In this document: in pieces, positions 1-64,000 of the stretch
Layout: every line of letters begins with the position of its first letter
Position numbering within the stretch: position 1 is the stretch's first letter
Assembly: GCA_003246265.1 (NCBI GenBank)
Contig: QKAU01000065.1
Coordinates: forward strand, 28,019 to 92,018
From: Kiritimatiellales bacterium
Lineage (GTDB): Bacteria > Verrucomicrobiota > Kiritimatiellia > Kiritimatiellales > Pontiellaceae
DNA: 64,000 nucleotides
Reading direction: 5' to 3'
Notes under the pieces: generated by a model
The model's database searches: none
Told to the model about the DNA's origin: nothing
What the model saw: only the letters and a program-made list of their open reading frames with translations
Position numbers and translations under genes: made by a program

Positions 1-563
1 GCGATGTTTTCCGTCTTGCTTTCCATGAACTGGCGGGTGGCTAGGTCGTCGCGGATGTTTTTCTTGAGTTCGTCGAGCGTGGTGCTTTCGGAGAGCAGCG
101 CCTCCTCGAGCGTCTGCCCTTCGGGCATGCGGCTGCGGATCTGCTCGATGGCTTCGTCCACTTCGGCCTCGTCGACCTTGACGTTGGCTGCGGTGACCGC
201 CGCGTCGATCAGCTTCTTGGTGATCAGGTCGTTCTTGATCTGGCCATACATCTGGGCCTGGACCTGCTGCAGTTGCTGCGGGGGTACCCGCCCGCCGACC
301 TGCTCCATCGCCCGCTCGAGGATCTGGAGGATTTCGCCTCGGGTGATCTCCTCTCCATTGACGCGCACCACCACGGCGGCCGGATCGGTGGTCAGCGGAT
401 TGGGCTGGACGGGGGCGGCGAAGAGATCTTCGGTCTGGGACAGGTCCACGGATTCCGGCGCGGGCACGGGGGCCGTCTCCTCCTTGCAGGCGGTGAAGAG
501 GAGGGCGGCGGCAGCGAGCCCGGAAGCCGCAAGCAGTCTGGTCTTGGACAAATTGTCGAACAT
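1..563 (-). CDS. SurA/PpiC-type peptidylprolyl isomerase N-terminal region, predicted lipoprotein (partial, runs off window)
   Basis: Reverse strand reads MFDNLSKTRLLAASGLAAAALLFTACKEE...VVVRVNGEEITRGEILQILERAMEQVGGRVPPQQLQQVQAQMYGQIKNDLITKKLIDAAV; lipobox FTAC and SurA_N-like 'VNGEEITRGE' pattern. Confidence 0.75.
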   Translation of the reverse strand, partial: MFDNLSKTRLLAASGLAAAALLFTACKEETAPVPAPESVDLSQTEDLFAAPVQPNPLTTDPAAVVVRVNGEEITRGEILQILERAMEQVGGRVPPQQLQQVQAQMYGQIKNDLITKKLIDAAVTAANVKVDEAEVDEAIEQIRSRMPEGQTLEEALLSESTTLDELKKNIRDDLATRQFMESKTENI

Positions 564-692
564 GGGTCTTGATCCTTTCTACGGGTTGCTCTAACTACCC
601 CGCACTTCGGGTGCGCAAGGTGTAAGGCGCGCATAGTGTTGCCTGCATGGCCAAATGTCAACGCAATCGCACGGCTTTGAAAGGATGGTCTG

Positions 693-1043
693 ATGATGCG
701 GGACGATCGGGAACTTCTCCCTCGGTTCAAGTGCAACGGCTGCGGTGCGTGCTGCCGGTGGGGAGGCGCGGTCCTGCTGGAGGAGGCCGATATCGAACGG
801 CTCGCCGGGTGCATGGGACTGGAGGTCGACGCGTTCATCCAGCGGCATACCCGCCTGGCACCGAACCGGCGGCAACTGGCCCTGCTGGACGCGGAGGACG
901 GCAGTTGCGCCTTCCTGGAAGGGGACCGGTGCTCGGTCTACGAGGACCGGCCCTGGCAGTGCCGGAGTTTCCCCCATGCCTGGAGCGTGGCGGAAGGATG
1001 TCCGGAACTCGACCGGCTTCGGTCGGCGGCCAAAAAGATTTGA
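693..1043 (+). CDS. YkgJ family cysteine cluster protein
   Basis: FKCNGCGACCRWGG...C...C..YEDRPWQCRSFP zinc/iron cysteine cluster pattern. Confidence 0.85.
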   Translation: MMRDDRELLPRFKCNGCGACCRWGGAVLLEEADIERLAGCMGLEVDAFIQRHTRLAPNRRQLALLDAEDGSCAFLEGDRCSVYEDRPWQCRSFPHAWSVAEGCPELDRLRSAAKKI

Positions 1044-1100
1044 ACAAGGCGCGGGGAAACCCTAGCGTGTGCCTTTCAGGAAAGTGAACAGGAGAGAGCA

Positions 1101-1535
1101 ATGAGCGTAATGGACGTGAACGAGATTCTGGGGATTCTACCGCATCGCTACCCCTTCATGCTGGTCGACCGCATCGTTGAGATGGATCCGGAGCAGCAGC
1201 GGATCGTGGGCTACAAGAACCTCACCTTCAACGAGCCCTTCTTCCAGGGGCATTTCCCCGGAGAGCCGATCATGCCCGGCGTCATGCAGCTGGAGGCGAT
1301 GGCGCAGGTGTCCGGCATCCTGCTCAACAAGATGAGCAGCAAGGAGGGGCAGATCGCCTACTTCATGTCCATCGACAAGGCCAAGTTCCGCCGCAAGGTG
1401 GTTCCCGGCGACGTCCTGCGCATGGAGATCCAGGTCACCCGCATGCGCTCCCGCATGGCGGTGGTCGAAGGCAAGGCGTATGTCGGCGACGATCTGGCCA
1501 GCCAGGCGGAGCTGATGTTCGGCTACGGAGCGTAG
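1101..1535 (+). CDS. fabZ: 3-hydroxyacyl-ACP dehydratase FabZ
   Basis: [13 protein letters not shown]...[20 protein letters not shown] hallmark; SD aggagag upstream. Confidence 0.95.
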
Positions 1536-1538
1536 GCC

Positions 1539-2312
1539 ATGGCCCATATCCACCCAACCGCCCTCGTGGCCGAAGGCGCCCGGATCGCGGACGATGCCGT
1601 GATCGGCCCCTATTGCACCATCGGCGCCCAGGCCGAAATCGGCAGCGGGACCGAGCTGGTCTCCCATGTCGTGGTCGAAGGGAAGGCGATCCTGGGATCC
1701 GGCAACCGGGTCTCGCCGTTCGCGGTTATCGGCGGCCGCACCCAGGACCTGAAGTTCAAGGGGGGCTCTCCCGGTGTCCGCATCGGCAACAACAACACGA
1801 TCCGGGAGTATGTTACCATCAACGCCGCCACGAACGACGGCGATTTCACGACCGTGGGCAACCACTGCCTGCTCATGGCCTATTCCCACATTGCGCACTG
1901 CTGCCATATCGGAAGCCATGTCATCATCGCCAACGCCTGCCAGATCGCCGGGCATGTGACGATCGAGGACATGGCCACCATCGAGGGACTGGTCGGGATC
2001 GTCCAGTTCCTGCGGGTGGGTACGTTGGCCTTCGTGGGTGCCATGTCGAAGATCACCAAGGACATGCCGCCCTACATGATCGCCAACGGCGATCCGCTGG
2101 AGGTGCGCGGCTTCAACAAGGTCGGCATGGAGCGGCGCGGCATTTCCGAAGAGGGGCGCAAGGCCATCAAGGAGGCCTACCGCATCCTCTACCGCCAAGA
2201 GATGCCGCTGGCGCAGGCGCTGGAGAAGCTCGCCACCGAGGTGCTCCCGACGCCCGAAATCGAGCGCCTGGTCGGATTCATACAGAGTTCGGAGAAGGGG
2301 ATCACCCGCTAG
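1539..2312 (+). CDS. lpxA: Acyl-ACP--UDP-N-acetylglucosamine O-acyltransferase LpxA
   Basis: IHPTALV left-handed hexapeptide repeats, GGRTQDLKFKG, NNNTIREYVTIN, 257 aa; follows fabZ. Confidence 0.95.
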   Translation: MAHIHPTALVAEGARIADDAVIGPYCTIGAQAEIGSGTELVSHVVVEGKAILGSGNRVSPFAVIGGRTQDLKFKGGSPGVRIGNNNTIREYVTINAATNDGDFTTVGNHCLLMAYSHIAHCCHIGSHVIIANACQIAGHVTIEDMATIEGLVGIVQFLRVGTLAFVGAMSKITKDMPPYMIANGDPLEVRGFNKVGMERRGISEEGRKAIKEAYRILYRQEMPLAQALEKLATEVLPTPEIERLVGFIQSSEKGITR

Positions 2313-2336
2313 CGGCGCCGATCCGGAGGCCTCACC

Positions 2337-2741
2337 GTGGCATACACCCGCAACGGATTCACCCTGCTGGAACTGCTCGCGGTCCTTGCGGTGGTCGCCA
2401 TCCTGGCCGGGCTCGGGGCGAAGGGCTACGGGTTGGCCCGCAGACAGGCGAAGGAGGGGCGCGCCCGGGCCGATCTCGGGAAGTGGCAGGCCGCGCTCGA
2501 TGGCTATCGCGCCGAACACGGACGCTACCCGGAACAGGTGCCCGAGGCTCCGCTGGCCGGCAGCCGGGCCATCGGGTACCTGACCAACGCGGTCGAGGGG
2601 GTATCGCTGCTCGATCCATGGGGGAACGGCTACCGCTACGTTTGCACCAACCGTTTCCTTTACGGAATGCATTCCGCGGGGCAGGATGGAGCCAGTGGTA
2701 CCGGGGACGACATCGTCGTTGCTGGACAGGGATACCGGTAA
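2337..2741 (+). CDS. Type II secretion/prepilin-like protein (GspG-like)
   Basis: NGFTLLELLAVLAVVAILAGLG prepilin N-terminus; LLDPWGNGYRYV GspG-like C-terminus. Confidence 0.8.
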   Translation: MAYTRNGFTLLELLAVLAVVAILAGLGAKGYGLARRQAKEGRARADLGKWQAALDGYRAEHGRYPEQVPEAPLAGSRAIGYLTNAVEGVSLLDPWGNGYRYVCTNRFLYGMHSAGQDGASGTGDDIVVAGQGYR

Positions 2742-3283
2742 TGAAACGTTCTGGATTCACGCTGATCGAACTGCTGGCGGTCCTTGCCGTGATCGCCGTA
2801 CTCGTAACACTGGGCTCGCGCATCGTGCGCAGTGCCCGCCTCTCCGCCAGGAAGGCCCAGGCCCAGGTGGAGATGCAGGCGATCGAAACCGCGGTGAAGG
2901 CCTACCTGAACCGATACGGCAAGATGCCCTCCGGCCGACTGGTCAGGCAGGGCGCCGCGGATATCGTCTTCGGCTACGGGGACGAGGCTTCCGCCCGCGA
3001 CCAGAGCCGGGCGATCCTTTCGATCTTGACCGTGGCGGATGATTCCGATGCGGCGGACAACCCATCGGAAATCGCCTTCCTCGAACCCCAGTCTGTCGGG
3101 CGCGACGGCACGTTCCTCGATCCATGGGGCGAACAGTACCGGATTGCGCTCGATGCCGACTACGACGGCCGGATTGCGATTGCCGGGGAGGAGCTCCGCC
3201 GCAAGGTTGCGGTGGCTTCCGTCGGGCTCTATCTCAAGACCGGATCGACCGCCACGAACGACATCGTCAAGAGCTGGCTCTAG
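2741..3283 (+). CDS. Type II secretion/prepilin-like protein
   Basis: MKRSGFTLIELLAVLAVIAVLVTLG prepilin N-terminus; start overlaps upstream stop (TAATG). Confidence 0.8.
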   Translation: MKRSGFTLIELLAVLAVIAVLVTLGSRIVRSARLSARKAQAQVEMQAIETAVKAYLNRYGKMPSGRLVRQGAADIVFGYGDEASARDQSRAILSILTVADDSDAADNPSEIAFLEPQSVGRDGTFLDPWGEQYRIALDADYDGRIAIAGEELRRKVAVASVGLYLKTGSTATNDIVKSWL

Positions 3284-3394
3284 GCTGGCCCGCCCCGGGC
3301 TGCGCTTGGACCGGAAACTTTGAACGCCCCGTCCGAAAGACGTTCTAAACGTCCATCTTTTCCAGCAACCATGAACCCAGGAGAGATGGACGAC

Positions 3395-4816
3395 ATGAAG
3401 AGATCGATAGTGTTCGCGTTGGGCTTGTCGGCGGTGGTGTGTCAGACGGGACTAGCCGGCAAGGCGGAAGCGATGGAGCAGACCGGCAGCCGGTTTGCGG
3501 AGATCGCAAAGAATGCGCTTCCGGCCGTGGTCTTCATCGATGTGGAAAGCACGGTCGAGGTGCCCCAGTACCGCTATCACCAGTTCGTCGACCCGTTCGA
3601 GCAGTTCTTCGGCCGCGGCAGGGGCTACGTGGTCCCCGAGGAGGTCGAACCCCGCAGGTACATGCAGATGGGGCAGGGATCGGGTTTCATTATCTCGACC
3701 GAAGGCTATATCCTGACCAACAACCACGTAGTCCAGGATGCCGACCGTATCACCGTTACCCTGGGTGACGGCCGGAAGTTCGATGCCAGGCTGGTCGGGA
3801 CCGATCCGGAATCGGAAGTGGCGGTGATCAAGATCGAGGATGGCAACGAGCCGCTGCCGTACCTTGAGCCGGGCGACTCCGACGCCCTCCAGGTCGGGGA
3901 GTGGGTACTGGCGGCCGGGAATCCTTTCGGCCTCTCCCAGAGCATAACCGCCGGCATTGTTAGCGCCAAGAACCGTAGTGCGGCCAACATTGCCGAATAT
4001 GGTAGCTTCATCCAGACCGACGCCGCGATCAATCCAGGCAATTCCGGGGGTCCGCTGCTCGATATCAACGGGAAGGTCGTGGGCGTCAATACCGCCATCT
4101 ACACCCGCACGGGCGGCTACATGGGCATCGGCTTCGCCATACCCATCAATCTCGCCCTGGAGATCAAGGAACAGCTCATCCAGCATGGCAAGGTCTCCCG
4201 CAGCGTTCTGGGTATCCATATCCAGGAGGTGGACGAGGACCTCGCGAAGAGCTTCGGCCTGGACGACGCGGGCGGAATCCTCGTGGCGCAGGTCGCCGAG
4301 GGATCGGCCGCAGCCGAGGCCGGGTTGAAGGCGGGCGACATCATCGTCGAGATGGACGGGGGCAAGGCTGGACAGGTCGACGACTTCCGCAACCGGGTGG
4401 CAGCCACTCCGCCCGGAACGAAGGTCGAGCTGCGTGTCTTCCGCAACGGGAAGTACAAGAACATGGCCGCCGTCACCAAGGCCCGCGACGCTGAGGCGCA
4501 AGCTTCCGACAATCATGCGGACGCCGGCATCTACGATAAGCTAGGGCTCACCGTGGACGAGCTCGATGCCGAAACGACGAAGCGGCTCGGTTTCGAAGGA
4601 GATGATGGCGTGCTGATTAGCGAGGTTGAGCAAGGTTCGCCCGCTTGGCGTTCCGGGTTGCAGCCGGGCCAGGTGATTACCAGCGTAAACCGCGAAAAGG
4701 TTGGCAACGTGCAGGAGTTTAGGCGGCGCGTGTCGGAATCGGGTGAAGGCGGACGCATACTTATGCTCATCTCCGATGGCCGCAGTTCCCGTTTCGTGGT
4801 GGTCTCCGTCGAATAG
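3395..4816 (+). CDS. htrA: Do/HtrA-family serine protease with two PDZ domains
   Basis: GSGFIISTEGYILTNNHVV, GDSDALQVGEWVLAAGNPFGL, INPGNSGGPL catalytic motifs; signal peptide MKRSIVFALGLSAVVC. Confidence 0.93.
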   Translation: MKRSIVFALGLSAVVCQTGLAGKAEAMEQTGSRFAEIAKNALPAVVFIDVESTVEVPQYRYHQFVDPFEQFFGRGRGYVVPEEVEPRRYMQMGQGSGFIISTEGYILTNNHVVQDADRITVTLGDGRKFDARLVGTDPESEVAVIKIEDGNEPLPYLEPGDSDALQVGEWVLAAGNPFGLSQSITAGIVSAKNRSAANIAEYGSFIQTDAAINPGNSGGPLLDINGKVVGVNTAIYTRTGGYMGIGFAIPINLALEIKEQLIQHGKVSRSVLGIHIQEVDEDLAKSFGLDDAGGILVAQVAEGSAAAEAGLKAGDIIVEMDGGKAGQVDDFRNRVAATPPGTKVELRVFRNGKYKNMAAVTKARDAEAQASDNHADAGIYDKLGLTVDELDAETTKRLGFEGDDGVLISEVEQGSPAWRSGLQPGQVITSVNREKVGNVQEFRRRVSESGEGGRILMLISDGRSSRFVVVSVE

Positions 4817-5222
4817 CAACGAACGGATGAGCCGCTTGGTGTGGGTGGGCCCACGGGTGTTGCAGTTCAGTTCGATACATGTTGCACATCAAGGCAATTA
4901 CGACGAGAAATTGATAGCCCTTTTTTCAACGTTGCCGTACTCACTCAACTTATAGATAAAATGAAAGAATGGGGTGGAGGCAAGAGGGGGAGAAGTTCAG
5001 GCCGAATCCGGACCTCAAGCTGATGGATCAGGAAAGTGCCAGGCCCCATGGCCCCCACCTTGCCTCCAGGATGGCGTGGATGGCTGTTTGGCATCGGTTG
5101 GAGCGTTCCACGTTTGATTTGCCGTTGATGGGTAGGGTGGCGTGTCCCACACCGCCGTGGACGGCTGGGGACAGCTGTTCCTGCCAGTGAAATCGGCAGT
5201 GGCATCTCATTCGAGAACTGCC

Positions 5223-6179
5223 TTAGAAGAGCGCGTTGAAGAGCCATCCGACCAAAAGGATGCCGGTGGTGGCGGTTGCGACGAACAGCGCGATCAGGCG
5301 CGGCTTCATCACCTTGCGCAGCAGGACCATTTCGGGAACGGATAGGGCGGTGACGGCCATCATGAAGGCCAGGGCGGTGCCGAGGCCGACCCCTTTGCCG
5401 ATCAGGGCCTCGGCAATGGGGATGGTCCCAAGCGCGTTGGCATAGAGCGGAACGCCGCACAGTACGGCGACCACGACGCTGAATGGATTGTCCGAGCCCG
5501 CGTACTTCGCCATCAGATCTTCGGGCGCCCATCCATGGATTGCGGCGCCGATGCCGATGCCGATGATCAGGTAGAGCCAGATGCGCCCGAGGATGTCCGC
5601 GAGGTGTTCCGCCGCATAGGCCAGCCGTTCGCGCTGTGTCATGCAGGGGCGCGTCCTGCTGAAGGCCTCGCCCTGGAGGATGCCGGGCTCCAGATGCTGT
5701 TCGGGCCGGAAGTGCCCGATCAGCATGCCGCTCGCCACGCCGATCACCACGCCCATGCCGGCATAGGTGAGGGCCACCTTCCAGCCGAAGGATGCGAGCA
5801 GGATGGCGAAGGCCGCTTCGTTGACGATCGGGGAAGTGACCAGGAAGGAGAAGGTGACGCCCAAGGGGATGCCCGCCTCGACGAAGCCGATGAAAATCGG
5901 CACCGAAGAGCAGGAGCAGAAAGGGGTGACGATCCCGAGCAACGATGCGGCAACATGCGCCCTCGGCCCCTTGATCCGCTCCAGCAGCTCCTTCGTCTTC
6001 TGGGGCTGGAACCAGCTGCGCAGGTAGGAGATGGAGAAGATCATTGCGGAGAGGAGGATGAGGATCTTGACGGTGTCATAGAGGAAGAAGTGCAGGCTGC
6101 CGCCCAACCTGGAGTCGATGGGCAGGCCAAGGGCGTTTTCGACGACGAAGGTGGCGAGGCGGTCGAGCCAGATGAACAT
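5223..6179 (-). CDS. DUF318/ArsP-like (SO_0444-type) permease
   Basis: Multi-TM; GIVTPFCSCSSVPIFIGFVEAGIPLGVTFSFLVTSPIVNEAAF signature. Confidence 0.85.
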   Translation of the reverse strand: MFIWLDRLATFVVENALGLPIDSRLGGSLHFFLYDTVKILILLSAMIFSISYLRSWFQPQKTKELLERIKGPRAHVAASLLGIVTPFCSCSSVPIFIGFVEAGIPLGVTFSFLVTSPIVNEAAFAILLASFGWKVALTYAGMGVVIGVASGMLIGHFRPEQHLEPGILQGEAFSRTRPCMTQRERLAYAAEHLADILGRIWLYLIIGIGIGAAIHGWAPEDLMAKYAGSDNPFSVVVAVLCGVPLYANALGTIPIAEALIGKGVGLGTALAFMMAVTALSVPEMVLLRKVMKPRLIALFVATATTGILLVGWLFNALF

Positions 6180-6191
6180 GGATGGGTGTCC

Positions 6192-6893
6192 TTATGCGGT
6201 TTTATAGATGAAGTAGAGTCCGGCGAGGACCAGTAGCAGGCCGAGGGCGGTTTTGGCGCGGCGGGCGGTACCGGTATCGCGGTTCCAGTCGGCCAGCCGG
6301 CGGGCACCTTCGGTGGAGGTCCCGGCGGCGATGAGTACGGTGCAATGGCCGGCGGCGTAGGCCGTCAGCATTGCGCCCCCGAGGGCGACTCCGCAGGAGG
6401 CGGTGCGGAAGACCAGGGCGAGAACGGGTGCCATGAAGGCGAAGGTGCAGGGGCCGGACGCCATGCCGAAGAGCAACCCGAGCAGCAGTGCCCCGGCTGC
6501 TCCTCTCGTTTCGACCTGTTCCTTGCGGCCATGGATCCAGGGGATCGTCAGGATACCCATGAGATGCAACCCGATGGCGATGAATACCGCGGCGACCATC
6601 CAGCCTGCGACCGGGCCGGTATCCCCGGCCAAGCGGCCCGCCCACGTGGTGAGCAGGCCGACGAACGCCATGGTGGCGAGGATGCCGAGCGCAAACAGGG
6701 TCGAGAGCCATGCCGCTCGGCGCGGCGAGGATGCCGGCCGGCCATTGATGTAGGCGATGAGCAGGGGGATGGATGCCAAGTGGCAGGGGCTGAGTGCGAC
6801 GCTGCAGACGCCCCACGCAAAAGCGGCGGCCAGCGCGATGGCGGGGCTGCCGGACAGGGCGGCCTCCATCGAATGGAACAGGTCAGCCAGCAT
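6192..6893 (-). CDS. CcdA/DsbD-type cytochrome c biogenesis transmembrane protein
   Basis: AFAWGVCSVALSPCHLASIPLLIAYI and MASGPCTFAFMAPVL paired-Cys TM pattern. Confidence 0.85.
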   Translation of the reverse strand: MLADLFHSMEAALSGSPAIALAAAFAWGVCSVALSPCHLASIPLLIAYINGRPASSPRRAAWLSTLFALGILATMAFVGLLTTWAGRLAGDTGPVAGWMVAAVFIAIGLHLMGILTIPWIHGRKEQVETRGAAGALLLGLLFGMASGPCTFAFMAPVLALVFRTASCGVALGGAMLTAYAAGHCTVLIAAGTSTEGARRLADWNRDTGTARRAKTALGLLLVLAGLYFIYKTA

Positions 6894-7275
6894 CGAGGTC
6901 GATTCCCGCTTCCCTGAACTTCACGAGGATATCTTCGGCGGTGATGAAGCCTTCGTGGCGGAATAGTTCGCGTCCTTGGGCATCGTAGAATATCTGCACG
7001 GGAATGAGTTCGATGCCGTATTGCCGGGCGGCGTCTTCCTGTTCGTGGACATCGATGAAGTCGATCTGCAACCGGCCGGCATGGCTGTCCCGCAACGCCT
7101 CCAGTTCCGGCTCCAGCATTTTGCAGGCGAGACATCCCTTGGATCCGAGATCGAGCAGGCGCGGCAGGCCGCCGGCCGCCAAGGGCGGCGGGCGTTCATC
7201 CGATCGGGATTTCTTGAGGACCACGGTTCCCGCCGCGGCAGCGATTACGGCCAAGATGATCCATGTGCGCTTCAT
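6883..7275 (-). CDS. Thioredoxin-fold protein
   Basis: LPRLLDLGSKGCLACKMLEPELEALRD...IDVHEQEDAARQYGIELIPVQIFYDAQG; CxxC redox motif. Confidence 0.85.
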   Translation of the reverse strand: MKRTWIILAVIAAAAGTVVLKKSRSDERPPPLAAGGLPRLLDLGSKGCLACKMLEPELEALRDSHAGRLQIDFIDVHEQEDAARQYGIELIPVQIFYDAQGRELFRHEGFITAEDILVKFREAGIDLDAG

Positions 7276-7284
7276 GCAGATTCC

Positions 7285-7650
7285 CTATTTGCGGTAGATC
7301 TGAACCAGTTTTTCGAGGTCGGTTTCCATGATGGACTCCATCCGTATCCGGTCGTTCCGGTCCGCTTCCGTGTCGGCGAGGGCCCGAAAGGTCCACTCGA
7401 TCGCCTGCCACGCATCCCCGGACCGGTCGTCGGGCAGGCGGTAGTGCATCCAGCGGCCCTCCTTCCTGCCCTCGACGAGTCCCGCCTGGCGGAGGATGGA
7501 AAGATGCTTGGAAACGGTGGATGGGGCGAGCTGGAGCAGCTCGATCAGGCGGCAGACGCAGAGCTCGCGGTCGCGCAAGGCAAGAAGGGCGCGAACCCGG
7601 TTGCGATCGGAAAGGGCCTTGGCCTGGTCGATGAAGCGGGAGGTTTTCAT
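7285..7650 (-). CDS. ArsR/SmtB-family transcriptional regulator
   Basis: LSDRNRVRALLALRDRELCVCRLIELLQLAPSTVSKHLSILRQAGLV; CVC metal-site-like motif. Confidence 0.92.
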   Translation of the reverse strand: MKTSRFIDQAKALSDRNRVRALLALRDRELCVCRLIELLQLAPSTVSKHLSILRQAGLVEGRKEGRWMHYRLPDDRSGDAWQAIEWTFRALADTEADRNDRIRMESIMETDLEKLVQIYRK

Positions 7651-7658
7651 TTTTATTA

Positions 7659-7674
7659 TTCGCCAAACAACGAA
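7659..7674. promoter_or_regulatory. Candidate ArsR operator, inverted repeat TTCG-N8-CGAA
   Basis: TTCGCCAAACAACGAA in AT-rich sequence directly upstream of the arsR-like start codon. Confidence 0.35.
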
Positions 7675-7781
7675 GTGTAATCTACCAAGTGCGCCTTTTT
7701 GTCGTCAAGTTCCCATCTTCCGGCTTTTCGAGGGGATTCCCGTTCTGTTAAATGCCGCTTTTTCATCGAGGGGAGAAGTTC

Positions 7782-8672
7782 ATGGCGCGACGGTTTGAAC
7801 GAGTAGCGGTCTTGAAGGGCGGGATTTCGTCGGAGCGGGAGGTCTCGCTACGTTCCGGGGCGGCCATCGCGCAAGGTCTGCGCTACGGGGGCTATGCGGT
7901 GGATGAAATCGACATGGTTTCCGAGGAGCTTCATCTGCCGGAGGGGGTCGAGGCGGTGTTCATCGCCCTGCACGGCCGGTTTGGCGAGGATGGAGGGATC
8001 CAGAGCAAGCTGGCGGAACGGGGGATGCCCTTCACCGGTTCGAGTGCGGAATCGAGCCGTGTTTCGTTCGACAAGGTCCTCACCCGTGAGCGGCTGGAGG
8101 CCTGCGGCATTCCGGTGCCGCGAGGCGAGGTGGTGAGGGCCGCTACGGAACGTACCCTGCCGCTCCCGCTGGTGGCCAAGCCGCCGCGCGAGGGATCAAG
8201 CGTGGGTTGCAATCTGGTGTTCGAGGAATCCGCATGGCCCGCCGCATTCGAGGACGCTGCGCGCTATTCGCCCGAAGTGCTGGTCGAGGCCTACATCCCG
8301 GGCCGCGAGCTGACGGTCGGCGTGGTGGACGGGCAGGTGCTGCCGGTCGTGGAGATCAAGCCGGCGGTCCAGTGGTACGACTACCAGGCCAAGTACGTCA
8401 CCGGCGACACGCAGTACATGGTCCCGGCCGAGCTTGACCCGGCCGTTGCGGCCCGGCTGCAGGAGATCGCGATGGCCACCTTCCTGGCGCTTGGCGCCGA
8501 GGGGTTTGGCCGGGTTGATATCCGCCTCGACCCCGGAAACGATCCCTACGTGCTGGAGCTGAACGCCATCCCCGGCTTCACCGCCACAAGCCTGCTCCCC
8601 AAGGCGGCGCAGGCGGCAGGAATCGGTTTTTCCGACCTTTGCTGTCGCATCGTGGAATTGGCTCACCTATAG
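7782..8672 (+). CDS. ddl: D-alanine--D-alanine ligase
   Basis: VAVLKGGISSEREVSLRSG, KPPREGSSVG, ELNAIPGFTATSLLP; SD ggggagaag. Confidence 0.94.
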   Translation: MARRFERVAVLKGGISSEREVSLRSGAAIAQGLRYGGYAVDEIDMVSEELHLPEGVEAVFIALHGRFGEDGGIQSKLAERGMPFTGSSAESSRVSFDKVLTRERLEACGIPVPRGEVVRAATERTLPLPLVAKPPREGSSVGCNLVFEESAWPAAFEDAARYSPEVLVEAYIPGRELTVGVVDGQVLPVVEIKPAVQWYDYQAKYVTGDTQYMVPAELDPAVAARLQEIAMATFLALGAEGFGRVDIRLDPGNDPYVLELNAIPGFTATSLLPKAAQAAGIGFSDLCCRIVELAHL

Positions 8673-8700
8673 TCCACGCATCAATTCCAAGGTGTCGGGA

Positions 8701-9537
8701 ATGGCAGCGCGCAAGAAGTTGAAAACCTACGCGAAACCGCAGTATGTGCGGGCGAAAAGGAAAGGCGGGGAGGGGTCCCTGCTGCCTCGTCGCGCCCTGA
8801 CCCTGGGGCTCCTCCTGCTGGTCGTGGCAGGCATCGTCTTCGGCATCGGGCAAGGATATGCCTGGATCAATCGCAAGCTCTTCTCGGAGAATCCCCGTTT
8901 CGAGATCCAGCACCTGGTCATCTCCTCCGACGGCAAGCTCTCCGAGGAGCGCATCCGCGAGTACACCGGCCTGCACGAGGGAACCAACCTGTTCGCCGTC
9001 TCCTTCCGGGAAATCGAGAAGAGCCTCGCCCAAGTGCCGCTGGTCGAATCGGTCGTGCTGGAGCGGAAGCTGCCCCACACCCTGACGGTCACGGTGAAGG
9101 AGCGGGTTGCGGTGGCGCGCATTTCCGGCCGGACCGAACGGAAGTTCCCCTACCTGGTCGACCGCTACGGCTACGTGCTCCCGCCCCGCCAGAACTCCGA
9201 GACCCTGCCCATGATCATGGGGCTGGAAAACGAGCCGGCGCTCAACACCCGGCTGGAGCATCCCGACGTGGAAACCGCGCTCAGGATCATCGCCATCTGC
9301 GACAGCAGCAGCTACCTGCGCAACTACGTGCGCCTGCTCAGCCTCGACGTACGCTATTCCGACTTCATCGACATGAGGCTCGAGGGCGGCATGCGCGTCC
9401 GCATGCCGCGCTATTCGCTCAAGCCGAAGCTGCAGAACCTGGCCACCGTCATCAAGATCGCCGCCGGGCAGGGGCAGCGCGTCAAGGAAGTCGACCTCAC
9501 CCTCGACTCGGGCAAGGTGCCCGTGACCTACTACTGA
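8701..9537 (+). CDS. ftsQ: Cell division protein FtsQ/DivIB (POTRA)
   Basis: Single N-terminal TM, FEIQHLVISSDGKLSEERIREYTGLHEGTNLFAVSFREIEKSLAQVPLVESVVLERKLPHTLTVTVKER; lies between ddl and ftsA. Confidence 0.87.
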   Translation: MAARKKLKTYAKPQYVRAKRKGGEGSLLPRRALTLGLLLLVVAGIVFGIGQGYAWINRKLFSENPRFEIQHLVISSDGKLSEERIREYTGLHEGTNLFAVSFREIEKSLAQVPLVESVVLERKLPHTLTVTVKERVAVARISGRTERKFPYLVDRYGYVLPPRQNSETLPMIMGLENEPALNTRLEHPDVETALRIIAICDSSSYLRNYVRLLSLDVRYSDFIDMRLEGGMRVRMPRYSLKPKLQNLATVIKIAAGQGQRVKEVDLTLDSGKVPVTYY

Positions 9538-9549
9538 TTCCGGAGCGCC

Positions 9550-10773
9550 ATGTCCATCGAAGCAACCGCCGTCTTGGAGATAGGGACCAGCCATGTGCGC
9601 GTGCTGGTGGGCGAACTGCGCGACGACGGCATCGTAACCGTGATCGCCCTGGGCGAAGCGCCTTCCAAGGGCATCCGCAAGGGGGAGATCGTCAACCGCG
9701 ACGACGTGGTCGCCAGCGTGCGCAAGGCGATCAAGGCCGCGGAGGAGAACCGGCGCAAGAGCATCCACTCCGTTGTGCTGGTGACTTCGGCGGGGCAGGC
9801 CGAGGACAAGCGCAGCACGGGGATCCACCGACTGGTGGATCCGGTCGACAACCGTCTCGCGGAAATCTCGCAGGAGGATGTGGCGGAAGTGCTGGAGATC
9901 GCCCGCAAGGTAGCCCTTCCCGACAATCGCATCAAGCTGCATACGCTGCAGCAGTATTTCCAGGTGGACGACATGCTCGGGGTGATCCACCCCGTCGGCA
10001 TGACCGGCGAGGAGCTGCGCGCCGACATGCTTACCATCCACGGCAAGCGGAGCTCGGTCGACAACTTCCGCAAGATTGTCGATGATGCGCCGATCGAATG
10101 CACGGATGCCGTCTTCAGCGGCCTCTGCACGGCCATCGCCGTCGTCAACGAGGAGCAGAAGAAGGCCGGAGCGCTCGTGATCGACATCGGCGGCGGCACG
10201 ACGGACTACGTCTTCTACCAGGACGGCTTCATCCAGGCCGCCGGGTCGTTCGCGCTCGGGGGCGGCCATGTTACGAACGACATCGCCGTGGGGCTGCAGA
10301 TTCCGGCCAGCCAGGCGGAGATGGTGAAATGCCGGGATGGCAGTGCGCTGACAAACCTCATGGAGCGCGACCACAACCTTTCCATCCCTGCGGTCCAAGG
10401 CTTCAGCAGCAAGATGGTCCGGGCGGTTACGCTCAACACGATCATCAATGCCCGCATGGAGGAGATCTTCACGCTGGTGAAGGACCGCATCGACGCGCAA
10501 TGCCCCAACGCCCCGCTCGGGGCGGGCGTCCTGCTGACGGGCGGCGGTGCCTTCCTCAATGGCGCACGCGACCTGGGGCAGAAGGTATTCAACGTTCCAT
10601 GCATGCACGGCAAGCCGTTCGATGTGCAGGGACTGCCGTCAGCCAAGGAGGGGCCGCTCTACGCAAGCCATGTCGGCGCGATCCGCTACGCGGCCTCGCT
10701 GCGCCACGTCGAGGAAAAGGTTCCGCTGGGACGGCGGCTGGTTCGGGTGCTGTGGGGAGGTGCGCATGAGTGA
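9550..10773 (+). CDS. ftsA: Cell division protein FtsA
   Basis: AVLEIGTSHVRVLVGEL, VIDIGGGTTDYVFYQDG, GVLLTGGGAFLNGA actin-like ATPase motifs. Confidence 0.93.
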   Translation: MSIEATAVLEIGTSHVRVLVGELRDDGIVTVIALGEAPSKGIRKGEIVNRDDVVASVRKAIKAAEENRRKSIHSVVLVTSAGQAEDKRSTGIHRLVDPVDNRLAEISQEDVAEVLEIARKVALPDNRIKLHTLQQYFQVDDMLGVIHPVGMTGEELRADMLTIHGKRSSVDNFRKIVDDAPIECTDAVFSGLCTAIAVVNEEQKKAGALVIDIGGGTTDYVFYQDGFIQAAGSFALGGGHVTNDIAVGLQIPASQAEMVKCRDGSALTNLMERDHNLSIPAVQGFSSKMVRAVTLNTIINARMEEIFTLVKDRIDAQCPNAPLGAGVLLTGGGAFLNGARDLGQKVFNVPCMHGKPFDVQGLPSAKEGPLYASHVGAIRYAASLRHVEEKVPLGRRLVRVLWGGAHE

Positions 10774-11911
10774 ATCCGCCGCGAATGATCTGCCGCTGGT
10801 CCGGCCGCCGCGCATCCTGGTGATGGGGGTGGGCAGCAGCGGCGCGCGCACTGTCTCGGGAATGAAGAGGCTCAACCCCACCTTGCCCGTTGCGGTGGTC
10901 GACACCGACACCCGGGTGCTGGACGCCCTCTCCGTCGAGCAGAAGATCCACGTGGGCGCATCGACCACCAGTGGGTTCAGCGCGGGGGGCGATGTCGAAC
11001 TGGGACGCCAGGCGATCGAGAAGGACTCCTCGAATATCCGACGGCTGTTGCGCCATGTCGACCTGCTTGTGCTGGTGGCGGGATTCGGCGGCGGAACGGG
11101 CTCGGGGGCCGTTCCCGTCATCGCCCGCATTGCGCGCGAAGCGGGTACGCTGGTGCTCTGCATGGTGGGCATGCCTTTCGCCTTCGAAGGGAAGCAGATC
11201 GCCCGCATCGCCGAAGAGGCGCTCAAGCGTACCCGTACGCATGCCGACGCCATCATCCGCATCCCCAATGAACGACTGATCGACCGCTCAGAGGCCGACC
11301 TTCCCGCCGAAAAGGCCTTTTCCCGCAGCCAGCAGTTGATGGCCGACGCGCTCTTCGCCCTTCAGCGCCTGCTGGCCAGCAAGGGCGTGGTGGACCTCGA
11401 TTTCGCCTGCATCCAGACCATGCTGCGCAACTGCGACGGCTTCTGCCACCTGGCGACCGCGGATGGATCCGGTCCGGATCGGGCGGGGCAGGTGGCGCAG
11501 GCGCTGACGGCCCATCCCCTGCTCAACGGCGGCAAGCTGCTGGGCAGCGCGGCCGGTCTGGTGCTAGGCCTGACCGGGGGGCCGGACCTGCGGCTTAGCG
11601 AGATCGAAACGGTCATGGAGCGCATCCACGCGACGCTTCCGGAAGAGGTGTGGATGAACTTTGGCGTGGTGCTCGACCCTGCGTTCGAGGGGCGGTTGGC
11701 GCTGTTGGCGCTGGTGGCCGAGCAGTGGAAGGAGCCGCTGGTGGATGCGGCAGGGCGGCAGACCTTTTTCCGCTACGACCGGGGGCAGGGTGAACTTCCA
11801 CTGGAGCTGGTGGGCAAGGGGGAGTTCGCGCAGGTCGATCCCACCATCCACAACAACCAGGACCTGGACGTGCCCACCTACATCCGGCGGGACATCAAGC
11901 TGCCGCGCTGA
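10766..11911 (+). CDS. ftsZ: Divergent cell division protein FtsZ
   Basis: ILVMGVGSSGARTVSGMK, GFGGGTGSGAVPVIARIAREAGTLVLCMVGMPFAFEGKQ, IPNERL; C-terminal peptide DLDVPTYIRRDI; start overlaps ftsA stop. Confidence 0.9.
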   Translation: MSESAANDLPLVRPPRILVMGVGSSGARTVSGMKRLNPTLPVAVVDTDTRVLDALSVEQKIHVGASTTSGFSAGGDVELGRQAIEKDSSNIRRLLRHVDLLVLVAGFGGGTGSGAVPVIARIAREAGTLVLCMVGMPFAFEGKQIARIAEEALKRTRTHADAIIRIPNERLIDRSEADLPAEKAFSRSQQLMADALFALQRLLASKGVVDLDFACIQTMLRNCDGFCHLATADGSGPDRAGQVAQALTAHPLLNGGKLLGSAAGLVLGLTGGPDLRLSEIETVMERIHATLPEEVWMNFGVVLDPAFEGRLALLALVAEQWKEPLVDAAGRQTFFRYDRGQGELPLELVGKGEFAQVDPTIHNNQDLDVPTYIRRDIKLPR

Positions 11912-11913
11912 CG

Positions 11914-12537
11914 CTACTGCATGAAGTAGTTGGTGGCCCGCTCGGTGCCGATGGTGGTGGAGGGGCCGTGGCCCGGATAGACGGAGACCTCGTCGGGCAG
12001 CTGCTTCAGCTTGTTGAGTGATTCCTTGAGCTGCCTCGGATTCCCCCCGGGAAGATCGGTGCGTCCGCAGGATCCCTTGAATAGCGTATCGCCCGCAATC
12101 AGCACTCCGCCTTCCGGAAACAGGAGGCAGCACGAACCCGGCGTATGGCCCGGGGTTTCGATGCATTGGAAGTGCAGATCGCCATACATCCAATCCTTGC
12201 GGCTCTCGAGCGGTTCGAATCCATCGCACTCCGGCCGTTTTGGGACGGCATAGTAGGGCTCGATCCGGTTCAGCGGTCCGAAGGCCCAGGCGAGATCGAG
12301 CGAATGCATTGCTATGGGGGCGGGATGGCGGGTGTGGAGCTCGGCGAGGGCGTTGATGTGGTCGGCGTGGCCGTGGGTGCAGACATAGGCGGCCACGTGG
12401 ATCCGGTTCGCTTCAAGGCGGCGGGCAATCACCTCGGAATCGCATCCCGGGTCGAAGACGATCGCCTGCTGCGCCGAGCCCCAGGCCAGGTAGCAGATCT
12501 CCTGGAAAGGGCCGGTGGGAATGCCTTCGATCTTCAT
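11914..12537 (-). CDS. MBL-fold metallo-hydrolase (hydroxyacylglutathione hydrolase-like)
   Basis: THGHADH, ETPGHTPGSCCL, FKGSCGRTDLPGG, PGHG motifs. Confidence 0.9.
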   Translation of the reverse strand: MKIEGIPTGPFQEICYLAWGSAQQAIVFDPGCDSEVIARRLEANRIHVAAYVCTHGHADHINALAELHTRHPAPIAMHSLDLAWAFGPLNRIEPYYAVPKRPECDGFEPLESRKDWMYGDLHFQCIETPGHTPGSCCLLFPEGGVLIAGDTLFKGSCGRTDLPGGNPRQLKESLNKLKQLPDEVSVYPGHGPSTTIGTERATNYFMQ

Positions 12538-13070
12538 GGGGCCGGCTTGCGGGTATAGGCGCAGTGGATGACCATGCTGCCCTTTAGCTGGCCGCTGTTC
12601 TGCCCGACCGGCTGGACGGTAAGCGTGCGCACATCGTACCGCACGCCCTGCCGCTGCAGGTCGGCCAGGAAGTCTACCATCGCCTCGAGCGACCCGTTCC
12701 AGCTGCAGTTGATGCCCAGCTCGAACAGGTCGCCGGTGGGCTTTTCGGCGTAGGGTTGGCTGCGGGTGATCTCCATGCCGTACTGGTCGGCGAATGCCTT
12801 GATCGTCTTCATCAGCTCAGGTGAAACCGTGCGCCCCCCGTCTTCGAAGACGCGCAGGTCCTGCTGCAGCTCGTTGAGCTCGCCCACCCAGTTCTCCTGC
12901 ATCTTGATGGCGTTCTCGTGGAAGCCGATCTGCTGCCGGATCTTTTCGATTTCGGACTTCTGCGCCCGCCACTCCTCCATCCTGCGGTCGACGACGTACC
13001 AGGTGCCGCCGAACAGCAGGCAGGCCAGCGTGGCCACGCCGAGGATCATCTCGCGTTCGGAAATCTTCAT
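12534..13070 (-). CDS. GspM/PilO-like type II secretion protein
   Basis: N-terminal TM plus coiled coil; directly downstream of GspL-like gene with ATGA overlap. Confidence 0.65.
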   Translation of the reverse strand: MKISEREMILGVATLACLLFGGTWYVVDRRMEEWRAQKSEIEKIRQQIGFHENAIKMQENWVGELNELQQDLRVFEDGGRTVSPELMKTIKAFADQYGMEITRSQPYAEKPTGDLFELGINCSWNGSLEAMVDFLADLQRQGVRYDVRTLTVQPVGQNSGQLKGSMVIHCAYTRKPAP

Positions 13071-14461
13071 GACTCCTCCTCGACGGCTGGCAGGTCGAGC
13101 GTGACCGAGAAGACGGAGCGGCGTCCTTCCTTCGTAGCCTTCGTGTTGACCGACTGGTCCTTGAGGCGGGTGAACAGCTTGGATCCGGTCAAGGCCTCGA
13201 AATAGTTGTAGACCAGGTCGTCGCTTTCGGCGGTGCCGCGCAGGGAGACGCCCTTGCCCTTGGTGTAGTTGAAGGTGACGAACTCGATGTCGCCGAACGG
13301 GAGGAGCCGGGTGGTCTCCCTCAGGCACTCCAGCGCGGAATCGGATCGGTCGGTGTAGATCTTGAGCGCCTTGAGCTTCTGCCGGTTCTCCAGGGCCTGC
13401 CGGGCCTTCGGGGCGATGGTGGCGGCCTGCTTGCGGACCGATTCCAGCTGGAGGTTGCGGATCTGGAAGATGGTGAAGAAGACCAGCGAGACAACGAGCC
13501 ATGTCCCTGCGATGCCGGCAGAGATGAAGGCATACTTGCGGCGCAGCTGCTGCCACTTCTGGAGGTCGATCCATTCCTGCGGGATGAGTTCGATGCGGTT
13601 GCCGGTGTCCTGCGCCCGCCGGACGATCCCTTCAGAGAGCGACGGCAGGATTGCAAGATCCTGCGTTTCGACACGCAGGCCGGTCTTCGCCGACAGTTTG
13701 GCCTGCAGGGTGGAGGGAACGCCCCCGAAGCTCCAGAGCTGGAACGAGGCGGGGGCGGACAGGTCGTACTCGGTATCCAGCACGGTCAGCGTATAGGCGA
13801 TGTCCTGGGTCAGTTCATCGACAACATCGGCATCGCCCAGATGCGACTGCAGGGAGCGGATGGCCAACGGTCGGCCATCGCGGAGAACGACCAGTTCGAG
13901 CTCCATGCCGTCGTCGATCACCATGACCGCGCAGCCTTCCGCCTGGAGGAGCGCCTGGTCGCGCATGAGGCGCAACCATCCGAGCACGCGGACATCGATG
14001 CTGTGGATATGGACCCCCTTGCGGCCGAAGGCCTCTCCAATGGCGTCGATTCTCTCGCGCTTTGCGGCCGCCATGAGGACAAGGGCCTCTTCTTCGCCGG
14101 ATTCCAGCACCTCGTGGGCGACGGCCAGCTGGTCTAGGGGGAAGGGGGAGGCCTTGTCGACCTGGAAGCCGACCATGGAGGCGATCTCCCCCCGATCGGC
14201 CGTGGGGAACCGCACCGTCCGCAGCAGCAGCTCGGAGGTGGGCATCGCCACCGAAAGGTCGCCCTTGAGCGTTTCCGCAACCGCAGTGTCCGCAGGATCG
14301 GATTCCGGTGCCTCTCCTTCCAGGGCGATCGCGTCGATGAACAGGGGTAGCCGCCCCTGGCCGCATGGCTCGGGACCTTCGGGGCGCAGCTTCAGGCTGG
14401 TCCACTCGAAACCGTCGGCCGTACGGCAGGCCGCCGTTATGATCTTTTCGCTAATTCGCAT
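13067..14461 (-). CDS. GspL/PilM-PilN-like type II secretion protein
   Basis: Actin-like N-terminal half (VMPTSELLLRTVRFPTADRGEIASMVGFQVDKASPFPLDQLAVAHEVL) then one TM and PilN-like C-terminus. Confidence 0.7.
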   Translation of the reverse strand: MRISEKIITAACRTADGFEWTSLKLRPEGPEPCGQGRLPLFIDAIALEGEAPESDPADTAVAETLKGDLSVAMPTSELLLRTVRFPTADRGEIASMVGFQVDKASPFPLDQLAVAHEVLESGEEEALVLMAAAKRERIDAIGEAFGRKGVHIHSIDVRVLGWLRLMRDQALLQAEGCAVMVIDDGMELELVVLRDGRPLAIRSLQSHLGDADVVDELTQDIAYTLTVLDTEYDLSAPASFQLWSFGGVPSTLQAKLSAKTGLRVETQDLAILPSLSEGIVRRAQDTGNRIELIPQEWIDLQKWQQLRRKYAFISAGIAGTWLVVSLVFFTIFQIRNLQLESVRKQAATIAPKARQALENRQKLKALKIYTDRSDSALECLRETTRLLPFGDIEFVTFNYTKGKGVSLRGTAESDDLVYNYFEALTGSKLFTRLKDQSVNTKATKEGRRSVFSVTLDLPAVEEES

Positions 14462-15464
14462 TTTTCCCGACCGGCCCCTCGCTCCAGTAGACGACCGCCG
14501 ATCCGGCGTCCTTCAGGAGGAAGATGCATTCGATTCTAAACTGGTTGCCGTATAGTTCGCCGATAGACGTTACCTTTACGAAATTACTTTGCAATTTAAA
14601 TTTGTTCGGGTCGGCCCCCACGTCGTTCAGGTTCCTGATGCCGTCGTCGAGCGTGCCCTCCTCTCCGTCCAGTCCCATGCGGGTCTCGAGGACCCCGGCC
14701 AGCTCCCAATCCTCGTATTCGGCGTAGCTGAGCAGCAGGTTGGTGCTGGCTGTGTTGAGATTCACTTTGCCATCGCCCCAAACGGTCAGGATGTCGGCAA
14801 CGCCGGTAATGGCTTCGCTCTCCTCGTCGGCCGGCTTGCCGTACAGCACGTCGGGACCCCAGCTCTTGATGTAGAGCAACTCCTCGACGCTGTCGAGCGG
14901 CCCGTTTTTCACGGGATAGCCCCGTTCCTCGTAGAACGGGTCGTCCGACTCGGCGCCGTTAAGGCCATGGAGGTCGTTGTCGTCGATCCAGTCTTCGAGA
15001 CAGTCGATCATGGCGTCCCATTCCGTCGAGGGCACGTTGGCCATATCGAAGATTTCGAGCCACTGGTCGCGGGTCAGCAGGTTGGCATTGCGTCCGGATT
15101 CCGCCGCCTCGATGGTGACGGTGAACTTGCCGCCCTCCTCCAACTCGATGCTTGAGGTGGTGGAGAGTCCCCGCTGGACATAGAGTGCCGCCTGCATGAA
15201 GCCGTCGCGGTCTTCCGCCATGTCCTCGATCTCCAGCTCCTTGGCGGTGCGGCGGGTGTCGAGGATGGCCCGGGCGTACTCGATGCCGGAGCGCGCCAGC
15301 ATTTCGGCGTGGAACTTCTTCTTCTTGAAAGAGATGAGCATCGATTCGAGTTTCACCTCGAAGGCAAAGGAGCCGACGATCAGCGAAAGGATGATCATGA
15401 CCCAGAGGGCCGCCAGGAGGGCGGCACCCTCTTTCTTCCGGTAGGCTGGACGGGGGGCATGCAT
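14451..15464 (-). CDS. gspK: General secretion pathway protein GspK-like minor pseudopilin
   Basis: KEGAALLAALWVMIILSLIVGSFAFEVKLE; central WEAMIDCLEDWIDDNDLHGLNGAE; C-terminal helix-hairpin region KVNLNTAS. Confidence 0.82.
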   Translation of the reverse strand: MHAPRPAYRKKEGAALLAALWVMIILSLIVGSFAFEVKLESMLISFKKKKFHAEMLARSGIEYARAILDTRRTAKELEIEDMAEDRDGFMQAALYVQRGLSTTSSIELEEGGKFTVTIEAAESGRNANLLTRDQWLEIFDMANVPSTEWDAMIDCLEDWIDDNDLHGLNGAESDDPFYEERGYPVKNGPLDSVEELLYIKSWGPDVLYGKPADEESEAITGVADILTVWGDGKVNLNTASTNLLLSYAEYEDWELAGVLETRMGLDGEEGTLDDGIRNLNDVGADPNKFKLQSNFVKVTSIGELYGNQFRIECIFLLKDAGSAVVYWSEGPVGKNAN

Positions 15465-15467
15465 GTG

Positions 15468-16247
15468 TCAGGGCGCCGCCTTTTGCGGGGCGGGAGTGGG
15501 GGCCTGGCCGCCGTCGGAGGCCTTGCCCGCCGCGGAGGCCCCGAGGGTCGGTCCGGAAAGCCGTGCGGCAAGCGACTCGTAGACGGGCGGCTCGATCACC
15601 CGGGAGAAGACCACGGGATCGTCGCCGCTGGCTTCGTCGGCCACGTAGAAGAGGGAAAGGTGGATGCGTTCGGGGATGCTGTTTTCCGGGGTCCATTCCT
15701 CGCTCCAGTCCTCCGTCTCCTTGTCCCAGAAGAGGATCTCGAGACCGCGGATCGCACGGGAAACGAGAATCGGCTCGGCTTCGAAGGCATCTTCGAATTC
15801 CTCCTCGTCGGCAATGGCCGGCATGGGCAGGGCGAAGAGGGCGGGGTCGCCGTATTCGTCGTCATCGATGAAGAGCCTGATGCGGTGGGGGCCCGAAACG
15901 TAGGGGGATCCGTCCGGCATGAAGGCGCCGCTCGCCGTGACGAAGCTGATCATGTCGGTGGGCAGCCCGCCCGCGTTGCTCTTTTCGAAGCGGAAGGCAT
16001 ACACCTTGCGCGGATTGGTGAAATAGATGGTCGAGTTGAGTGCCGAAGCCAACTGGCCCATGGCGAAATCCCCATGCTCAATGGCATCGAGCACTTCCGT
16101 GCCCCGTTTCCACCCGTGGATGGTGCCCGTGAAGGCATTGAAGGCGATCGACATCGCGATCGTCAGGATGACGATGGCCACGATCATCTCGAGCAGGGTG
16201 AAGCCCGAGCGCATCAGGCGATGGTCTCTGTATTCGCAAGGGCTCAT
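15468..16247 (-). CDS. gspJ: GspJ-like minor pseudopilin
   Basis: MRSGFTLLEMIVAIVILTIAMSIAFNAF prepilin N-terminus; ATGA overlap with upstream gene. Confidence 0.75.
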   Translation of the reverse strand: MSPCEYRDHRLMRSGFTLLEMIVAIVILTIAMSIAFNAFTGTIHGWKRGTEVLDAIEHGDFAMGQLASALNSTIYFTNPRKVYAFRFEKSNAGGLPTDMISFVTASGAFMPDGSPYVSGPHRIRLFIDDDEYGDPALFALPMPAIADEEEFEDAFEAEPILVSRAIRGLEILFWDKETEDWSEEWTPENSIPERIHLSLFYVADEASGDDPVVFSRVIEPPVYESLAARLSGPTLGASAAGKASDGGQAPTPAPQKAAP

Positions 16248-16654
16248 GTTCTGCTCGTCACGCTTTCGGCCTTGGGTTCGTATCGGTAGACGGTGACCTC
16301 CTCGAAGGCATCGCGGCCGCGTTCCGACCACTCTATGCGGGTGGTGACCATGAAGAGGCCCGGCCGTTCCTCCGCATCGACCATCGTCACTTCGCGCTGC
16401 CACGTGTAGCCCGGGGTGTCGTCGAACGTGCCGGTCTCCGAGGTCTCGTCGATCTCCTCGGCCGTGATGGGGAACTCGATCTCCACGCGCTGGATGAGGG
16501 CATGGGCCGTTTCGCGGTTACGGGCCGTGCGGACCACGGCGAGGCAGCGCGACATGGCCATCATCATCGCGGAAACGCCCACGCTCAGGATGATCAGGGC
16601 GATGAGCACCTCGATGAGGGTCAGACCGTGCTTGGATGCGGGACGTTTTTCCAT
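16244..16654 (-). CDS. gspI: GspI-like minor pseudopilin
   Basis: KHGLTLIEVLIALIILSVGVSAMMMAMSRC prepilin N-terminus; gene order I-J-K. Confidence 0.78.
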   Translation of the reverse strand: MEKRPASKHGLTLIEVLIALIILSVGVSAMMMAMSRCLAVVRTARNRETAHALIQRVEIEFPITAEEIDETSETGTFDDTPGYTWQREVTMVDAEERPGLFMVTTRIEWSERGRDAFEEVTVYRYEPKAESVTSRT

Positions 16655-16854
16655 GGATTCGGTTCAGCCACTATGCCCAAACAGGCGCACGGAACAAAGA
16701 CAATCATCACCTGCTTTTATTTCATGGAATCTTGCCCAGACAGGGAGCAACCCCCTGTTTCCCGTGGGAATCGCTTGGAAATATGGAAATCGGGTTTGCG
16801 GCCCCGGCTGTGTGCCGCTATCTTTCGAGGCTCATCCTCAACGGGGGCAGGACC

Positions 16855-17244
16855 ATGGAATACGATGCCTATGAAAGCAGTGCGGAACAGACCGGAAACG
16901 GACCCTCGAAATCGGAGCGCCAGTGGGCCATGGGATGCCACCTTATCGCCCTGGCCGGGCATCTGCTGCCGATTGCGAGCATCATCGGCCCCCTGGTGCT
17001 TTGGCTGATCAAGCGGGAGGATGGGGCGTTCATCGACGAGCAGGGCAAGGAATCGCTCAACTTCCAGATCTCGATCCTGGTCTACTATTGCATCAGTTTT
17101 GTCCTGATCCCCCTGCTCGGGCTAGGATTGCTGTTGCTGGGGGTGGTGGCGGTGTTCGACCTGGTCTGCATCCTCGTTGCGGCCGTAAAGGTCAGCGAGG
17201 GGCGCCATTACCGCTACCCCATGTGCCTACGTTTGATCAACTAG
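16855..17244 (+). CDS. DUF4870 (Tic20-like) small membrane protein
   Basis: ERQWAMGCHLIALAGHLLPIASIIGPLVLWLIKREDGAFIDEQGKESLNFQISI. Confidence 0.87.
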   Translation: MEYDAYESSAEQTGNGPSKSERQWAMGCHLIALAGHLLPIASIIGPLVLWLIKREDGAFIDEQGKESLNFQISILVYYCISFVLIPLLGLGLLLLGVVAVFDLVCILVAAVKVSEGRHYRYPMCLRLIN

Positions 17245-17260
17245 CCAGAAGGGAATCGCT

Positions 17261-18148
17261 ATGACGGCAAGAATCATCGATGGAAAGCAGATTGCGGCGG
17301 ATATCCGCGACGAACTCAAGGCCGAGGTGGCCGCGCTCAAGGAGAAGGGGATCGTGCCGGGGCTGGGGGTTGTCCTTGTCGGCGAAGATCCGGCCTCCCA
17401 ATCGTATGTGTCGGCCAAGGAGAAGGCATGCGAGTCGATCGGCATCTATTCGGACGACAACCGCCTGCCGGTCGAAACGACGCAGGAGGAGTTGCTTGCG
17501 CTGGTCGGGCGCATGAACAACGATCCTAGGATCAACGGCATCCTCGTGCAGCTGCCCCTGCCGCGGCATATCGATGAGTCGGCCGTATTGATGGCGATCG
17601 ATCCCGACAAGGACGTGGACGGCTTCCATCCGGTGAATGTCGGGAAGATGGTCGTGGGTGAGGATGCCTTCCTGCCATGCACGCCGCACGGCGTGGTACA
17701 GATGCTCCGGCGCAGCGGCGTGGAGACTTGCGGGGCCCATGTCGTGGTGGTCGGGCGTAGCAACATCGTGGGCAAGCCGGTCGCCAACATGCTGCTGCAG
17801 AAGAAGGAAGGGGCCAATGCGACCGTGACCCTGTGCCATACGCGGACGCGCGACCTGGGCCAGTTCACCCGCCAGGCCGACATCATCATCGCGGCATCGG
17901 GATTCCCGAACACCGTGACCGCCGACATGGTGAAGGAAGGTGCGGTGGTTATCGATGTCGGGGTCAACCGCATCGAGGATCCGACGCGCGAGCGGGGATA
18001 CCGTCTGGTGGGGGACGTCGACTTCGACGCGGTAAAGGAGAAGGCCTCGATGATTACGCCGGTACCCGGCGGCGTAGGTCCGATGACCATCACCATGCTG
18101 CTGTTCAACACCGTGGTTTCGGCCAAACGGGCAAATGGCATTGACTAA
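17261..18148 (+). CDS. folD: Bifunctional methylenetetrahydrofolate dehydrogenase/cyclohydrolase FolD
   Basis: VGEDPASQSYVSAKEKACESIGI, NGILVQLPLPRHID, PCTPHGVVQML, VVVGRSNIVGKPVANMLL, PVPGGVGPMTITMLL. Confidence 0.96.
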   Translation: MTARIIDGKQIAADIRDELKAEVAALKEKGIVPGLGVVLVGEDPASQSYVSAKEKACESIGIYSDDNRLPVETTQEELLALVGRMNNDPRINGILVQLPLPRHIDESAVLMAIDPDKDVDGFHPVNVGKMVVGEDAFLPCTPHGVVQMLRRSGVETCGAHVVVVGRSNIVGKPVANMLLQKKEGANATVTLCHTRTRDLGQFTRQADIIIAASGFPNTVTADMVKEGAVVIDVGVNRIEDPTRERGYRLVGDVDFDAVKEKASMITPVPGGVGPMTITMLLFNTVVSAKRANGID

Positions 18149-18199
18149 TGGGGAGGCTGGGACGATAGTTCGAGCAAGCCAACAGCCAAGGAGGCGGTT

Positions 18200-18703
18200 A
18201 TGATCTCGAAGAAAATGGAAGCTGCGCTCAACGAGCAGGTCAACAAGGAATTCTACTCGGCCTACATGTACCTCGCGATGTCGGCCTATTGCAATAGCAT
18301 CGGGCTCCCCGGTTTTTCGCACTGGATGCGGCTCCAGTACGAGGAGGAGAACATGCATGTGACCAAGATGTACGACTACATCCTGAGCCAGGGCGGGCAG
18401 GTACACCTCAAGGCGATCACAGAGCCGCCCAAGGAATATGGAAAGCCGCTCGATATATTCAAGAAAACCCTTGAGCACGAGCAGTTCGTTACCGCTTCGA
18501 TCCATCGGCTGATGGAGCTGGCGATCGAGGAGCGCGATTTTGCCACCCAGACGTTCCTGCAATGGTACGTGACCGAGCAGGTCGAGGAGGAGTCGAACGT
18601 CAACGACATCCTGGCGCCGCTGCGCATGGTGGGCGAAGACAAGGGCGGGTTGATGATGATCGACCAGAAGCTGGAACAACGCACGCTGGCGACCGGCGCG
18701 TAG
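18200..18703 (+). CDS. Ferritin
   Basis: LNEQVNKEFYSAYMYLAMSAYCNSIGLPGFSHWMRLQYEEENMHVTKMYDYI ferroxidase residues. Confidence 0.93.
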   Translation: MISKKMEAALNEQVNKEFYSAYMYLAMSAYCNSIGLPGFSHWMRLQYEEENMHVTKMYDYILSQGGQVHLKAITEPPKEYGKPLDIFKKTLEHEQFVTASIHRLMELAIEERDFATQTFLQWYVTEQVEEESNVNDILAPLRMVGEDKGGLMMIDQKLEQRTLATGA

Positions 18704-18708
18704 GGAGG

Positions 18709-19524
18709 ATGGCCGGTATGAAATGGATTCGCTGCATCGTCGTATTCTTGATGGCCGCTTCGCCGGCCATGGCTTCGCGGATGGACGAGGTGACGCTGAT
18801 AGTGGTGCCGCGCGAAGACGGCGCGGTGCGCGTCGGCATGGATGTCGCCAACCACTATCCAACCCTGCTGCTCAGCTACAAGCTGGGTGCCGGCGGGGCG
18901 GTTTCGCTGCACGGATGGAACGGGAGCGAGTGGGTCAACGTCTCGCTGGAGGATTTCCAAAGCGGCAATTTCTTCCGGACGGGGCCGCAGTCCGCCCTGC
19001 TGGTCGAACGGGGGGATGCCCCGATGCCCGCGGCGCTGGTGCCTCCGGAAGCATGGTGCGGTCCCGTGTACAAAATCACGACCACCGAGGTCCGGCCTTT
19101 GCTTCATCTGACGGGGCAGTACTTCGATTTCAACTACAAGGATTGGAAGTGGTTTTCAGAGAACTACCGCTTTCCGATCGAATCGATCAATCCCGAAGGG
19201 CTCAACATCGCGTGGTACCACCGGCGGTTGAACGAACAGCTTGCGCGCGACGCGGCGTTTGGTGCCAACGACCTGCAGTTCTGGTTCGCCGTCCGGCATC
19301 CCGTGCCGGCCGCGATGGGTGGCGAAGTCGTCGGAGAAGGGGCGGCTTCCGTTGCGGAGGAAATATCCGCTACCAATGAGGTTCCGGTGGTGGACGGAGT
19401 GAATCCGCTGACCAATGCCGCACCCGAAGCGGTGGTAATGGGGGCGAATGCCGCCGAGTCGGCCCCAGCCGTGGAGTCTGCCGATAGCGGAACATCATCC
19501 AATGAACCGAATTCGGCCGAGTAG
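18709..19524 (+). CDS. Secreted protein of unknown function
   Basis: Signal peptide MKWIRCIVVFLMAASPAMA; follows ferritin with SD ggagg. Confidence 0.55.
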   Translation: MAGMKWIRCIVVFLMAASPAMASRMDEVTLIVVPREDGAVRVGMDVANHYPTLLLSYKLGAGGAVSLHGWNGSEWVNVSLEDFQSGNFFRTGPQSALLVERGDAPMPAALVPPEAWCGPVYKITTTEVRPLLHLTGQYFDFNYKDWKWFSENYRFPIESINPEGLNIAWYHRRLNEQLARDAAFGANDLQFWFAVRHPVPAAMGGEVVGEGAASVAEEISATNEVPVVDGVNPLTNAAPEAVVMGANAAESAPAVESADSGTSSNEPNSAE

Positions 19525-19834
19525 GCCCCTCCAGTACTGGACTGCTGGCCTGGTGCTCCTGTTGGCGGCGGGGTGTGTTTCCAAGCAGGTGGAGCCGGCC
19601 CACACGCCGCGCCTGATGATGGCGCGCGACAGTAGCGGTTGGGTCACGCTAAGCTGGAAATCGGAGCCGGGCTACAAGTACCGCATCGAGGTGATGGATC
19701 CCAAGACGAACCAGTGGGTTCCGCTTCCGGGTGCGGACGTTTTCCATGGGAAGGGCGAAACCATTACACACATGGTGCGAAGCAATCCCCGGATGCCGGC
19801 CCCGTGGTTCAACCTGAGCTTCTCGCACGAGTGA
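19502..19834 (+). CDS. Predicted lipoprotein of unknown function (possible fibronectin-like fold)
   Basis: LLLAAGC lipobox; WVTLSWKSEPGYKYRIEVMDPKTNQWVPLPG; overlaps preceding CDS by 23 bp. Confidence 0.5.
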   Translation: MNRIRPSRPLQYWTAGLVLLLAAGCVSKQVEPAHTPRLMMARDSSGWVTLSWKSEPGYKYRIEVMDPKTNQWVPLPGADVFHGKGETITHMVRSNPRMPAPWFNLSFSHE

Positions 19835-19840
19835 GTTTGC

Positions 19841-21163
19841 CTAGGAACTCGCTTCCTCCACCCTGGACGCCACGTCGCGATAGCCGATGTCCGCGGCATA
19901 AATCTCCTTGAAGCAGTGGAGCGCCTGTTCGCGCTCGCCGGCCTCGGCATGGAGGCATCCGAGATCATAGAGGATCTCCTTCCGGGTCGCATCCATGGCG
20001 GGTGCTTCGCCCAGGGCACATTCCAGCTGGCGCATGGCAAGATCCGGCTGGCCCTTGGCCTTGAACGAGAGCCCCAGGTAGAGGAGCGCCCGGATGCGCC
20101 GCTGGGGATGGGCAAGTGCCGCCTGGAACTGCTGGATGGCCTCGGCATGGCGTCCTGCTTCGAAAAGCTGCTTCCCGAATTCGAACTTCAGCTGTAGATC
20201 GGTCGGATAGCGTGCGACCTGGCCGGCCAGGTTGCCGATGCGCAGTTCGTCGCGCATGGATCGAAGCCGGGCAACGCGCTCCCGATCATCGGCATCCTCG
20301 GCTTCGGCCAGCTGGCGGCCGAGCAGCCTCTCCCGGGCTTCCGCGAGTTTCCGGTCCGCATGGGGGTCGGCATCCTTGGCGATGGCGCAGTACTTCACGA
20401 GTGTTTCAACAGCCTCTTCGAGCAACAGGCCCTGCAGCTCCAGGTCGGCCAGTCCTTTCAGCAACTCCAGATTCCCGGGATCGTCCGAAACCTTGCTTCT
20501 GGCTTCCGACAGACGTTCCTCGAACGTGGGTTGTCGCGATTCGCTCCGGACCACATCGCGGAAACTGGCCGCATGCTGCCAGCTGGATTTGCCCATGGTC
20601 AGGCGGGCGGCGGCGTCCTTAAGCTCCTTGGCCGCCGCCGGATCTCCCGGTTTCAGGGCCGCGATCCGTTCCCGACATTCAAATTCCCGGTCGTACTCTT
20701 CAACCAGACGATACAACCTCGCCAGAGGTTCCAGCACGGCCAGATCCGAAGGGCGGTTTTCGTTGATTATTTCAAGGGTCAGGACGGCGGCCTCGGACAA
20801 TCCGGCGCGTTCGGCGGCCTCGCATTGCGCCTGGGCCAGCCGCGGATTGAGCGGGTCGATGCGCAACAGCTTCTCCGCCGCCGCCAGGGCCTCCATGGGA
20901 TTCTTCTTCAAAAGGGAAGCCACCTTGACCCGAGTAGCCAGCGCCTTGGCCACGGCCAGCTTGCTGGCGGGCCGCTCCCGGGCCCTTTTTACTGCTGAGG
21001 TGCGTAGCAACCTGCGAACCTCCAGCAGGCGCGGTTCCACTTGCAAGGCGGCCTCGAACATGTCCATCGCATAGTCGAGGTTGCCGCGTTCCATGGCGGC
21101 GAGCCCCTTTTCATAAAAGGGTTGAATGGCCTGAGGGGCTGCCGCGATCTTTATTTCCGCCAT
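19841..21163 (-). CDS. Tetratricopeptide-repeat protein
   Basis: Multiple TPR-like units (FYEKGLAAMERGNLDYAMDMFEAALQVEP; LYLGLSFKAKGQPDLAMRQLECAL). Confidence 0.8.
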   Translation of the reverse strand: MAEIKIAAAPQAIQPFYEKGLAAMERGNLDYAMDMFEAALQVEPRLLEVRRLLRTSAVKRARERPASKLAVAKALATRVKVASLLKKNPMEALAAAEKLLRIDPLNPRLAQAQCEAAERAGLSEAAVLTLEIINENRPSDLAVLEPLARLYRLVEEYDREFECRERIAALKPGDPAAAKELKDAAARLTMGKSSWQHAASFRDVVRSESRQPTFEERLSEARSKVSDDPGNLELLKGLADLELQGLLLEEAVETLVKYCAIAKDADPHADRKLAEARERLLGRQLAEAEDADDRERVARLRSMRDELRIGNLAGQVARYPTDLQLKFEFGKQLFEAGRHAEAIQQFQAALAHPQRRIRALLYLGLSFKAKGQPDLAMRQLECALGEAPAMDATRKEILYDLGCLHAEAGEREQALHCFKEIYAADIGYRDVASRVEEASS

Positions 21164-21309
21164 GGTGCTCCCTTCCTTCAAGTGGTGCCAGTGTAGGGAA
21201 ACGTGCGCAAAATGCAAACCGGGAAGCGGCGGCAGGGGAAAAGTGCAATTGCATCTGGAAATAGGACTGCTGCGGTATACTATGCCCGCCAACACGGAAG
21301 GACGCCACG

Positions 21310-23364
21310 ATGCCACGATCAGGAAACCGTTTGACCGGCGAACTCAGCCCCTACCTGCTGCAGCATGCGCACAATCCGGTCGACTGGTATCCGTGGGGTG
21401 ACGAGGCGTTCGCCCGCGCGGAGGCCGAGGATCGTCCGATTTTCCTGTCGATTGGTTACGCAACCTGCCACTGGTGCCATGTCATGGAACGCGAATCGTT
21501 CGAGAACGAGGCCATCGCACATTTGCTCAACGAGGCATTTGTCTGCATCAAGGTCGATCGCGAGGAGCGGCCCGATATCGACGCCATCTACATGGCGGTA
21601 TGCCAGATGATGACGGGGCAGGGGGGATGGCCGCTAACCATTGTCATGACGCCGGACCGCCGTCCATTCTATGCAGCGACCTACATCCCCCCCGCAACGC
21701 GCTACGGCCGCATTGGCATGCAGGAACTGGTGCCGCGCATCGAAGCCGCATGGAGGAGTCGCCGGAACGAACTGCTTGATTCGGCCGGACAGATCGTCCA
21801 TGTGCTTCAGCAACAGGGATCGACGAAAACGGACCATCCTCCAGAACACGATCTTGTCGAGGCCGGCCACCGCGATCTGATGGCCCAATACGATGCCCGG
21901 TTCGGGGGGTTCGGGAATGCGCCCAAGTTTCCAACGCCGCACCGGCTGGTCTTCCTGCTGCGCCACGGCTGTGCGGAAGGGATTTGCGCCGTCGAACACA
22001 CGCTCGAGGCCATGCGCAGAGGCGGAGTTTTCGATCACATCGGCTTCGGATTCCACCGCTACGCCACCGATCGAGAGTGGCTGCTTCCCCATTTCGAAAA
22101 GATGCTCTACGACCAGGCCATGTTGGCCACTGCCTATGCGGAAGCCTTCCTTTCGACGGGTAAACCGATCTATCGGCAGGTGGCGGAGGAGATCCTCGGC
22201 TATGTTGCGCGCGACATGACCTCGCCCGAGGGAGGATTCTATTCGGCGGAGGATGCCGATTCCGAGGGCGAGGAGGGCCTGTTCTACGTGTGGGATGCCG
22301 CGGAGATGGAGCATTTGCTCGGTGCGGAGTACGAAGGCGTAGCCCGGCTATGGAACATCCTTCCGGAAGGCAACTTCAACGACGAGTCCACCCGCCGGCC
22401 CACAGGAAGGAACATTCCGCATCTGGACCGGTTGCCGGATCCCGACGATGCGTCGCGGCTCGCCAGGGTGAGCGAAAAGCTGTTCGAGGTGCGTCGCCGG
22501 CGAATCCACCCCCTGAAGGATACCAAGATCCTGGCGGATTGGAATGGCCTGATGATCGCGGCCTTTGCCATGGCGGGGCGTGTCTTCGGCGAGCCGCGAT
22601 GGGTCCAAATCGCTGAACGGGCGCATGAATTCGTTGCTGGCAACATGCGGGACCCGTCAGGACGGCTTTGGCATCGCTATCGGGAAGGGCATACCCTCGT
22701 TTCCGGGCAGCTTCAGGACTACGCCTTCGTCATTCATTCCCTGTTGGAACTCCATGCGGCGACCTACGACGTCGGCTACTTGGAAGACGCACTGGGATAC
22801 GACGCCATGCTGGCCGAGTTGTTCGCCGACCAGACTGCCGGCGGGTATTTCATGACGGCCGCCGATGCCGAGACGCTGATCGTGCGGCCCAAGGAGTTCC
22901 ATGATGGGGCGATCCCCTCGGGAAATTCGGTGCAGCTTCTGAACCTTGTGCGGCTGGCGCGCCTAACGGGCCGGCCCGAGCTCGCGGAGCGGGCGGAGCA
23001 GTGTGCCCGTGCGATCACCCCTGCGGTGGCTCGCGCCCCGGCCCACCATGCGCAGGCACTGGTCGCGCTGCAGTTTGCGGAGGATGAATCGCTGGAGATC
23101 GTGGTGGTCGGGGAGAGGGGCGATCCGGTGACCGAGGCCATGCTGGGGCAGGTCGATGCGGTCCACGTACCGAGCAAGGTGGTATTGCTGAAGTGCGCGC
23201 AAAACGGAGAGCGATTGGCCAGTCTGGCTCCCTATACGCAAGGCATGTCGATGGTGGGGGGGAGGCCGACCGCCTATGTCTGTCACCGCTTCGCCTGCAG
23301 CCAGCCTGTCACGACGCCCGATGAACTTGCCGAGCGTCTGGCTAGCTGCCCTCGTAGGTCATGA
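21310..23364 (+). CDS. Thioredoxin domain-containing DUF255 protein (YyaL/SSP411 family)
   Basis: [50 protein letters not shown]. Confidence 0.95.
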
Positions 23365-23797
23365 GGAAGTTGAAGGCCAGGTCGTCCTCGGACAGGCCGC
23401 TGTACATCAGGCTTACCACCTGATCCTCGGTGTCGAGGAGCTGGGTCTCCGTCACGACCAGTTCCATGCCGACCTTGCCGGGCCGCAGGGCCGTCATCAG
23501 GAATCCGGCAACCAGCAGCAAGGGGAGTACCGTCGCCATGGCCGGCTTCCAGACCGGCATTTTCGCCGTCCGGCGCTCGGAGGCATTGAGACGAGCTTGT
23601 CGCAGTACGTTCTGCATGGTTTTGGCGCTGGGCTCCGCCGCCAGCCGGGCCGCTTCCTTTACGCCGCCGACAAGCCGGTTGAAGGCGCGGCATCCAGAGC
23701 ACGTCCCGAGATGGATCGCAAGCGCCCTTTTGCGATGCGGCCGGAGACCGCCGGCGTCGTCGAGCAATATCAGTTTTTCCGCATGTTGGCACTTCAT
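23342..23797 (-). CDS. Zinc-finger anti-sigma factor-like membrane protein
   Basis: HxxxCxxC (HLGTCSGC) plus one TM; ATGA overlap with ECF sigma gene. Confidence 0.75.
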
Positions 23798-24384
23798 GGC
23801 ATGGCCTCCATCAACTCTTCGTATTCTTCCTTGAGCAGAGAACGCAGCTTGCCCAGGGCATATTGCATGCGGGCCAGGCATGTGTTGATCGAGCAGCTCT
23901 GGATCTTGGCGATCTCCTTGAAAGGCACATCCCCGTACGTCCTGAGGAGAAAAACCTCCTTTTGTTCCGGGGAAAGGGTTTCGACGGCGGCTTCAATGGC
24001 CAGCCCCAGCGCATTGCCGCCGTATTCCTCGGCCGGCGTGATTCCCGGGGCCGCCAGGCAGTCCTCCAGCGTCCGGTCGGCGTCCCCTCCGGGAAGCGGA
24101 CTCTGCATGGAGACGTTCTTGCGGTCGCGCCGCGCGCGGTCGATGACCAGGTTGTGGGCGATGCGGAAGAGCCAGTTGAGGAAGTTCTTGTGCTTGAAGC
24201 GCGGCACGTTCTTGAGCGCCCTGAACCAGGTTTCCTGGAAGATTTCTTCGGCATCCTCCCGGCCTTCGGTCATCTTGAGGATGAAGGAGTAGAGCGGCCG
24301 CTTGTATTTTTCGACCAGCGGCTCGAGCGCGTTGGCATTGCCGGCCAAATAGGCGTTGATGCATTCGATGTCCGTTTCGTCCAT
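23794..24384 (-). CDS. ECF RNA polymerase sigma factor
   Basis: EGREDAEEIFQETWFRALKNVPRF (region 2), LSPEQKEVFLLRTYGDVPFKEIAKIQSCSINTCLARMQYALGKLR (region 4). Confidence 0.92.
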   Translation of the reverse strand: MDETDIECINAYLAGNANALEPLVEKYKRPLYSFILKMTEGREDAEEIFQETWFRALKNVPRFKHKNFLNWLFRIAHNLVIDRARRDRKNVSMQSPLPGGDADRTLEDCLAAPGITPAEEYGGNALGLAIEAAVETLSPEQKEVFLLRTYGDVPFKEIAKIQSCSINTCLARMQYALGKLRSLLKEEYEELMEAMP

Positions 24385-24470
24385 GGCGCTTGCCGAATCC
24401 TCGATATCTCCGATGCCAACTGTCCCGCCGCGGGGCGGGACACGCCTCCAACAACGCACGACATTCCATG

Positions 24471-25103
24471 CTATTGCCTGGTTTTCGAACGAACCTTTCC
24501 GGTTACAGGATCGATCTCGACCACCATGCCCATTCCATGGTCGTCCTCCAGTTCCATGCGGAACCATTCGCAACGTCCGTTGGGGTAGAATCGTACCAGG
24601 TGTAAATCGGGATACTCCTCGTCATCCCAGTTCTGGTCCTTTTCGAACTGGTAGATGCCGAGTCCTTCGGGCAGATAGCGGTGGATCTCCTTGTCGACCG
24701 GGGTGGAGCCACCGCCCTCCGGAGCACCCTCCACATAGCCTAGGCGCTTGAGCACCTCCTGATCCAGCTCGCCGTCGGCGCGGTTCGTGGTGGTCTGGGT
24801 GGCTCCGCCGAGGTAGATCTCCATGGTATTCGGATCAAGCACCATCGTGAGGGGCTCTTCGCGCAGGATGGCCATGCTGCGCGCGTAGCGGGAAAGCCGT
24901 TCGACCGTCCGGGCGGAGGTCCGTAGCTGGCTGCCCCGGAAGGAGCTGGCGAAATAGGGCAGGGCGATGCCTGAAACGATCACGATCAGGACAAGAACCA
25001 GGATGATCTCGATCAGGGTAAATCCGGAAACGCCAGCAAACCTTCCGGGCAAACACCGAGTTCGGCCAGGAGAGTCGCCCCTGCATGGTGGAGTCCGGGC
25101 CAT
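24471..25103 (-). CDS. GspH-like pseudopilin
   Basis: VSGFTLIEIILVLVLIVIVSGIALPYFASSFRGSQLRTSARTVERLSRYARSMAILREEP. Confidence 0.78.
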   Translation of the reverse strand: MARTPPCRGDSPGRTRCLPGRFAGVSGFTLIEIILVLVLIVIVSGIALPYFASSFRGSQLRTSARTVERLSRYARSMAILREEPLTMVLDPNTMEIYLGGATQTTTNRADGELDQEVLKRLGYVEGAPEGGGSTPVDKEIHRYLPEGLGIYQFEKDQNWDDEEYPDLHLVRFYPNGRCEWFRMELEDDHGMGMVVEIDPVTGKVRSKTRQ

Positions 25104-25112
25104 CGAAGGGGG

Positions 25113-25511
25113 CTATTCCCAATTGTTGATCACCTCGCCCTTGGGGGAGGTGGTGGAAAGGTCGAAGGTATGGGTGTTGTGCGCACCGGGGGCGGCAAAG
25201 GTGTAGGGTTTTCCCCACGGATCCATTGGAATGACCTTCTTCTCCATGAAAGGGCCCCCCTTGGATTCGTCGAGCAGCCCGTCGAGGCTGGAGGGATAGG
25301 CACCGTTGATCATCTCGTATTCCTGGATGGCCATGCTCAGCGAGTTGATATTGGCCTTGGCCTGCGCAATCATGGCCTTTTCAGATTTGCCGCCCATCTT
25401 CGGAATGGCAATGCCTGCTAGAATGCCGATGATGACGACCACGAGCAGGATTTCGATCAGGGTGAAGCCCGAACGCGGGTTCGAACGCGGTCTGCGGTTG
25501 TTCTTTTCCAT
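25113..25511 (-). CDS. gspG: Major pseudopilin GspG
   Basis: SGFTLIEILLVVVIIGILAGIAIPKMGG...AIQEYEMINGAYPSSLDGLL...DPWGKPYTF. Confidence 0.88.
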   Translation of the reverse strand: MEKNNRRPRSNPRSGFTLIEILLVVVIIGILAGIAIPKMGGKSEKAMIAQAKANINSLSMAIQEYEMINGAYPSSLDGLLDESKGGPFMEKKVIPMDPWGKPYTFAAPGAHNTHTFDLSTTSPKGEVINNWE

Positions 25512-25530
25512 GGTTCTCTCCTTCGGTGTT

Positions 25531-26775
25531 CTATACATGCAATGAATCGGTCAGGGTCAGGATGGGGAGGAGCAGGCAGATGGCGATGCTCCCGACGACC
25601 GCCGCCACCATGACCAGCAGGATGGGTTCGAGTACCGTCGTGCAGGTGCGGATCATCCGGTCGAGTTCCGAGTCGTATCGCCGCGTAATGTGCACGAGGC
25701 TGCCGGCCAGGTCGCCGGTCTCTTCGCCCACCGCCAGCATGTCGATCAGCAGGCGGGGGAAGACCTTGCCCTGGGCGAGCGGCTTCGAGATGGTCGCCCC
25801 GTCGGTCACCCGCTCCCTGGCCTTGCCGATTTCGTCCGATATCACGACGTTGCTGATAGTCTTTTGCACGATGCCCAGCGCCGGGAGGACCGAGACGCCG
25901 TTGCGCAGAAGGGTGCCGAAGGTCCGGGCGAAATGGGCATAGGCGTTGGTTGTGACGATGTTGCCCATGACCGGGATCCGCAGTTGTGCCGCATGCCACC
26001 ACCGCTGTCCTACGCCGTGCCGGATCCACTTGCGCAAGGCCACGACCGCCGCGGCGACAAGGCCCGCCACGATCAGTCCGTAGCGTGTCAGGAAGCCGCT
26101 GATGGCCATCAGGACCAGCGTCGGGCGGGGCAGGGTGGCCCCCATTTCATCGAAGGTGTTGGCGAACTTCGGGACGATGAACGCCATCAGATAGATCACC
26201 GCCCCGCCGCCGATCACCATGACGATGGCGGGGTAGACCAGTGCACCGACCACCTTGCTCCGCGCATCACGAACACGTTCGAAATGGATGCAGATGTTTT
26301 CCAGCGCATTGGGCAGGTTGCCGCCGGCCTCGCCGGCGCGCACCAGGTTGACGTAGAGCGGCGGGAAGGTTTCAGGATAAAGCTCGAGCGCGTCGGAAAG
26401 CGAGGTGCCCTGGACGATCTCGTCGCGCAGGGTTGCGATGATCTGGCCGGTGGCCCCCTGGCCCTTGCGGGCGGACAGCGTATGCAGGGCGCGGCCGATG
26501 GTCATGCCCGATGCGACCAGGTCGGAGAGTTCGCGCGAGAAAAGCAGCAGGTCCTGGAGCTTCATCTTCGCCCTGCGCTGGAAGCCCAGCTCGAACTTCA
26601 AACGCTTCCGGCCGCCTTCCTCCTGCTTGATGGTCCTGGTGGTCTCGGTGATGGAGACCGGCACTTGGCCCATCGATTCGATGATCCGAACGGCCCCGGC
26701 GCGGTCGTTGGCCTCGACCACGCCTTCGACCTTTTCACCCTGCCTGGATCGTCCGATGTATTTGTAGTGCGCCAT
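25531..26775 (-). CDS. gspF: Type II secretion inner membrane protein GspF
   Basis: LQDLLLFSRELSDLVASGMTIGRALHTL, YPETFPPLYVNLVRAGEAGGNLPNALENI, FARTFGTLLRNGVSVLPALGIVQKTISN. Confidence 0.93.
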   Translation of the reverse strand: MAHYKYIGRSRQGEKVEGVVEANDRAGAVRIIESMGQVPVSITETTRTIKQEEGGRKRLKFELGFQRRAKMKLQDLLLFSRELSDLVASGMTIGRALHTLSARKGQGATGQIIATLRDEIVQGTSLSDALELYPETFPPLYVNLVRAGEAGGNLPNALENICIHFERVRDARSKVVGALVYPAIVMVIGGGAVIYLMAFIVPKFANTFDEMGATLPRPTLVLMAISGFLTRYGLIVAGLVAAAVVALRKWIRHGVGQRWWHAAQLRIPVMGNIVTTNAYAHFARTFGTLLRNGVSVLPALGIVQKTISNVVISDEIGKARERVTDGATISKPLAQGKVFPRLLIDMLAVGEETGDLAGSLVHITRRYDSELDRMIRTCTTVLEPILLVMVAAVVGSIAICLLLPILTLTDSLHV

Positions 26776-26867
26776 GGTGTCGGTGTTAAACGCCGGGTCA
26801 TCCCGGATATTTCAACGGTGGTCGAGAATACTGGAAGTGTGCGGGAAGGGAAGCTTGAAAACGGCCT

Positions 26868-27755
26868 CTACGCCCGGGGATGGAACTTCTGGTGGATCGA
26901 TTTGAGCCGGTCGGGATGGACGTGGGTGTAGATCTGGGTGGTGGCGATGTCGGCGTGGCCCAGCATCTCCTGGATCACGCGCAGGGGGGCGCCGTTGGCA
27001 AGCAGGTGGCTGGCGAACGAATGGCGCAACGTGTGCGGAGTCACGTTTTTCATGATGCCGGCCTCCTTCGTGTACTGCTTGATGAGCTGCCATAGCCGCT
27101 GTCGGCAGAGCGGCGTTCCGCGCTTCGAAACGAAAACGGCACCCTCGCAGGGGTCTTCGCAGAGCATGGGTCGGACTTCGTCCAGATAGCGTTCCAGCAG
27201 GTCGGCCGAGTCCCGGGCCACGGGAATGACCCGTTCCTTGCGCCCCTTGCCGACAACCCGGAGATAGCCTTCGTCCAGATGCAGGTCGGAGAGGTGCAGG
27301 TGGGCCAGCTCCGAAACCCGCAGTCCGGACGCATAGAGGATCTCCAGGATGGCGCGATCGCGCACCCCCAGCGGCTTGCGCAGGTCCGGCGCGTTGAGCA
27401 GGAGTTCGACTTCGCGTTCCGACAGCGTGTCAGGGAGGATTTTCCACAGGGTGGGGGAATCCATGGTGTCGGTCACGTTCCTGTCGAGCAGCCCCTCCTG
27501 CTGGAGATAGCGGAAAAAGACCTTGATCGCGACCAGGTGGCGTGAGATCGAGTTGGTCGACATCCCCCGGCCCTTCATGGCCATCAGGTGGTCGAGGATC
27601 TGCTTCCGGCTGGCCTGGTTCAGCGACGTCACGCCTTTCTGGTCAAGGAAGGCCAGGAATTGGCCGATATCGTCGGCATACGCCTTGCGCGTGTTGATGC
27701 TCAATCCGCGCTCCAGCGAAACATGGTCCAGGAAGCTCTCCAGCAACGCATTCAC
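26868..27755 (-). CDS. xerD: Tyrosine recombinase XerC/XerD
   Basis: LESFLDHVSLERGLSINTRKAYADDI..., ILYASGLRVSELAHL, HTLRHSFASHLLANGAPLRVIQEMLGHADIATTQIYTHV. Confidence 0.94.
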   Translation of the reverse strand: MNALLESFLDHVSLERGLSINTRKAYADDIGQFLAFLDQKGVTSLNQASRKQILDHLMAMKGRGMSTNSISRHLVAIKVFFRYLQQEGLLDRNVTDTMDSPTLWKILPDTLSEREVELLLNAPDLRKPLGVRDRAILEILYASGLRVSELAHLHLSDLHLDEGYLRVVGKGRKERVIPVARDSADLLERYLDEVRPMLCEDPCEGAVFVSKRGTPLCRQRLWQLIKQYTKEAGIMKNVTPHTLRHSFASHLLANGAPLRVIQEMLGHADIATTQIYTHVHPDRLKSIHQKFHPRA

Positions 27756-27759
27756 GTTT

Positions 27760-27822
27760 TGGTTGTCGGTTAATGGCTACTGGTTATCAGGCACATGCGC
27801 CGATACCAATAACTGGTAACTT
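27760..27822. repeat. Degenerate direct/inverted copies of a GGTTAtTGG / TACTGGTTAT-type element
   Basis: GGTTGTCGGTTAATGGCTACTGGTTATCAGG...TACCAATAACTGGTAAC in the xerD/purC intergenic gap. Confidence 0.35.
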
Positions 27823-27828
27823 GCCGCG

Positions 27829-28722
27829 TCAGCAGCACAATTCCTCGCCTGTGAGCAGGCGGTAGGCTTCGAGATACTTCTCCCGGGTCTTCATAACGAT
27901 GTCGTCGGGGAGCACCGGGGCGGGCGGGGTCTTGTCCCAGTCGAGTGTTTCGAGGTAGTCGCGTACGTACTGCTTGTCGAAGGAGAAGGGCGATGAACCG
28001 GGCTTGTAGCTGTCGGCCGGCCAGAAACGCGAACTGTCGGGGGTCAGCACCTCGTCGATCAGGATCAGGTCGTCGCCGATCATGCCGAATTCGAACTTGG
28101 TGTCGGCGATGATGATCCCCCGGGTCAGGGCATAGTCGGCCGCGGTTTTGTAGAGCTTCAGGCTGATGTCCACCAGCTTCTGCCCAAGGTCGCTGCCGAC
28201 GATATCCATCATCTGGCCGGTGGAAATGTTTTCGTCGTGGCCGGTGTCGGCCTTGGTGGAAGGGGTGAAGATCGGCTCGTCGAGCTTGCCGGCCATCTCG
28301 TAGCCCGGCCGCAGGGGCATGCCGCCGATGGTGCCGGACTGCTTGTATTCCTTCCAGCCGGAGCCGATCAGGTAGCCGCGCACGATGCACTCAACCGGTA
28401 GCAGTTCGGCCTTGCGCACCAGCATCGAGCGCCCCTTGAGCAGCTCGGCATGGGCCTGAAGCTGCGCGGGGAAGCGGGCGACGTCGATCGTGACCATGTG
28501 GTTCTTCACCACATCGCCGGTGCGTTCGAACCAGAACTTCGAGATCATGTTCAGCACCTTGCCCTTGCCGGGAATCCCGTTGGGCATGATGCAGTCGAAG
28601 GCCGAGATCCGGTCGGAGGCGATGAAAAGGTAGTGGTCGCCCAGGTCGTACACCTCGCGCACCTTGCCGGATTTGAATTTCTGGATGCCGGGAAGTTCGA
28701 TTTTCGTGGCGGCTGCGGTCAT
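27829..28722 (-). CDS. purC: Phosphoribosylaminoimidazole-succinocarboxamide synthase
   Basis: KFKSGKVREVYDLGDHYLFIASDRISAFDCIMPNGIPGKG, PVECIVRGYLIGSGWKEY, DTKFEFG. Confidence 0.96.
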   Translation of the reverse strand: MTAAATKIELPGIQKFKSGKVREVYDLGDHYLFIASDRISAFDCIMPNGIPGKGKVLNMISKFWFERTGDVVKNHMVTIDVARFPAQLQAHAELLKGRSMLVRKAELLPVECIVRGYLIGSGWKEYKQSGTIGGMPLRPGYEMAGKLDEPIFTPSTKADTGHDENISTGQMMDIVGSDLGQKLVDISLKLYKTAADYALTRGIIIADTKFEFGMIGDDLILIDEVLTPDSSRFWPADSYKPGSSPFSFDKQYVRDYLETLDWDKTPPAPVLPDDIVMKTREKYLEAYRLLTGEELCC

Positions 28723-28790
28723 GGATCCTCCGTGTTGAATGGTTGAAACTGCCGTGGACTCTACGGGGCATCCAAGAGTGGCGCAACCCA

Positions 28791-28820
28791 AATCAAAACG
28801 CCCCGGCCGATGCCGGGGCG
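28791..28820 (-). terminator. Rho-independent terminator downstream of transketolase gene
   Basis: Perfect 9-bp stem CGCCCCGGC-CGAT-GCCGGGGCG followed on the minus strand by TTTTGATT. Confidence 0.85.
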
Positions 28821-28851
28821 CTGGAATCGCTGTCCAGGGTGTCCGGAAGGC

Positions 28852-30834
28852 CTATGCCAGCAGCGCCTTCGCCGTTTCGTAGACGTTTTCGGCGGTGAAG
28901 CCGAACTCCTTGAGCAGCACCTTGAAGGGGGCGGATGCACCGAAGTCGTCCTTGGCAATCTTCACGCCGCACCGGCCGACGTAGCGCTCCCAGCCGAAGC
29001 TGGTTCCGGCCTCGACGCTCAGGCGCCTGGCGCAGCCGTCCGGCAGGACCGAGGCCTTGTATTCCGCGGTCTGCTTCTCGAACAGCTCCCACGAGGGCAT
29101 GCTGACTACGCGCACATTCCTTCCCTCCGCACCCAGTTTTTGGGCCGCCGCCAGCGTGATTTCCACTTCGGAACCGGTGGCGAGCATGAGTAGCTCCGGG
29201 GCGCCTTCGCCGCTCTGCCAGAGCGTATAGGCCCCCTTGGCCAAATTCTCGGCCGGGGCGTAGACGGTGCGGTCGAGCGTCGCCAGGTTCTGCCGGGTGA
29301 GCAGCAGCGCCGTCGGGCCCGACTGGTTGGTCAGCGCGGCCTTCCATGCTTCGGCGACCTCGGTCGCATCGGCCGGGCGGATGACCGTCAGGTTGTGGAT
29401 CATGCGCAGGCTGGCGCAGGTTTCGATCGGCTGGTGGGTCGGTCCGTCCTCGCCCACGCAGAAGCTGTCGTGGGTGAAGACATAGATGACCGGCAGGCCC
29501 ATGAGCGCGGCCAGCCGCGCGGCGGGGCGGACATAGTCGGCAAAGACCAGGAAGGTGCCGCCGAAGATGCGGAAGCCGCCGTGCAGCTGCACGCCGTTCA
29601 TGATGCCGGCCATGCCGAGTTCCCGGACGCCGAAATGGAAGTTCCGGCCGCCAAAGGCGTTCCTGCCGATGTCGCCCAGGCCTTTCATATAGGTGTTGTT
29701 CGATGGGGCGAGGTCGGCAGAGCCGCCGACGAGGAAGGGGATCTCCCTGGCCAAGGCCTGGATAACCTGTCCGGAAGAGGAGCGGGTCGCCAGGGAGGAG
29801 CCCGCCTCGAACTCCGGCAGCTTGCCGGAGAGATCGGGAATGTCTCCGGCCTGGGCCGCCTGCCACGCCTTCGCCAGGGCGGGGTTGGCGGCGCCCCACG
29901 CTTCGAACACGGCGTTCCACGCGGCATTGGCTTCCTGCAGTTCGGCCAGGCGGGCGGCGAAAATCTCGCGCACCTCCTGTGCGACAAAAAACTTTTCGGA
30001 GGGCAGTCCGAGGTTCCGCTTGGTCAGCGCTACTTCCTCCTCGCCAAGCGGCGCGCCGTGGCAGTCGTGGCCGCCGGCCTTGTTTGGAGAACCAAAACCG
30101 ATGGTGGTATTGCAGATGACGACGGATGGCTTGCCGGTCTCGGCCTGGGCGGCTTCGATGGCAGCGGCGATTTCGGCGTGGTTGTGGCCATCGATCTCCT
30201 GGACATGCCATCCATAGGCCTCCATGCGCATGCGGACGTCGTCGGTATAGGTGACGTGCGTGTCGCCTTCGATGGAGATGAAATTCTGGTCGTAGAAGAC
30301 GACGAGCTTGCCGAGGGCGTGGTTTCCCGCCAGGGAAAAGACTTCGTGGGAGACGCCTTCCTCGAACTCGCCTTCGGACGCGATGACATAGGTGAAGTGG
30401 TCGACGACCGATTGGCTGGCGGTATTGAAACGCTCGGCCAACATCTTTTCGGCGATCGCCATGCCGACCGCGTTGGCGCAACCCTGGCCCAGCGGTCCGG
30501 TGGTGGTTTCGATGCCGGGGGCGTGCCCATATTCCGGATGGCCGGCGGTCTTGGAACCCCATTGGCGGAACTGCTTGAGCTCTTCCATGGGCAGGTCGTA
30601 GCCGGCGAGGTGGAGCAGGCTGTAGAGTAGCATGGAGCCATGGCCGGCAGAGAGGACGAAACGGTCGCGGTCGGCCCAGTCGGGGTCTTGGGGATTGTGC
30701 TTGAGGTAGCGCGTCCACAGGACGGCGGCAACGTCGGCCATGCCCATGGGCATGCCGGGGTGGCCGGAATTGGCGGCCTGGACGCCATCCATGGCAAGTC
30801 CACGGATCGTATTGGCTGTAAGATTCAGGTTCAT
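28852..30834 (-). CDS. tkt: Transketolase
   Basis: IRGLAMDGVQAANSGHPGMPMGMADVAAVLW, RDRFVLSAGHGSMLLYSLLHLAGYDLPMEELKQFRQ, HDSFCVGEDGPTHQPIE. Confidence 0.96.
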   Translation of the reverse strand: MNLNLTANTIRGLAMDGVQAANSGHPGMPMGMADVAAVLWTRYLKHNPQDPDWADRDRFVLSAGHGSMLLYSLLHLAGYDLPMEELKQFRQWGSKTAGHPEYGHAPGIETTTGPLGQGCANAVGMAIAEKMLAERFNTASQSVVDHFTYVIASEGEFEEGVSHEVFSLAGNHALGKLVVFYDQNFISIEGDTHVTYTDDVRMRMEAYGWHVQEIDGHNHAEIAAAIEAAQAETGKPSVVICNTTIGFGSPNKAGGHDCHGAPLGEEEVALTKRNLGLPSEKFFVAQEVREIFAARLAELQEANAAWNAVFEAWGAANPALAKAWQAAQAGDIPDLSGKLPEFEAGSSLATRSSSGQVIQALAREIPFLVGGSADLAPSNNTYMKGLGDIGRNAFGGRNFHFGVRELGMAGIMNGVQLHGGFRIFGGTFLVFADYVRPAARLAALMGLPVIYVFTHDSFCVGEDGPTHQPIETCASLRMIHNLTVIRPADATEVAEAWKAALTNQSGPTALLLTRQNLATLDRTVYAPAENLAKGAYTLWQSGEGAPELLMLATGSEVEITLAAAQKLGAEGRNVRVVSMPSWELFEKQTAEYKASVLPDGCARRLSVEAGTSFGWERYVGRCGVKIAKDDFGASAPFKVLLKEFGFTAENVYETAKALLA

Positions 30835-31011
30835 GGAAGCTCCTCTGGACCGCTTGGCGGCAGTTTGTTTGGAAAATGAAGCGGCAACGATAGGAGGCAC
30901 CCCGATTTTTACAAGCCATTTTGGGGAAGGATTGCGGCACTTTCATGGAATGATTGGTTGGTGCGTGGCGGTCTTCACCCTATAGTGCGGTATTTATCTC
31001 TGGGGTGTAGC

Positions 31012-31851
31012 GTGATCGATCTGCATGTACATTCGGTATATTCCGACGGAACCAATACGCCGGCCGAGCTGGTGGCCCTGGCCGGGGAGCGGGGCCTTTC
31101 CGCGCTTGCGCTGACCGACCACGACACGGTTGCCGGGATCGGCCCGTTTCTGGAAGCTGCGGCGGGTTCGGGGGTGGAGGCGGTGCCCGGCATCGAAATC
31201 AGCGCCGAATGCGAGCGCGGGACTATGCATATCCTGGGCTATTTCATCGATCCCCGATGCCCGGTGTTGCTGGAGAAGATGGAGAAGGTCCGGGCAGGGC
31301 GGGAAATCCGCAACCAGGAGATCCTCAAGAAACTCAACAAGCTCGGCTACATCCTCATGTGGAGCGACGTGGTCCGGCAGGCGGGGCGCGACGTTGTCGG
31401 GCGGCCCCATTTTGCCGATGCCCTCGTGGCCCGCGGGCATGTGAAAAGCCGCAAGGCCGCCTTCGACCTGCTGCTGGCCAAGGGGCGGCCGGCCTATGTG
31501 GAGCGCTACCGCTTCAGCGCCGCCGATTGCATCGCCCTGATCCGCGCATCCGGAGGCATCTCGGTGCTGGCCCATCCGGCCACCATCTACCTGCCGGACG
31601 ACCAGCTCAAGGCGTTGGTCAAGGAGCTCAAGGCGTGCGGACTGGGCGGGATCGAGGCCTACTACGCCGAACACCACCCGGAAAACATTGCGCGCTTCAA
31701 GGGGTGGGCGGAGGAGTTCGGACTGGTCTGCACCGGAGGCACCGACTATCACGGCGACAATACGCCGGATCTCAAGCTCGGTAGCGGATTCGGCCAGCTC
31801 CGGGTCCCCGACGAAGCGCTGGTCCAGCTCAAGGCCGCGCCACGGGGTTAA
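31012..31851 (+). CDS. PHP-domain metal-dependent phosphoesterase
   Basis: IDLHVHSVYSDGTNTPAELVALA, ALTDHDTVAGI, PGIEISAE; GTG start. Confidence 0.88.
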   Translation: MIDLHVHSVYSDGTNTPAELVALAGERGLSALALTDHDTVAGIGPFLEAAAGSGVEAVPGIEISAECERGTMHILGYFIDPRCPVLLEKMEKVRAGREIRNQEILKKLNKLGYILMWSDVVRQAGRDVVGRPHFADALVARGHVKSRKAAFDLLLAKGRPAYVERYRFSAADCIALIRASGGISVLAHPATIYLPDDQLKALVKELKACGLGGIEAYYAEHHPENIARFKGWAEEFGLVCTGGTDYHGDNTPDLKLGSGFGQLRVPDEALVQLKAAPRG

Positions 31852-32756
31852 ACCAGCAACTCCAGCTGGGCCAGTCCGGTGATCACGGCATCGGGCCGCA
31901 GTTGACTGCAGCGCGCATCGTTTTCACGCAGCCGCAACGAACGCCGATCCCCGGCGAACAGGACGGTTTTGCACCCGGCGCGCTTTGCCGTATGGATGTC
32001 GTTGAGCATGTCGTTGCCCACGTAGGCTGTTTGCTCCAGGGAAACGCCATGGTTTGCCACCAGTCCGTTGGCGGCCTTCGGGAAAAGGTCGCGCGAGGGC
32101 TTGGCCTTACGTTCCTTGAACGACCAGACGCAGCACTCCGGATCGAATCCGAGGTCTCCGATGCTCTGTCCGAAGAAGGCCTGGAAGAGCAGGGGGGTGT
32201 AGAACTGCGCATTGGAGACGATGCCCAGCACGAGGCCACGCCGCTTCAGGGCGGCGAGCACCTCGAGTGCCCCCGGCATGGGAGCGACCGGATTGACCCG
32301 GCACTCGTATTCCAGGGCGAAACGCTCGACCAGCCCATCCGGTACGGGCCCTTGCGCCAGCACTCCGGAGGCCTGCAGCGCAGCAAGCACCCGCCGCCAA
32401 ACTTCGCGGATTTCGACTTCGGGGAAGTCGACGCCGGCGCCCCGGGCTTCCGCATGGCTGGCCAGGATGGCCTCCCTGAGGAGCGCCTTGCCAAGGATGC
32501 CCGCCTCCCCGAGCGACCCGGAGAAGCCGGAGGCTCCGAGTGCCGCGGCGAAAGCCTCGGCCGTGTCGGTTGCCGCCGCAGTGCCTACATCGCCCGACCC
32601 GGAAACGAACAAGGTGCCGTAGACGTCGAACAGCACCGCCTTGATGCCATCGAGCCTGTCCATCCGGGACGGCATGTCGGTCGGCAGCGGCGCCAGCGGC
32701 ACCTGGTGTTCCGAGATGATCTGCAACCGTGGATCCATGAACCTATCATTCGCCAT
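31848..32756 (-). CDS. HAD-family hydrolase
   Basis: IKAVLFDVYGTLFVSGSG, LGIVSNAQF, YVGNDMLNDIHTAKRAGCKTVLF. Confidence 0.85.
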   Translation of the reverse strand: MANDRFMDPRLQIISEHQVPLAPLPTDMPSRMDRLDGIKAVLFDVYGTLFVSGSGDVGTAAATDTAEAFAAALGASGFSGSLGEAGILGKALLREAILASHAEARGAGVDFPEVEIREVWRRVLAALQASGVLAQGPVPDGLVERFALEYECRVNPVAPMPGALEVLAALKRRGLVLGIVSNAQFYTPLLFQAFFGQSIGDLGFDPECCVWSFKERKAKPSRDLFPKAANGLVANHGVSLEQTAYVGNDMLNDIHTAKRAGCKTVLFAGDRRSLRLRENDARCSQLRPDAVITGLAQLELLV

Positions 32757-32844
32757 GAAGAGCCGTATGGCAAGGGAGGGATGGGTTCAATGTGCCGAGT
32801 GGTTGGCCATGGCCGGATTAGACGATGGAGTCGCACCCATCCTG

Positions 32845-35325
32845 TCATGGAAGCCGCACATCCACGCGATAGTAGCCCGCCCCCCCGACCGCGTTGGTAA
32901 AGCTGCTTTGCGGGGACGGGATTCCATCCGAGAGCCGGGTGAAACCGTTGGTCAGCGCATCGGCATGCAGGATTCCGTACGCGCGATCCGGAACCGCCGG
33001 CCAGGAGACAACGAACCCAGCCGGACACATTGAGGAGGAGATGGCGAAGAAGGAATCCGAATTGGTGGGATCGGTTCCTGCAATGTATTCGGCCAGGTTG
33101 TCGAAGCCGTCGGTATCTCCGTGGCCCGATGGGGCGGCATTTGTTTCGCCGCCGAAGTAGGCCAGCTCCCAGGCGTTGGGAAGGCCGTCGTCGTCCCAGT
33201 CGTTGGCGTCGGTGGCCACGACGATTTCCAGCACCGGCGGATGGGAGCCCTCCTTGGCATCGACGTTGGCGTAGCTCGCGAGATCCGATGTGAGACCAAA
33301 CCCGACCAAACCGTTCCGGACAACGAATCCGGAAACGTCGAATGCTTCCCAGAGATTCGTTCCAACGGCTTGCGTAAGGGAGTTCGTGCCCATGGCCGGC
33401 CGGTTGTTCCACGTCAGGGTAGCTTCCGTCCACGAGGTGTCCGCAACGTCTCTGATCGTCATGTTGAACGATTGCCGGGTGCAATAGAGCTTCAGCTTTG
33501 CCGATACGATCGCGAGGTTTCCGACGTCGACATCGAACATGATGTACCCGTTCATGGCGTTGGTGTACTTCCCACTGCGCAGCGCCAGCAGGGCGTTTGA
33601 GCCATAGTTGCTGTCGGGCGCCCCCTGGACGACATGGGTGTCCTGGACGGGAAAGAGCGTCAGCGTTTCGGCACCTACCATGATCCTGAGCGTTGCGGAG
33701 CCGTAGCCGTCGTGGTTGTCGGACGCGCGCAGGGTGAATTCGTTGATGCCCGCGTCCGCGGCATGGGGTGTTCCCGAAAACGAGCCGTCGAGATTGACCG
33801 CCAGCCAGTCGGGGCCATCCATCTTCATGAATTCGAGCGCCTCTCCGTCGGCATCGTAGGCCATCCCGGCGACGGAGCCGGATACCGGCTGCTCGACCGC
33901 CACCGCGCCGATATCAATGATGCTGGTTGCGAAGAGCGGGTCGGTGGTGAACGTGGGGATGTCGAGTATTGGAATCGCATAGCCTTCATAAGGTGCGGTA
34001 CGGGCAGAGTCCGGTGCGCCCGGCACCAGCACAAAGGGGTCGGCGATGGAGACGGGCGTGCCATCGGAAAGGAAGACGTTGCTGCCATAGGCCTTGTGCC
34101 CCGGCACATCGCCGTTGGTGAGGTTGATGCATGTGGCATAGGCCTTGGGGCACTCGAAGACGTTGGCCGAATATTCGTTGTTGGTCTGGGACGCATAGCC
34201 GGAAAAATTCTTCCACCAGCTGATCCCCAGCCGGCTGTCGGAAAAGTTCTGGTAGAGGTCGAAGTGGTTGCGGTGGACGATCGTGTTTTCATAGGCGATC
34301 GGGATGTTGTTGTCGTAGGCATACTGCAGCAGCGGCGTGTTGACGAGGTGGTTGGCGATGACGGTGGTCGGTCCGAAGGTGTTGCGGATCTTCAGGCCGC
34401 CGTTCGGCGCCGAGGGCCATCCGCGCATCCAGTTGGCAAGCACCTTGAGGCCGGTATGCCCGCCATGGGCATAGATGACGTGGTCGCGGTTGACCGGAAA
34501 CGTCGAGGTGTAGGGGCTGCCGTTGAAGATATTGCGTTCCACCAGGGAGTCGGTACATCCGTTGATCTTGATGCCCCGGCGGAAATGCCCCTGGTCGGCG
34601 GAAAGACCGAACTGGCTCCGCAGGGTCACGAGCTTGGGCAGGAGATTGCTCCATGCCGAATAGCCGCTCCATTCGGTCGCCAACCAGCCGGCGCGGTCGA
34701 GATGGACGCCCCACACGTTGCGGCGGTAGGTCTGCCGGATGGTCTCATAGCCGTACACCGACCCTCCCATGGAGCTCGACTGCCGCAGGAAAACACAATC
34801 CTCCACCACGCCGTCCACCGTGTGGCCGAGGTTGATCTGGAAGTACGACACGTCGACGGTGTTCGAGAAGGCCGGATCCGCGCCAATGAACAGGCAGCGC
34901 CGAACGTCTATGTATCGCCGGGCGGATTCGCTTCCGTACCAGTCCAGTTGGACGTTGGCAAATACCAGGTCCTCCACATCGATGCTCCCGCTCGGTGCGC
35001 TCCACGCCTCGTTGCCCACATGCTGGACCGTGCCCGGCAGGGAGGCAACGATCGACAGGCCGGCATGGTCGCCCAGCAGGCTGACGCCGTTGGTGGTGGC
35101 GATGTCCGAGCCGATGGCATAGGTTCCCGGCGGGAAATAGACGTGCTTCCCCTGCATCTTGGCGGAATGGATGACGGCCCGGATCGCCACGGCATCGTCC
35201 GTCATGCCGTCACCCGCCGCTGAGCCGTCGGTTTTCACATTCAAGGTGTTGGCCGGTTGCTGGGCAAACCCGGCAAGGGTCGTGATGCACAGCAGCAGCG
35301 CCACATGGTTCGGGGCCGAAGGCAT
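32845..35325 (-). CDS. Secreted right-handed beta-helix (pectate-lyase-like) protein with Ig-like, DNRLRE-type and Ca-binding C-terminal modules
   Basis: VKTDGSAAGDGMTDDAVAIRAVIHSAKMQGKHVYFPPGTYAIGS; FPVQDTHVVQGAPDSNYGSNALLALRSG...; DDDGLPNAWELAYFGG. Confidence 0.8.
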   Translation of the reverse strand: MPSAPNHVALLLCITTLAGFAQQPANTLNVKTDGSAAGDGMTDDAVAIRAVIHSAKMQGKHVYFPPGTYAIGSDIATTNGVSLLGDHAGLSIVASLPGTVQHVGNEAWSAPSGSIDVEDLVFANVQLDWYGSESARRYIDVRRCLFIGADPAFSNTVDVSYFQINLGHTVDGVVEDCVFLRQSSSMGGSVYGYETIRQTYRRNVWGVHLDRAGWLATEWSGYSAWSNLLPKLVTLRSQFGLSADQGHFRRGIKINGCTDSLVERNIFNGSPYTSTFPVNRDHVIYAHGGHTGLKVLANWMRGWPSAPNGGLKIRNTFGPTTVIANHLVNTPLLQYAYDNNIPIAYENTIVHRNHFDLYQNFSDSRLGISWWKNFSGYASQTNNEYSANVFECPKAYATCINLTNGDVPGHKAYGSNVFLSDGTPVSIADPFVLVPGAPDSARTAPYEGYAIPILDIPTFTTDPLFATSIIDIGAVAVEQPVSGSVAGMAYDADGEALEFMKMDGPDWLAVNLDGSFSGTPHAADAGINEFTLRASDNHDGYGSATLRIMVGAETLTLFPVQDTHVVQGAPDSNYGSNALLALRSGKYTNAMNGYIMFDVDVGNLAIVSAKLKLYCTRQSFNMTIRDVADTSWTEATLTWNNRPAMGTNSLTQAVGTNLWEAFDVSGFVVRNGLVGFGLTSDLASYANVDAKEGSHPPVLEIVVATDANDWDDDGLPNAWELAYFGGETNAAPSGHGDTDGFDNLAEYIAGTDPTNSDSFFAISSSMCPAGFVVSWPAVPDRAYGILHADALTNGFTRLSDGIPSPQSSFTNAVGGAGYYRVDVRLP

Positions 35326-35350
35326 TCAAGGATCTCCAGGTGATGGCAAA

Positions 35351-35378
35351 GCCCGCCTGAACATGCAATCAGGCGGGC
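35351..35378 (-). terminator. Stem-loop/terminator-like hairpin between two minus-strand genes
   Basis: Perfect 10-bp stem GCCCGCCTGA-ACATGCAA-TCAGGCGGGC; weak U-tract on minus strand (TTTGCC). Confidence 0.55.
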
Positions 35379-35421
35379 CGGTTGATCCGTTCCCGCCGGG
35401 TGGTCGGCGGGCCGGCCTGTG

Positions 35422-37083
35422 CTATTCGACCAGCAGTTTAAAGAACTGTTGGCTCCCCGCAACACCCAAGTGGTTCGTGTGGATCCCCAGTTCTCCATCG
35501 TGGACCGACACGCCCATGGGCGCGTTGGTCGTCCATTCGCCATAGACAAGATCGTCCTTTGCGAGCACGCAGGCGGTCAAGTTGCTGTCGTTGCGCAGGG
35601 TGTAGATCAAGTCCCCGCCGCCCATCAGCGCCGGTTGGGTGCCGATATCCGTGCCCACGGTTGGATTGCCTCCGAAGACGTATTCCCCCCAGTTGTTGAG
35701 TCCGTCGGAGTCGGGATCGGCGCCCGGATTGGCATCGAGACCGTTCCAATTGATGAGTTTCATCCACTTCTCATAGGGCGGGAGCACGGTGGGCGGAACA
35801 TTCGCCACCAGCACCACATTGTCGACCTTGAAGGCGACATCCTTGGTAGTCACCGTGAGGGTCAGCAGGTTGAAGGTTTCGGCCAGGCAATTGCTTACGG
35901 TCATGATTTGGTTGAAGCTGGTGGTCCCCCAAGCGGCATTGACGTTGTAGCCACCGGCCACCCGGGTGACCTTCATGTGCAGCTTGTTCATCGAACCGTC
36001 GAAGGCATGGACGAAATTGGCTCCGTCGAGCAGGTCGCCGTAGGCCGTTGCGGCGTTGTACGTCCGGACGTTCTCGTAGGCGGAGTTCGTCGATGTCTGC
36101 AGCATGAATCCGAATCCGGCGTTGCTGGGTGCATTGACGTCGATGAAGCTGACGCGCAGGTTGCGTCCCTCGGGGAGGGCCGCGCCCGAAGCATCCTGGA
36201 AAATACCCAGATCCATCTCCATCTGGAACCAATCGTTGTCATCCGGCAGGCTGATGCCGTCCTCGAGTTCATAGCTGATGGTGTCCCAGTAGCCGTTGTG
36301 CGTGGAGTTCGTTCCCTTTTCTTCCGCCGCCAGGTCGCGCACGGCCAGCATGCCGGGGAAATTGGTTCCATTGTACTCCTTGGGTTCCGGTCCACTGCCT
36401 GTCCATCCGTTGTAGGCGAGGGTTCCCGAACCGGTTTCGAAATCATCATTGATGTAGAAGAACAGGTTGGTGGCCTCTTCCAGATGGAAACTCACGGCAT
36501 CGACAGCGAACTGCCGGGTTCCGCCTGCGGAACTGTCGAACGTCGAGAAGCGCACGGTGGCCACCTTGCCTATGTCTCCGGGAAGAATGCTGTACTTAAG
36601 TGCGCCTGGGCCGCGGCTAACGCCCGATTCGGCCGACAGCAGGTAGTCCACGTTGTTCAGGATGGTTCCGCTGCTGAAGGACGAAAACTGTTTCTTTGCG
36701 TCGCCGCCGGGGGAGGCGCCGTCGAGCATGATTTCCCACGCGCTGGTCAGGCCCGCCAGGTGACGGAATCCGGCATCGACGACGATGGTCCGTCCCACAT
36801 CGTTGGATCCAACCATCCCGAGGGACCGTTCCGCTCCCACGGTTGCACTGCCGGGAACATCGCGTTTGATCAAGGCGTAGCCGTCATCGTCGGCGTCGAG
36901 AAGAACGCCGTCCACGACGAGGTTCGTCACGACGAAGGTTCCATTGGTGCTGATCGACGAATACAGGGAGCCGTCATCGGCGCCGCCGACCGTGAAGGTA
37001 TTCGTGAAGCCAGCCATCAGCTGCGCCCTGGCCATGGTGGTTGTCAGCGCAATCGCAACTCCTATTTCCACTGCCTTTCTCAT
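35422..37083 (-). CDS. Large secreted protein, unknown function; N-terminal domain shared with 37237..41043
   Basis: Signal peptide; DADDDGYALIKR...DVGRTIVVDAG...WEIMLDG; C-terminal DPDSDGLNNWGEYVFGGNP. Confidence 0.65.
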   Translation of the reverse strand: MRKAVEIGVAIALTTTMARAQLMAGFTNTFTVGGADDGSLYSSISTNGTFVVTNLVVDGVLLDADDDGYALIKRDVPGSATVGAERSLGMVGSNDVGRTIVVDAGFRHLAGLTSAWEIMLDGASPGGDAKKQFSSFSSGTILNNVDYLLSAESGVSRGPGALKYSILPGDIGKVATVRFSTFDSSAGGTRQFAVDAVSFHLEEATNLFFYINDDFETGSGTLAYNGWTGSGPEPKEYNGTNFPGMLAVRDLAAEEKGTNSTHNGYWDTISYELEDGISLPDDNDWFQMEMDLGIFQDASGAALPEGRNLRVSFIDVNAPSNAGFGFMLQTSTNSAYENVRTYNAATAYGDLLDGANFVHAFDGSMNKLHMKVTRVAGGYNVNAAWGTTSFNQIMTVSNCLAETFNLLTLTVTTKDVAFKVDNVVLVANVPPTVLPPYEKWMKLINWNGLDANPGADPDSDGLNNWGEYVFGGNPTVGTDIGTQPALMGGGDLIYTLRNDSNLTACVLAKDDLVYGEWTTNAPMGVSVHDGELGIHTNHLGVAGSQQFFKLLVE

Positions 37084-37203
37084 GTTGTGTACTCCTCGTG
37101 TTTTTTCCGTATCCCGCGCCCGTCCCCGACTGGGCAGGGTGCAATTCCCCCAACGGTATGGTGCATTGATAAGAGCGTCGCTCCGATAAGCAAAGTGAAG
37201 TTT

Positions 37204-37231
37204 TGCGCAATAGTTGCTCGTGATTGGCGCA
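37204..37231. promoter_or_regulatory. Paired operator-like motif, site 1 (TGCGCA-N16-GGCGCA)
   Basis: Hexamers at 37204 and 37226, 22-bp offset, upstream of minus gene starting 37083. Confidence 0.7.
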
Positions 37232-37236
37232 ATGGC

Positions 37237-40200
37237 CTATTCGGTCAAATCGATGCGCAGCCGGAAGAAGCCGTTGGTCATGTCCGCAATGGAAATGCGG
37301 TTGGTTATCGCCTCGAAATCGGCATCGACCACCGAAGTGGATTCCAGGACCTGGAGCGGTTCCCATGTTCCGGCCACCAGGTCGGAAGAGGCTTCCACCG
37401 CGTATGCAAGCCCCAGCACCGCGGCATCCCTCCGGCGAAGGTGGATGAAGTCGAGCTGGTTTCCCTTGATGTCAACGGTCGGGTTTTCCGGCACATTGCT
37501 GCTTCCGGGCACCGGGGAGCCGCCGGTCGCATACTCGAACAGGTTGCTGCGGTGGTCGTTGTCGGGGTCGGCCCCATAACCGGCCTCCAACCCGGCAAGG
37601 CCATGCCCCGACGCCCATGCGAGATAGTGGTCCAGCGGCCGGTTGTCTTCCGGACCAAAGAACTTCAGTTCCGCAATCGTTCCCTCGAAATGGGCAAAGA
37701 TCAACCGTACGGCATGGGCGGTCCTTTCGGGAAAACAGAGTGAAGTCACACCATTCGAAGAGGGGAGCGTCGTCTGGCGCAAGGTCCCGCCGATGCGGCA
37801 TACCCCCGCTTCCCACAGCGGTTCGTCGTTGACCACGCTGTTAAGGCAGGTTGGGTAGGCCAGGGGCGTCTGGATCTCCAGGCGCACGCCGCTGGCGGGT
37901 GCGTTGCCGCTCCAGACGATATCGACCCGATGGATCCGCCGCGGCGCGCTGAACACCGCCTGCACCATGGAATCGAGGTAGTGGTATACCCCGCTTGTGG
38001 TTGATGGATTGCCGTCGAAAAACTTCGTTCCGGTGGCGATGCGCCCGGCATCCGAGAGGAACGGGGCCATGGTCGTTGCGCCATAGCCGTTGTAGAACCC
38101 CTGCCGTTCCGCCTCGAAGGCCGATTCTATCTCATTCCATGGCTGGGTTGAGGATTTGGAGGCGACCACGGCGCTTCCCGTTGCGGCGGCCGCCTCCCCG
38201 CCCCCCAGGGAGACAAAGCCGCCGTAGAGGCCCACCCTGTCCGTGCCGCTCGCAAAGGAGGCGCTGGATGCCGCGACTGCCTGCAGCATGGAGTCTCCGC
38301 AATGTATGGTGACCGGTGTGCTGTAGCTGATCTCCCCACGGCGGTTGGCAAGCCGCGCCCTCAGCATCCAGACTCCGGCATGGGGGGGAATGAAGGAAGC
38401 GGTTGGGGATACCGCATCCTCCTTGGGCAAGTATTCGTAGCCCTCCCAGCGACTGGAGCCGGAGACCTGGAAATCGATGGCGGCGATTTGGGAAGGATCC
38501 AGCGGAGTGGTCGCCGCGAGCACTACTGAAGAAAGACCCGGAAACACCGTCTGGTCGACCGGGGAAGTCAAGGCGATCTCCGCTTTGCGGCTAGAGGTTT
38601 CGAACGCTGCGCTCTGGTCGGCGAACCACTGCGGCAGGCCGCCCATCCGGAGGGCCAGCTGCGCTTCGAACAACGATTCTGGCTCGACCTTCGTTCCCTG
38701 CGATTCCAAGGCAAGAATGTCGGTTTGCGCATCAGCAAAGGTGGCGGGTGACCCGTGCAGGCCGGCGATGACCGGAGGCATGAAGTAGCCGTAGGAGGCC
38801 CCCGTGGGCCAGAAATCGTACGCGCCGGATTGGGTGTTGTTCCAGTTCCAGAACGCCAGTCCCTTGTCGTGGTGGGGGAACTCCACCGCCCCGCCGGGGC
38901 GCAGCAGGGTGAAAACGCCTTCGTTGAGATCATAGAGGGAGCTGCGGATGAAGCCGCAATGCGCCTCCATGTTGCCATACTGCGTGCATCGCAGGAAGAC
39001 CGTTCCGGCTGCGCTACCGCTGCCTCCGAGCCCATGGTGTGCATCGGTGTTTTCGCGGATGTACGCAAAGAGGTTTCCCGTGGAGCGGTACGCCCCGGCC
39101 AGGTTGTGTCCGGCATTCCCTTCGAACAGGATGTCCGAAAAGGTGCATTTCCCACACAGCGTCGCCTCCATTCCCACACTGAAATCGGCGATGCGCAGTC
39201 GACGCGCCCAGCCGTTGAAGACGTGGTTGAAGCCCAGCATCCGATACGCTTCGCCCTGCCGCGGTCCGTTATGGTGGCTGAATTGGCCGCGGTAGCCCCC
39301 GGTCAGCGTCAGGTCTTCGATGCCGCACTCCTCGATGGCGTTGTCGAGCCGGTAGATCTTGTTGGTCAGGAAATGGTCCAGCTCGAGTTGGATGGGTTCC
39401 CCGAACCGGACGACGTTGTTGGAAACCGACTGGATCGTATGGACCTCGAAGATGTCGTTGATCCATCCGCCGTGGCGGTCGATGATTCCCTGCGGCACGG
39501 CGTGCGGCGCGAAATATTCGGCCGCCGATGGCAGCAGCGACGGGAAAATGCCGCTGAAATTGATTTTCTGCCCCGCCGCGAGGCCGGTCGGGTTGTCGAC
39601 GCGCACGGAAAAGTCGTCGAGCTGTTCCACGGCCTTGCCCGACATCAGCTTGTCGCCGCGCCAGTAGTCCTCGACCGCCGGGCTCGACGAGCGGAACCCG
39701 ATCAGGCTGTCCCCGAAACGCGAGTATTCGTTGAACACCAGCTCGGTTAATCCGACACCCGCCCCCTTGATCACGATATGGCTGCGTTTGACTTCCAGCG
39801 GTGCCTTTCCGAGGTCCGAGGATTCCTTCATGAGAAACCGCCCCGGCGGAAAATAGACGACCGACGGACCGGCATGGGCGTGCGCCGCCGCCAGGGCCGC
39901 AAGTACGGCGTTGCGGTCCGAATGTGCGTCGTCCGGCACCGCTCCGAAATCCACGACATCGAACCAGGTGTGCGAATGGGTTGTAATATCCGGAATGGGT
40001 ATGGCGCAATAATGGTAGCCCGCGTACGAATAGTCCTTGAGCGTGGCCCGGCCACCCACTTGCTGGGCCGCAACATATTCGCTCCATAATCTGGAAACGT
40101 TCGTGGCCACGGATGCCACATCGATTTCAAGGATGGCCATTCCCGTTCCCCCAAGGCCGTTGTCCGCCATCACCGTAAAGGCATTCGTGCCTGCATCGGC

Positions 40201-41043
40201 GGCACCCGGCGAGCCGTAGAGGGTGCCATCGGACAGCATGCGCAGCCAGTCCGGTCCGTCGAGGATCGAGTAGGTCAAGGAGGTGCCGTCGGGATCGACC
40301 GCCAATCCGGCAAGCGAACCGGCATAGGGTAGATTGTTTGTCGCGGGGGAACCGATGATTGGATTGCTGGCAAACACCGGTGGATTCGGGTCGGATTCAG
40401 GCAGGATGCGGTATTGGATGGCATCGACATGCACATTCCGGGTGCCTTCCATGCCTTCGGTGGAACCATCATAGAGCGAAAAGCGAAGGCTGACCATTTT
40501 GCCGACGTCCGCCGCCTGGATGGCGTAGGTCAAGGCGCCGGGGATCGTGCGCTGGGGATTGTCGGCGCCCAGCGCCACCGTCGACAACAGGAGCGGAGTG
40601 TTGCCTCCGGGGGCATTGCCGGTGGAAAAGGTGTTGACGACCAATTTCCCCTGGCCATCCACGCTGTTGCCGTCGACGAGGATCTCCCAGGTGATCGTCA
40701 AATTGGAGTTGGGCACCGACAGCGCCGCATCGATCGTGATGGTTCGGCCAACGTCTGCGGCCATGATGGTCCCGATGTTGCGAAAGAGGCCGATCGTGTC
40801 CTTTGCCGTACCCGTGCGATGCAGTCGCGCATAGCCGTCGTCGGCGGCATCCAGATGGTTCCCGTCCGTGGTCGCGGTGCCCGGAAGAAATGTCTGGACG
40901 GAGGCGTCGTTCCCGTCGATGGGCACATAGGCGGCCAGTTGCGACGCTGGCGAAAACGTATCGATGGTTGATCCCACCAGGGCCGCATGGCTTGTCGAAA
41001 AGGATCCCGTGGTGCATAGAGCTATGAGCAGCGTTTTTTTCAT
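37237..41043 (-). CDS. Large (~1268 aa) secreted pectate-lyase-like/beta-helix glycan-active protein
   Basis: FDVVDFGAVPDDAHSDRNAVLAALAAAHAHAGPSVVYFPPGRFLMKESS; signal peptide MKKTLLIALCTTGSFSTSHA. Confidence 0.78.
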   Translation of the reverse strand: MKKTLLIALCTTGSFSTSHAALVGSTIDTFSPASQLAAYVPIDGNDASVQTFLPGTATTDGNHLDAADDGYARLHRTGTAKDTIGLFRNIGTIMAADVGRTITIDAALSVPNSNLTITWEILVDGNSVDGQGKLVVNTFSTGNAPGGNTPLLLSTVALGADNPQRTIPGALTYAIQAADVGKMVSLRFSLYDGSTEGMEGTRNVHVDAIQYRILPESDPNPPVFASNPIIGSPATNNLPYAGSLAGLAVDPDGTSLTYSILDGPDWLRMLSDGTLYGSPGAADAGTNAFTVMADNGLGGTGMAILEIDVASVATNVSRLWSEYVAAQQVGGRATLKDYSYAGYHYCAIPIPDITTHSHTWFDVVDFGAVPDDAHSDRNAVLAALAAAHAHAGPSVVYFPPGRFLMKESSDLGKAPLEVKRSHIVIKGAGVGLTELVFNEYSRFGDSLIGFRSSSPAVEDYWRGDKLMSGKAVEQLDDFSVRVDNPTGLAAGQKINFSGIFPSLLPSAAEYFAPHAVPQGIIDRHGGWINDIFEVHTIQSVSNNVVRFGEPIQLELDHFLTNKIYRLDNAIEECGIEDLTLTGGYRGQFSHHNGPRQGEAYRMLGFNHVFNGWARRLRIADFSVGMEATLCGKCTFSDILFEGNAGHNLAGAYRSTGNLFAYIRENTDAHHGLGGSGSAAGTVFLRCTQYGNMEAHCGFIRSSLYDLNEGVFTLLRPGGAVEFPHHDKGLAFWNWNNTQSGAYDFWPTGASYGYFMPPVIAGLHGSPATFADAQTDILALESQGTKVEPESLFEAQLALRMGGLPQWFADQSAAFETSSRKAEIALTSPVDQTVFPGLSSVVLAATTPLDPSQIAAIDFQVSGSSRWEGYEYLPKEDAVSPTASFIPPHAGVWMLRARLANRRGEISYSTPVTIHCGDSMLQAVAASSASFASGTDRVGLYGGFVSLGGGEAAAATGSAVVASKSSTQPWNEIESAFEAERQGFYNGYGATTMAPFLSDAGRIATGTKFFDGNPSTTSGVYHYLDSMVQAVFSAPRRIHRVDIVWSGNAPASGVRLEIQTPLAYPTCLNSVVNDEPLWEAGVCRIGGTLRQTTLPSSNGVTSLCFPERTAHAVRLIFAHFEGTIAELKFFGPEDNRPLDHYLAWASGHGLAGLEAGYGADPDNDHRSNLFEYATGGSPVPGSSNVPENPTVDIKGNQLDFIHLRRRDAAVLGLAYAVEASSDLVAGTWEPLQVLESTSVVDADFEAITNRISIADMTNGFFRLRIDLTE

Positions 41044-41132
41044 CAACCCACCTTCGATGCCGTCATTCCGCCAACCATTCTTCAGGATGAGGCGCATTCG
41101 ATCCCGGCCGAAAGGACCTTGCAGCTCGCTCT

Positions 41133-41160
41133 TTCGCAATGGCCTTCAAAACTGTGCGCA
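41133..41160. promoter_or_regulatory. Paired operator-like motif, site 2 (TTCGCA-N16-TGCGCA)
   Basis: Hexamers at 41133 and 41155, 22-bp offset, upstream of minus gene starting 41043. Confidence 0.65.
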
Positions 41161-41192
41161 ACGAAAAGAGCAGGAGGTAGATTCCTGCTCTT
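41161..41192 (-). terminator. Rho-independent terminator after PEP-CTERM gene
   Basis: Perfect 10-bp stem AAGAGCAGGA-GGTAGAT-TCCTGCTCTT followed on the minus strand by TTCGT (stem 3' end is CTCTT, giving CTCTTTTCGT). Confidence 0.75.
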
Positions 41193-41218
41193 CCGACGCC
41201 TTCGATGTGACCGGCGCT

Positions 41219-42031
41219 TCAAATCATGAAGCGACGCCTGATGAACAGGACCATGGCGCCGAACGCCCCGACCAGGCCCAGCGTGGCCGGCTCCGGAATT
41301 ACCTCGACGGCGGAGATGCCCGATCCATTGCTCAGTACGACATCGCCCAGGTATTCGCCGTTATCCTTAACCAAGACGCGGAATTTTCCATCCGTCGACG
41401 CCGCAATGTAGCTGGTGATATCCCACGTGTTGGTGGCATCGGCGATATTCGCCAGATGCGCGCCGACCAATACATACTTGCCGGAATTGGAGGCGAGTGC
41501 GTTGAACGTTGCGGAGTCCCCGGGGATCAGGCCGAAGATGTCGGTCGTGTCCAGCGTCATCGAGGCCCCGTCGGTGTAGCTCAGGTAGAATTCGACATTG
41601 CCGCCGCCCGAGGTCCGCCTGCCCGATAGCAGGGAGGAGAGGGAATAGGAGAACGCTCCCGCGTCCGTGCCTGCGGCATGGGTGGTCAGGTAGGGGGAGA
41701 AGTCGAAGTCGTACGAGATCAGCGCGGCGTGTCCGCCGTAGCGCGCAAGATCCTTGAACTGGCTGTTCTCGGTATACGAGGCGGTATCCATCCCGTAGTA
41801 GGGGGTGGCTCCGCCGACCCCGTAGGCATCGCCTGCCACCGCCGACACGGTGCCGCCAACGACCCCGCCTCCGTTGCCGCTGTTCGTTCGCGCGGCAAGG
41901 TTCGTTACGCTCATGGTATCCGTGTAATCCAAGACGCTGTTCTGGGTGAGGAAGGATCCCACGATCTCCGCCTGGCTGCAGATGGAAAACCCAACCCACG
42001 CACATCCCGCAATCATCAAGTAGTTCTTCAC
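41219..42031 (-). CDS. PEP-CTERM sorting-domain protein
   Basis: GTG start with SD ggagcgacag; signal peptide; C-terminus VIPEPATLGLVGAFGAMVLFIRRRFMI. Confidence 0.87.
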   Translation of the reverse strand: MKNYLMIAGCAWVGFSICSQAEIVGSFLTQNSVLDYTDTMSVTNLAARTNSGNGGGVVGGTVSAVAGDAYGVGGATPYYGMDTASYTENSQFKDLARYGGHAALISYDFDFSPYLTTHAAGTDAGAFSYSLSSLLSGRRTSGGGNVEFYLSYTDGASMTLDTTDIFGLIPGDSATFNALASNSGKYVLVGAHLANIADATNTWDITSYIAASTDGKFRVLVKDNGEYLGDVVLSNGSGISAVEVIPEPATLGLVGAFGAMVLFIRRRFMI

Positions 42032-42103
42032 CTGTCGCTCCTTTCTCCATTTTTCTGGTATAGCCTGTTTAGGTGAATGCCGGGAAGATATGAAGCCCGG
42101 TTT

Positions 42104-42131
42104 TGCGCATAGTAGGGCGGCGTAAAGCGCA
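42104..42131. promoter_or_regulatory. Paired operator-like motif, site 3 (TGCGCA-N16-AGCGCA)
   Basis: Hexamers at 42104 and 42126, 22-bp offset, 73 bp upstream of the PEP-CTERM start. Confidence 0.7.
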
Positions 42132-42269
42132 CGGCATCGGGCGCAGGAAAAGGAAGGGTATTTGCGATGCAGTGCATGCGGTTGCCGATTCGGCCGCCCT
42201 GGGTAGGCACGGTCCGATGCGTCGGAGTCCGGCGAGGCAGGTCGCGATCGTTCGGAAAAAGATGAACGG

Positions 42270-43994
42270 TCAATGTGCCTGGACGGCCCTTCCCGAAGAC
42301 GAGACCCCGTTCCCGTTGAAGGCTTCAATCGTGAACCAATAGGGCCGGTCGGCATGCAGGCTGTTGATGGAGGCCTGGCTGGTTCCATGCACCATGCAGC
42401 TCCGGTAGAGCTTTTCCTTCTCGGTTCCGAACCGGATCAGGTAGCCTTCGGCATCCTCCTGAACCTGCCATGACAAGGCGACCGACCGCCGGTCGTTTGG
42501 ATCGCGGCTTGCGCAGATTCCCTGCACGGTCCCGGGCCGGTCTCCATCGCCCAGGCCGAACACGCGGAGGCCGGAGAGGGCAAAGCAACCATCGGGTACT
42601 TCCACGTTGCGGATGCGCAGGTGGCGGCTCCGGGCCGGGGTCTTCAATTGGATGTAGGCGTGGGAGTTGTCGGTGTCGTTGGACGAGCGGTCGGCCAGCA
42701 CCGTCCAGTCCTTTCCATCCATGGAGACCTCGACCACATACCGGTGCCGGATGCCTTCCTTGCGGCCGAGGATGCGGGTGTCGTGCTCGGCAAAATCAAT
42801 CTGGACCGCATGGATGGTGCAGACGGATCCGAGATCGACTGCGGCCCATTCGGCGGGCATGCCGCTCTTTGCCGACCAATGGGTGCGGATCTCCTCGTCC
42901 ACGCAGTTTTCCGGAGGGAACCCGTCCAACTGCGAAGAAACGCGCACCGGCTTGCGGTATGAGAGCAGCATCCAGCCCGGGAAGAGTGCGTCCGGATCGT
43001 CGATCTTCCGGTCCGGCACGATCAGGGGATAGTCGCCGAAGCGGGTGTCGGCGAACAGGATGCCGTCGGCGTCGAAGAAGGTGGGGTGCATGGCGAGCCG
43101 GCGCTCGAACTTGTGCTTCACCGAGATCGTGACGGTGCCGACGTGCCAGAAATTGCCGTGCCGGTCCTCGAACGTGCAGCCGTGCCCCGCGCCGCAGGCG
43201 AATCCGCCGGGCTTGCAGGCAAAGGGATTGTTGGGGGCGAGAGTGTAAGGTCCTAGCGGATGGTTGCCGACGTAGACGCCGTCGGAGTAGCTCTTTTCCA
43301 GCGTGCCGGGCGCGGCGTACTGCAGATAGTATTTTCCGTTGCGCTTGTTGACCCACGCGCCTTCGATCCATGGATCGTCTTCCTGCCGTCGGTTGTCGTC
43401 GCCGCGGACCTCCCACCCATGCTTATCCTTGTTCGACCGGAGGAGTTCGACCGGTTTGCCCTTGAAGGAGAAATCCTTGGGATCGAGTTCGACGCCGAAG
43501 AGCGGATCCTTGTTCGAACAGCCCCAGTAGAGGTAGAGCCGCCCGTCGTCGTCGAGGAACAAATCCGGATCCCACACGGGGACTTCGAGCGACTCCTTGG
43601 CGACGGTCCATCGGCCCGTCATGGGATCGTCGCTGCGGTAGACCGTGCTTTTTGTTTTCGACGACGCGAGGAAATAGACCGTATCGTCGAGCACGACCGC
43701 GGTCGGCGCGTACTCTTCGGTGGGAATCCCGTCGGTTTGGATGAAACGCCATTCCGCCAGATCGTCGGACCACCAGTAGCCACCCGACATGGAAGCGAAC
43801 AGGTAGTAGCGGTCCTTGAAGAGGATCACGGTTGGATCGGCCGCCTCGCGCCGCGACGGGAGTTCCGGCATGAACCGGTAGCTCAGGTCCATCGGGTTGC
43901 AGACCGTTTTGGGTACCGCGTCATTCCGAATGGATGCCGTACCGCATCCCGCACATGTGCCAGCGACCAGCAGCAGGCCCAAAAGCGATCTCAT
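42270..43994 (-). CDS. Glycoside hydrolase family 43-like protein with F5/8-type C and fibronectin-like domains
   Basis: EAADPTVILFKDRYYLFASMSGGYWWSDDLAEW, VWDPDLFLDDDGRLYLYWGCS, WIEGAWVNKRNGKYYLQYAAPGT; discoidin-like THWSAKSGMPAEWAAVDLGSVCTIHAVQIDFAE. Confidence 0.88.
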   Translation of the reverse strand: MRSLLGLLLVAGTCAGCGTASIRNDAVPKTVCNPMDLSYRFMPELPSRREAADPTVILFKDRYYLFASMSGGYWWSDDLAEWRFIQTDGIPTEEYAPTAVVLDDTVYFLASSKTKSTVYRSDDPMTGRWTVAKESLEVPVWDPDLFLDDDGRLYLYWGCSNKDPLFGVELDPKDFSFKGKPVELLRSNKDKHGWEVRGDDNRRQEDDPWIEGAWVNKRNGKYYLQYAAPGTLEKSYSDGVYVGNHPLGPYTLAPNNPFACKPGGFACGAGHGCTFEDRHGNFWHVGTVTISVKHKFERRLAMHPTFFDADGILFADTRFGDYPLIVPDRKIDDPDALFPGWMLLSYRKPVRVSSQLDGFPPENCVDEEIRTHWSAKSGMPAEWAAVDLGSVCTIHAVQIDFAEHDTRILGRKEGIRHRYVVEVSMDGKDWTVLADRSSNDTDNSHAYIQLKTPARSRHLRIRNVEVPDGCFALSGLRVFGLGDGDRPGTVQGICASRDPNDRRSVALSWQVQEDAEGYLIRFGTEKEKLYRSCMVHGTSQASINSLHADRPYWFTIEAFNGNGVSSSGRAVQAH

Positions 43995-44008
43995 GCTTCC
44001 TTCCCCCT

Positions 44009-44767
44009 CTATTTCCCGTTCAATACAAAGACCTTGATGTTGCGGTAGCGGCTGCACCGCGTCCACATGTGGCGGAACCCGATCCGGCCTTCGGTCACCG
44101 GGGGAAATGCGGACGTATCCCATTCGAAACGGTTCACCTGTCCGTCGCATTCCGCGCTGAAGCTGAGCTGGGATCCCTGTTTGACGGCCACGATGTGGTA
44201 GGTTTTTCCCGGCTCGAACAGATGGATGTCTTCATAGACCGGGAGGATCTGGGTTTCGGTTTGAAAACTCGCGGTGTCCTTCGCGGGATACCGCCGCGCG
44301 GAGACATAGTCGGCCCGGTCAGGGCCGGAGCAGGAGTAGGAGATGTGCAGCGCGTTCATGTGCAGGAAATAGGATTTCATCCACGGCTCGCCGCGCTTCT
44401 CCGTCGAAAGGAAAATATCCGTGGGCCACTCCTCCGAACCCAGGCCGGTCGCCTGGATGTAGAGGATGTTCACCGCCCCAACATCCAGATGGTCATCGAT
44501 CCGCGTGTAGTCGTATTCGACTTTCACATCGCCCTTGAAACCCTGCCTGGTCCAGAGCACCGCGTGGCTCGTGTTTTCGTTCGGAACCGGACCGGCGGAG
44601 AAAGTCATGCCGTCCGTGCCATTGGTCACCCAGGCCATGGCCCCTTCCAGGAACCAGTTTTGCTCCCATGCGCCGCAACCATCGTCCTGGAAGGCAAGGC
44701 GCCATTCGGTGCCGGATGCCGCCGTCGTAGCGGCAATGGCAATCAGGGTGGCCAACCGGCCGGTCAT
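44009..44767 (-). CDS. DUF1961-like secreted concanavalin-fold protein
   Basis: WRLAFQDDGCGAWEQNWFLEG...GMTFSAGPVPNENTSHAVLWTRQGFKGDVKVEYDYTRID...GRIGFRHMWTRCSRYRNIKVFVL. Confidence 0.7.
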   Translation of the reverse strand: MTGRLATLIAIAATTAASGTEWRLAFQDDGCGAWEQNWFLEGAMAWVTNGTDGMTFSAGPVPNENTSHAVLWTRQGFKGDVKVEYDYTRIDDHLDVGAVNILYIQATGLGSEEWPTDIFLSTEKRGEPWMKSYFLHMNALHISYSCSGPDRADYVSARRYPAKDTASFQTETQILPVYEDIHLFEPGKTYHIVAVKQGSQLSFSAECDGQVNRFEWDTSAFPPVTEGRIGFRHMWTRCSRYRNIKVFVLNGK

Positions 44768-46332
44768 GGTGTTTGCCCCGCGGTCCGCAGCTGGAACTGC
44801 GCTTCATACAGCGACTCGGGCTGCACCGGTGCCCCGTTCGATTCAAGCACGGCAACCTGGTTCGTGTCCCACGCCTGCGGATTGCCATGGAATCCGATGA
44901 CATAGGGCATGATGGTCCGGCCATAAACGCTGTCGGGACGCATGAAATGGAACTCGCCGGGTTCGCCGGTTCCGGTGTTGTTGTAGTTCCAGAACACCAG
45001 TCCATGCATGTGGTTGGGTTGGTTGAAGTCCGAGCCGCCCCAGCGACCATACATCCATCCGCCGGAAATGTTGTCGAACAGCGTCCAGCGGGGCTGGGAC
45101 GCATGCGATTCGTAGCAGGTGTCTTCCGTGTAGGCGCAGCGGAGGAATACGTTTCCGGACGAAGTTCCGGCCACGCCGCCGGCATGCCACTGGCCCGCAC
45201 GGTCGTCGACCCGCTGCACCTTGCAGTGCGACGACCCGTTCAACGTCACCGCATTGTGTCCGAAGTTGCCATCGATGAGGAGGTCCTCCAGCGTGATCGC
45301 CGCCGATCCGACGACCGCAACGACTCGGTTTACATCGGTGAAGCGGCACTTCCGCACCCAGCTGTTTGCGCAGCGGGAAAGCTCCAGCATGCTCCAGCCC
45401 CCATCGTGGATGGCATTCTTGTGGTGCACGAACTTCTCCTTCCAGCTACCGATGAAGGCGATGCCTTCCACGCCGACCTGCTGGAGCGGATTGCATTTCT
45501 GCACGGTCCACCCTTCGGAGGCCTTCACGTCGGCATGGATCGGCTCCTTGAGGTTGATCCGGTTTCCGTCGATGGATTCGATGAAGTGGAACTCGTCGAT
45601 CTGCACTCCGGTTTCAACGAGCGATTTCCACGCCGGGTCGGCCGGGTAGGGGGCCACCGAGGCGGCCACCACGGCCGGGTCGTTGTTCTGCAGATGCAGC
45701 ACGATCCAGTCGCCCGGCTTGAACGCAGAGGCATCGGCCAGGTCGATCGCACGCGTTTCCCGCCGGGCATCGCCTGCCACGTCGACCGGATCGCCGGTGG
45801 GTTTGCCGCCCTTGAACTGGAACATGAACGGGCAGGTCCAGAGCTTGTTCGGTTCGGAGGGGTCCATGTGGCGCTCCATGAAGAGCTCGGTGCCCCCCAT
45901 GCCGCAACCGGCGCCGCGCAGTACGATCCGGCCGCCCTTGATCACGATCGGCTCGTTATGCGGATCGTCCTCCTGGTTGATCAGGTACCGGCCCTTCGGG
46001 AAGTAGACCACGCCCGATCCATTCCTTTCCGCGGCATCGATCGCCTTCAGGATCGCCTTGCGGTCGGACTTCGCGTCGTTCGGCACCGCGCCGAACTTCA
46101 CGACGTCGAACACCTTCCAGTCCACGGCGGGAATCGCCTGTTCGCCCCATTGGTAGCCGGCGTAGGAGAAATCGGCCAGAACCGGCTCAACACCGGAACG
46201 GCGGGCCTCCCGGTACTGTTCCCATAGGGCGGCGATCCTGGGTGCCTCGTTCGTGGCGACCCGCTCGCACCGGGCCGATATCCCGCCAAGCAGGAAGCTG
46301 GCGGCCAAACTTGTTTTCAGCAGACTATGCAT
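44764..46332 (-). CDS. Secreted pectate-lyase-like/beta-helix protein, paralogue of 37237..41043 core
   Basis: FDVVKFGAVPNDAKSDRKAILKAIDAAERNGSGVVYFPKGRYLINQED; ATGA overlap with DUF1961-like gene. Confidence 0.8.
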   Translation of the reverse strand: MHSLLKTSLAASFLLGGISARCERVATNEAPRIAALWEQYREARRSGVEPVLADFSYAGYQWGEQAIPAVDWKVFDVVKFGAVPNDAKSDRKAILKAIDAAERNGSGVVYFPKGRYLINQEDDPHNEPIVIKGGRIVLRGAGCGMGGTELFMERHMDPSEPNKLWTCPFMFQFKGGKPTGDPVDVAGDARRETRAIDLADASAFKPGDWIVLHLQNNDPAVVAASVAPYPADPAWKSLVETGVQIDEFHFIESIDGNRINLKEPIHADVKASEGWTVQKCNPLQQVGVEGIAFIGSWKEKFVHHKNAIHDGGWSMLELSRCANSWVRKCRFTDVNRVVAVVGSAAITLEDLLIDGNFGHNAVTLNGSSHCKVQRVDDRAGQWHAGGVAGTSSGNVFLRCAYTEDTCYESHASQPRWTLFDNISGGWMYGRWGGSDFNQPNHMHGLVFWNYNNTGTGEPGEFHFMRPDSVYGRTIMPYVIGFHGNPQAWDTNQVAVLESNGAPVQPESLYEAQFQLRTAGQTP

Positions 46333-46386
46333 TGGTTGTCCTTTGGTTCGTGGCGCGCATAGGGCAATGTAGCCGATGTCAGGCTC

Positions 46387-48105
46387 CTATGGGTAGCGCG
46401 GTTGCGCCCAGAGTTTTTTCAGGAAATGGCAGACCATCTTGGGTTGGCGGTCGCGGGTGAACGCGCCCTTCTTGTTGCCGCCGACGCGCACGAAGTTCTG
46501 CGCGGTGCGGAAATCCGCAAAGTTCCAGATGTGTTCGCCGACCACGTAGTCGAGATCGCGCATCACCTCGATCATGCCGAGGATCAGTTCGGTCTGGTAT
46601 TCCTCGCTCCACTGCTCGGCGGGAAGCGCATGCAGTCCCGCGATCGTGTCCGCGCCGAATTCCGTGACCATGATCGGCTTCTGGAACTTGGCGTACATCT
46701 TTTCCAGCGTGTGCCGCAGGTCCTTCTTCGCCTCCTCGACCTGGCCCGGCAGGTGGTACCAGCCGGGATAGAGGTTCACGCCGACCACGTCGAAGAACTC
46801 CATTACCAGGTCGTGCTCCGCCTTGCAGGTGATCATGGTCACCGGACGGGTGGAGTCCATGGCGCGGACCAGCTCGGAGAGCGCCTTGAAGTAAGGGATC
46901 GATTCCGGCCGGTTGGTGGTGGCTTCGTTGGCGACCGACCACATGACGACCGACGGATAGTTGCGGTCGCGCTCGACGAGCTCGGCGAGCACCTTCAGGT
47001 GGGCCGCGAGCGTGCGTTCGGTCACGAATTCGAAGTTGATCGAAACGGCGGGCGCCTCGGAGATGATTAGGATGCCCTGCTCGTCGCACAGCTGGATCAA
47101 CTCTTCGGAATAGGGATAGTGTGTGGTGCGGTAGGAGTTGGCGTTGATCCACTTCAGCAGTTCGTGGTCGCGGATGTTCACGCTGTGGTTGAGTCCCTTG
47201 CCGATGATGGGGAAATCCTCGTGGCGGCCGAAACCCTGGAAGTAGACCGGCTTGCCGTTGAGCAGGATGCGGTTGCCTTCCACCTTCACTTCGCGCACAC
47301 CGAAGCGCTGCGTGTATTCGTCGAGCAGTTCGCCGCCGGCCACGAGCTGGATCGCGACGTGGTACAGGTTCGGTTCCCAGACATCCCAAAGCCTGGCCCC
47401 TTCGATCTTGAACGACGTCGCGAACGCGCCATCGACGACCAGGGCCTCGACGCGCACGCCGTCGCAAGAGAGCACCGCCTTCTCCGCCCCGCCGCCGATT
47501 TTGCCGGACACGTTGACGGTTCCATCGTTGGACGTAGCCACAACCACGCTCTCGAGCCAGCCCTTCTTCGAGGTGGTGTAGACCATGACCGGGCGCTGGA
47601 TGCCGGAGTACGGGAAAAAGTCGAACGGCGTATCCGGATACTGCCCGGCGAACTGTCCGGGTTCGGGCTTGTTGTTCAGGTTGCCCATCGGAACGGTGTC
47701 GGTGGAGAGGAGGTTTTCCACACGGACGCAGAGTAGGTTTTCCTTGTCGAAACCGACAACGTCGGTGATGTCGAACTCGAACGGGGTGTAGCCCGTTTCG
47801 TGGTCGCCCAGCCGCGTCCCGTTCAGGAAAACCTCGCCGCGGTAGCTGACCGAGTTGAAGCGCAGCACGATGCGTTCGCCCTTCAGCATTTTCGGCATGT
47901 CGAAGCGGCGCTGGTACCAGACGCCCTTGTGCCACATGCGGAACTCCTCCTCCGTGAAGAGGTCGTTGAAGGAGCTTGGAACGGCCACCTGCTTTTCGGG
48001 GACGAATCCGTCGGCAAAACCGCCGGGTTGCAGCTCGCGGGCAAAATCCCAGATTCCATTGAGCTCGAACAGGTCGCGGGTGCGGGTGCGTTTCGGGTAG
48101 ATCAT
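46387..48105 (-). CDS. Glycoside hydrolase family 2, beta-glucuronidase
   Basis: NGIWDFA, HKGVWYQRRF, HYPYSEELIQLCDEQGILIISEAPAV, MWSVANEATTN acid/base, VTEFGADTIAGLH nucleophile; no signal peptide. Confidence 0.93.
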   Translation of the reverse strand: MIYPKRTRTRDLFELNGIWDFARELQPGGFADGFVPEKQVAVPSSFNDLFTEEEFRMWHKGVWYQRRFDMPKMLKGERIVLRFNSVSYRGEVFLNGTRLGDHETGYTPFEFDITDVVGFDKENLLCVRVENLLSTDTVPMGNLNNKPEPGQFAGQYPDTPFDFFPYSGIQRPVMVYTTSKKGWLESVVVATSNDGTVNVSGKIGGGAEKAVLSCDGVRVEALVVDGAFATSFKIEGARLWDVWEPNLYHVAIQLVAGGELLDEYTQRFGVREVKVEGNRILLNGKPVYFQGFGRHEDFPIIGKGLNHSVNIRDHELLKWINANSYRTTHYPYSEELIQLCDEQGILIISEAPAVSINFEFVTERTLAAHLKVLAELVERDRNYPSVVMWSVANEATTNRPESIPYFKALSELVRAMDSTRPVTMITCKAEHDLVMEFFDVVGVNLYPGWYHLPGQVEEAKKDLRHTLEKMYAKFQKPIMVTEFGADTIAGLHALPAEQWSEEYQTELILGMIEVMRDLDYVVGEHIWNFADFRTAQNFVRVGGNKKGAFTRDRQPKMVCHFLKKLWAQPRYP

Positions 48106-48144
48106 TTCTTTATCCTTTCCAATAGTTTTAAAATGGCTGACGGC

Positions 48145-49770
48145 TCACTTCTTCCGCGGCGGGTGGTCTTCCGGATTGGGAACCAGTTCCGCCCAGGCCT
48201 CGTAACGGAACCGGTAGGGCGCCGGCAGCGAAGCCGCGGTTTTCATGTATTCGGCCTTCATGCGTTCGGCGACCTCGGGCCGCTCCTTCATCAAATCGTG
48301 CCGCTCCAAGGGATCGTCCTTGATGTTGTGGAGCGAGAGGAACGCCGGGCGGCCTTCCGGCCAGTCGCGTTCGAGTCCGGGAGCGAGCGAGCCCTCGTAG
48401 CGCAGGAGGTATTCACCCTCGGCGATCGCCCATCCGCCGGGCCAGCGGTCGCGCTCCTGCTGGGCGGGTACGAGGGTCATCGATCCGTTGAACCCCCAGG
48501 CGGGGGCATGGATGCCCGCCCAGAACAGCTGCGGGTGCAGCGTTTGGACGGTTCCTTCGACGAGGGGCATCAGATCCCTGCCGTCGATGTCGTCCGGCAG
48601 CCGCGCCCCGGCGGCCGCCATCGCGGTGGGCAGGATATCCATCGACGACACGTTTTGCCCGACCACCTGGGCGGATTTGATCCTGTCCGGCCAAACCATC
48701 ATCATCGGGATGCGCATGCCGCCGAGGAAAAGCTGCCCCTTGTGGCCCTTGTGCTGGCCGTTGCCGGGCAGCAGGCTCAGGTCGCCGTCGCCCACCTTGC
48801 AGGTGGCGCCGTTGTCCGACAGGAAGAAAAGGATGGTGTTGTCCCACGCGCCCCGCGCCTTGAGCATGTCGACCATGCGCTGGACGGAGCGGTCGACGGC
48901 ATAGACGTGGGAGTAGAAGCGGTCGACCATTTTCGAACCCGTGTCGAAATGTTCGGCATACGGCGCGGGCGCATCCACATCGACCGGAATGTGGACCGCA
49001 TGGAGGGCCAGCTCCACGAAGAACGGCTTGCCTTCGTCCAGCGACCGGCCCATGAAGTCCATCGCCTTGCGGGTGAAGAAGTCGGTGTTGTATTCCTGCG
49101 AGACGCCGGTGTAGGTGCGGTTTTCCCAGATCAGCTCGGAGCCGTAGAACGGACATTCGTACAGATTGTAGAAACAGGCATAGTCGAAGCCGTTGTTGAG
49201 CGGATGATCCTTCTCGCACACCGATCCTCCATAGCCCGCCTTGGCCAGGTCCGCTTCCGTTCCGCCCGCTGCTTCAATCCGCTTTTTCAGCTCGTTGTCC
49301 TTGGCCCCGACATGCCATTTTCCGACAAAGCCGGTTCTGTAGCCCTGGTCCCTGAAGCGGCCGGCCAGGCAGCGCCCTTCCGGCAGCCCGCAGACATTGA
49401 CGTCGATGTTCCGGTATGCGCCCCACCGGGTCGGGCTGGTTCCCGTCAGCACCCCTTGGCGTGCCGGCGCGCACAGGCTGCTCGCCGAAAACGCGCGGTT
49501 GAACAGCACGCCCTTTTCCGCGAGGGAGTCCATGAACGGCATGGCGCGGCGCGAGGCATCGAGCGCCACCTGCGGGTCGTAGGTTTCGTCCAGCCCGGCC
49601 GTGTAGGCCAGGAAGGCGGGATCGAGTTCGTCGACCGAAAGGTGCCTGGACATCGGCGCAAACTGCCCGGTCCCGAAATCGTCGAGCAGGACCACCAGCA
49701 CGTTGGGCCGTTCGGCGGCGTGGAGGAGGCCCGCCGTTGCGGCAAGAAGGGGAAGGATACGCCTAATCAA
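48145..49770 (-). CDS. S1-family sulfatase (Cys-type formylglycine motif)
   Basis: RPNVLVVLLDDFG, SSLCAPARQGVLTGTSPTRWGAY, VGKWHVG, FLSDNGA; signal peptide. Confidence 0.95.
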   Translation of the reverse strand: MIRRILPLLAATAGLLHAAERPNVLVVLLDDFGTGQFAPMSRHLSVDELDPAFLAYTAGLDETYDPQVALDASRRAMPFMDSLAEKGVLFNRAFSASSLCAPARQGVLTGTSPTRWGAYRNIDVNVCGLPEGRCLAGRFRDQGYRTGFVGKWHVGAKDNELKKRIEAAGGTEADLAKAGYGGSVCEKDHPLNNGFDYACFYNLYECPFYGSELIWENRTYTGVSQEYNTDFFTRKAMDFMGRSLDEGKPFFVELALHAVHIPVDVDAPAPYAEHFDTGSKMVDRFYSHVYAVDRSVQRMVDMLKARGAWDNTILFFLSDNGATCKVGDGDLSLLPGNGQHKGHKGQLFLGGMRIPMMMVWPDRIKSAQVVGQNVSSMDILPTAMAAAGARLPDDIDGRDLMPLVEGTVQTLHPQLFWAGIHAPAWGFNGSMTLVPAQQERDRWPGGWAIAEGEYLLRYEGSLAPGLERDWPEGRPAFLSLHNIKDDPLERHDLMKERPEVAERMKAEYMKTAASLPAPYRFRYEAWAELVPNPEDHPPRKK

Positions 49771-51535
49771 GGGTTGGCCCCTTTATCGATTTCGAATAGC
49801 GGACCAGGGCCAGTCCGACCGACAGCAACACCCCTGAACAGAAGGCGATGGCGAACCGGCCCGAAAGCGGGTTGGGAATCAGGATGCCGAGCCCGACGAA
49901 GCCGCCGTAGACGAGGGCCAGCGTACCCATGATGCGCGCCTGCTGCGCCGTGTTGTCGTCGCCGACCTCGGATTCGAAGTCGACCGGCTTTGAAAGGCGC
50001 CTTCCGAACTCGTCGAGGTTTTGCGAGTAGGCCGCGTTGCGCGGCTTGGCGCGGTAGCAGAATTTGGTCGACCAGAAGTAGAGGCTGCAAAGCGGCACGG
50101 TGAAGAGGTTGGTGAAGGTGAACTTGTTGGTGACGACATAGTTCGCAAACCCCTCGCCGAAGGTGGCGCCCAGCCAGGCTTGCGTCCCGGGCGTCGGGGC
50201 GACGTCGTAGACGAGGATCGTGGAGAGGACGCCGAGGAGGATGGTCGTCCAGCCCGACCAGGCCGGCGTCTTGCGGATCATGATGGAGAGGAAGAGGGCG
50301 ACGGTGAGCGGGGCCTGGATGTAGGCGTTGAGGTAGAGGTAGGCGTCGAACAGCGAAACCTCCCCCTTGGTGATCAGCAGGACGGCCAGGCCGAGCATGG
50401 AGATGCCGCAGAGGATGGTCGCGAAATGGCCGGCCACCAGCTGTTCGCGTTCCGACGCGTTCTTGCGGAAGATGGGCTGGTAGAAGTTCTTCACCAGGAA
50501 GCCGGCGTTGACGTTGAGCGCCGTATCCATCGACGACATCGTGGCGGCGAAGAGCCCCGCGATGGTCAATCCCAGCAACCCTTTCGGGAGCACCTCCATG
50601 CAGACCGCGATGTAGGCGGCCTCCGACGGGTTGCTGAACGCGGCGAAGCGTTCGGCCAGGTCGGGCACGATGGCGGTGGCGGCCATGGCGGGCAGGAACC
50701 AGCAGACCGGAAGGACGATATAGCCGATGAGCGGGACGAGCACCGACTTCGTGGCGTGGCGGTCGTCCTTGGCCGCGATGTACTTCGCGGCGCCGAACAG
50801 GATGCTGTTCTTCTGGTAGACGCCCCAGATCAGCGCAGTGGCGACGTAGAGCCAGTCGTACTTGATCGATCCGAGCGGATGGAAGAAGCGGCCGTGTTCT
50901 TCCGGCAGGGCGTCCAGCAGGTTGCGCAAACCGCCCAGGTGGTGGATCGTCAGGGCGCATACCGCCACCGAAAGCGCCGAGAGCAGCACCGTCTGGACGA
51001 AGTCGCTGCCGGAGACCGCCCACTTCCCTCCGACCAGCGTCATGACCGTGATGGTGATGGTGCAGAAGACGACGACCGGCAGCTGCGGGAAGCCGAAGGC
51101 GCTGGAGAGCAGGATGGATAGGCCGACCAGCCACACCGCCCCGCCGAAGAAGGCGGTGACGACTTGCAGCCAGGTGAAGAGCTGCTCGTTGGCCGGCCCG
51201 AAGCGCAGGCGGACGGCGTCCATCGCGGTAACCAGCCGCAAGCGGCGGAAGCGGCCGGCGAACCAGAAGTAGCTGACGAGGAACCCGACCACGTCGATCA
51301 CCGTGATGTTGAAGACCACCACGCCGAAGCTGTAGGCCATGCCCGCCGCCCCGGTGAAGACCCAGGCGCTGAAGTTGGAGACGAACGAGCTCGCGCCCAG
51401 CAGCCACCAGTTCATCTTGAGCCCGCCGGCGAAGTAGTCGGTTCCTCCCTTGTTGAGGGCCTTGAATACGAAGCCAAGGGAAAGCGTGAAGAGAAAATAG
51501 AAGGCGATTACAATGTAGTCGTACGCTGAAATCAT
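49763..51535 (-). CDS. SSS-family sodium/solute symporter
   Basis: ISAYDYIVIAFYFLFTLSLGFVFKALNKGGTDYFAGGLKMNWWLLGASSFVSNFSAWVFTGAAGMAYS; SMDTALNVNAG. Confidence 0.93.
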   Translation of the reverse strand: MISAYDYIVIAFYFLFTLSLGFVFKALNKGGTDYFAGGLKMNWWLLGASSFVSNFSAWVFTGAAGMAYSFGVVVFNITVIDVVGFLVSYFWFAGRFRRLRLVTAMDAVRLRFGPANEQLFTWLQVVTAFFGGAVWLVGLSILLSSAFGFPQLPVVVFCTITITVMTLVGGKWAVSGSDFVQTVLLSALSVAVCALTIHHLGGLRNLLDALPEEHGRFFHPLGSIKYDWLYVATALIWGVYQKNSILFGAAKYIAAKDDRHATKSVLVPLIGYIVLPVCWFLPAMAATAIVPDLAERFAAFSNPSEAAYIAVCMEVLPKGLLGLTIAGLFAATMSSMDTALNVNAGFLVKNFYQPIFRKNASEREQLVAGHFATILCGISMLGLAVLLITKGEVSLFDAYLYLNAYIQAPLTVALFLSIMIRKTPAWSGWTTILLGVLSTILVYDVAPTPGTQAWLGATFGEGFANYVVTNKFTFTNLFTVPLCSLYFWSTKFCYRAKPRNAAYSQNLDEFGRRLSKPVDFESEVGDDNTAQQARIMGTLALVYGGFVGLGILIPNPLSGRFAIAFCSGVLLSVGLALVRYSKSIKGPTLD

Positions 51536-51611
51536 GTTGTTCCCCGAGCCTGCCAATCACCTATCTCCCGACAAGGTACTCCGGCCGCCATCTTTTCTTC
51601 AATACGGAGAA

Positions 51612-51639
51612 TGCGCAAAACGCTTGCATCTATTGCGCA
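51612..51639. promoter_or_regulatory. Paired operator-like motif, site 4 (TGCGCA-N16-TGCGCA)
   Basis: Direct repeat TGCGCAAAACG at 51612 and 51634, 22-bp offset, upstream of SSS symporter operon. Confidence 0.75.
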
Positions 51640-51696
51640 AAACGATTCGATGCGGACCCTGCCTTGCCGGTGGCAGGCTGTCCGCGTGGCGGCGAG

Positions 51697-52899
51697 CTAG
51701 CGACCCCGTGTTCTCCGATATTCCGATGCGCTCATGGCCGCCAGTTTCTGGAAGGCGAAATCAAAGCGTTCGGGATTGTTGAATCCGCTTTCCTTGGCAA
51801 CCCGGGCAACCGGCCAGTCCGTCGTTGCCAGCAGTTCCTTGGCCCGTTCAACATGGACGCGCCGGATCTCCTGGAAGATGCCGTGGCCGACTTCCTCCTT
51901 GAACTTCATCTCCAGCCAGCGGCGGGAAACCGGAACCACATCCAGTACGTTGGTCACGTCGATGAACCGGTCCGAGTGGTTTCGGATAAAGCGCAGGGCC
52001 CGGGCCACCTCCGGAAATTCGGAGCGGGTCATGTCGGTGGAGTTGCGAAAGACGATGCGCGCGGGCGGGATCAGGATGTGGGGCTTCTCCGGTGCTTCGC
52101 CGTCCATCAGCTTGTCAAGCATGGCTGCCGCGGCGAAGCCCACTGCGCGCGCCTGCGGATCGATACTGGTCATGGAGGAATAGGCCAGGTTGCAGAGGAT
52201 TTCGTCGTCGTCCACCCCGATCAGCGCAACCTCCTCCGGGGAGCGCAGGCCGAGCTTCCGGCAGGCTTCAAGCACCGTGAAGCCTATGCGGTCGCTTGCC
52301 GCCATGATGCCCACCGGCTTCTCCAGGCTGGTGAGCGCATCGAGCAGCTTTTCCGGGGAGACCAGTTCTTCGGAAAAATGGAGGCCATGGGCGTCGCGGG
52401 GTTCGTAGTCGACCAGCGTGCAACGGGTGCCGGATTTCTCCAGCGATCGCGAAAAGCCTTCGTACCGCTCCCGGGCATGCCGCAGTCCGATGGGGCCGAC
52501 GAAGGCAAAATGGTCGAGCTTGCACTCCGTCAGGTGCGATGCGGCCATGCAGCCGATTTCGTGGTTGTCCGTCCGGACCGAGGGGACATTGACAGCCAGT
52601 TCGCTGCTGGAGGTGTTGACGCAGGGGACCGAAAGGGAGGCGATGTTGTCGAGATCCCCGGGGGTGTAGATTTCGCAGATCACCCCGTCGCCATCCCATC
52701 CCCTGAGATGTTCCGGCAGCACGAAGGGTTGCGACAGCTCGTTGCGGTCGATCTCCCATGCGGAGTGCTTCTTGTAGTAGTCGATGATGCCCTTGATCTT
52801 GCCGCGACCGTGGGAGTATTCGTGGGCAATGATCGCCAGCGCCACCCGCTTGTAGGGGTTTGCATTGCGGCGGCGCTTCTTGGCTGGATGTGCATTCAT
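51697..52899 (-). CDS. XylR-type transcriptional regulator (periplasmic-binding-like sensor plus AraC HTH)
   Basis: RVALAIIAHEYSHGRGKIKGIIDYYKKHSAWEI; DRIGFTVLEACRKLGLRSPEEVALIGVDDDEILCNLAYSSMTSIDP; C-terminal VPVSRRWLEMKFKEEVGHGIFQEIRRVHVERAKELLATTDWPVARVAKESGFNNPERFDFAFQK. Confidence 0.92.
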   Translation of the reverse strand: MNAHPAKKRRRNANPYKRVALAIIAHEYSHGRGKIKGIIDYYKKHSAWEIDRNELSQPFVLPEHLRGWDGDGVICEIYTPGDLDNIASLSVPCVNTSSSELAVNVPSVRTDNHEIGCMAASHLTECKLDHFAFVGPIGLRHARERYEGFSRSLEKSGTRCTLVDYEPRDAHGLHFSEELVSPEKLLDALTSLEKPVGIMAASDRIGFTVLEACRKLGLRSPEEVALIGVDDDEILCNLAYSSMTSIDPQARAVGFAAAAMLDKLMDGEAPEKPHILIPPARIVFRNSTDMTRSEFPEVARALRFIRNHSDRFIDVTNVLDVVPVSRRWLEMKFKEEVGHGIFQEIRRVHVERAKELLATTDWPVARVAKESGFNNPERFDFAFQKLAAMSASEYRRTRGR

Positions 52900-52914
52900 G
52901 CTCGAAAACTACCC

Positions 52915-52939
52915 AAAAATTGCGCACGGCACAATTTTT
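52915..52939. promoter_or_regulatory. Inverted repeat AAAAATTG-N9-CAATTTTT at regulator promoter, containing a single TTGCGCA
   Basis: Perfect 8-bp arms directly upstream of the XylR-type gene start (52899). Confidence 0.45.
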
Positions 52940-53016
52940 TCCGCGTGGTGGGCCTCATATGCGCTGCCGGTTGCGGTGCGACAGCTATCTGGAGCGTCCG
53001 CGCCATGGCCCTTCTC

Positions 53017-55095
53017 CTAGATGATGCGGCGGCCGTCGGCGAAGCCGTAGTCGATCAGGTATTCGCGCCCATCCTTCAGCCGAAGTTGTACGCCGCATGC
53101 GGTGCCGGAAGGCGCCCAGGGCAGGACTTCGCACACGGCAACGGGATTCAACTCGTCCTCCGTCCAGTCTCCCCCGTCGATGCGATGCAGCAACACGGTC
53201 ACGAACACTTCCATTCCGGAGTAGTCCTTTTCGCGGATCCGTTCGGTGTAGAGCACGGTGCTCTCCTCCGCTTCCGGATGGAGACCGTTGTGGGATGCAT
53301 GGTCGATGCGATCCCATCCAAGCACAGGCATCATTGCAATCTTGCGCCCATCCCCGATGGAGGCGGCCAGCCCTGCGCCCACCTTCTCCACCCGCGCCGG
53401 TTCGCCGTCGAGATGGGGCAGGGCGTAGTGGCCCAGCTGGAGTTCGTAGCGGTAGGGCACCCGCACGCGGTCGACGCGGACGACGCCGCCAGGGATCGGG
53501 ATGTCGGCGAGGTCGATGCGTTCGGGGCCGCGGTTCACGCCGCCCCGGTTCGGGTTGCCGAGGCCGGCGGGCTGGGTATTCTGCTGGCGGTAGAGGATGC
53601 CCTCCTCGAGCTTGTTGAAGGCGATGTTGAGTGGAATGCGGAAATCGTGCCCCATGTCCCTTTCACGAATTGAATAACTCGCCGCGTTGGTGCCCAGCGG
53701 GGATTCCGTTTCCAGCGGGAAGTCGGGATTGAACTGCAGCTGGTTGTAGTAGGTGGCGTGCAGGAAGACCTTGCCGGTGAGCAGTTCCGTCGTGCCGGTC
53801 TTCCCGTGGTTTACAACCTGCATGCCGGGGCCGGGAAGCTCGATCGTTTCGGTGCGGCCGCCCAGCTCCGGCCAGAACCCTTCGGTTTCCAGCGTCGTCC
53901 AGAAGGGGGATGTTTCCGGCAGCGACAGGGCGACGAAGGTCTTGGCAATCCAGAAGGGGCTGGCGGCGCAGCTGTAGAATTGGACGAGCGGCTCGAAAGG
54001 CCCATAGTACCCTAGGCAGGGCAGGCCGTTCACATAGAGGTCTTCGCGGGTCAGGAACTGCAGCATGTTTGCGGAGGCGATGCGGCGGGCGAAGCCGGGG
54101 TCGATCGCCGTCTCCTCCATCAGGAAATGGGCGCCGAATGCCGTCGATGCGGCGAAGCGGTAGATGATGCTGCGACCCCACATCAACTGCTTGCCGGCGC
54201 GCGAGAAGAAGCGGGGCCAGCTCCGGATGAATTCGCGGTTGCGTTCCGCGATGATCGCCGCGGTTTCCGGGTCGTGCTCGAAGCCGTACCATTTGCACCA
54301 GAGCGGACCGTAGAAGTGGAAACCCCAGGGGTTGTAGAGGTCGTAGTTGGTGTCGTCGACATACCAGCCGTCGCCGGCATAGCTGCTGAGCAGGTGCTGC
54401 AGATGGTCCCTGAGCGCGGCTTCGTCGATGCCAAACCCGTTGATCTTCAGGAAGGTCAGCATCAGGACATTGAAGAAGCGCCAGTTGTGGCCGATGCTCA
54501 GGTTGTGGGCGTAGTCGGAAAGCAGGGCGGCGACCTGCCGCCGCTCCTGTTCCGAATAGGTGTCCCAGATCAGGGGCTTGGAGTTCATCAGGTTGATGAC
54601 CAGCGCCGCCCCTTCGACCGTCTGCTGGTATTGCATGCGTCCGGTTTCCCGGGTGAAGTCGGTGATACGCCCCCAGTAGCGCGGCGACTTCGGATCGGTT
54701 GCCAGCAGGATCTGGTTCGCGTAGTAGTCGCGCAGGTTGAGACCGTTGCAAACGGTGCCCGGATGGTCCATCATCACGGGCACGGCGGCCATCATCGTTC
54801 GGGCCAGCCCCTCGAACTCCGCCGCCTGGAATCGGTGGCGCGGATCGTCGGGCTGCGGGTAGCTGGTCTCGTTCTGCTTGGGCAGTGCGATCGGATCGTC
54901 GATGTCCTGGATGTGCCGGAACACCCCGTCGGTCAGGTACCGCGCCGCATCGATCCAGTGGCGCCGGCCCATGCCCGTGAACGGGCTTTTCGTGTGCTCC
55001 GGGGCTACGACGCAGTAGGGGGGACGATTTCCTTCCGTCCGGGTCGGATTCCGGTCTTGGGCGACCGTTCGCTGGGGATTCGCATTGTACGCCAT
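53017..55095 (-). CDS. DUF2264 domain-containing protein
   Basis: NPLFT-like SPFTGMGRRHWIDAARYLTDGVFRHI, NWRFFNVLMLTFLKINGFG, DDTNYDLYNPWGFHFYGPLWCKW. Confidence 0.88.
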   Translation of the reverse strand: MAYNANPQRTVAQDRNPTRTEGNRPPYCVVAPEHTKSPFTGMGRRHWIDAARYLTDGVFRHIQDIDDPIALPKQNETSYPQPDDPRHRFQAAEFEGLARTMMAAVPVMMDHPGTVCNGLNLRDYYANQILLATDPKSPRYWGRITDFTRETGRMQYQQTVEGAALVINLMNSKPLIWDTYSEQERRQVAALLSDYAHNLSIGHNWRFFNVLMLTFLKINGFGIDEAALRDHLQHLLSSYAGDGWYVDDTNYDLYNPWGFHFYGPLWCKWYGFEHDPETAAIIAERNREFIRSWPRFFSRAGKQLMWGRSIIYRFAASTAFGAHFLMEETAIDPGFARRIASANMLQFLTREDLYVNGLPCLGYYGPFEPLVQFYSCAASPFWIAKTFVALSLPETSPFWTTLETEGFWPELGGRTETIELPGPGMQVVNHGKTGTTELLTGKVFLHATYYNQLQFNPDFPLETESPLGTNAASYSIRERDMGHDFRIPLNIAFNKLEEGILYRQQNTQPAGLGNPNRGGVNRGPERIDLADIPIPGGVVRVDRVRVPYRYELQLGHYALPHLDGEPARVEKVGAGLAASIGDGRKIAMMPVLGWDRIDHASHNGLHPEAEESTVLYTERIREKDYSGMEVFVTVLLHRIDGGDWTEDELNPVAVCEVLPWAPSGTACGVQLRLKDGREYLIDYGFADGRRII

Positions 55096-55166
55096 ATGCC
55101 TGCCTTCATGGTGGGCCGTTGAATATCCACGTTGCACAGCGGGAGGTCATAAAGCAACCATGGTTT

Positions 55167-55194
55167 TGCGCATCTAAGCGATGCGATATGCGCA
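55167..55194. promoter_or_regulatory. Paired operator-like motif, site 5 (TGCGCA-N16-TGCGCA)
   Basis: Hexamers at 55167 and 55189, 22-bp offset, 72 bp upstream of DUF2264 start. Confidence 0.75.
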
Positions 55195-55302
55195 ATTGTT
55201 CCGACCCTAAATGAGGGGGACAAGCGACGTGGAATGCATCCTCCCAGTGGATCAGCCCCTTTTCCATCGCAGTGGAGATGGAAGCCGAACGCTCTCCGGT
55301 GC

Positions 55303-55330
55303 TGCGTCAATGGTTGGCTATTCTTGCGCA
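55303..55330. promoter_or_regulatory. Paired operator-like motif, site 6 (TGCGTC-N16-TGCGCA)
   Basis: Hexamers at 55303 (4/6) and 55325 (6/6), 22-bp offset, upstream of plus-strand sulfatase unit. Confidence 0.5.
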
Positions 55331-55391
55331 AATTGGGGCTGTTATCATACGCCTGTCGCGCGGTAAACCGTCTCGGAAAGGTGGACGAGGC

Positions 55392-55547
55392 ATGATGAAA
55401 CGGCTCATTTTTCGCGCTCCCCTGTCTTTCGCGGCCACGGCGGGTGCCCGCACGCCGAATGCCCTCATGGTCACCCTGGACAACGCGGGATGGAAGGATG
55501 TCGGCTATAACGGCGGCCGGATCGTAGCGCCGGCGATCGACCGGTAG
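55392..55547 (+). pseudogene. Truncated sulfatase N-terminal fragment
   Basis: PNALMVTLDNAGWKDVGYNGGRIVAPAIDR-stop resembles the first ~50 aa of an arylsulfatase; no continuation found before the next gene. Confidence 0.7.
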
Positions 55548-55568
55548 TTGAATACAAGGAGAGAAACC

Positions 55569-57113
55569 ATGCACAAAGGAACATCTACGGCAACGGTTGC
55601 CGCCACTATGTTATTGGTAGGAATCGTACAAGCGGTTCCTCCCGCTAGGAGACCGAACCTGATCTACGTCTTTCCCGACCAGATGCGCATCCATGCCATG
55701 GGCTTCTGGAAGCAGCCGGGGTTCGACCAACTGCTCCGGACCGAAACCGATCCGGTGCAGACCCCGAACATCGACCGGCTCGCGCGGGAGGGATTGGTCT
55801 TTACCCAGGCCACCAGCACCCACCCGGTATGCAGCCCGCACCGGGCGATGCTGATGTCCGGGATGTATCCGAGCCGCAACGGCGTTGAGAACGTCAACTG
55901 CCACGCCGGCCGTCAGCAGGGACTGCACAACAACATCGAATGCTTCACTGATGTCTTGGCGGAGGCCGGCTACGAAACCGCCTATGTGGGGAAGACCCAC
56001 TGGGAGCGGACCGAGCCGCTGTTCGACAAGGCGTTCAACTATGTCGGCACGACGGAGCCTCCCGGTGGCAACTACGTCAATTCCTACGACACCTACATCC
56101 CGCCCGGAGAGGGGCGCCACGGCAACCGCTTTTGGTACCAGCTGCTCAAGGACAACCACTTCAAGGCGATTGCCTACGCGAGCCGCCCCGAACTTGTCGG
56201 CGGGAAACAGGATGGCCAGCCGGTCATGACGGATCGCTTCGGTCCCGGCCTCGAAGCGGACATCGTGATCCGGTTCCTTGAAAACAGGAATGGCGAAAGG
56301 GATTCCAGCAAGCCCTTCAGCATCTTCTGGGCGCCGAATCCTCCGCACAACCCGTATTTCTCGCTGGACGACTGCGAACAAGACATCTATGAGCGCTACT
56401 ATCGCGACATGTCGGCCGAAGAGCTGATCTACCGCAGGAACATCCGTCCCCGCCTGGCTTCCGAGCCGGAAAGGTATGACGCGGAAAAATGTGCGCCCAT
56501 CTACTACGCGTTGGTGACCGGCGTGGACCGGCAACTGGGCCGCGTACTCGACGCCCTCGAAAAAACCGGCGAAGCCGGCAACACGATCGTCGTCTTCACC
56601 TCCGACCATGGAGAAATGCTTGGCAGCCATGGGGTGATGGGCAAGAACTGCTATGAGGACGAATCCTTCCTGGTCCCGTTCCTGATCCGCTATCCGGATC
56701 GGATCAAGCCCCATGCCGACAACCTGTTGCTGGGGTCGGTCGACATCATGCCCAGCATGCTGGGACTGATGGGATTGGAAGACCGGATTCCCAAGACGGT
56801 CGAAGGGACCGACTACAGCCGTGGCATCGCAACGGGCGACTATTCGGTCTGCCCGAAACCGAGATCGGCCCTGTACCTGAACCTCTCCCGCAAAGGGGTC
56901 CGCACAGACCGGTATACCTATGTCGTAGACATGGATGGCCGTGCCGAGGTGGTCGACAACCTGAAGGATCCTTATCAGCTCGATAAGCTGCCGCCTTCCG
57001 CGATTCCGCCGGCCGATCTCGACATGCTGAAACGGGAACTCGGGCTCCGTCTCTCATGGGCCGGAGACGGCTGGGCCAAGGAACGCAGGTGCCCGGAGGC
57101 CATCACCTACTAG
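55569..57113 (+). CDS. S1-family sulfatase (Cys-type)
   Basis: RPNLIYVFPDQMRIHAMGFW, TPNIDRLAREGLVFTQATSTHPVCSPHRAMLMSGMYPSRNGV, VFTSDHGEMLGSHG. Confidence 0.95.
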   Translation: MHKGTSTATVAATMLLVGIVQAVPPARRPNLIYVFPDQMRIHAMGFWKQPGFDQLLRTETDPVQTPNIDRLAREGLVFTQATSTHPVCSPHRAMLMSGMYPSRNGVENVNCHAGRQQGLHNNIECFTDVLAEAGYETAYVGKTHWERTEPLFDKAFNYVGTTEPPGGNYVNSYDTYIPPGEGRHGNRFWYQLLKDNHFKAIAYASRPELVGGKQDGQPVMTDRFGPGLEADIVIRFLENRNGERDSSKPFSIFWAPNPPHNPYFSLDDCEQDIYERYYRDMSAEELIYRRNIRPRLASEPERYDAEKCAPIYYALVTGVDRQLGRVLDALEKTGEAGNTIVVFTSDHGEMLGSHGVMGKNCYEDESFLVPFLIRYPDRIKPHADNLLLGSVDIMPSMLGLMGLEDRIPKTVEGTDYSRGIATGDYSVCPKPRSALYLNLSRKGVRTDRYTYVVDMDGRAEVVDNLKDPYQLDKLPPSAIPPADLDMLKRELGLRLSWAGDGWAKERRCPEAITY

Positions 57114-57197
57114 GGCGGACGGGAGGCGGCGGAAGTGGCCTCCGCATCCGATCCGGACCGGCCATGCCTCCCTTTGCAGCGGGGCGATCCGGTAGGA

Positions 57198-57935
57198 TCA
57201 GAAGAACGGCTTTGGACGGGTTGGGAAGACCCTCTTGCAGGATTCGTCCATGAAGTTTCCGATGCCCCGCATCTTGAGTTCCTCAACATTGTTCCAAAGC
57301 CATTCGTGGGAATAGCCCGCTGCCACGATTTTCCCGCGAGCATCCGTGACGATCGCCAGGTATCCAAAATATTTCTCGCCGCGGGTAAATCCGGAGATGG
57401 TGAAGTTCTTCAGGCCAACCTCGCGATTGCTCCGGAAATCGAAGATCCGCCTGTTTTGGGCATCCAGCCTGAAGGGAGCTTGCTGGTGATCCAGCAGCAG
57501 GAACCGGTCGCCCAGCCGTTCCTGTCCGATGATGAACATGTCGAGCGTTAGTTCATGGTGGTAGCTGCCTGTGCTGGTCTGCTTGACGGTTACCCCGTAG
57601 TGTACGCGTTGTTCCGGGGGACGCTGCGTTTCCGGACGCGGTCCGGCGGGGAAGTTCTTCTTTTCGCTCACTGAGGTCAGCGATATGTCCAGCTTGGGTG
57701 GATTCTCGAGCTCAAGCCGCGTTCGGTCTTCCTCGGTAAACCGCAGAAAGGGGATTTGCAGGGTTCTTCCTTCCCGGGTCTTGAGCGAAACGTTGTCCCC
57801 GAAAAAGTTCACAAGCTCGCCTTCGACCACCTCTCCGTTGGTCAGGGTCCATGCTTGGAGCTGCGATGCCGCATCGAAGGTGCAGGCGCCATACGCGGCA
57901 AGGATGATGCTGAGCCTGTAGCCGATTGCTTTCAT
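57198..57935 (-). CDS. Secreted protein with SHD1-like motif, unknown function
   Basis: WTLTNGEVVEGELVNFFGDNVSLKTREGRTLQIPFLRFTEEDRTRLE. Confidence 0.65.
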   Translation of the reverse strand: MKAIGYRLSIILAAYGACTFDAASQLQAWTLTNGEVVEGELVNFFGDNVSLKTREGRTLQIPFLRFTEEDRTRLELENPPKLDISLTSVSEKKNFPAGPRPETQRPPEQRVHYGVTVKQTSTGSYHHELTLDMFIIGQERLGDRFLLLDHQQAPFRLDAQNRRIFDFRSNREVGLKNFTISGFTRGEKYFGYLAIVTDARGKIVAAGYSHEWLWNNVEELKMRGIGNFMDESCKRVFPTRPKPFF

Positions 57936-57963
57936 GATGTCATGGGTGGCTGGGTGTGGCAGT

Positions 57964-59103
57964 TCAGTAGTCGCGGAAAACCGGGCCGTTGGTGCAGCAG
58001 ATTTCGTTGTCCGGCAGGTATCGGTATATCTCGTCCAGGTGGTCCCGGGTGATCTCGGCGGTCTTGAAGATCGGCAGGATCGGCCCGCCGTACTTGCTGC
58101 GGGGATACTCCTCGCCTTGGACTTCCACCGCCACGATGAATTGGGCGGCCTCGTGGAGGTTGTCGGTCGCCACCACTTCCATGTCCCTGGGGACGCCGGG
58201 TTCGAGCGTAATCCAGTCGCCTACCACGCCATACCACTGGCCGATCACATACTTGTCCGAATCCATGGAGGAGGACTCCCAGATGGAGCCGAACATTTTC
58301 GGGGCCCGCACATTCCCGTTGCTCGCCGGATTCGACGCCGATGCCGCCACGACGAGGTTCTTGTCCACGCGGATGGCCAGGGAATCGTCGGCGCTCACCC
58401 AGAAGCGGAAGGTAATCTTCTCCTTGTAGACGAGCTTGCCCTTGTAGTGGATGATCCAGTGTCCGCCCGACGACATCTCTTCCGGCATGCCGAAGGCGGC
58501 CGGCGCCATGGCCGACACCGTGGACGGCAGCAGGAAGCAGGTCGTGTACAGTTTGTTGGGAGAACGATAGAATTTCGAAAAGATGCCTGGGTTCCAGTCG
58601 TTGCGGATGAACTTGTTGAACAGGATCCGCCATTCATCGTCCGACATGGGGTTGTAGACGCCGGAGCGGGTGAACTTGAGGTCGTAGTAGACGCCCTCCA
58701 GGTCGTTGCCAATGCTCCGGTTGGAGCCATAGATGTTGACGCCTTCCATGTCGGGCATCAGCTCCAGTCCACCGAGGCCATCCGTCAATCCATCGCCGAT
58801 GCCGCCCAGTTCGGGCAGCTGGATGTCCGGCAGCGTTGATATCTGGGATTTGACCACAATGCGGTTCGATGGTCGCGGGCGGGCCGATTTCGATGGCTTG
58901 ACCTGCGGCCGCTTGAGCTGCATTTTCGGCCGGTCGACCGCTTTCGGCGGGACAAACTTCGGCTCCTGCTTCTGGACGACGGTGAACACCACCAGAAGAC
59001 CGGCAAGCAGAAACGCTGCGGCGTGGACCAGCAGGCTGACGACGAATCCACTTGGAGCACCCGTTGCGATCCTATGCGAAGCTTTGTCTATGGGGCTTTC
59101 CAT
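57964..59103 (-). CDS. TonB-like N-terminal membrane anchor fused to PA14-like beta domain, unknown function
   Basis: SGFVVSLLVHAAAFLLAGLLVVFTVVQKQEPKFVPPKAVDRPKMQLKRPQVKPSKSARPRPSNR then HWIIHYKGKLVYKEKITFRFWVSADDSLAIRVDKNLVV. Confidence 0.65.
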   Translation of the reverse strand: MESPIDKASHRIATGAPSGFVVSLLVHAAAFLLAGLLVVFTVVQKQEPKFVPPKAVDRPKMQLKRPQVKPSKSARPRPSNRIVVKSQISTLPDIQLPELGGIGDGLTDGLGGLELMPDMEGVNIYGSNRSIGNDLEGVYYDLKFTRSGVYNPMSDDEWRILFNKFIRNDWNPGIFSKFYRSPNKLYTTCFLLPSTVSAMAPAAFGMPEEMSSGGHWIIHYKGKLVYKEKITFRFWVSADDSLAIRVDKNLVVAASASNPASNGNVRAPKMFGSIWESSSMDSDKYVIGQWYGVVGDWITLEPGVPRDMEVVATDNLHEAAQFIVAVEVQGEEYPRSKYGGPILPIFKTAEITRDHLDEIYRYLPDNEICCTNGPVFRDY

Positions 59104-59152
59104 TGTTGATCCCCAGATAATCGCGGTCGGAGTCGTCGTGGAAGTGCATATT

Positions 59153-59180
59153 TGCGCAATCCATCACCATGCAATGCGCA
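59153..59180. promoter_or_regulatory. Paired operator-like motif, site 7 (TGCGCA-N16-TGCGCA)
   Basis: Hexamers at 59153 and 59175, 22-bp offset, 50 bp upstream of minus gene starting 59103. Confidence 0.75.
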
Positions 59181-59223
59181 TTAAGCGCCGCCATGGCAAC
59201 ACATTGATCGGGAGAAATGGGAC

Positions 59224-60525
59224 TCAGTGCGCCTTGTGGTTGGCGAAGTAGGAGCTGGTGCCCTTGGCCTCCATGGTTTCGCCGATGCGCCGCACGGCGA
59301 GGACATAGGCGGCGGTGCGCAGGTCGGTGCCGATTTCGCGCGACAGGTCGTACACCTGTTCAAATTCGCGGGCCATCGTCGCCTGCAGCTTCCGGTGGAC
59401 CTCCTGCAGCTCCCAGTACTGTCCCGAACGGTTCTGAAGCCATTCGAAGTAGCTGACCGTCACCCCGCCCGCATTGGCCAGGATGTCCGGCACCACCTCG
59501 ATTCCGTTGGCGGCAAGGATGCCGTCGGCTTCGGAGGTGGTCGGTCCATTGGCTACTTCGACGACGTGGCGGGCCTTGATGCGCGGGGCGTTGTCGGCCG
59601 TGATCTGGTTTTCGAGCGCAGCGGGGATGAGGATGTCGACGTCGAGTTCCAGCAACTCTTGGTTGGACAGGTTGGTGGCCTCGACGGCGCGGCAGAGGGC
59701 GCCCTCGCAATAGACGGCCTGGACGCGCCGCGTCTCCTCCTTGATCCGGACCAGGCTGGGGATGTCGAAGCCGCCGGGGCTGTAGATGGCCCCTTGCGAG
59801 TCGCTGACGGCCACGATGCGGTAGCCATCCTTGTGGAGCAGGCGCGCGACATGCTGCCCGGCGTTCCCGAAGCCCTGGATGGCGACGGTGGTGGTGGCGG
59901 GATCGAGACCCTGCTTCCTCGCGAGTTCGCGGATGCAGTAGTAGGCGCCCCGCCCGGTGGCGTCGGTTCTTCCAACGCTGCCGCCCATGCTCACCGGCTT
60001 GCCGGTGATGACGGCGGGAACATGCTGCCGGCGGATGGTGGAATATTCGTCCATCATCCAGCCCATGATGCGCTCGTTGGTGTACATGTCCGGCGCCGGA
60101 ATGTCGGTGTCGGGCCCGATGAAGTCGGCCACGAGCCGGATATATCCGCGGCTGAGCCGCTCTAGCTCCATGGGGCTGAGCTCCTTGGGGTTGACCGAGA
60201 TGCCGCCCTTCGCCCCGCCGAAAGGGACGCCCACCACCGCGCACTTGAAAGTCATCCAGAAGGCGAGTGACTTGACTTCGTCGAGACTGACGCTGGGATG
60301 GTAGCGCAGGCCGCCCTTGGTTGGTCCGCGGGTGTCGTCGTGGCGCACGCGGTAGCCCGTATAGAAGTCAAGCGTGCCGTCGTCGCGGCGGACGGGCACC
60401 GAAATGACCAGGCAGGACTTCGGAGTACCGATCCGCAGGGCGATCTCGTCGCCGAAGCCGGTGTATTTCATTGCGCCGACAAGCCGACGCATCGCGTCGT
60501 CGAACAAGGTGCCCTTCGTTTCCAT
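59224..60525 (-). CDS. gdhA: Glu/Leu/Phe/Val dehydrogenase (glutamate dehydrogenase)
   Basis: GYRVRHDDTRGPTKGGLRYHPSVSLDEVKSLAFWMTFKCAVVGVPFGGAKGGI; VAIQGFGNAGQHVARLL. Confidence 0.95.
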   Translation of the reverse strand: METKGTLFDDAMRRLVGAMKYTGFGDEIALRIGTPKSCLVISVPVRRDDGTLDFYTGYRVRHDDTRGPTKGGLRYHPSVSLDEVKSLAFWMTFKCAVVGVPFGGAKGGISVNPKELSPMELERLSRGYIRLVADFIGPDTDIPAPDMYTNERIMGWMMDEYSTIRRQHVPAVITGKPVSMGGSVGRTDATGRGAYYCIRELARKQGLDPATTTVAIQGFGNAGQHVARLLHKDGYRIVAVSDSQGAIYSPGGFDIPSLVRIKEETRRVQAVYCEGALCRAVEATNLSNQELLELDVDILIPAALENQITADNAPRIKARHVVEVANGPTTSEADGILAANGIEVVPDILANAGGVTVSYFEWLQNRSGQYWELQEVHRKLQATMAREFEQVYDLSREIGTDLRTAAYVLAVRRIGETMEAKGTSSYFANHKAH

Positions 60526-60650
60526 CGGTGCCTCCTGATTGTCCTGCAGGGTAGCGCCGAACGGCGCGGCATGCAAACGGAACAGCGGGGCAAGCTTGTT
60601 TTCGCGCTGGAGGCCTTGTAGGTTCGGTCCCCATGGAAACGAGGTGGATC

Positions 60651-61328
60651 ATGAAAACGGCGGCGATGTGCGTGGCGGTGCTGGCGGGATGTGCGGGGGT
60701 GCTGGCGGGGGAACTCGATCTAAAGGCGGCGAAGGATACCTTCGGCCGCAGCAACCAGCGGATCCGCAACAACGGCGCGGCACCGCACCTGCTCGTGGCC
60801 CATGCGCCAAGCGTCCGCTCGCTGATCGCCTTCGACCTTTCGACCGTTACAAACCGCATCGGTTCCGCCTCGCTGCGCATCCGGATGGCGAATGCCGTCG
60901 AGCGCCCCGTTTCGCTGGTCCTGGCGCCCATGGTGCGGACATCGGCCAACGACGTCTGGGGCGAGGGATCCGGCAACCTCGGCATGCAGGGTCGCAATGC
61001 GCTGGTAGGCGAAGCCACCTATGCGCGTAGCGCCTATCCCGGCACGCAATGGCAGGCCTCGGACGGCACCGTGCTGGACGACCTGGGCGACGGGCGGCTG
61101 TGGCTGGCACCGGTTGCCCGAATCGACGGGATCGAATGGAAGGAGGGGGAGAGCGTCGACCTGGAAATTTCCGATGTACGGTTGCTGGAAGCGATCCGCA
61201 CTTCGTCCGGCCCGTCCATCACGTTTGGGCTGTGGGGTACCTCGGGCAACGGACTCTACGCCATCGGTTCGAAGGAATCGGGAGGGGGGCCCGTTCTCCA
61301 CCTGGAGCTGGAGGAGGGGCGGCAATGA
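60651..61328 (+). CDS. Secreted DNRLRE/CBM96-like domain protein
   Basis: Signal peptide; DTFGRSNQRIRNNGAAPHLLVAHAPSVRSLIAFDLSTVTNRIGSASLRIRM. Confidence 0.65.
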   Translation: MKTAAMCVAVLAGCAGVLAGELDLKAAKDTFGRSNQRIRNNGAAPHLLVAHAPSVRSLIAFDLSTVTNRIGSASLRIRMANAVERPVSLVLAPMVRTSANDVWGEGSGNLGMQGRNALVGEATYARSAYPGTQWQASDGTVLDDLGDGRLWLAPVARIDGIEWKEGESVDLEISDVRLLEAIRTSSGPSITFGLWGTSGNGLYAIGSKESGGGPVLHLELEEGRQ

Positions 61329-61834
61329 AGGCGTTCAGGGAGATCAAGCCCGTCGACATCCCCGGCAACCCGGTTCACCGGATCGGGCAGGAATGGATGC
61401 TGGTCACCGCTGGAACGCCGGAGCACTTCAACACCATGACGGCCAGCTGGGGCGCCATGGGCGAACTCTGGTTCAATCCGGTATGTTTCTGTTTCGTGCG
61501 ACCGCAGCGCTATACCTACGAATTCATGCAGCGGAACGAGGCGTTCACCCTGTCGTTCTTCGACGAGCGGTACAGGCCCCAGCTCAACTTCTGCGGATCG
61601 CGGTCGGGGCGCGAAACCGATAAGGCGATGGAATGCGGCTTCACGCCCTGCAAGGCCGCCAACGGATCCGTCTATTTCGACGAAGCTAGCCTCGTCATCG
61701 AATGCCGCACGATCTACTTCCACGACATCGACCCCGCGAACATCCTTGATCCCTCTATTCTGAAACACTATCCGCAACGCGATTTCCACCGCATGTTCGT
61801 CGGTGAAATCACCCGCGCTATGGAAAAGGTGTAA
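61325..61834 (+). CDS. Flavin reductase-like (FMN-binding split barrel) protein
   Basis: WMLVTAGTPEHFNTMTASWGAMGELWFNPVCFCFVRPQRYTYEFMQRNEAFTLSFF; ATGA overlap with previous CDS. Confidence 0.8.
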   Translation: MKAFREIKPVDIPGNPVHRIGQEWMLVTAGTPEHFNTMTASWGAMGELWFNPVCFCFVRPQRYTYEFMQRNEAFTLSFFDERYRPQLNFCGSRSGRETDKAMECGFTPCKAANGSVYFDEASLVIECRTIYFHDIDPANILDPSILKHYPQRDFHRMFVGEITRAMEKV

Positions 61835-61884
61835 CTCTTGGCATCTTCCGTGCTTAAAGACGTGTATCAACAGGGAGATGAACC

Positions 61885-62208
61885 ATGATGACACGTGAAA
61901 AGGCACTGGAAAAGGGCGTGGTGGACATCGATGCGGAGTGTGTCGGATTCCATGAACTACTGGACTGGCAGATCATCCAATATCGGCAGGCGGTTGATGA
62001 ATATCGACGCGAGCTCTCCAAGGAGCAGCATCGTTGCGTATCCTGGCAGGAGGCGGAGAAGGAATTCTCCAGCATGGGCCTGAAAGGGATGGGCGAACAG
62101 TGGCGCGTCGAATACTGCGGCCTGGTTTGTCCCTCGCGCAGCAACTGCCTGCTGGCACTGCACTTCCTCAATGCCCGCCATATCCAGCCCATGCGCAAGG
62201 TCGGCTAG
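61885..62208 (+). CDS. Small hypothetical protein
   Basis: 107-aa ORF with SD-like agggaga upstream; GEQWRVEYCGLVCPSRSNCLLALHFLNARHI. Confidence 0.5.
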   Translation: MMTREKALEKGVVDIDAECVGFHELLDWQIIQYRQAVDEYRRELSKEQHRCVSWQEAEKEFSSMGLKGMGEQWRVEYCGLVCPSRSNCLLALHFLNARHIQPMRKVG

Positions 62209-62299
62209 AGCGCCGGATCCGAAAAAGCCATGGCGCTGGTGGCCGGTGGAACATCATCGCGCGGCCACATTCTTGCGCGACCGGCGCGCGTGCCGGCGG

Positions 62300-63307
62300 T
62301 CAATTTCCCGGATTCATTTCCCTGTGTAAGGGGGCGATGCCCTCTCCGGTCATCGCGATCGGCCTGATCGAGCCATCATCGTCGTGGTAGAGGTATTCGG
62401 CGCAGACCCTCCTTTCGTAGGGGCTCGGGCCTTCGACATGGTAGAAGAGGTACCACTGCTCCCCGACCTGCATGGTGCTGTGGTGCACGTTGCGACCTCC
62501 GGTGGCAAGAATGGTTCCGCGGTAGTCGTACGGGCCAAGGATGTTCGTGCTGGTGCTGTAGACCAGATCCTGGATGAGCTTGCCGGCCGCGCGGACTTGC
62601 CGGGGATAGCTGAAATAGTAGATGCCATTCCGCTTATGCACCCAGATGCCTTCCGCGCAGTGTTCAAGCGCGAGTTTTTGAACGGGGCCCCTTTTGGAGA
62701 CCATGTCTTCGTTGAGTTCGACCACGCCGACATGCTCCCCTCCGGAAAAGAACAGGTAGGCCCGCCCATCATCATCGATGAAGATGTTCGGATCGATGGC
62801 CCGGGTCTGGCAACCTGCGGCTTCTTCGGCCGTGATCAGCGGTTTTCCAAGCGCATCCTCGAACGGGCCATCGGGATTGTCCGAAACCGCAACGCCGATT
62901 TGAAGGGCGGCCGGAAAATAGAAGTAGTATTTGCCGTTTCGCTCCATGCAGTCGGGTGCCCATGCGGCGTTCTTCGCCCACGATATCTTGTCCAGGCTGA
63001 AGATTTCGCCGTGGCGCTCCCAGTTGACCAGATCCGTCGACGAGTAGCAGTTCCAGCTTTTCATCTGCCGCCAGCTCGTGCTTCCCGGCTCGTCGGTGGA
63101 GGGATAGATCCAGTAGCGTCCGGCCCAGGCATGGGCCGACGGATCCGCGTGGAAGTCCGGAAGGATCACCTTCGGCTTGACGGCTCCCTCTCCGAAGGCG
63201 CTTCCGGCCGAGAAGAAAAGTACGATCAGCAGCCTGCGGATGCCGTTCCCGTCCGTCCGGCGGAAAAACCGGGAACCTTGCGGCGTGCTTCCCGTGTTGG
63301 TAGTCAT
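62300..63307 (-). CDS. Glycoside hydrolase family 43-like protein
   Basis: LPDFHADPSAHAWAGRYWIYPSTD, KNAAWAPDCMERNGKYYFYFP, AIDPNIFIDDDGRAYLFFSGG, EGIWVHKRNGIYYFSYP. Confidence 0.92.
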   Translation of the reverse strand: MTTNTGSTPQGSRFFRRTDGNGIRRLLIVLFFSAGSAFGEGAVKPKVILPDFHADPSAHAWAGRYWIYPSTDEPGSTSWRQMKSWNCYSSTDLVNWERHGEIFSLDKISWAKNAAWAPDCMERNGKYYFYFPAALQIGVAVSDNPDGPFEDALGKPLITAEEAAGCQTRAIDPNIFIDDDGRAYLFFSGGEHVGVVELNEDMVSKRGPVQKLALEHCAEGIWVHKRNGIYYFSYPRQVRAAGKLIQDLVYSTSTNILGPYDYRGTILATGGRNVHHSTMQVGEQWYLFYHVEGPSPYERRVCAEYLYHDDDGSIRPIAMTGEGIAPLHREMNPGN

Positions 63308-63426
63308 GGTGATCCCTCGCTCATTTCGATTTTCAATGTGCCGCTTATACCTTAACCCCGCTCGCCTCGCAGGGAAGAAGAGTTTGAGAATGGGGGCGCC
63401 GGCGGTTGGGCCCATCCCCATAAACT

Positions 63427-63564
63427 ATGACCATGAAGAAAAAACGTTATTCCGAAGAGCAGATCATCGGGATTTTGAAGGAGAATGAGGCGGGCATGTC
63501 GGTCGACGAGCTGGCCCTCAAGCACGATGTCGCCGCCGGCTCCATACCGAATCGATCTCCGTAA
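63427..63564 (+). pseudogene. IS3-family transposase OrfA N-terminal fragment
   Basis: MTMKKKRYSEEQIIGILKENEAGMSVDELALKHDVAAGSIPNRSP-stop; typical IS3 OrfA start then truncated. Confidence 0.8.
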
Positions 63565-63683
63565 AGGAACTGGCCGCCGAACTGGGCTTCTGCGACGAGT
63601 TCCACTTTTCGCGCAGGTTCAAGGAGTTGATGGGAGCAAGTCCGTCGGCCTACCGCGGCCGCCTTGGGGCGTCTGGGGATTGA
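63546..63683 (+). pseudogene. AraC-family regulator C-terminal HTH fragment
   Basis: TESISVKELAAELGFCDEFHFSRRFKELMGASPSAYRGRLGASGD-stop, the second HTH and C-terminus of an AraC protein with no upstream body. Confidence 0.8.
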
Positions 63684-64000
63684 TCGCCATCCCGTTCCGC
63701 GGCGACGGCGGCGACGGGATATTTTTCGCGTATCCGCTCCATGCCCTCAGCGGATACCGGAAGCCGCCATTGCTGGAACACGGGGAGCAAGTCCGTTCCG
63801 CCGATTTCGGAAAGCAGGGCGCATTCAAGCAGGATCTTCTCCTCGGGGCTGGACGGAGGCCTGCACCCGCGGGCCTCCAGTGCCGGATAGGCGCGGTACC
63901 ACTGCTTGAAGAGGTCCCATCCATGGAGGCGGACGAGCTGCGTGTGGAAGCTGTGGATCTCATCGGACCTGAGCGACGTCCACTCCCGCTCCGGTGCGTC
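63650..64000 (-). CDS. C-terminal part of an M60-like metallopeptidase/secreted protein (partial, runs off window)
   Basis: Open frame from window edge: SDEIHSFHTQLVRLHGWDLFKQWYRAYPALE...EEKILLECALLSEIGGTDLLPVFQQWRLPVSAEGMERI. Confidence 0.5.
   Translation of the reverse strand, partial: DAPEREWTSLRSDEIHSFHTQLVRLHGWDLFKQWYRAYPALEARGCRPPSSPEEKILLECALLSEIGGTDLLPVFQQWRLPVSAEGMERIREKYPVAAVAAERDGDQSPDAPRRPR

Follow-up and report, generated by a model that had tools for sequence, protein, structure and literature searches.

The window, a stretch of 64,000 nucleotides from a Kiritimatiellales bacterium (assembly GCA_003246265.1, contig QKAU01000065.1, positions 28,019 to 92,018), encodes an FtsZ in which most of the catalytic residues at the subunit interface are replaced, including the T7-loop aspartate D212. 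On balance, we favour the reading that this protein works as the only division FtsZ of the bacterium, a member of the genus Pontiella. It would still bind nucleotide and form filaments, with a rebuilt inter-subunit GTPase site at which hydrolysis is slowed and probably not abolished.

The ftsZ gene and its genomic context

The ftsZ gene (10766..11911, forward strand) is a complete coding sequence of 381 amino acids with an ATG start, a stop codon and no internal stops. It is preceded on the same strand by ddl (7752..8672; PF07478, PF01820), ftsQ (8692..9537; PF08478, PF03799) and ftsA (9550..10773; PF14450, PF02491), the last of which it overlaps by 8 bp, and the order ddl-ftsQ-ftsA-ftsZ provides a dcw context. 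The first-pass annotation had described this gene as the only ftsZ seen in such a cluster and had proposed searching the rest of the genome for a second, canonical copy. The description is upheld by the Pfam assignments of the neighbours, and the search of the source genome, which is 95.95% complete, returned one PF00091 and one PF12327 match and hence a single tubulin-family gene. Further along the window, at 12534-16654 on the reverse strand, open reading frames resemble a type II secretion gspM-L-K-J-I set, as judged by their translations only.

The window protein scores 115.8 bits against PF00091 (cut-off 33) and 45.4 bits against PF12327 (cut-off 27). Against the FtsZ equivalog TIGR00065 it reaches 201.7 bits, whereas the curated threshold lies at 295.2. 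In a scan of 27 members of the order, every one matched TIGR00065 at E<=0.001, which is an E-value criterion and not the 295.2-bit cut-off. An AlphaFold model built from 27 sequences had a mean pLDDT of 76, with the core mostly at 80-90. When this model was submitted to Foldseek, the top PDB matches were all FtsZ (E 8e-33; TM-score 0.87 to 8h1o), as were the nearest relatives of solved structure. At the level of this predicted structure, the FtsZ fold is confirmed.

The inter-subunit GTPase site in the genus Pontiella

The GTPase site between FtsZ subunits consists of six residues that are conserved across species, in E. coli D45, Q47, R142, N207, D209 and D212 (PMC8936486). D209 swings and thereby positions the attacking water, a bridging water joins D212 and R142, and a K+ ion is held by N207 together with Q47 (PMC8936486). 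Throughout this text, residues are numbered as in E. coli K-12 FtsZ (aligned reference L032), and numbers of the window protein, designated query, are given beside them. All motifs lie on the forward strand.

In the T7 synergy loop (GVVDLDFACIQ, 11384..11416), N207 is replaced by query D210 and D212 by query C215 (Cys codon at 11408-11410), whereas D209 is kept as query D212. These substitutions had been proposed at first pass, and they are borne out by an alignment to E. coli FtsZ that is free of gaps in T7. Displacement of the aspartate by an indel, named beforehand as the finding that would overturn the proposal, is thereby rejected. The alignment equally bears out the change of GGGGGNAV to GSSGARTV within the T1 phosphate loop (GVGSSGARTV, 10826..10855; G20S, G21S and N24R) and that of NTDAQAL to DTDTRVL in T2 (10901..10921), where N43 is replaced by query D46 and Q47 by query R50, and D45 is kept as query D48. 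In T5/H5 (11171..11206), P134 and E138 are kept and R142 is replaced by query I145. The changes at R142 and Q47 are two catalytic-network changes absent from the first-pass annotation. Altogether, the window FtsZ retains only D45 and D209 of the six-residue network, with R50, I145, D210 and C215 (query numbering) at the other four sites.

Other parts of the protein are conserved. G71 is kept in the aligned T3 loop (GFSAGGDVELGR, 10973..11008), the tubulin signature GGGTGSG in T4 (11087..11107) is intact, and N165 is retained. The start of H7 (AFSRSQQ, 11315..11335) carries query Q189 at position 186, a position on the side of the base that is D or N elsewhere. Since guanine-side residues are changed, it is uncertain from the sequence which nucleotide the protein would use. 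A C-terminal linker of about 46 amino acids (11720..11857) leads to the C-terminal peptide QDLDVPTYIRRDIKLPR (11858..11908), which has a mean identity of 90% within the genus. The presence of GGGTGSG and of a conserved C-terminal peptide (DLDVPTYIRRDI / DLDVPTYIRRDIKLPR) was thus correctly recognised at first pass.

The altered site is common to the whole genus. Among 22 distinct Pontiella FtsZ sequences, a set from which the split gene L019 and also the paralogue L174 were left out, position 212 is Cys in 15 and Ser in the remaining seven, while D45 and D209 never vary. None of the 22 has kept N207, which is Gly in 19; its replacement by Asp is private to the window species. Lys or Arg occupies position 47 in 21 of the 22. 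In 18 sequences R142 is lost, and one further sequence carries Lys there. Consequently, 19 sequences retain two of the six network residues and the other three retain three, compared to five or six in the 13 control sequences. The named relatives belong to the Kiritimatiellales/Pontiellaceae and include the isolate Pontiella sulfatireligans F21T (L075). Because all 22 distinct members carry Cys or Ser, the loss of D212 is beyond chance; it is a lineage trait and not an oddity of one genome.

A PF00091 match was found in 23 of 28 genus genomes and represented a single gene in 22 of these 23; in G024, a split match stems from a single interrupted gene. The genomes without a match (G023, G002, G010, G011 and G364) are mostly fragmented or incomplete, so that assembly gaps are the likely cause; in G023, contig C426 holds an FtsZ C-terminal fragment only. 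The sole second PF00091 match in the genus is a distant PhuZ-like tubulin. Second tubulin-like proteins of 366 amino acids with the motif GGGTGNG are encoded in two genomes of the order, at L174:122-1222 (G009) and L175:887-1984 (G028), and one of the two weakly matches the phage tubulin PhuZ family. Both were rejected as FtsZ orthologues, being distant and, in the case of L174, PhuZ-like. No such protein was found in the genome of the window.

The Pontiella ftsZ gene is under purifying selection. Between close pairs dN/dS is about 0.06-0.16, which is a rough estimate given a dS of 0.8-1.5 and an aligned stretch that takes in some upstream codons. Among 18 close members, the mean pairwise identity of T7/H8 is 79%, as compared to 74% for the GTPase domain and 64% for the C-terminal domain. 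T7/H8 thus ranks with the best-conserved regions of the protein, and together with the dN/dS values this argues for a constrained new state of the genus rather than decay. The term 'degenerate', used for this FtsZ at first pass, is accordingly misleading; 'rebuilt and constrained' describes it better. The short C-terminal linker has a mean pairwise identity of 70% in close Pontiella, level with the domains, whereas in family f36 the region after residue 316 shows 33% identity against 82% in the core. Such conservation is unusual for an FtsZ linker.

These data bear directly on the idea that the gene is a decaying pseudogene, an assembly error or a paralogue that no longer serves as the division FtsZ. 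The sub-threshold TIGR00065 score would fit such an idea. It is nevertheless very improbable, considering that the altered site recurs in independent genomes, including that of the F21T isolate, that the gene is under purifying selection in its dcw cluster position, that the genome holds no other FtsZ, and that the C-terminal peptide is conserved.

T7 acids in the order and across the Verrucomicrobiota

Within the order, the sister family f2 mostly carries S, T, A or N at position 212, with D in two members; N207 and Q47 are kept there as well. On the gene tree, the D212-bearing sequences lie near the base of f2, which suggests, on modest branch support, that the order lost D212 in parallel and not just once. 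A separate feature of f2 (L022-L031, L170-L172) is that the T4 threonine T108 is Phe (GGGFGTG) in 13 of 14 sequences and Leu in one, and that F182 is replaced by Leu or Met, which would mean that the nucleotide pocket itself has changed in this family. Among members of the class, in families f7 (L182-L184) and f12 (L116, L122, L125, L179-L181), D212 is mostly Arg or His and N165 is lost in most members, with weak PF00091 scores in f7; judged by sequence, these FtsZ proteins appear strongly eroded.

Across the phylum, 177 distinct Verrucomicrobiota FtsZ sequences were compared. Acids at both 209 and 212 are present in 53, exactly one is missing in 123 (212 only in 81, 209 only in 42), and a single sequence lacks both. 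Both acids are kept in 13 of 13 FtsZ from other phyla, namely that of E. coli and 12 from plasmid records (Bacillota, Actinomycetota, Pseudomonadota, Spirochaetota, Campylobacterota, Bacteroidota and Archaea). On a tree computed after removal of the T7 columns, at least 12 changes are needed at 209 and 17 at 212. A model in which the two sites depend on one another outperformed independence (LR 14.7, p 0.005); the phylum was sampled non-randomly, and the p-values presuppose a quickly made gene tree with many weak branches. When independence was simulated, one double loss or fewer occurred in 2.5% of runs, and in 0.1% of runs with similar numbers of single losses. The independent-pairs test in Treekit for this mutual exclusion yielded few supported pairs only.

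As in Pontiella, one T7 acid is thus missing from most other Verrucomicrobiota FtsZ. Unlike Pontiella, these lineages have either lost D209 or changed D212 to A, T or R with R142 kept, and the full set of Pontiella changes is found in most members of no other group sampled. In families f36, f39, f44 and f60 (for example L033, L051 and L052), D209 is Gly and D212 is kept or replaced by Glu (GLDDL, GLDEL), the converse of what is seen in Pontiella. Several one-acid lineages carry another acid at position 211 (GLDDL, LDAERL); no such acid is present in Pontiella or in the D212A/T lineages. Two further candidate rules were rejected at the level of the phylum. The presence of Lys or Arg at position 47 did not significantly accompany the loss of N207 (Pagel p 0.095), so that replacement of K+ by this side chain is not supported as a phylum-wide rule. 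Likewise, the joint loss of D212 and R142, associated in raw counts (Fisher 9e-7), disappeared once the tree was allowed for (Pagel p 0.43).

Conceivably, the Pontiella site is chemically compensated and hydrolyses GTP at an essentially normal rate, D209 catalysing, Cys or Ser at 212 holding a water, Lys or Arg at 47 replacing K+, and, in the window species, D207 adding charge. The restriction of position 212 to Cys or Ser in 22 sequences within a highly conserved T7 looks selected, and the invariance of D209 in the genus and the near-constant retention of one T7 acid across the phylum point in the same direction. We consider full compensation rather unlikely, however, because most of the genus has also lost R142, the working partner of D212, the position-47 and N207 changes do not co-vary significantly, and D207 is private to the window species. 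Moreover, D212A costs E. coli FtsZ more than 90% of its activity, leaving about 7% (PMC8142252).

At the other extreme, the protein could be a GTPase-dead structural FtsZ that binds nucleotide and polymerises, its turnover being left to other proteins or to slow exchange. In its favour, most genus members have replacements at four of six network residues. Liposomes can be constricted by FtsZ that does not hydrolyse, and where wild-type FtsZ is present in the cell, FtsZ(D212A) is able to contribute functional septa (PMC4383033). Against this, D209 and D45 are strictly kept. Were hydrolysis dispensable, one would expect many sequences to lack both T7 acids, but only one of 177 does. We regard a dead enzyme as unlikely. 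The nearest analogue of such an interface is that within the alpha-beta tubulin dimer, where beta-tubulin T7 retains the D209 equivalent, has Lys at the D212 position in place of the acid, and forms an interface without GTP hydrolysis. In tubulin, only one of two interfaces is non-hydrolysing; in a Pontiella homopolymer every interface would be.

A proposed slow FtsZ and its meaning for division

A slow but working FtsZ remains the favoured explanation. The window protein keeps the phosphate loops T3/T4, D45 on the Mg side, E138, N165 and a C-terminal peptide of the FtsA-binding type, and the genome encodes FtsA, FtsQ, two FtsW/RodA-family proteins, MreB and FtsK as division partners. Pontiella FtsZ would bind nucleotide and form filaments anchored by FtsA. 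Hydrolysis at the interface would be slow, since D209 alone remains to position the attacking water; speculatively, Lys or Arg at position 47 may substitute for the K+ ion. Slow hydrolysis would in turn slow filament turnover, and the ring would be nearer to a stable scaffold or be taken apart by other factors.

With canonical FtsZ (E. coli, S. aureus; TIGR00065) the window protein shares full-length homology, fold, the place after ftsA, T3/T4, D209 and the C-terminal peptide. It differs in the replacement of D212, R142, N207 and Q47, in the changes at N24 and position 186, and in falling below the TIGR00065 cut-off. The same T7 aspartate is missing from the laboratory mutants E. coli FtsZ(D212A) and B. 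subtilis FtsZ(D213A) (PMC8142252, PMC4383033, PMC8079713). In E. coli, D212A combined with wild-type FtsZ and extra FtsA gave constricting rings and septa that close (PMC4383033); in B. subtilis, D213A beside wild-type FtsZ gave thick, stable and less effective rings (PMC8079713). While these mutants acted in vivo next to wild-type FtsZ, the Pontiella protein is a natural only copy with further active-site changes. Contrary to the favoured explanation, treadmilling is reported to be essential in B. subtilis (PMC8079713). In addition, the S. aureus substitutions R143Q, N208L and D213N each block assembly (PMC8936486), and by transfer Pontiella FtsZ should not polymerise, unless its interface has been rebuilt elsewhere. 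Of the earlier suggestion of 'altered or absent' GTPase activity, the first part has good inferential support from D212A, D213N, R143Q and N208L. Absence is possible and seems less likely than slow hydrolysis, as D209 and D45 are invariant and the phylum almost always keeps one T7 acid.

Accelerated ftsZ evolution in Verrucomicrobia was noted in one paper for Methylacidiphilum, with the data not shown, and, by citation, for Prosthecobacter; a referee of that paper calls the Lentisphaera ftsZ non-functional (PMC2474590). The FtsZ of V. spinosum has been described as among the most divergent, owing to a C-terminal extension, and dcw genes as conserved in Kiritimatiellota (PMC12283558). Pontiella agarivorans divides by binary fission and has FtsZ-family genes in its genome (PMC10880615). 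We found no statement on the T7 aspartates of Verrucomicrobiota in the open-access literature searched; earlier notice elsewhere is possible. Tests of whether FtsZ-driven division needs GTPase activity and treadmilling have mostly relied on mutants of a few model species, in many cases with wild-type FtsZ present.

Tentatively, and with some doubt, Pontiella may divide with a very slow or non-hydrolysing FtsZ, as may much of the Verrucomicrobiota by way of other single losses, so that Z-ring turnover would be independent of GTPase-driven treadmilling, a one-acid T7 having been reached repeatedly and from both sides, almost never with loss of both acids. The loss of the catalytic aspartates one at a time would place these lineages in a phylogenetic series on the path to those PVC bacteria that have no FtsZ. 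With a single-copy FtsZ that lacks these residues in cultured, binary-fission bacteria, Pontiella offers a natural test of the requirement for hydrolysis, and the need for GTP hydrolysis in FtsZ-based division becomes directly testable.
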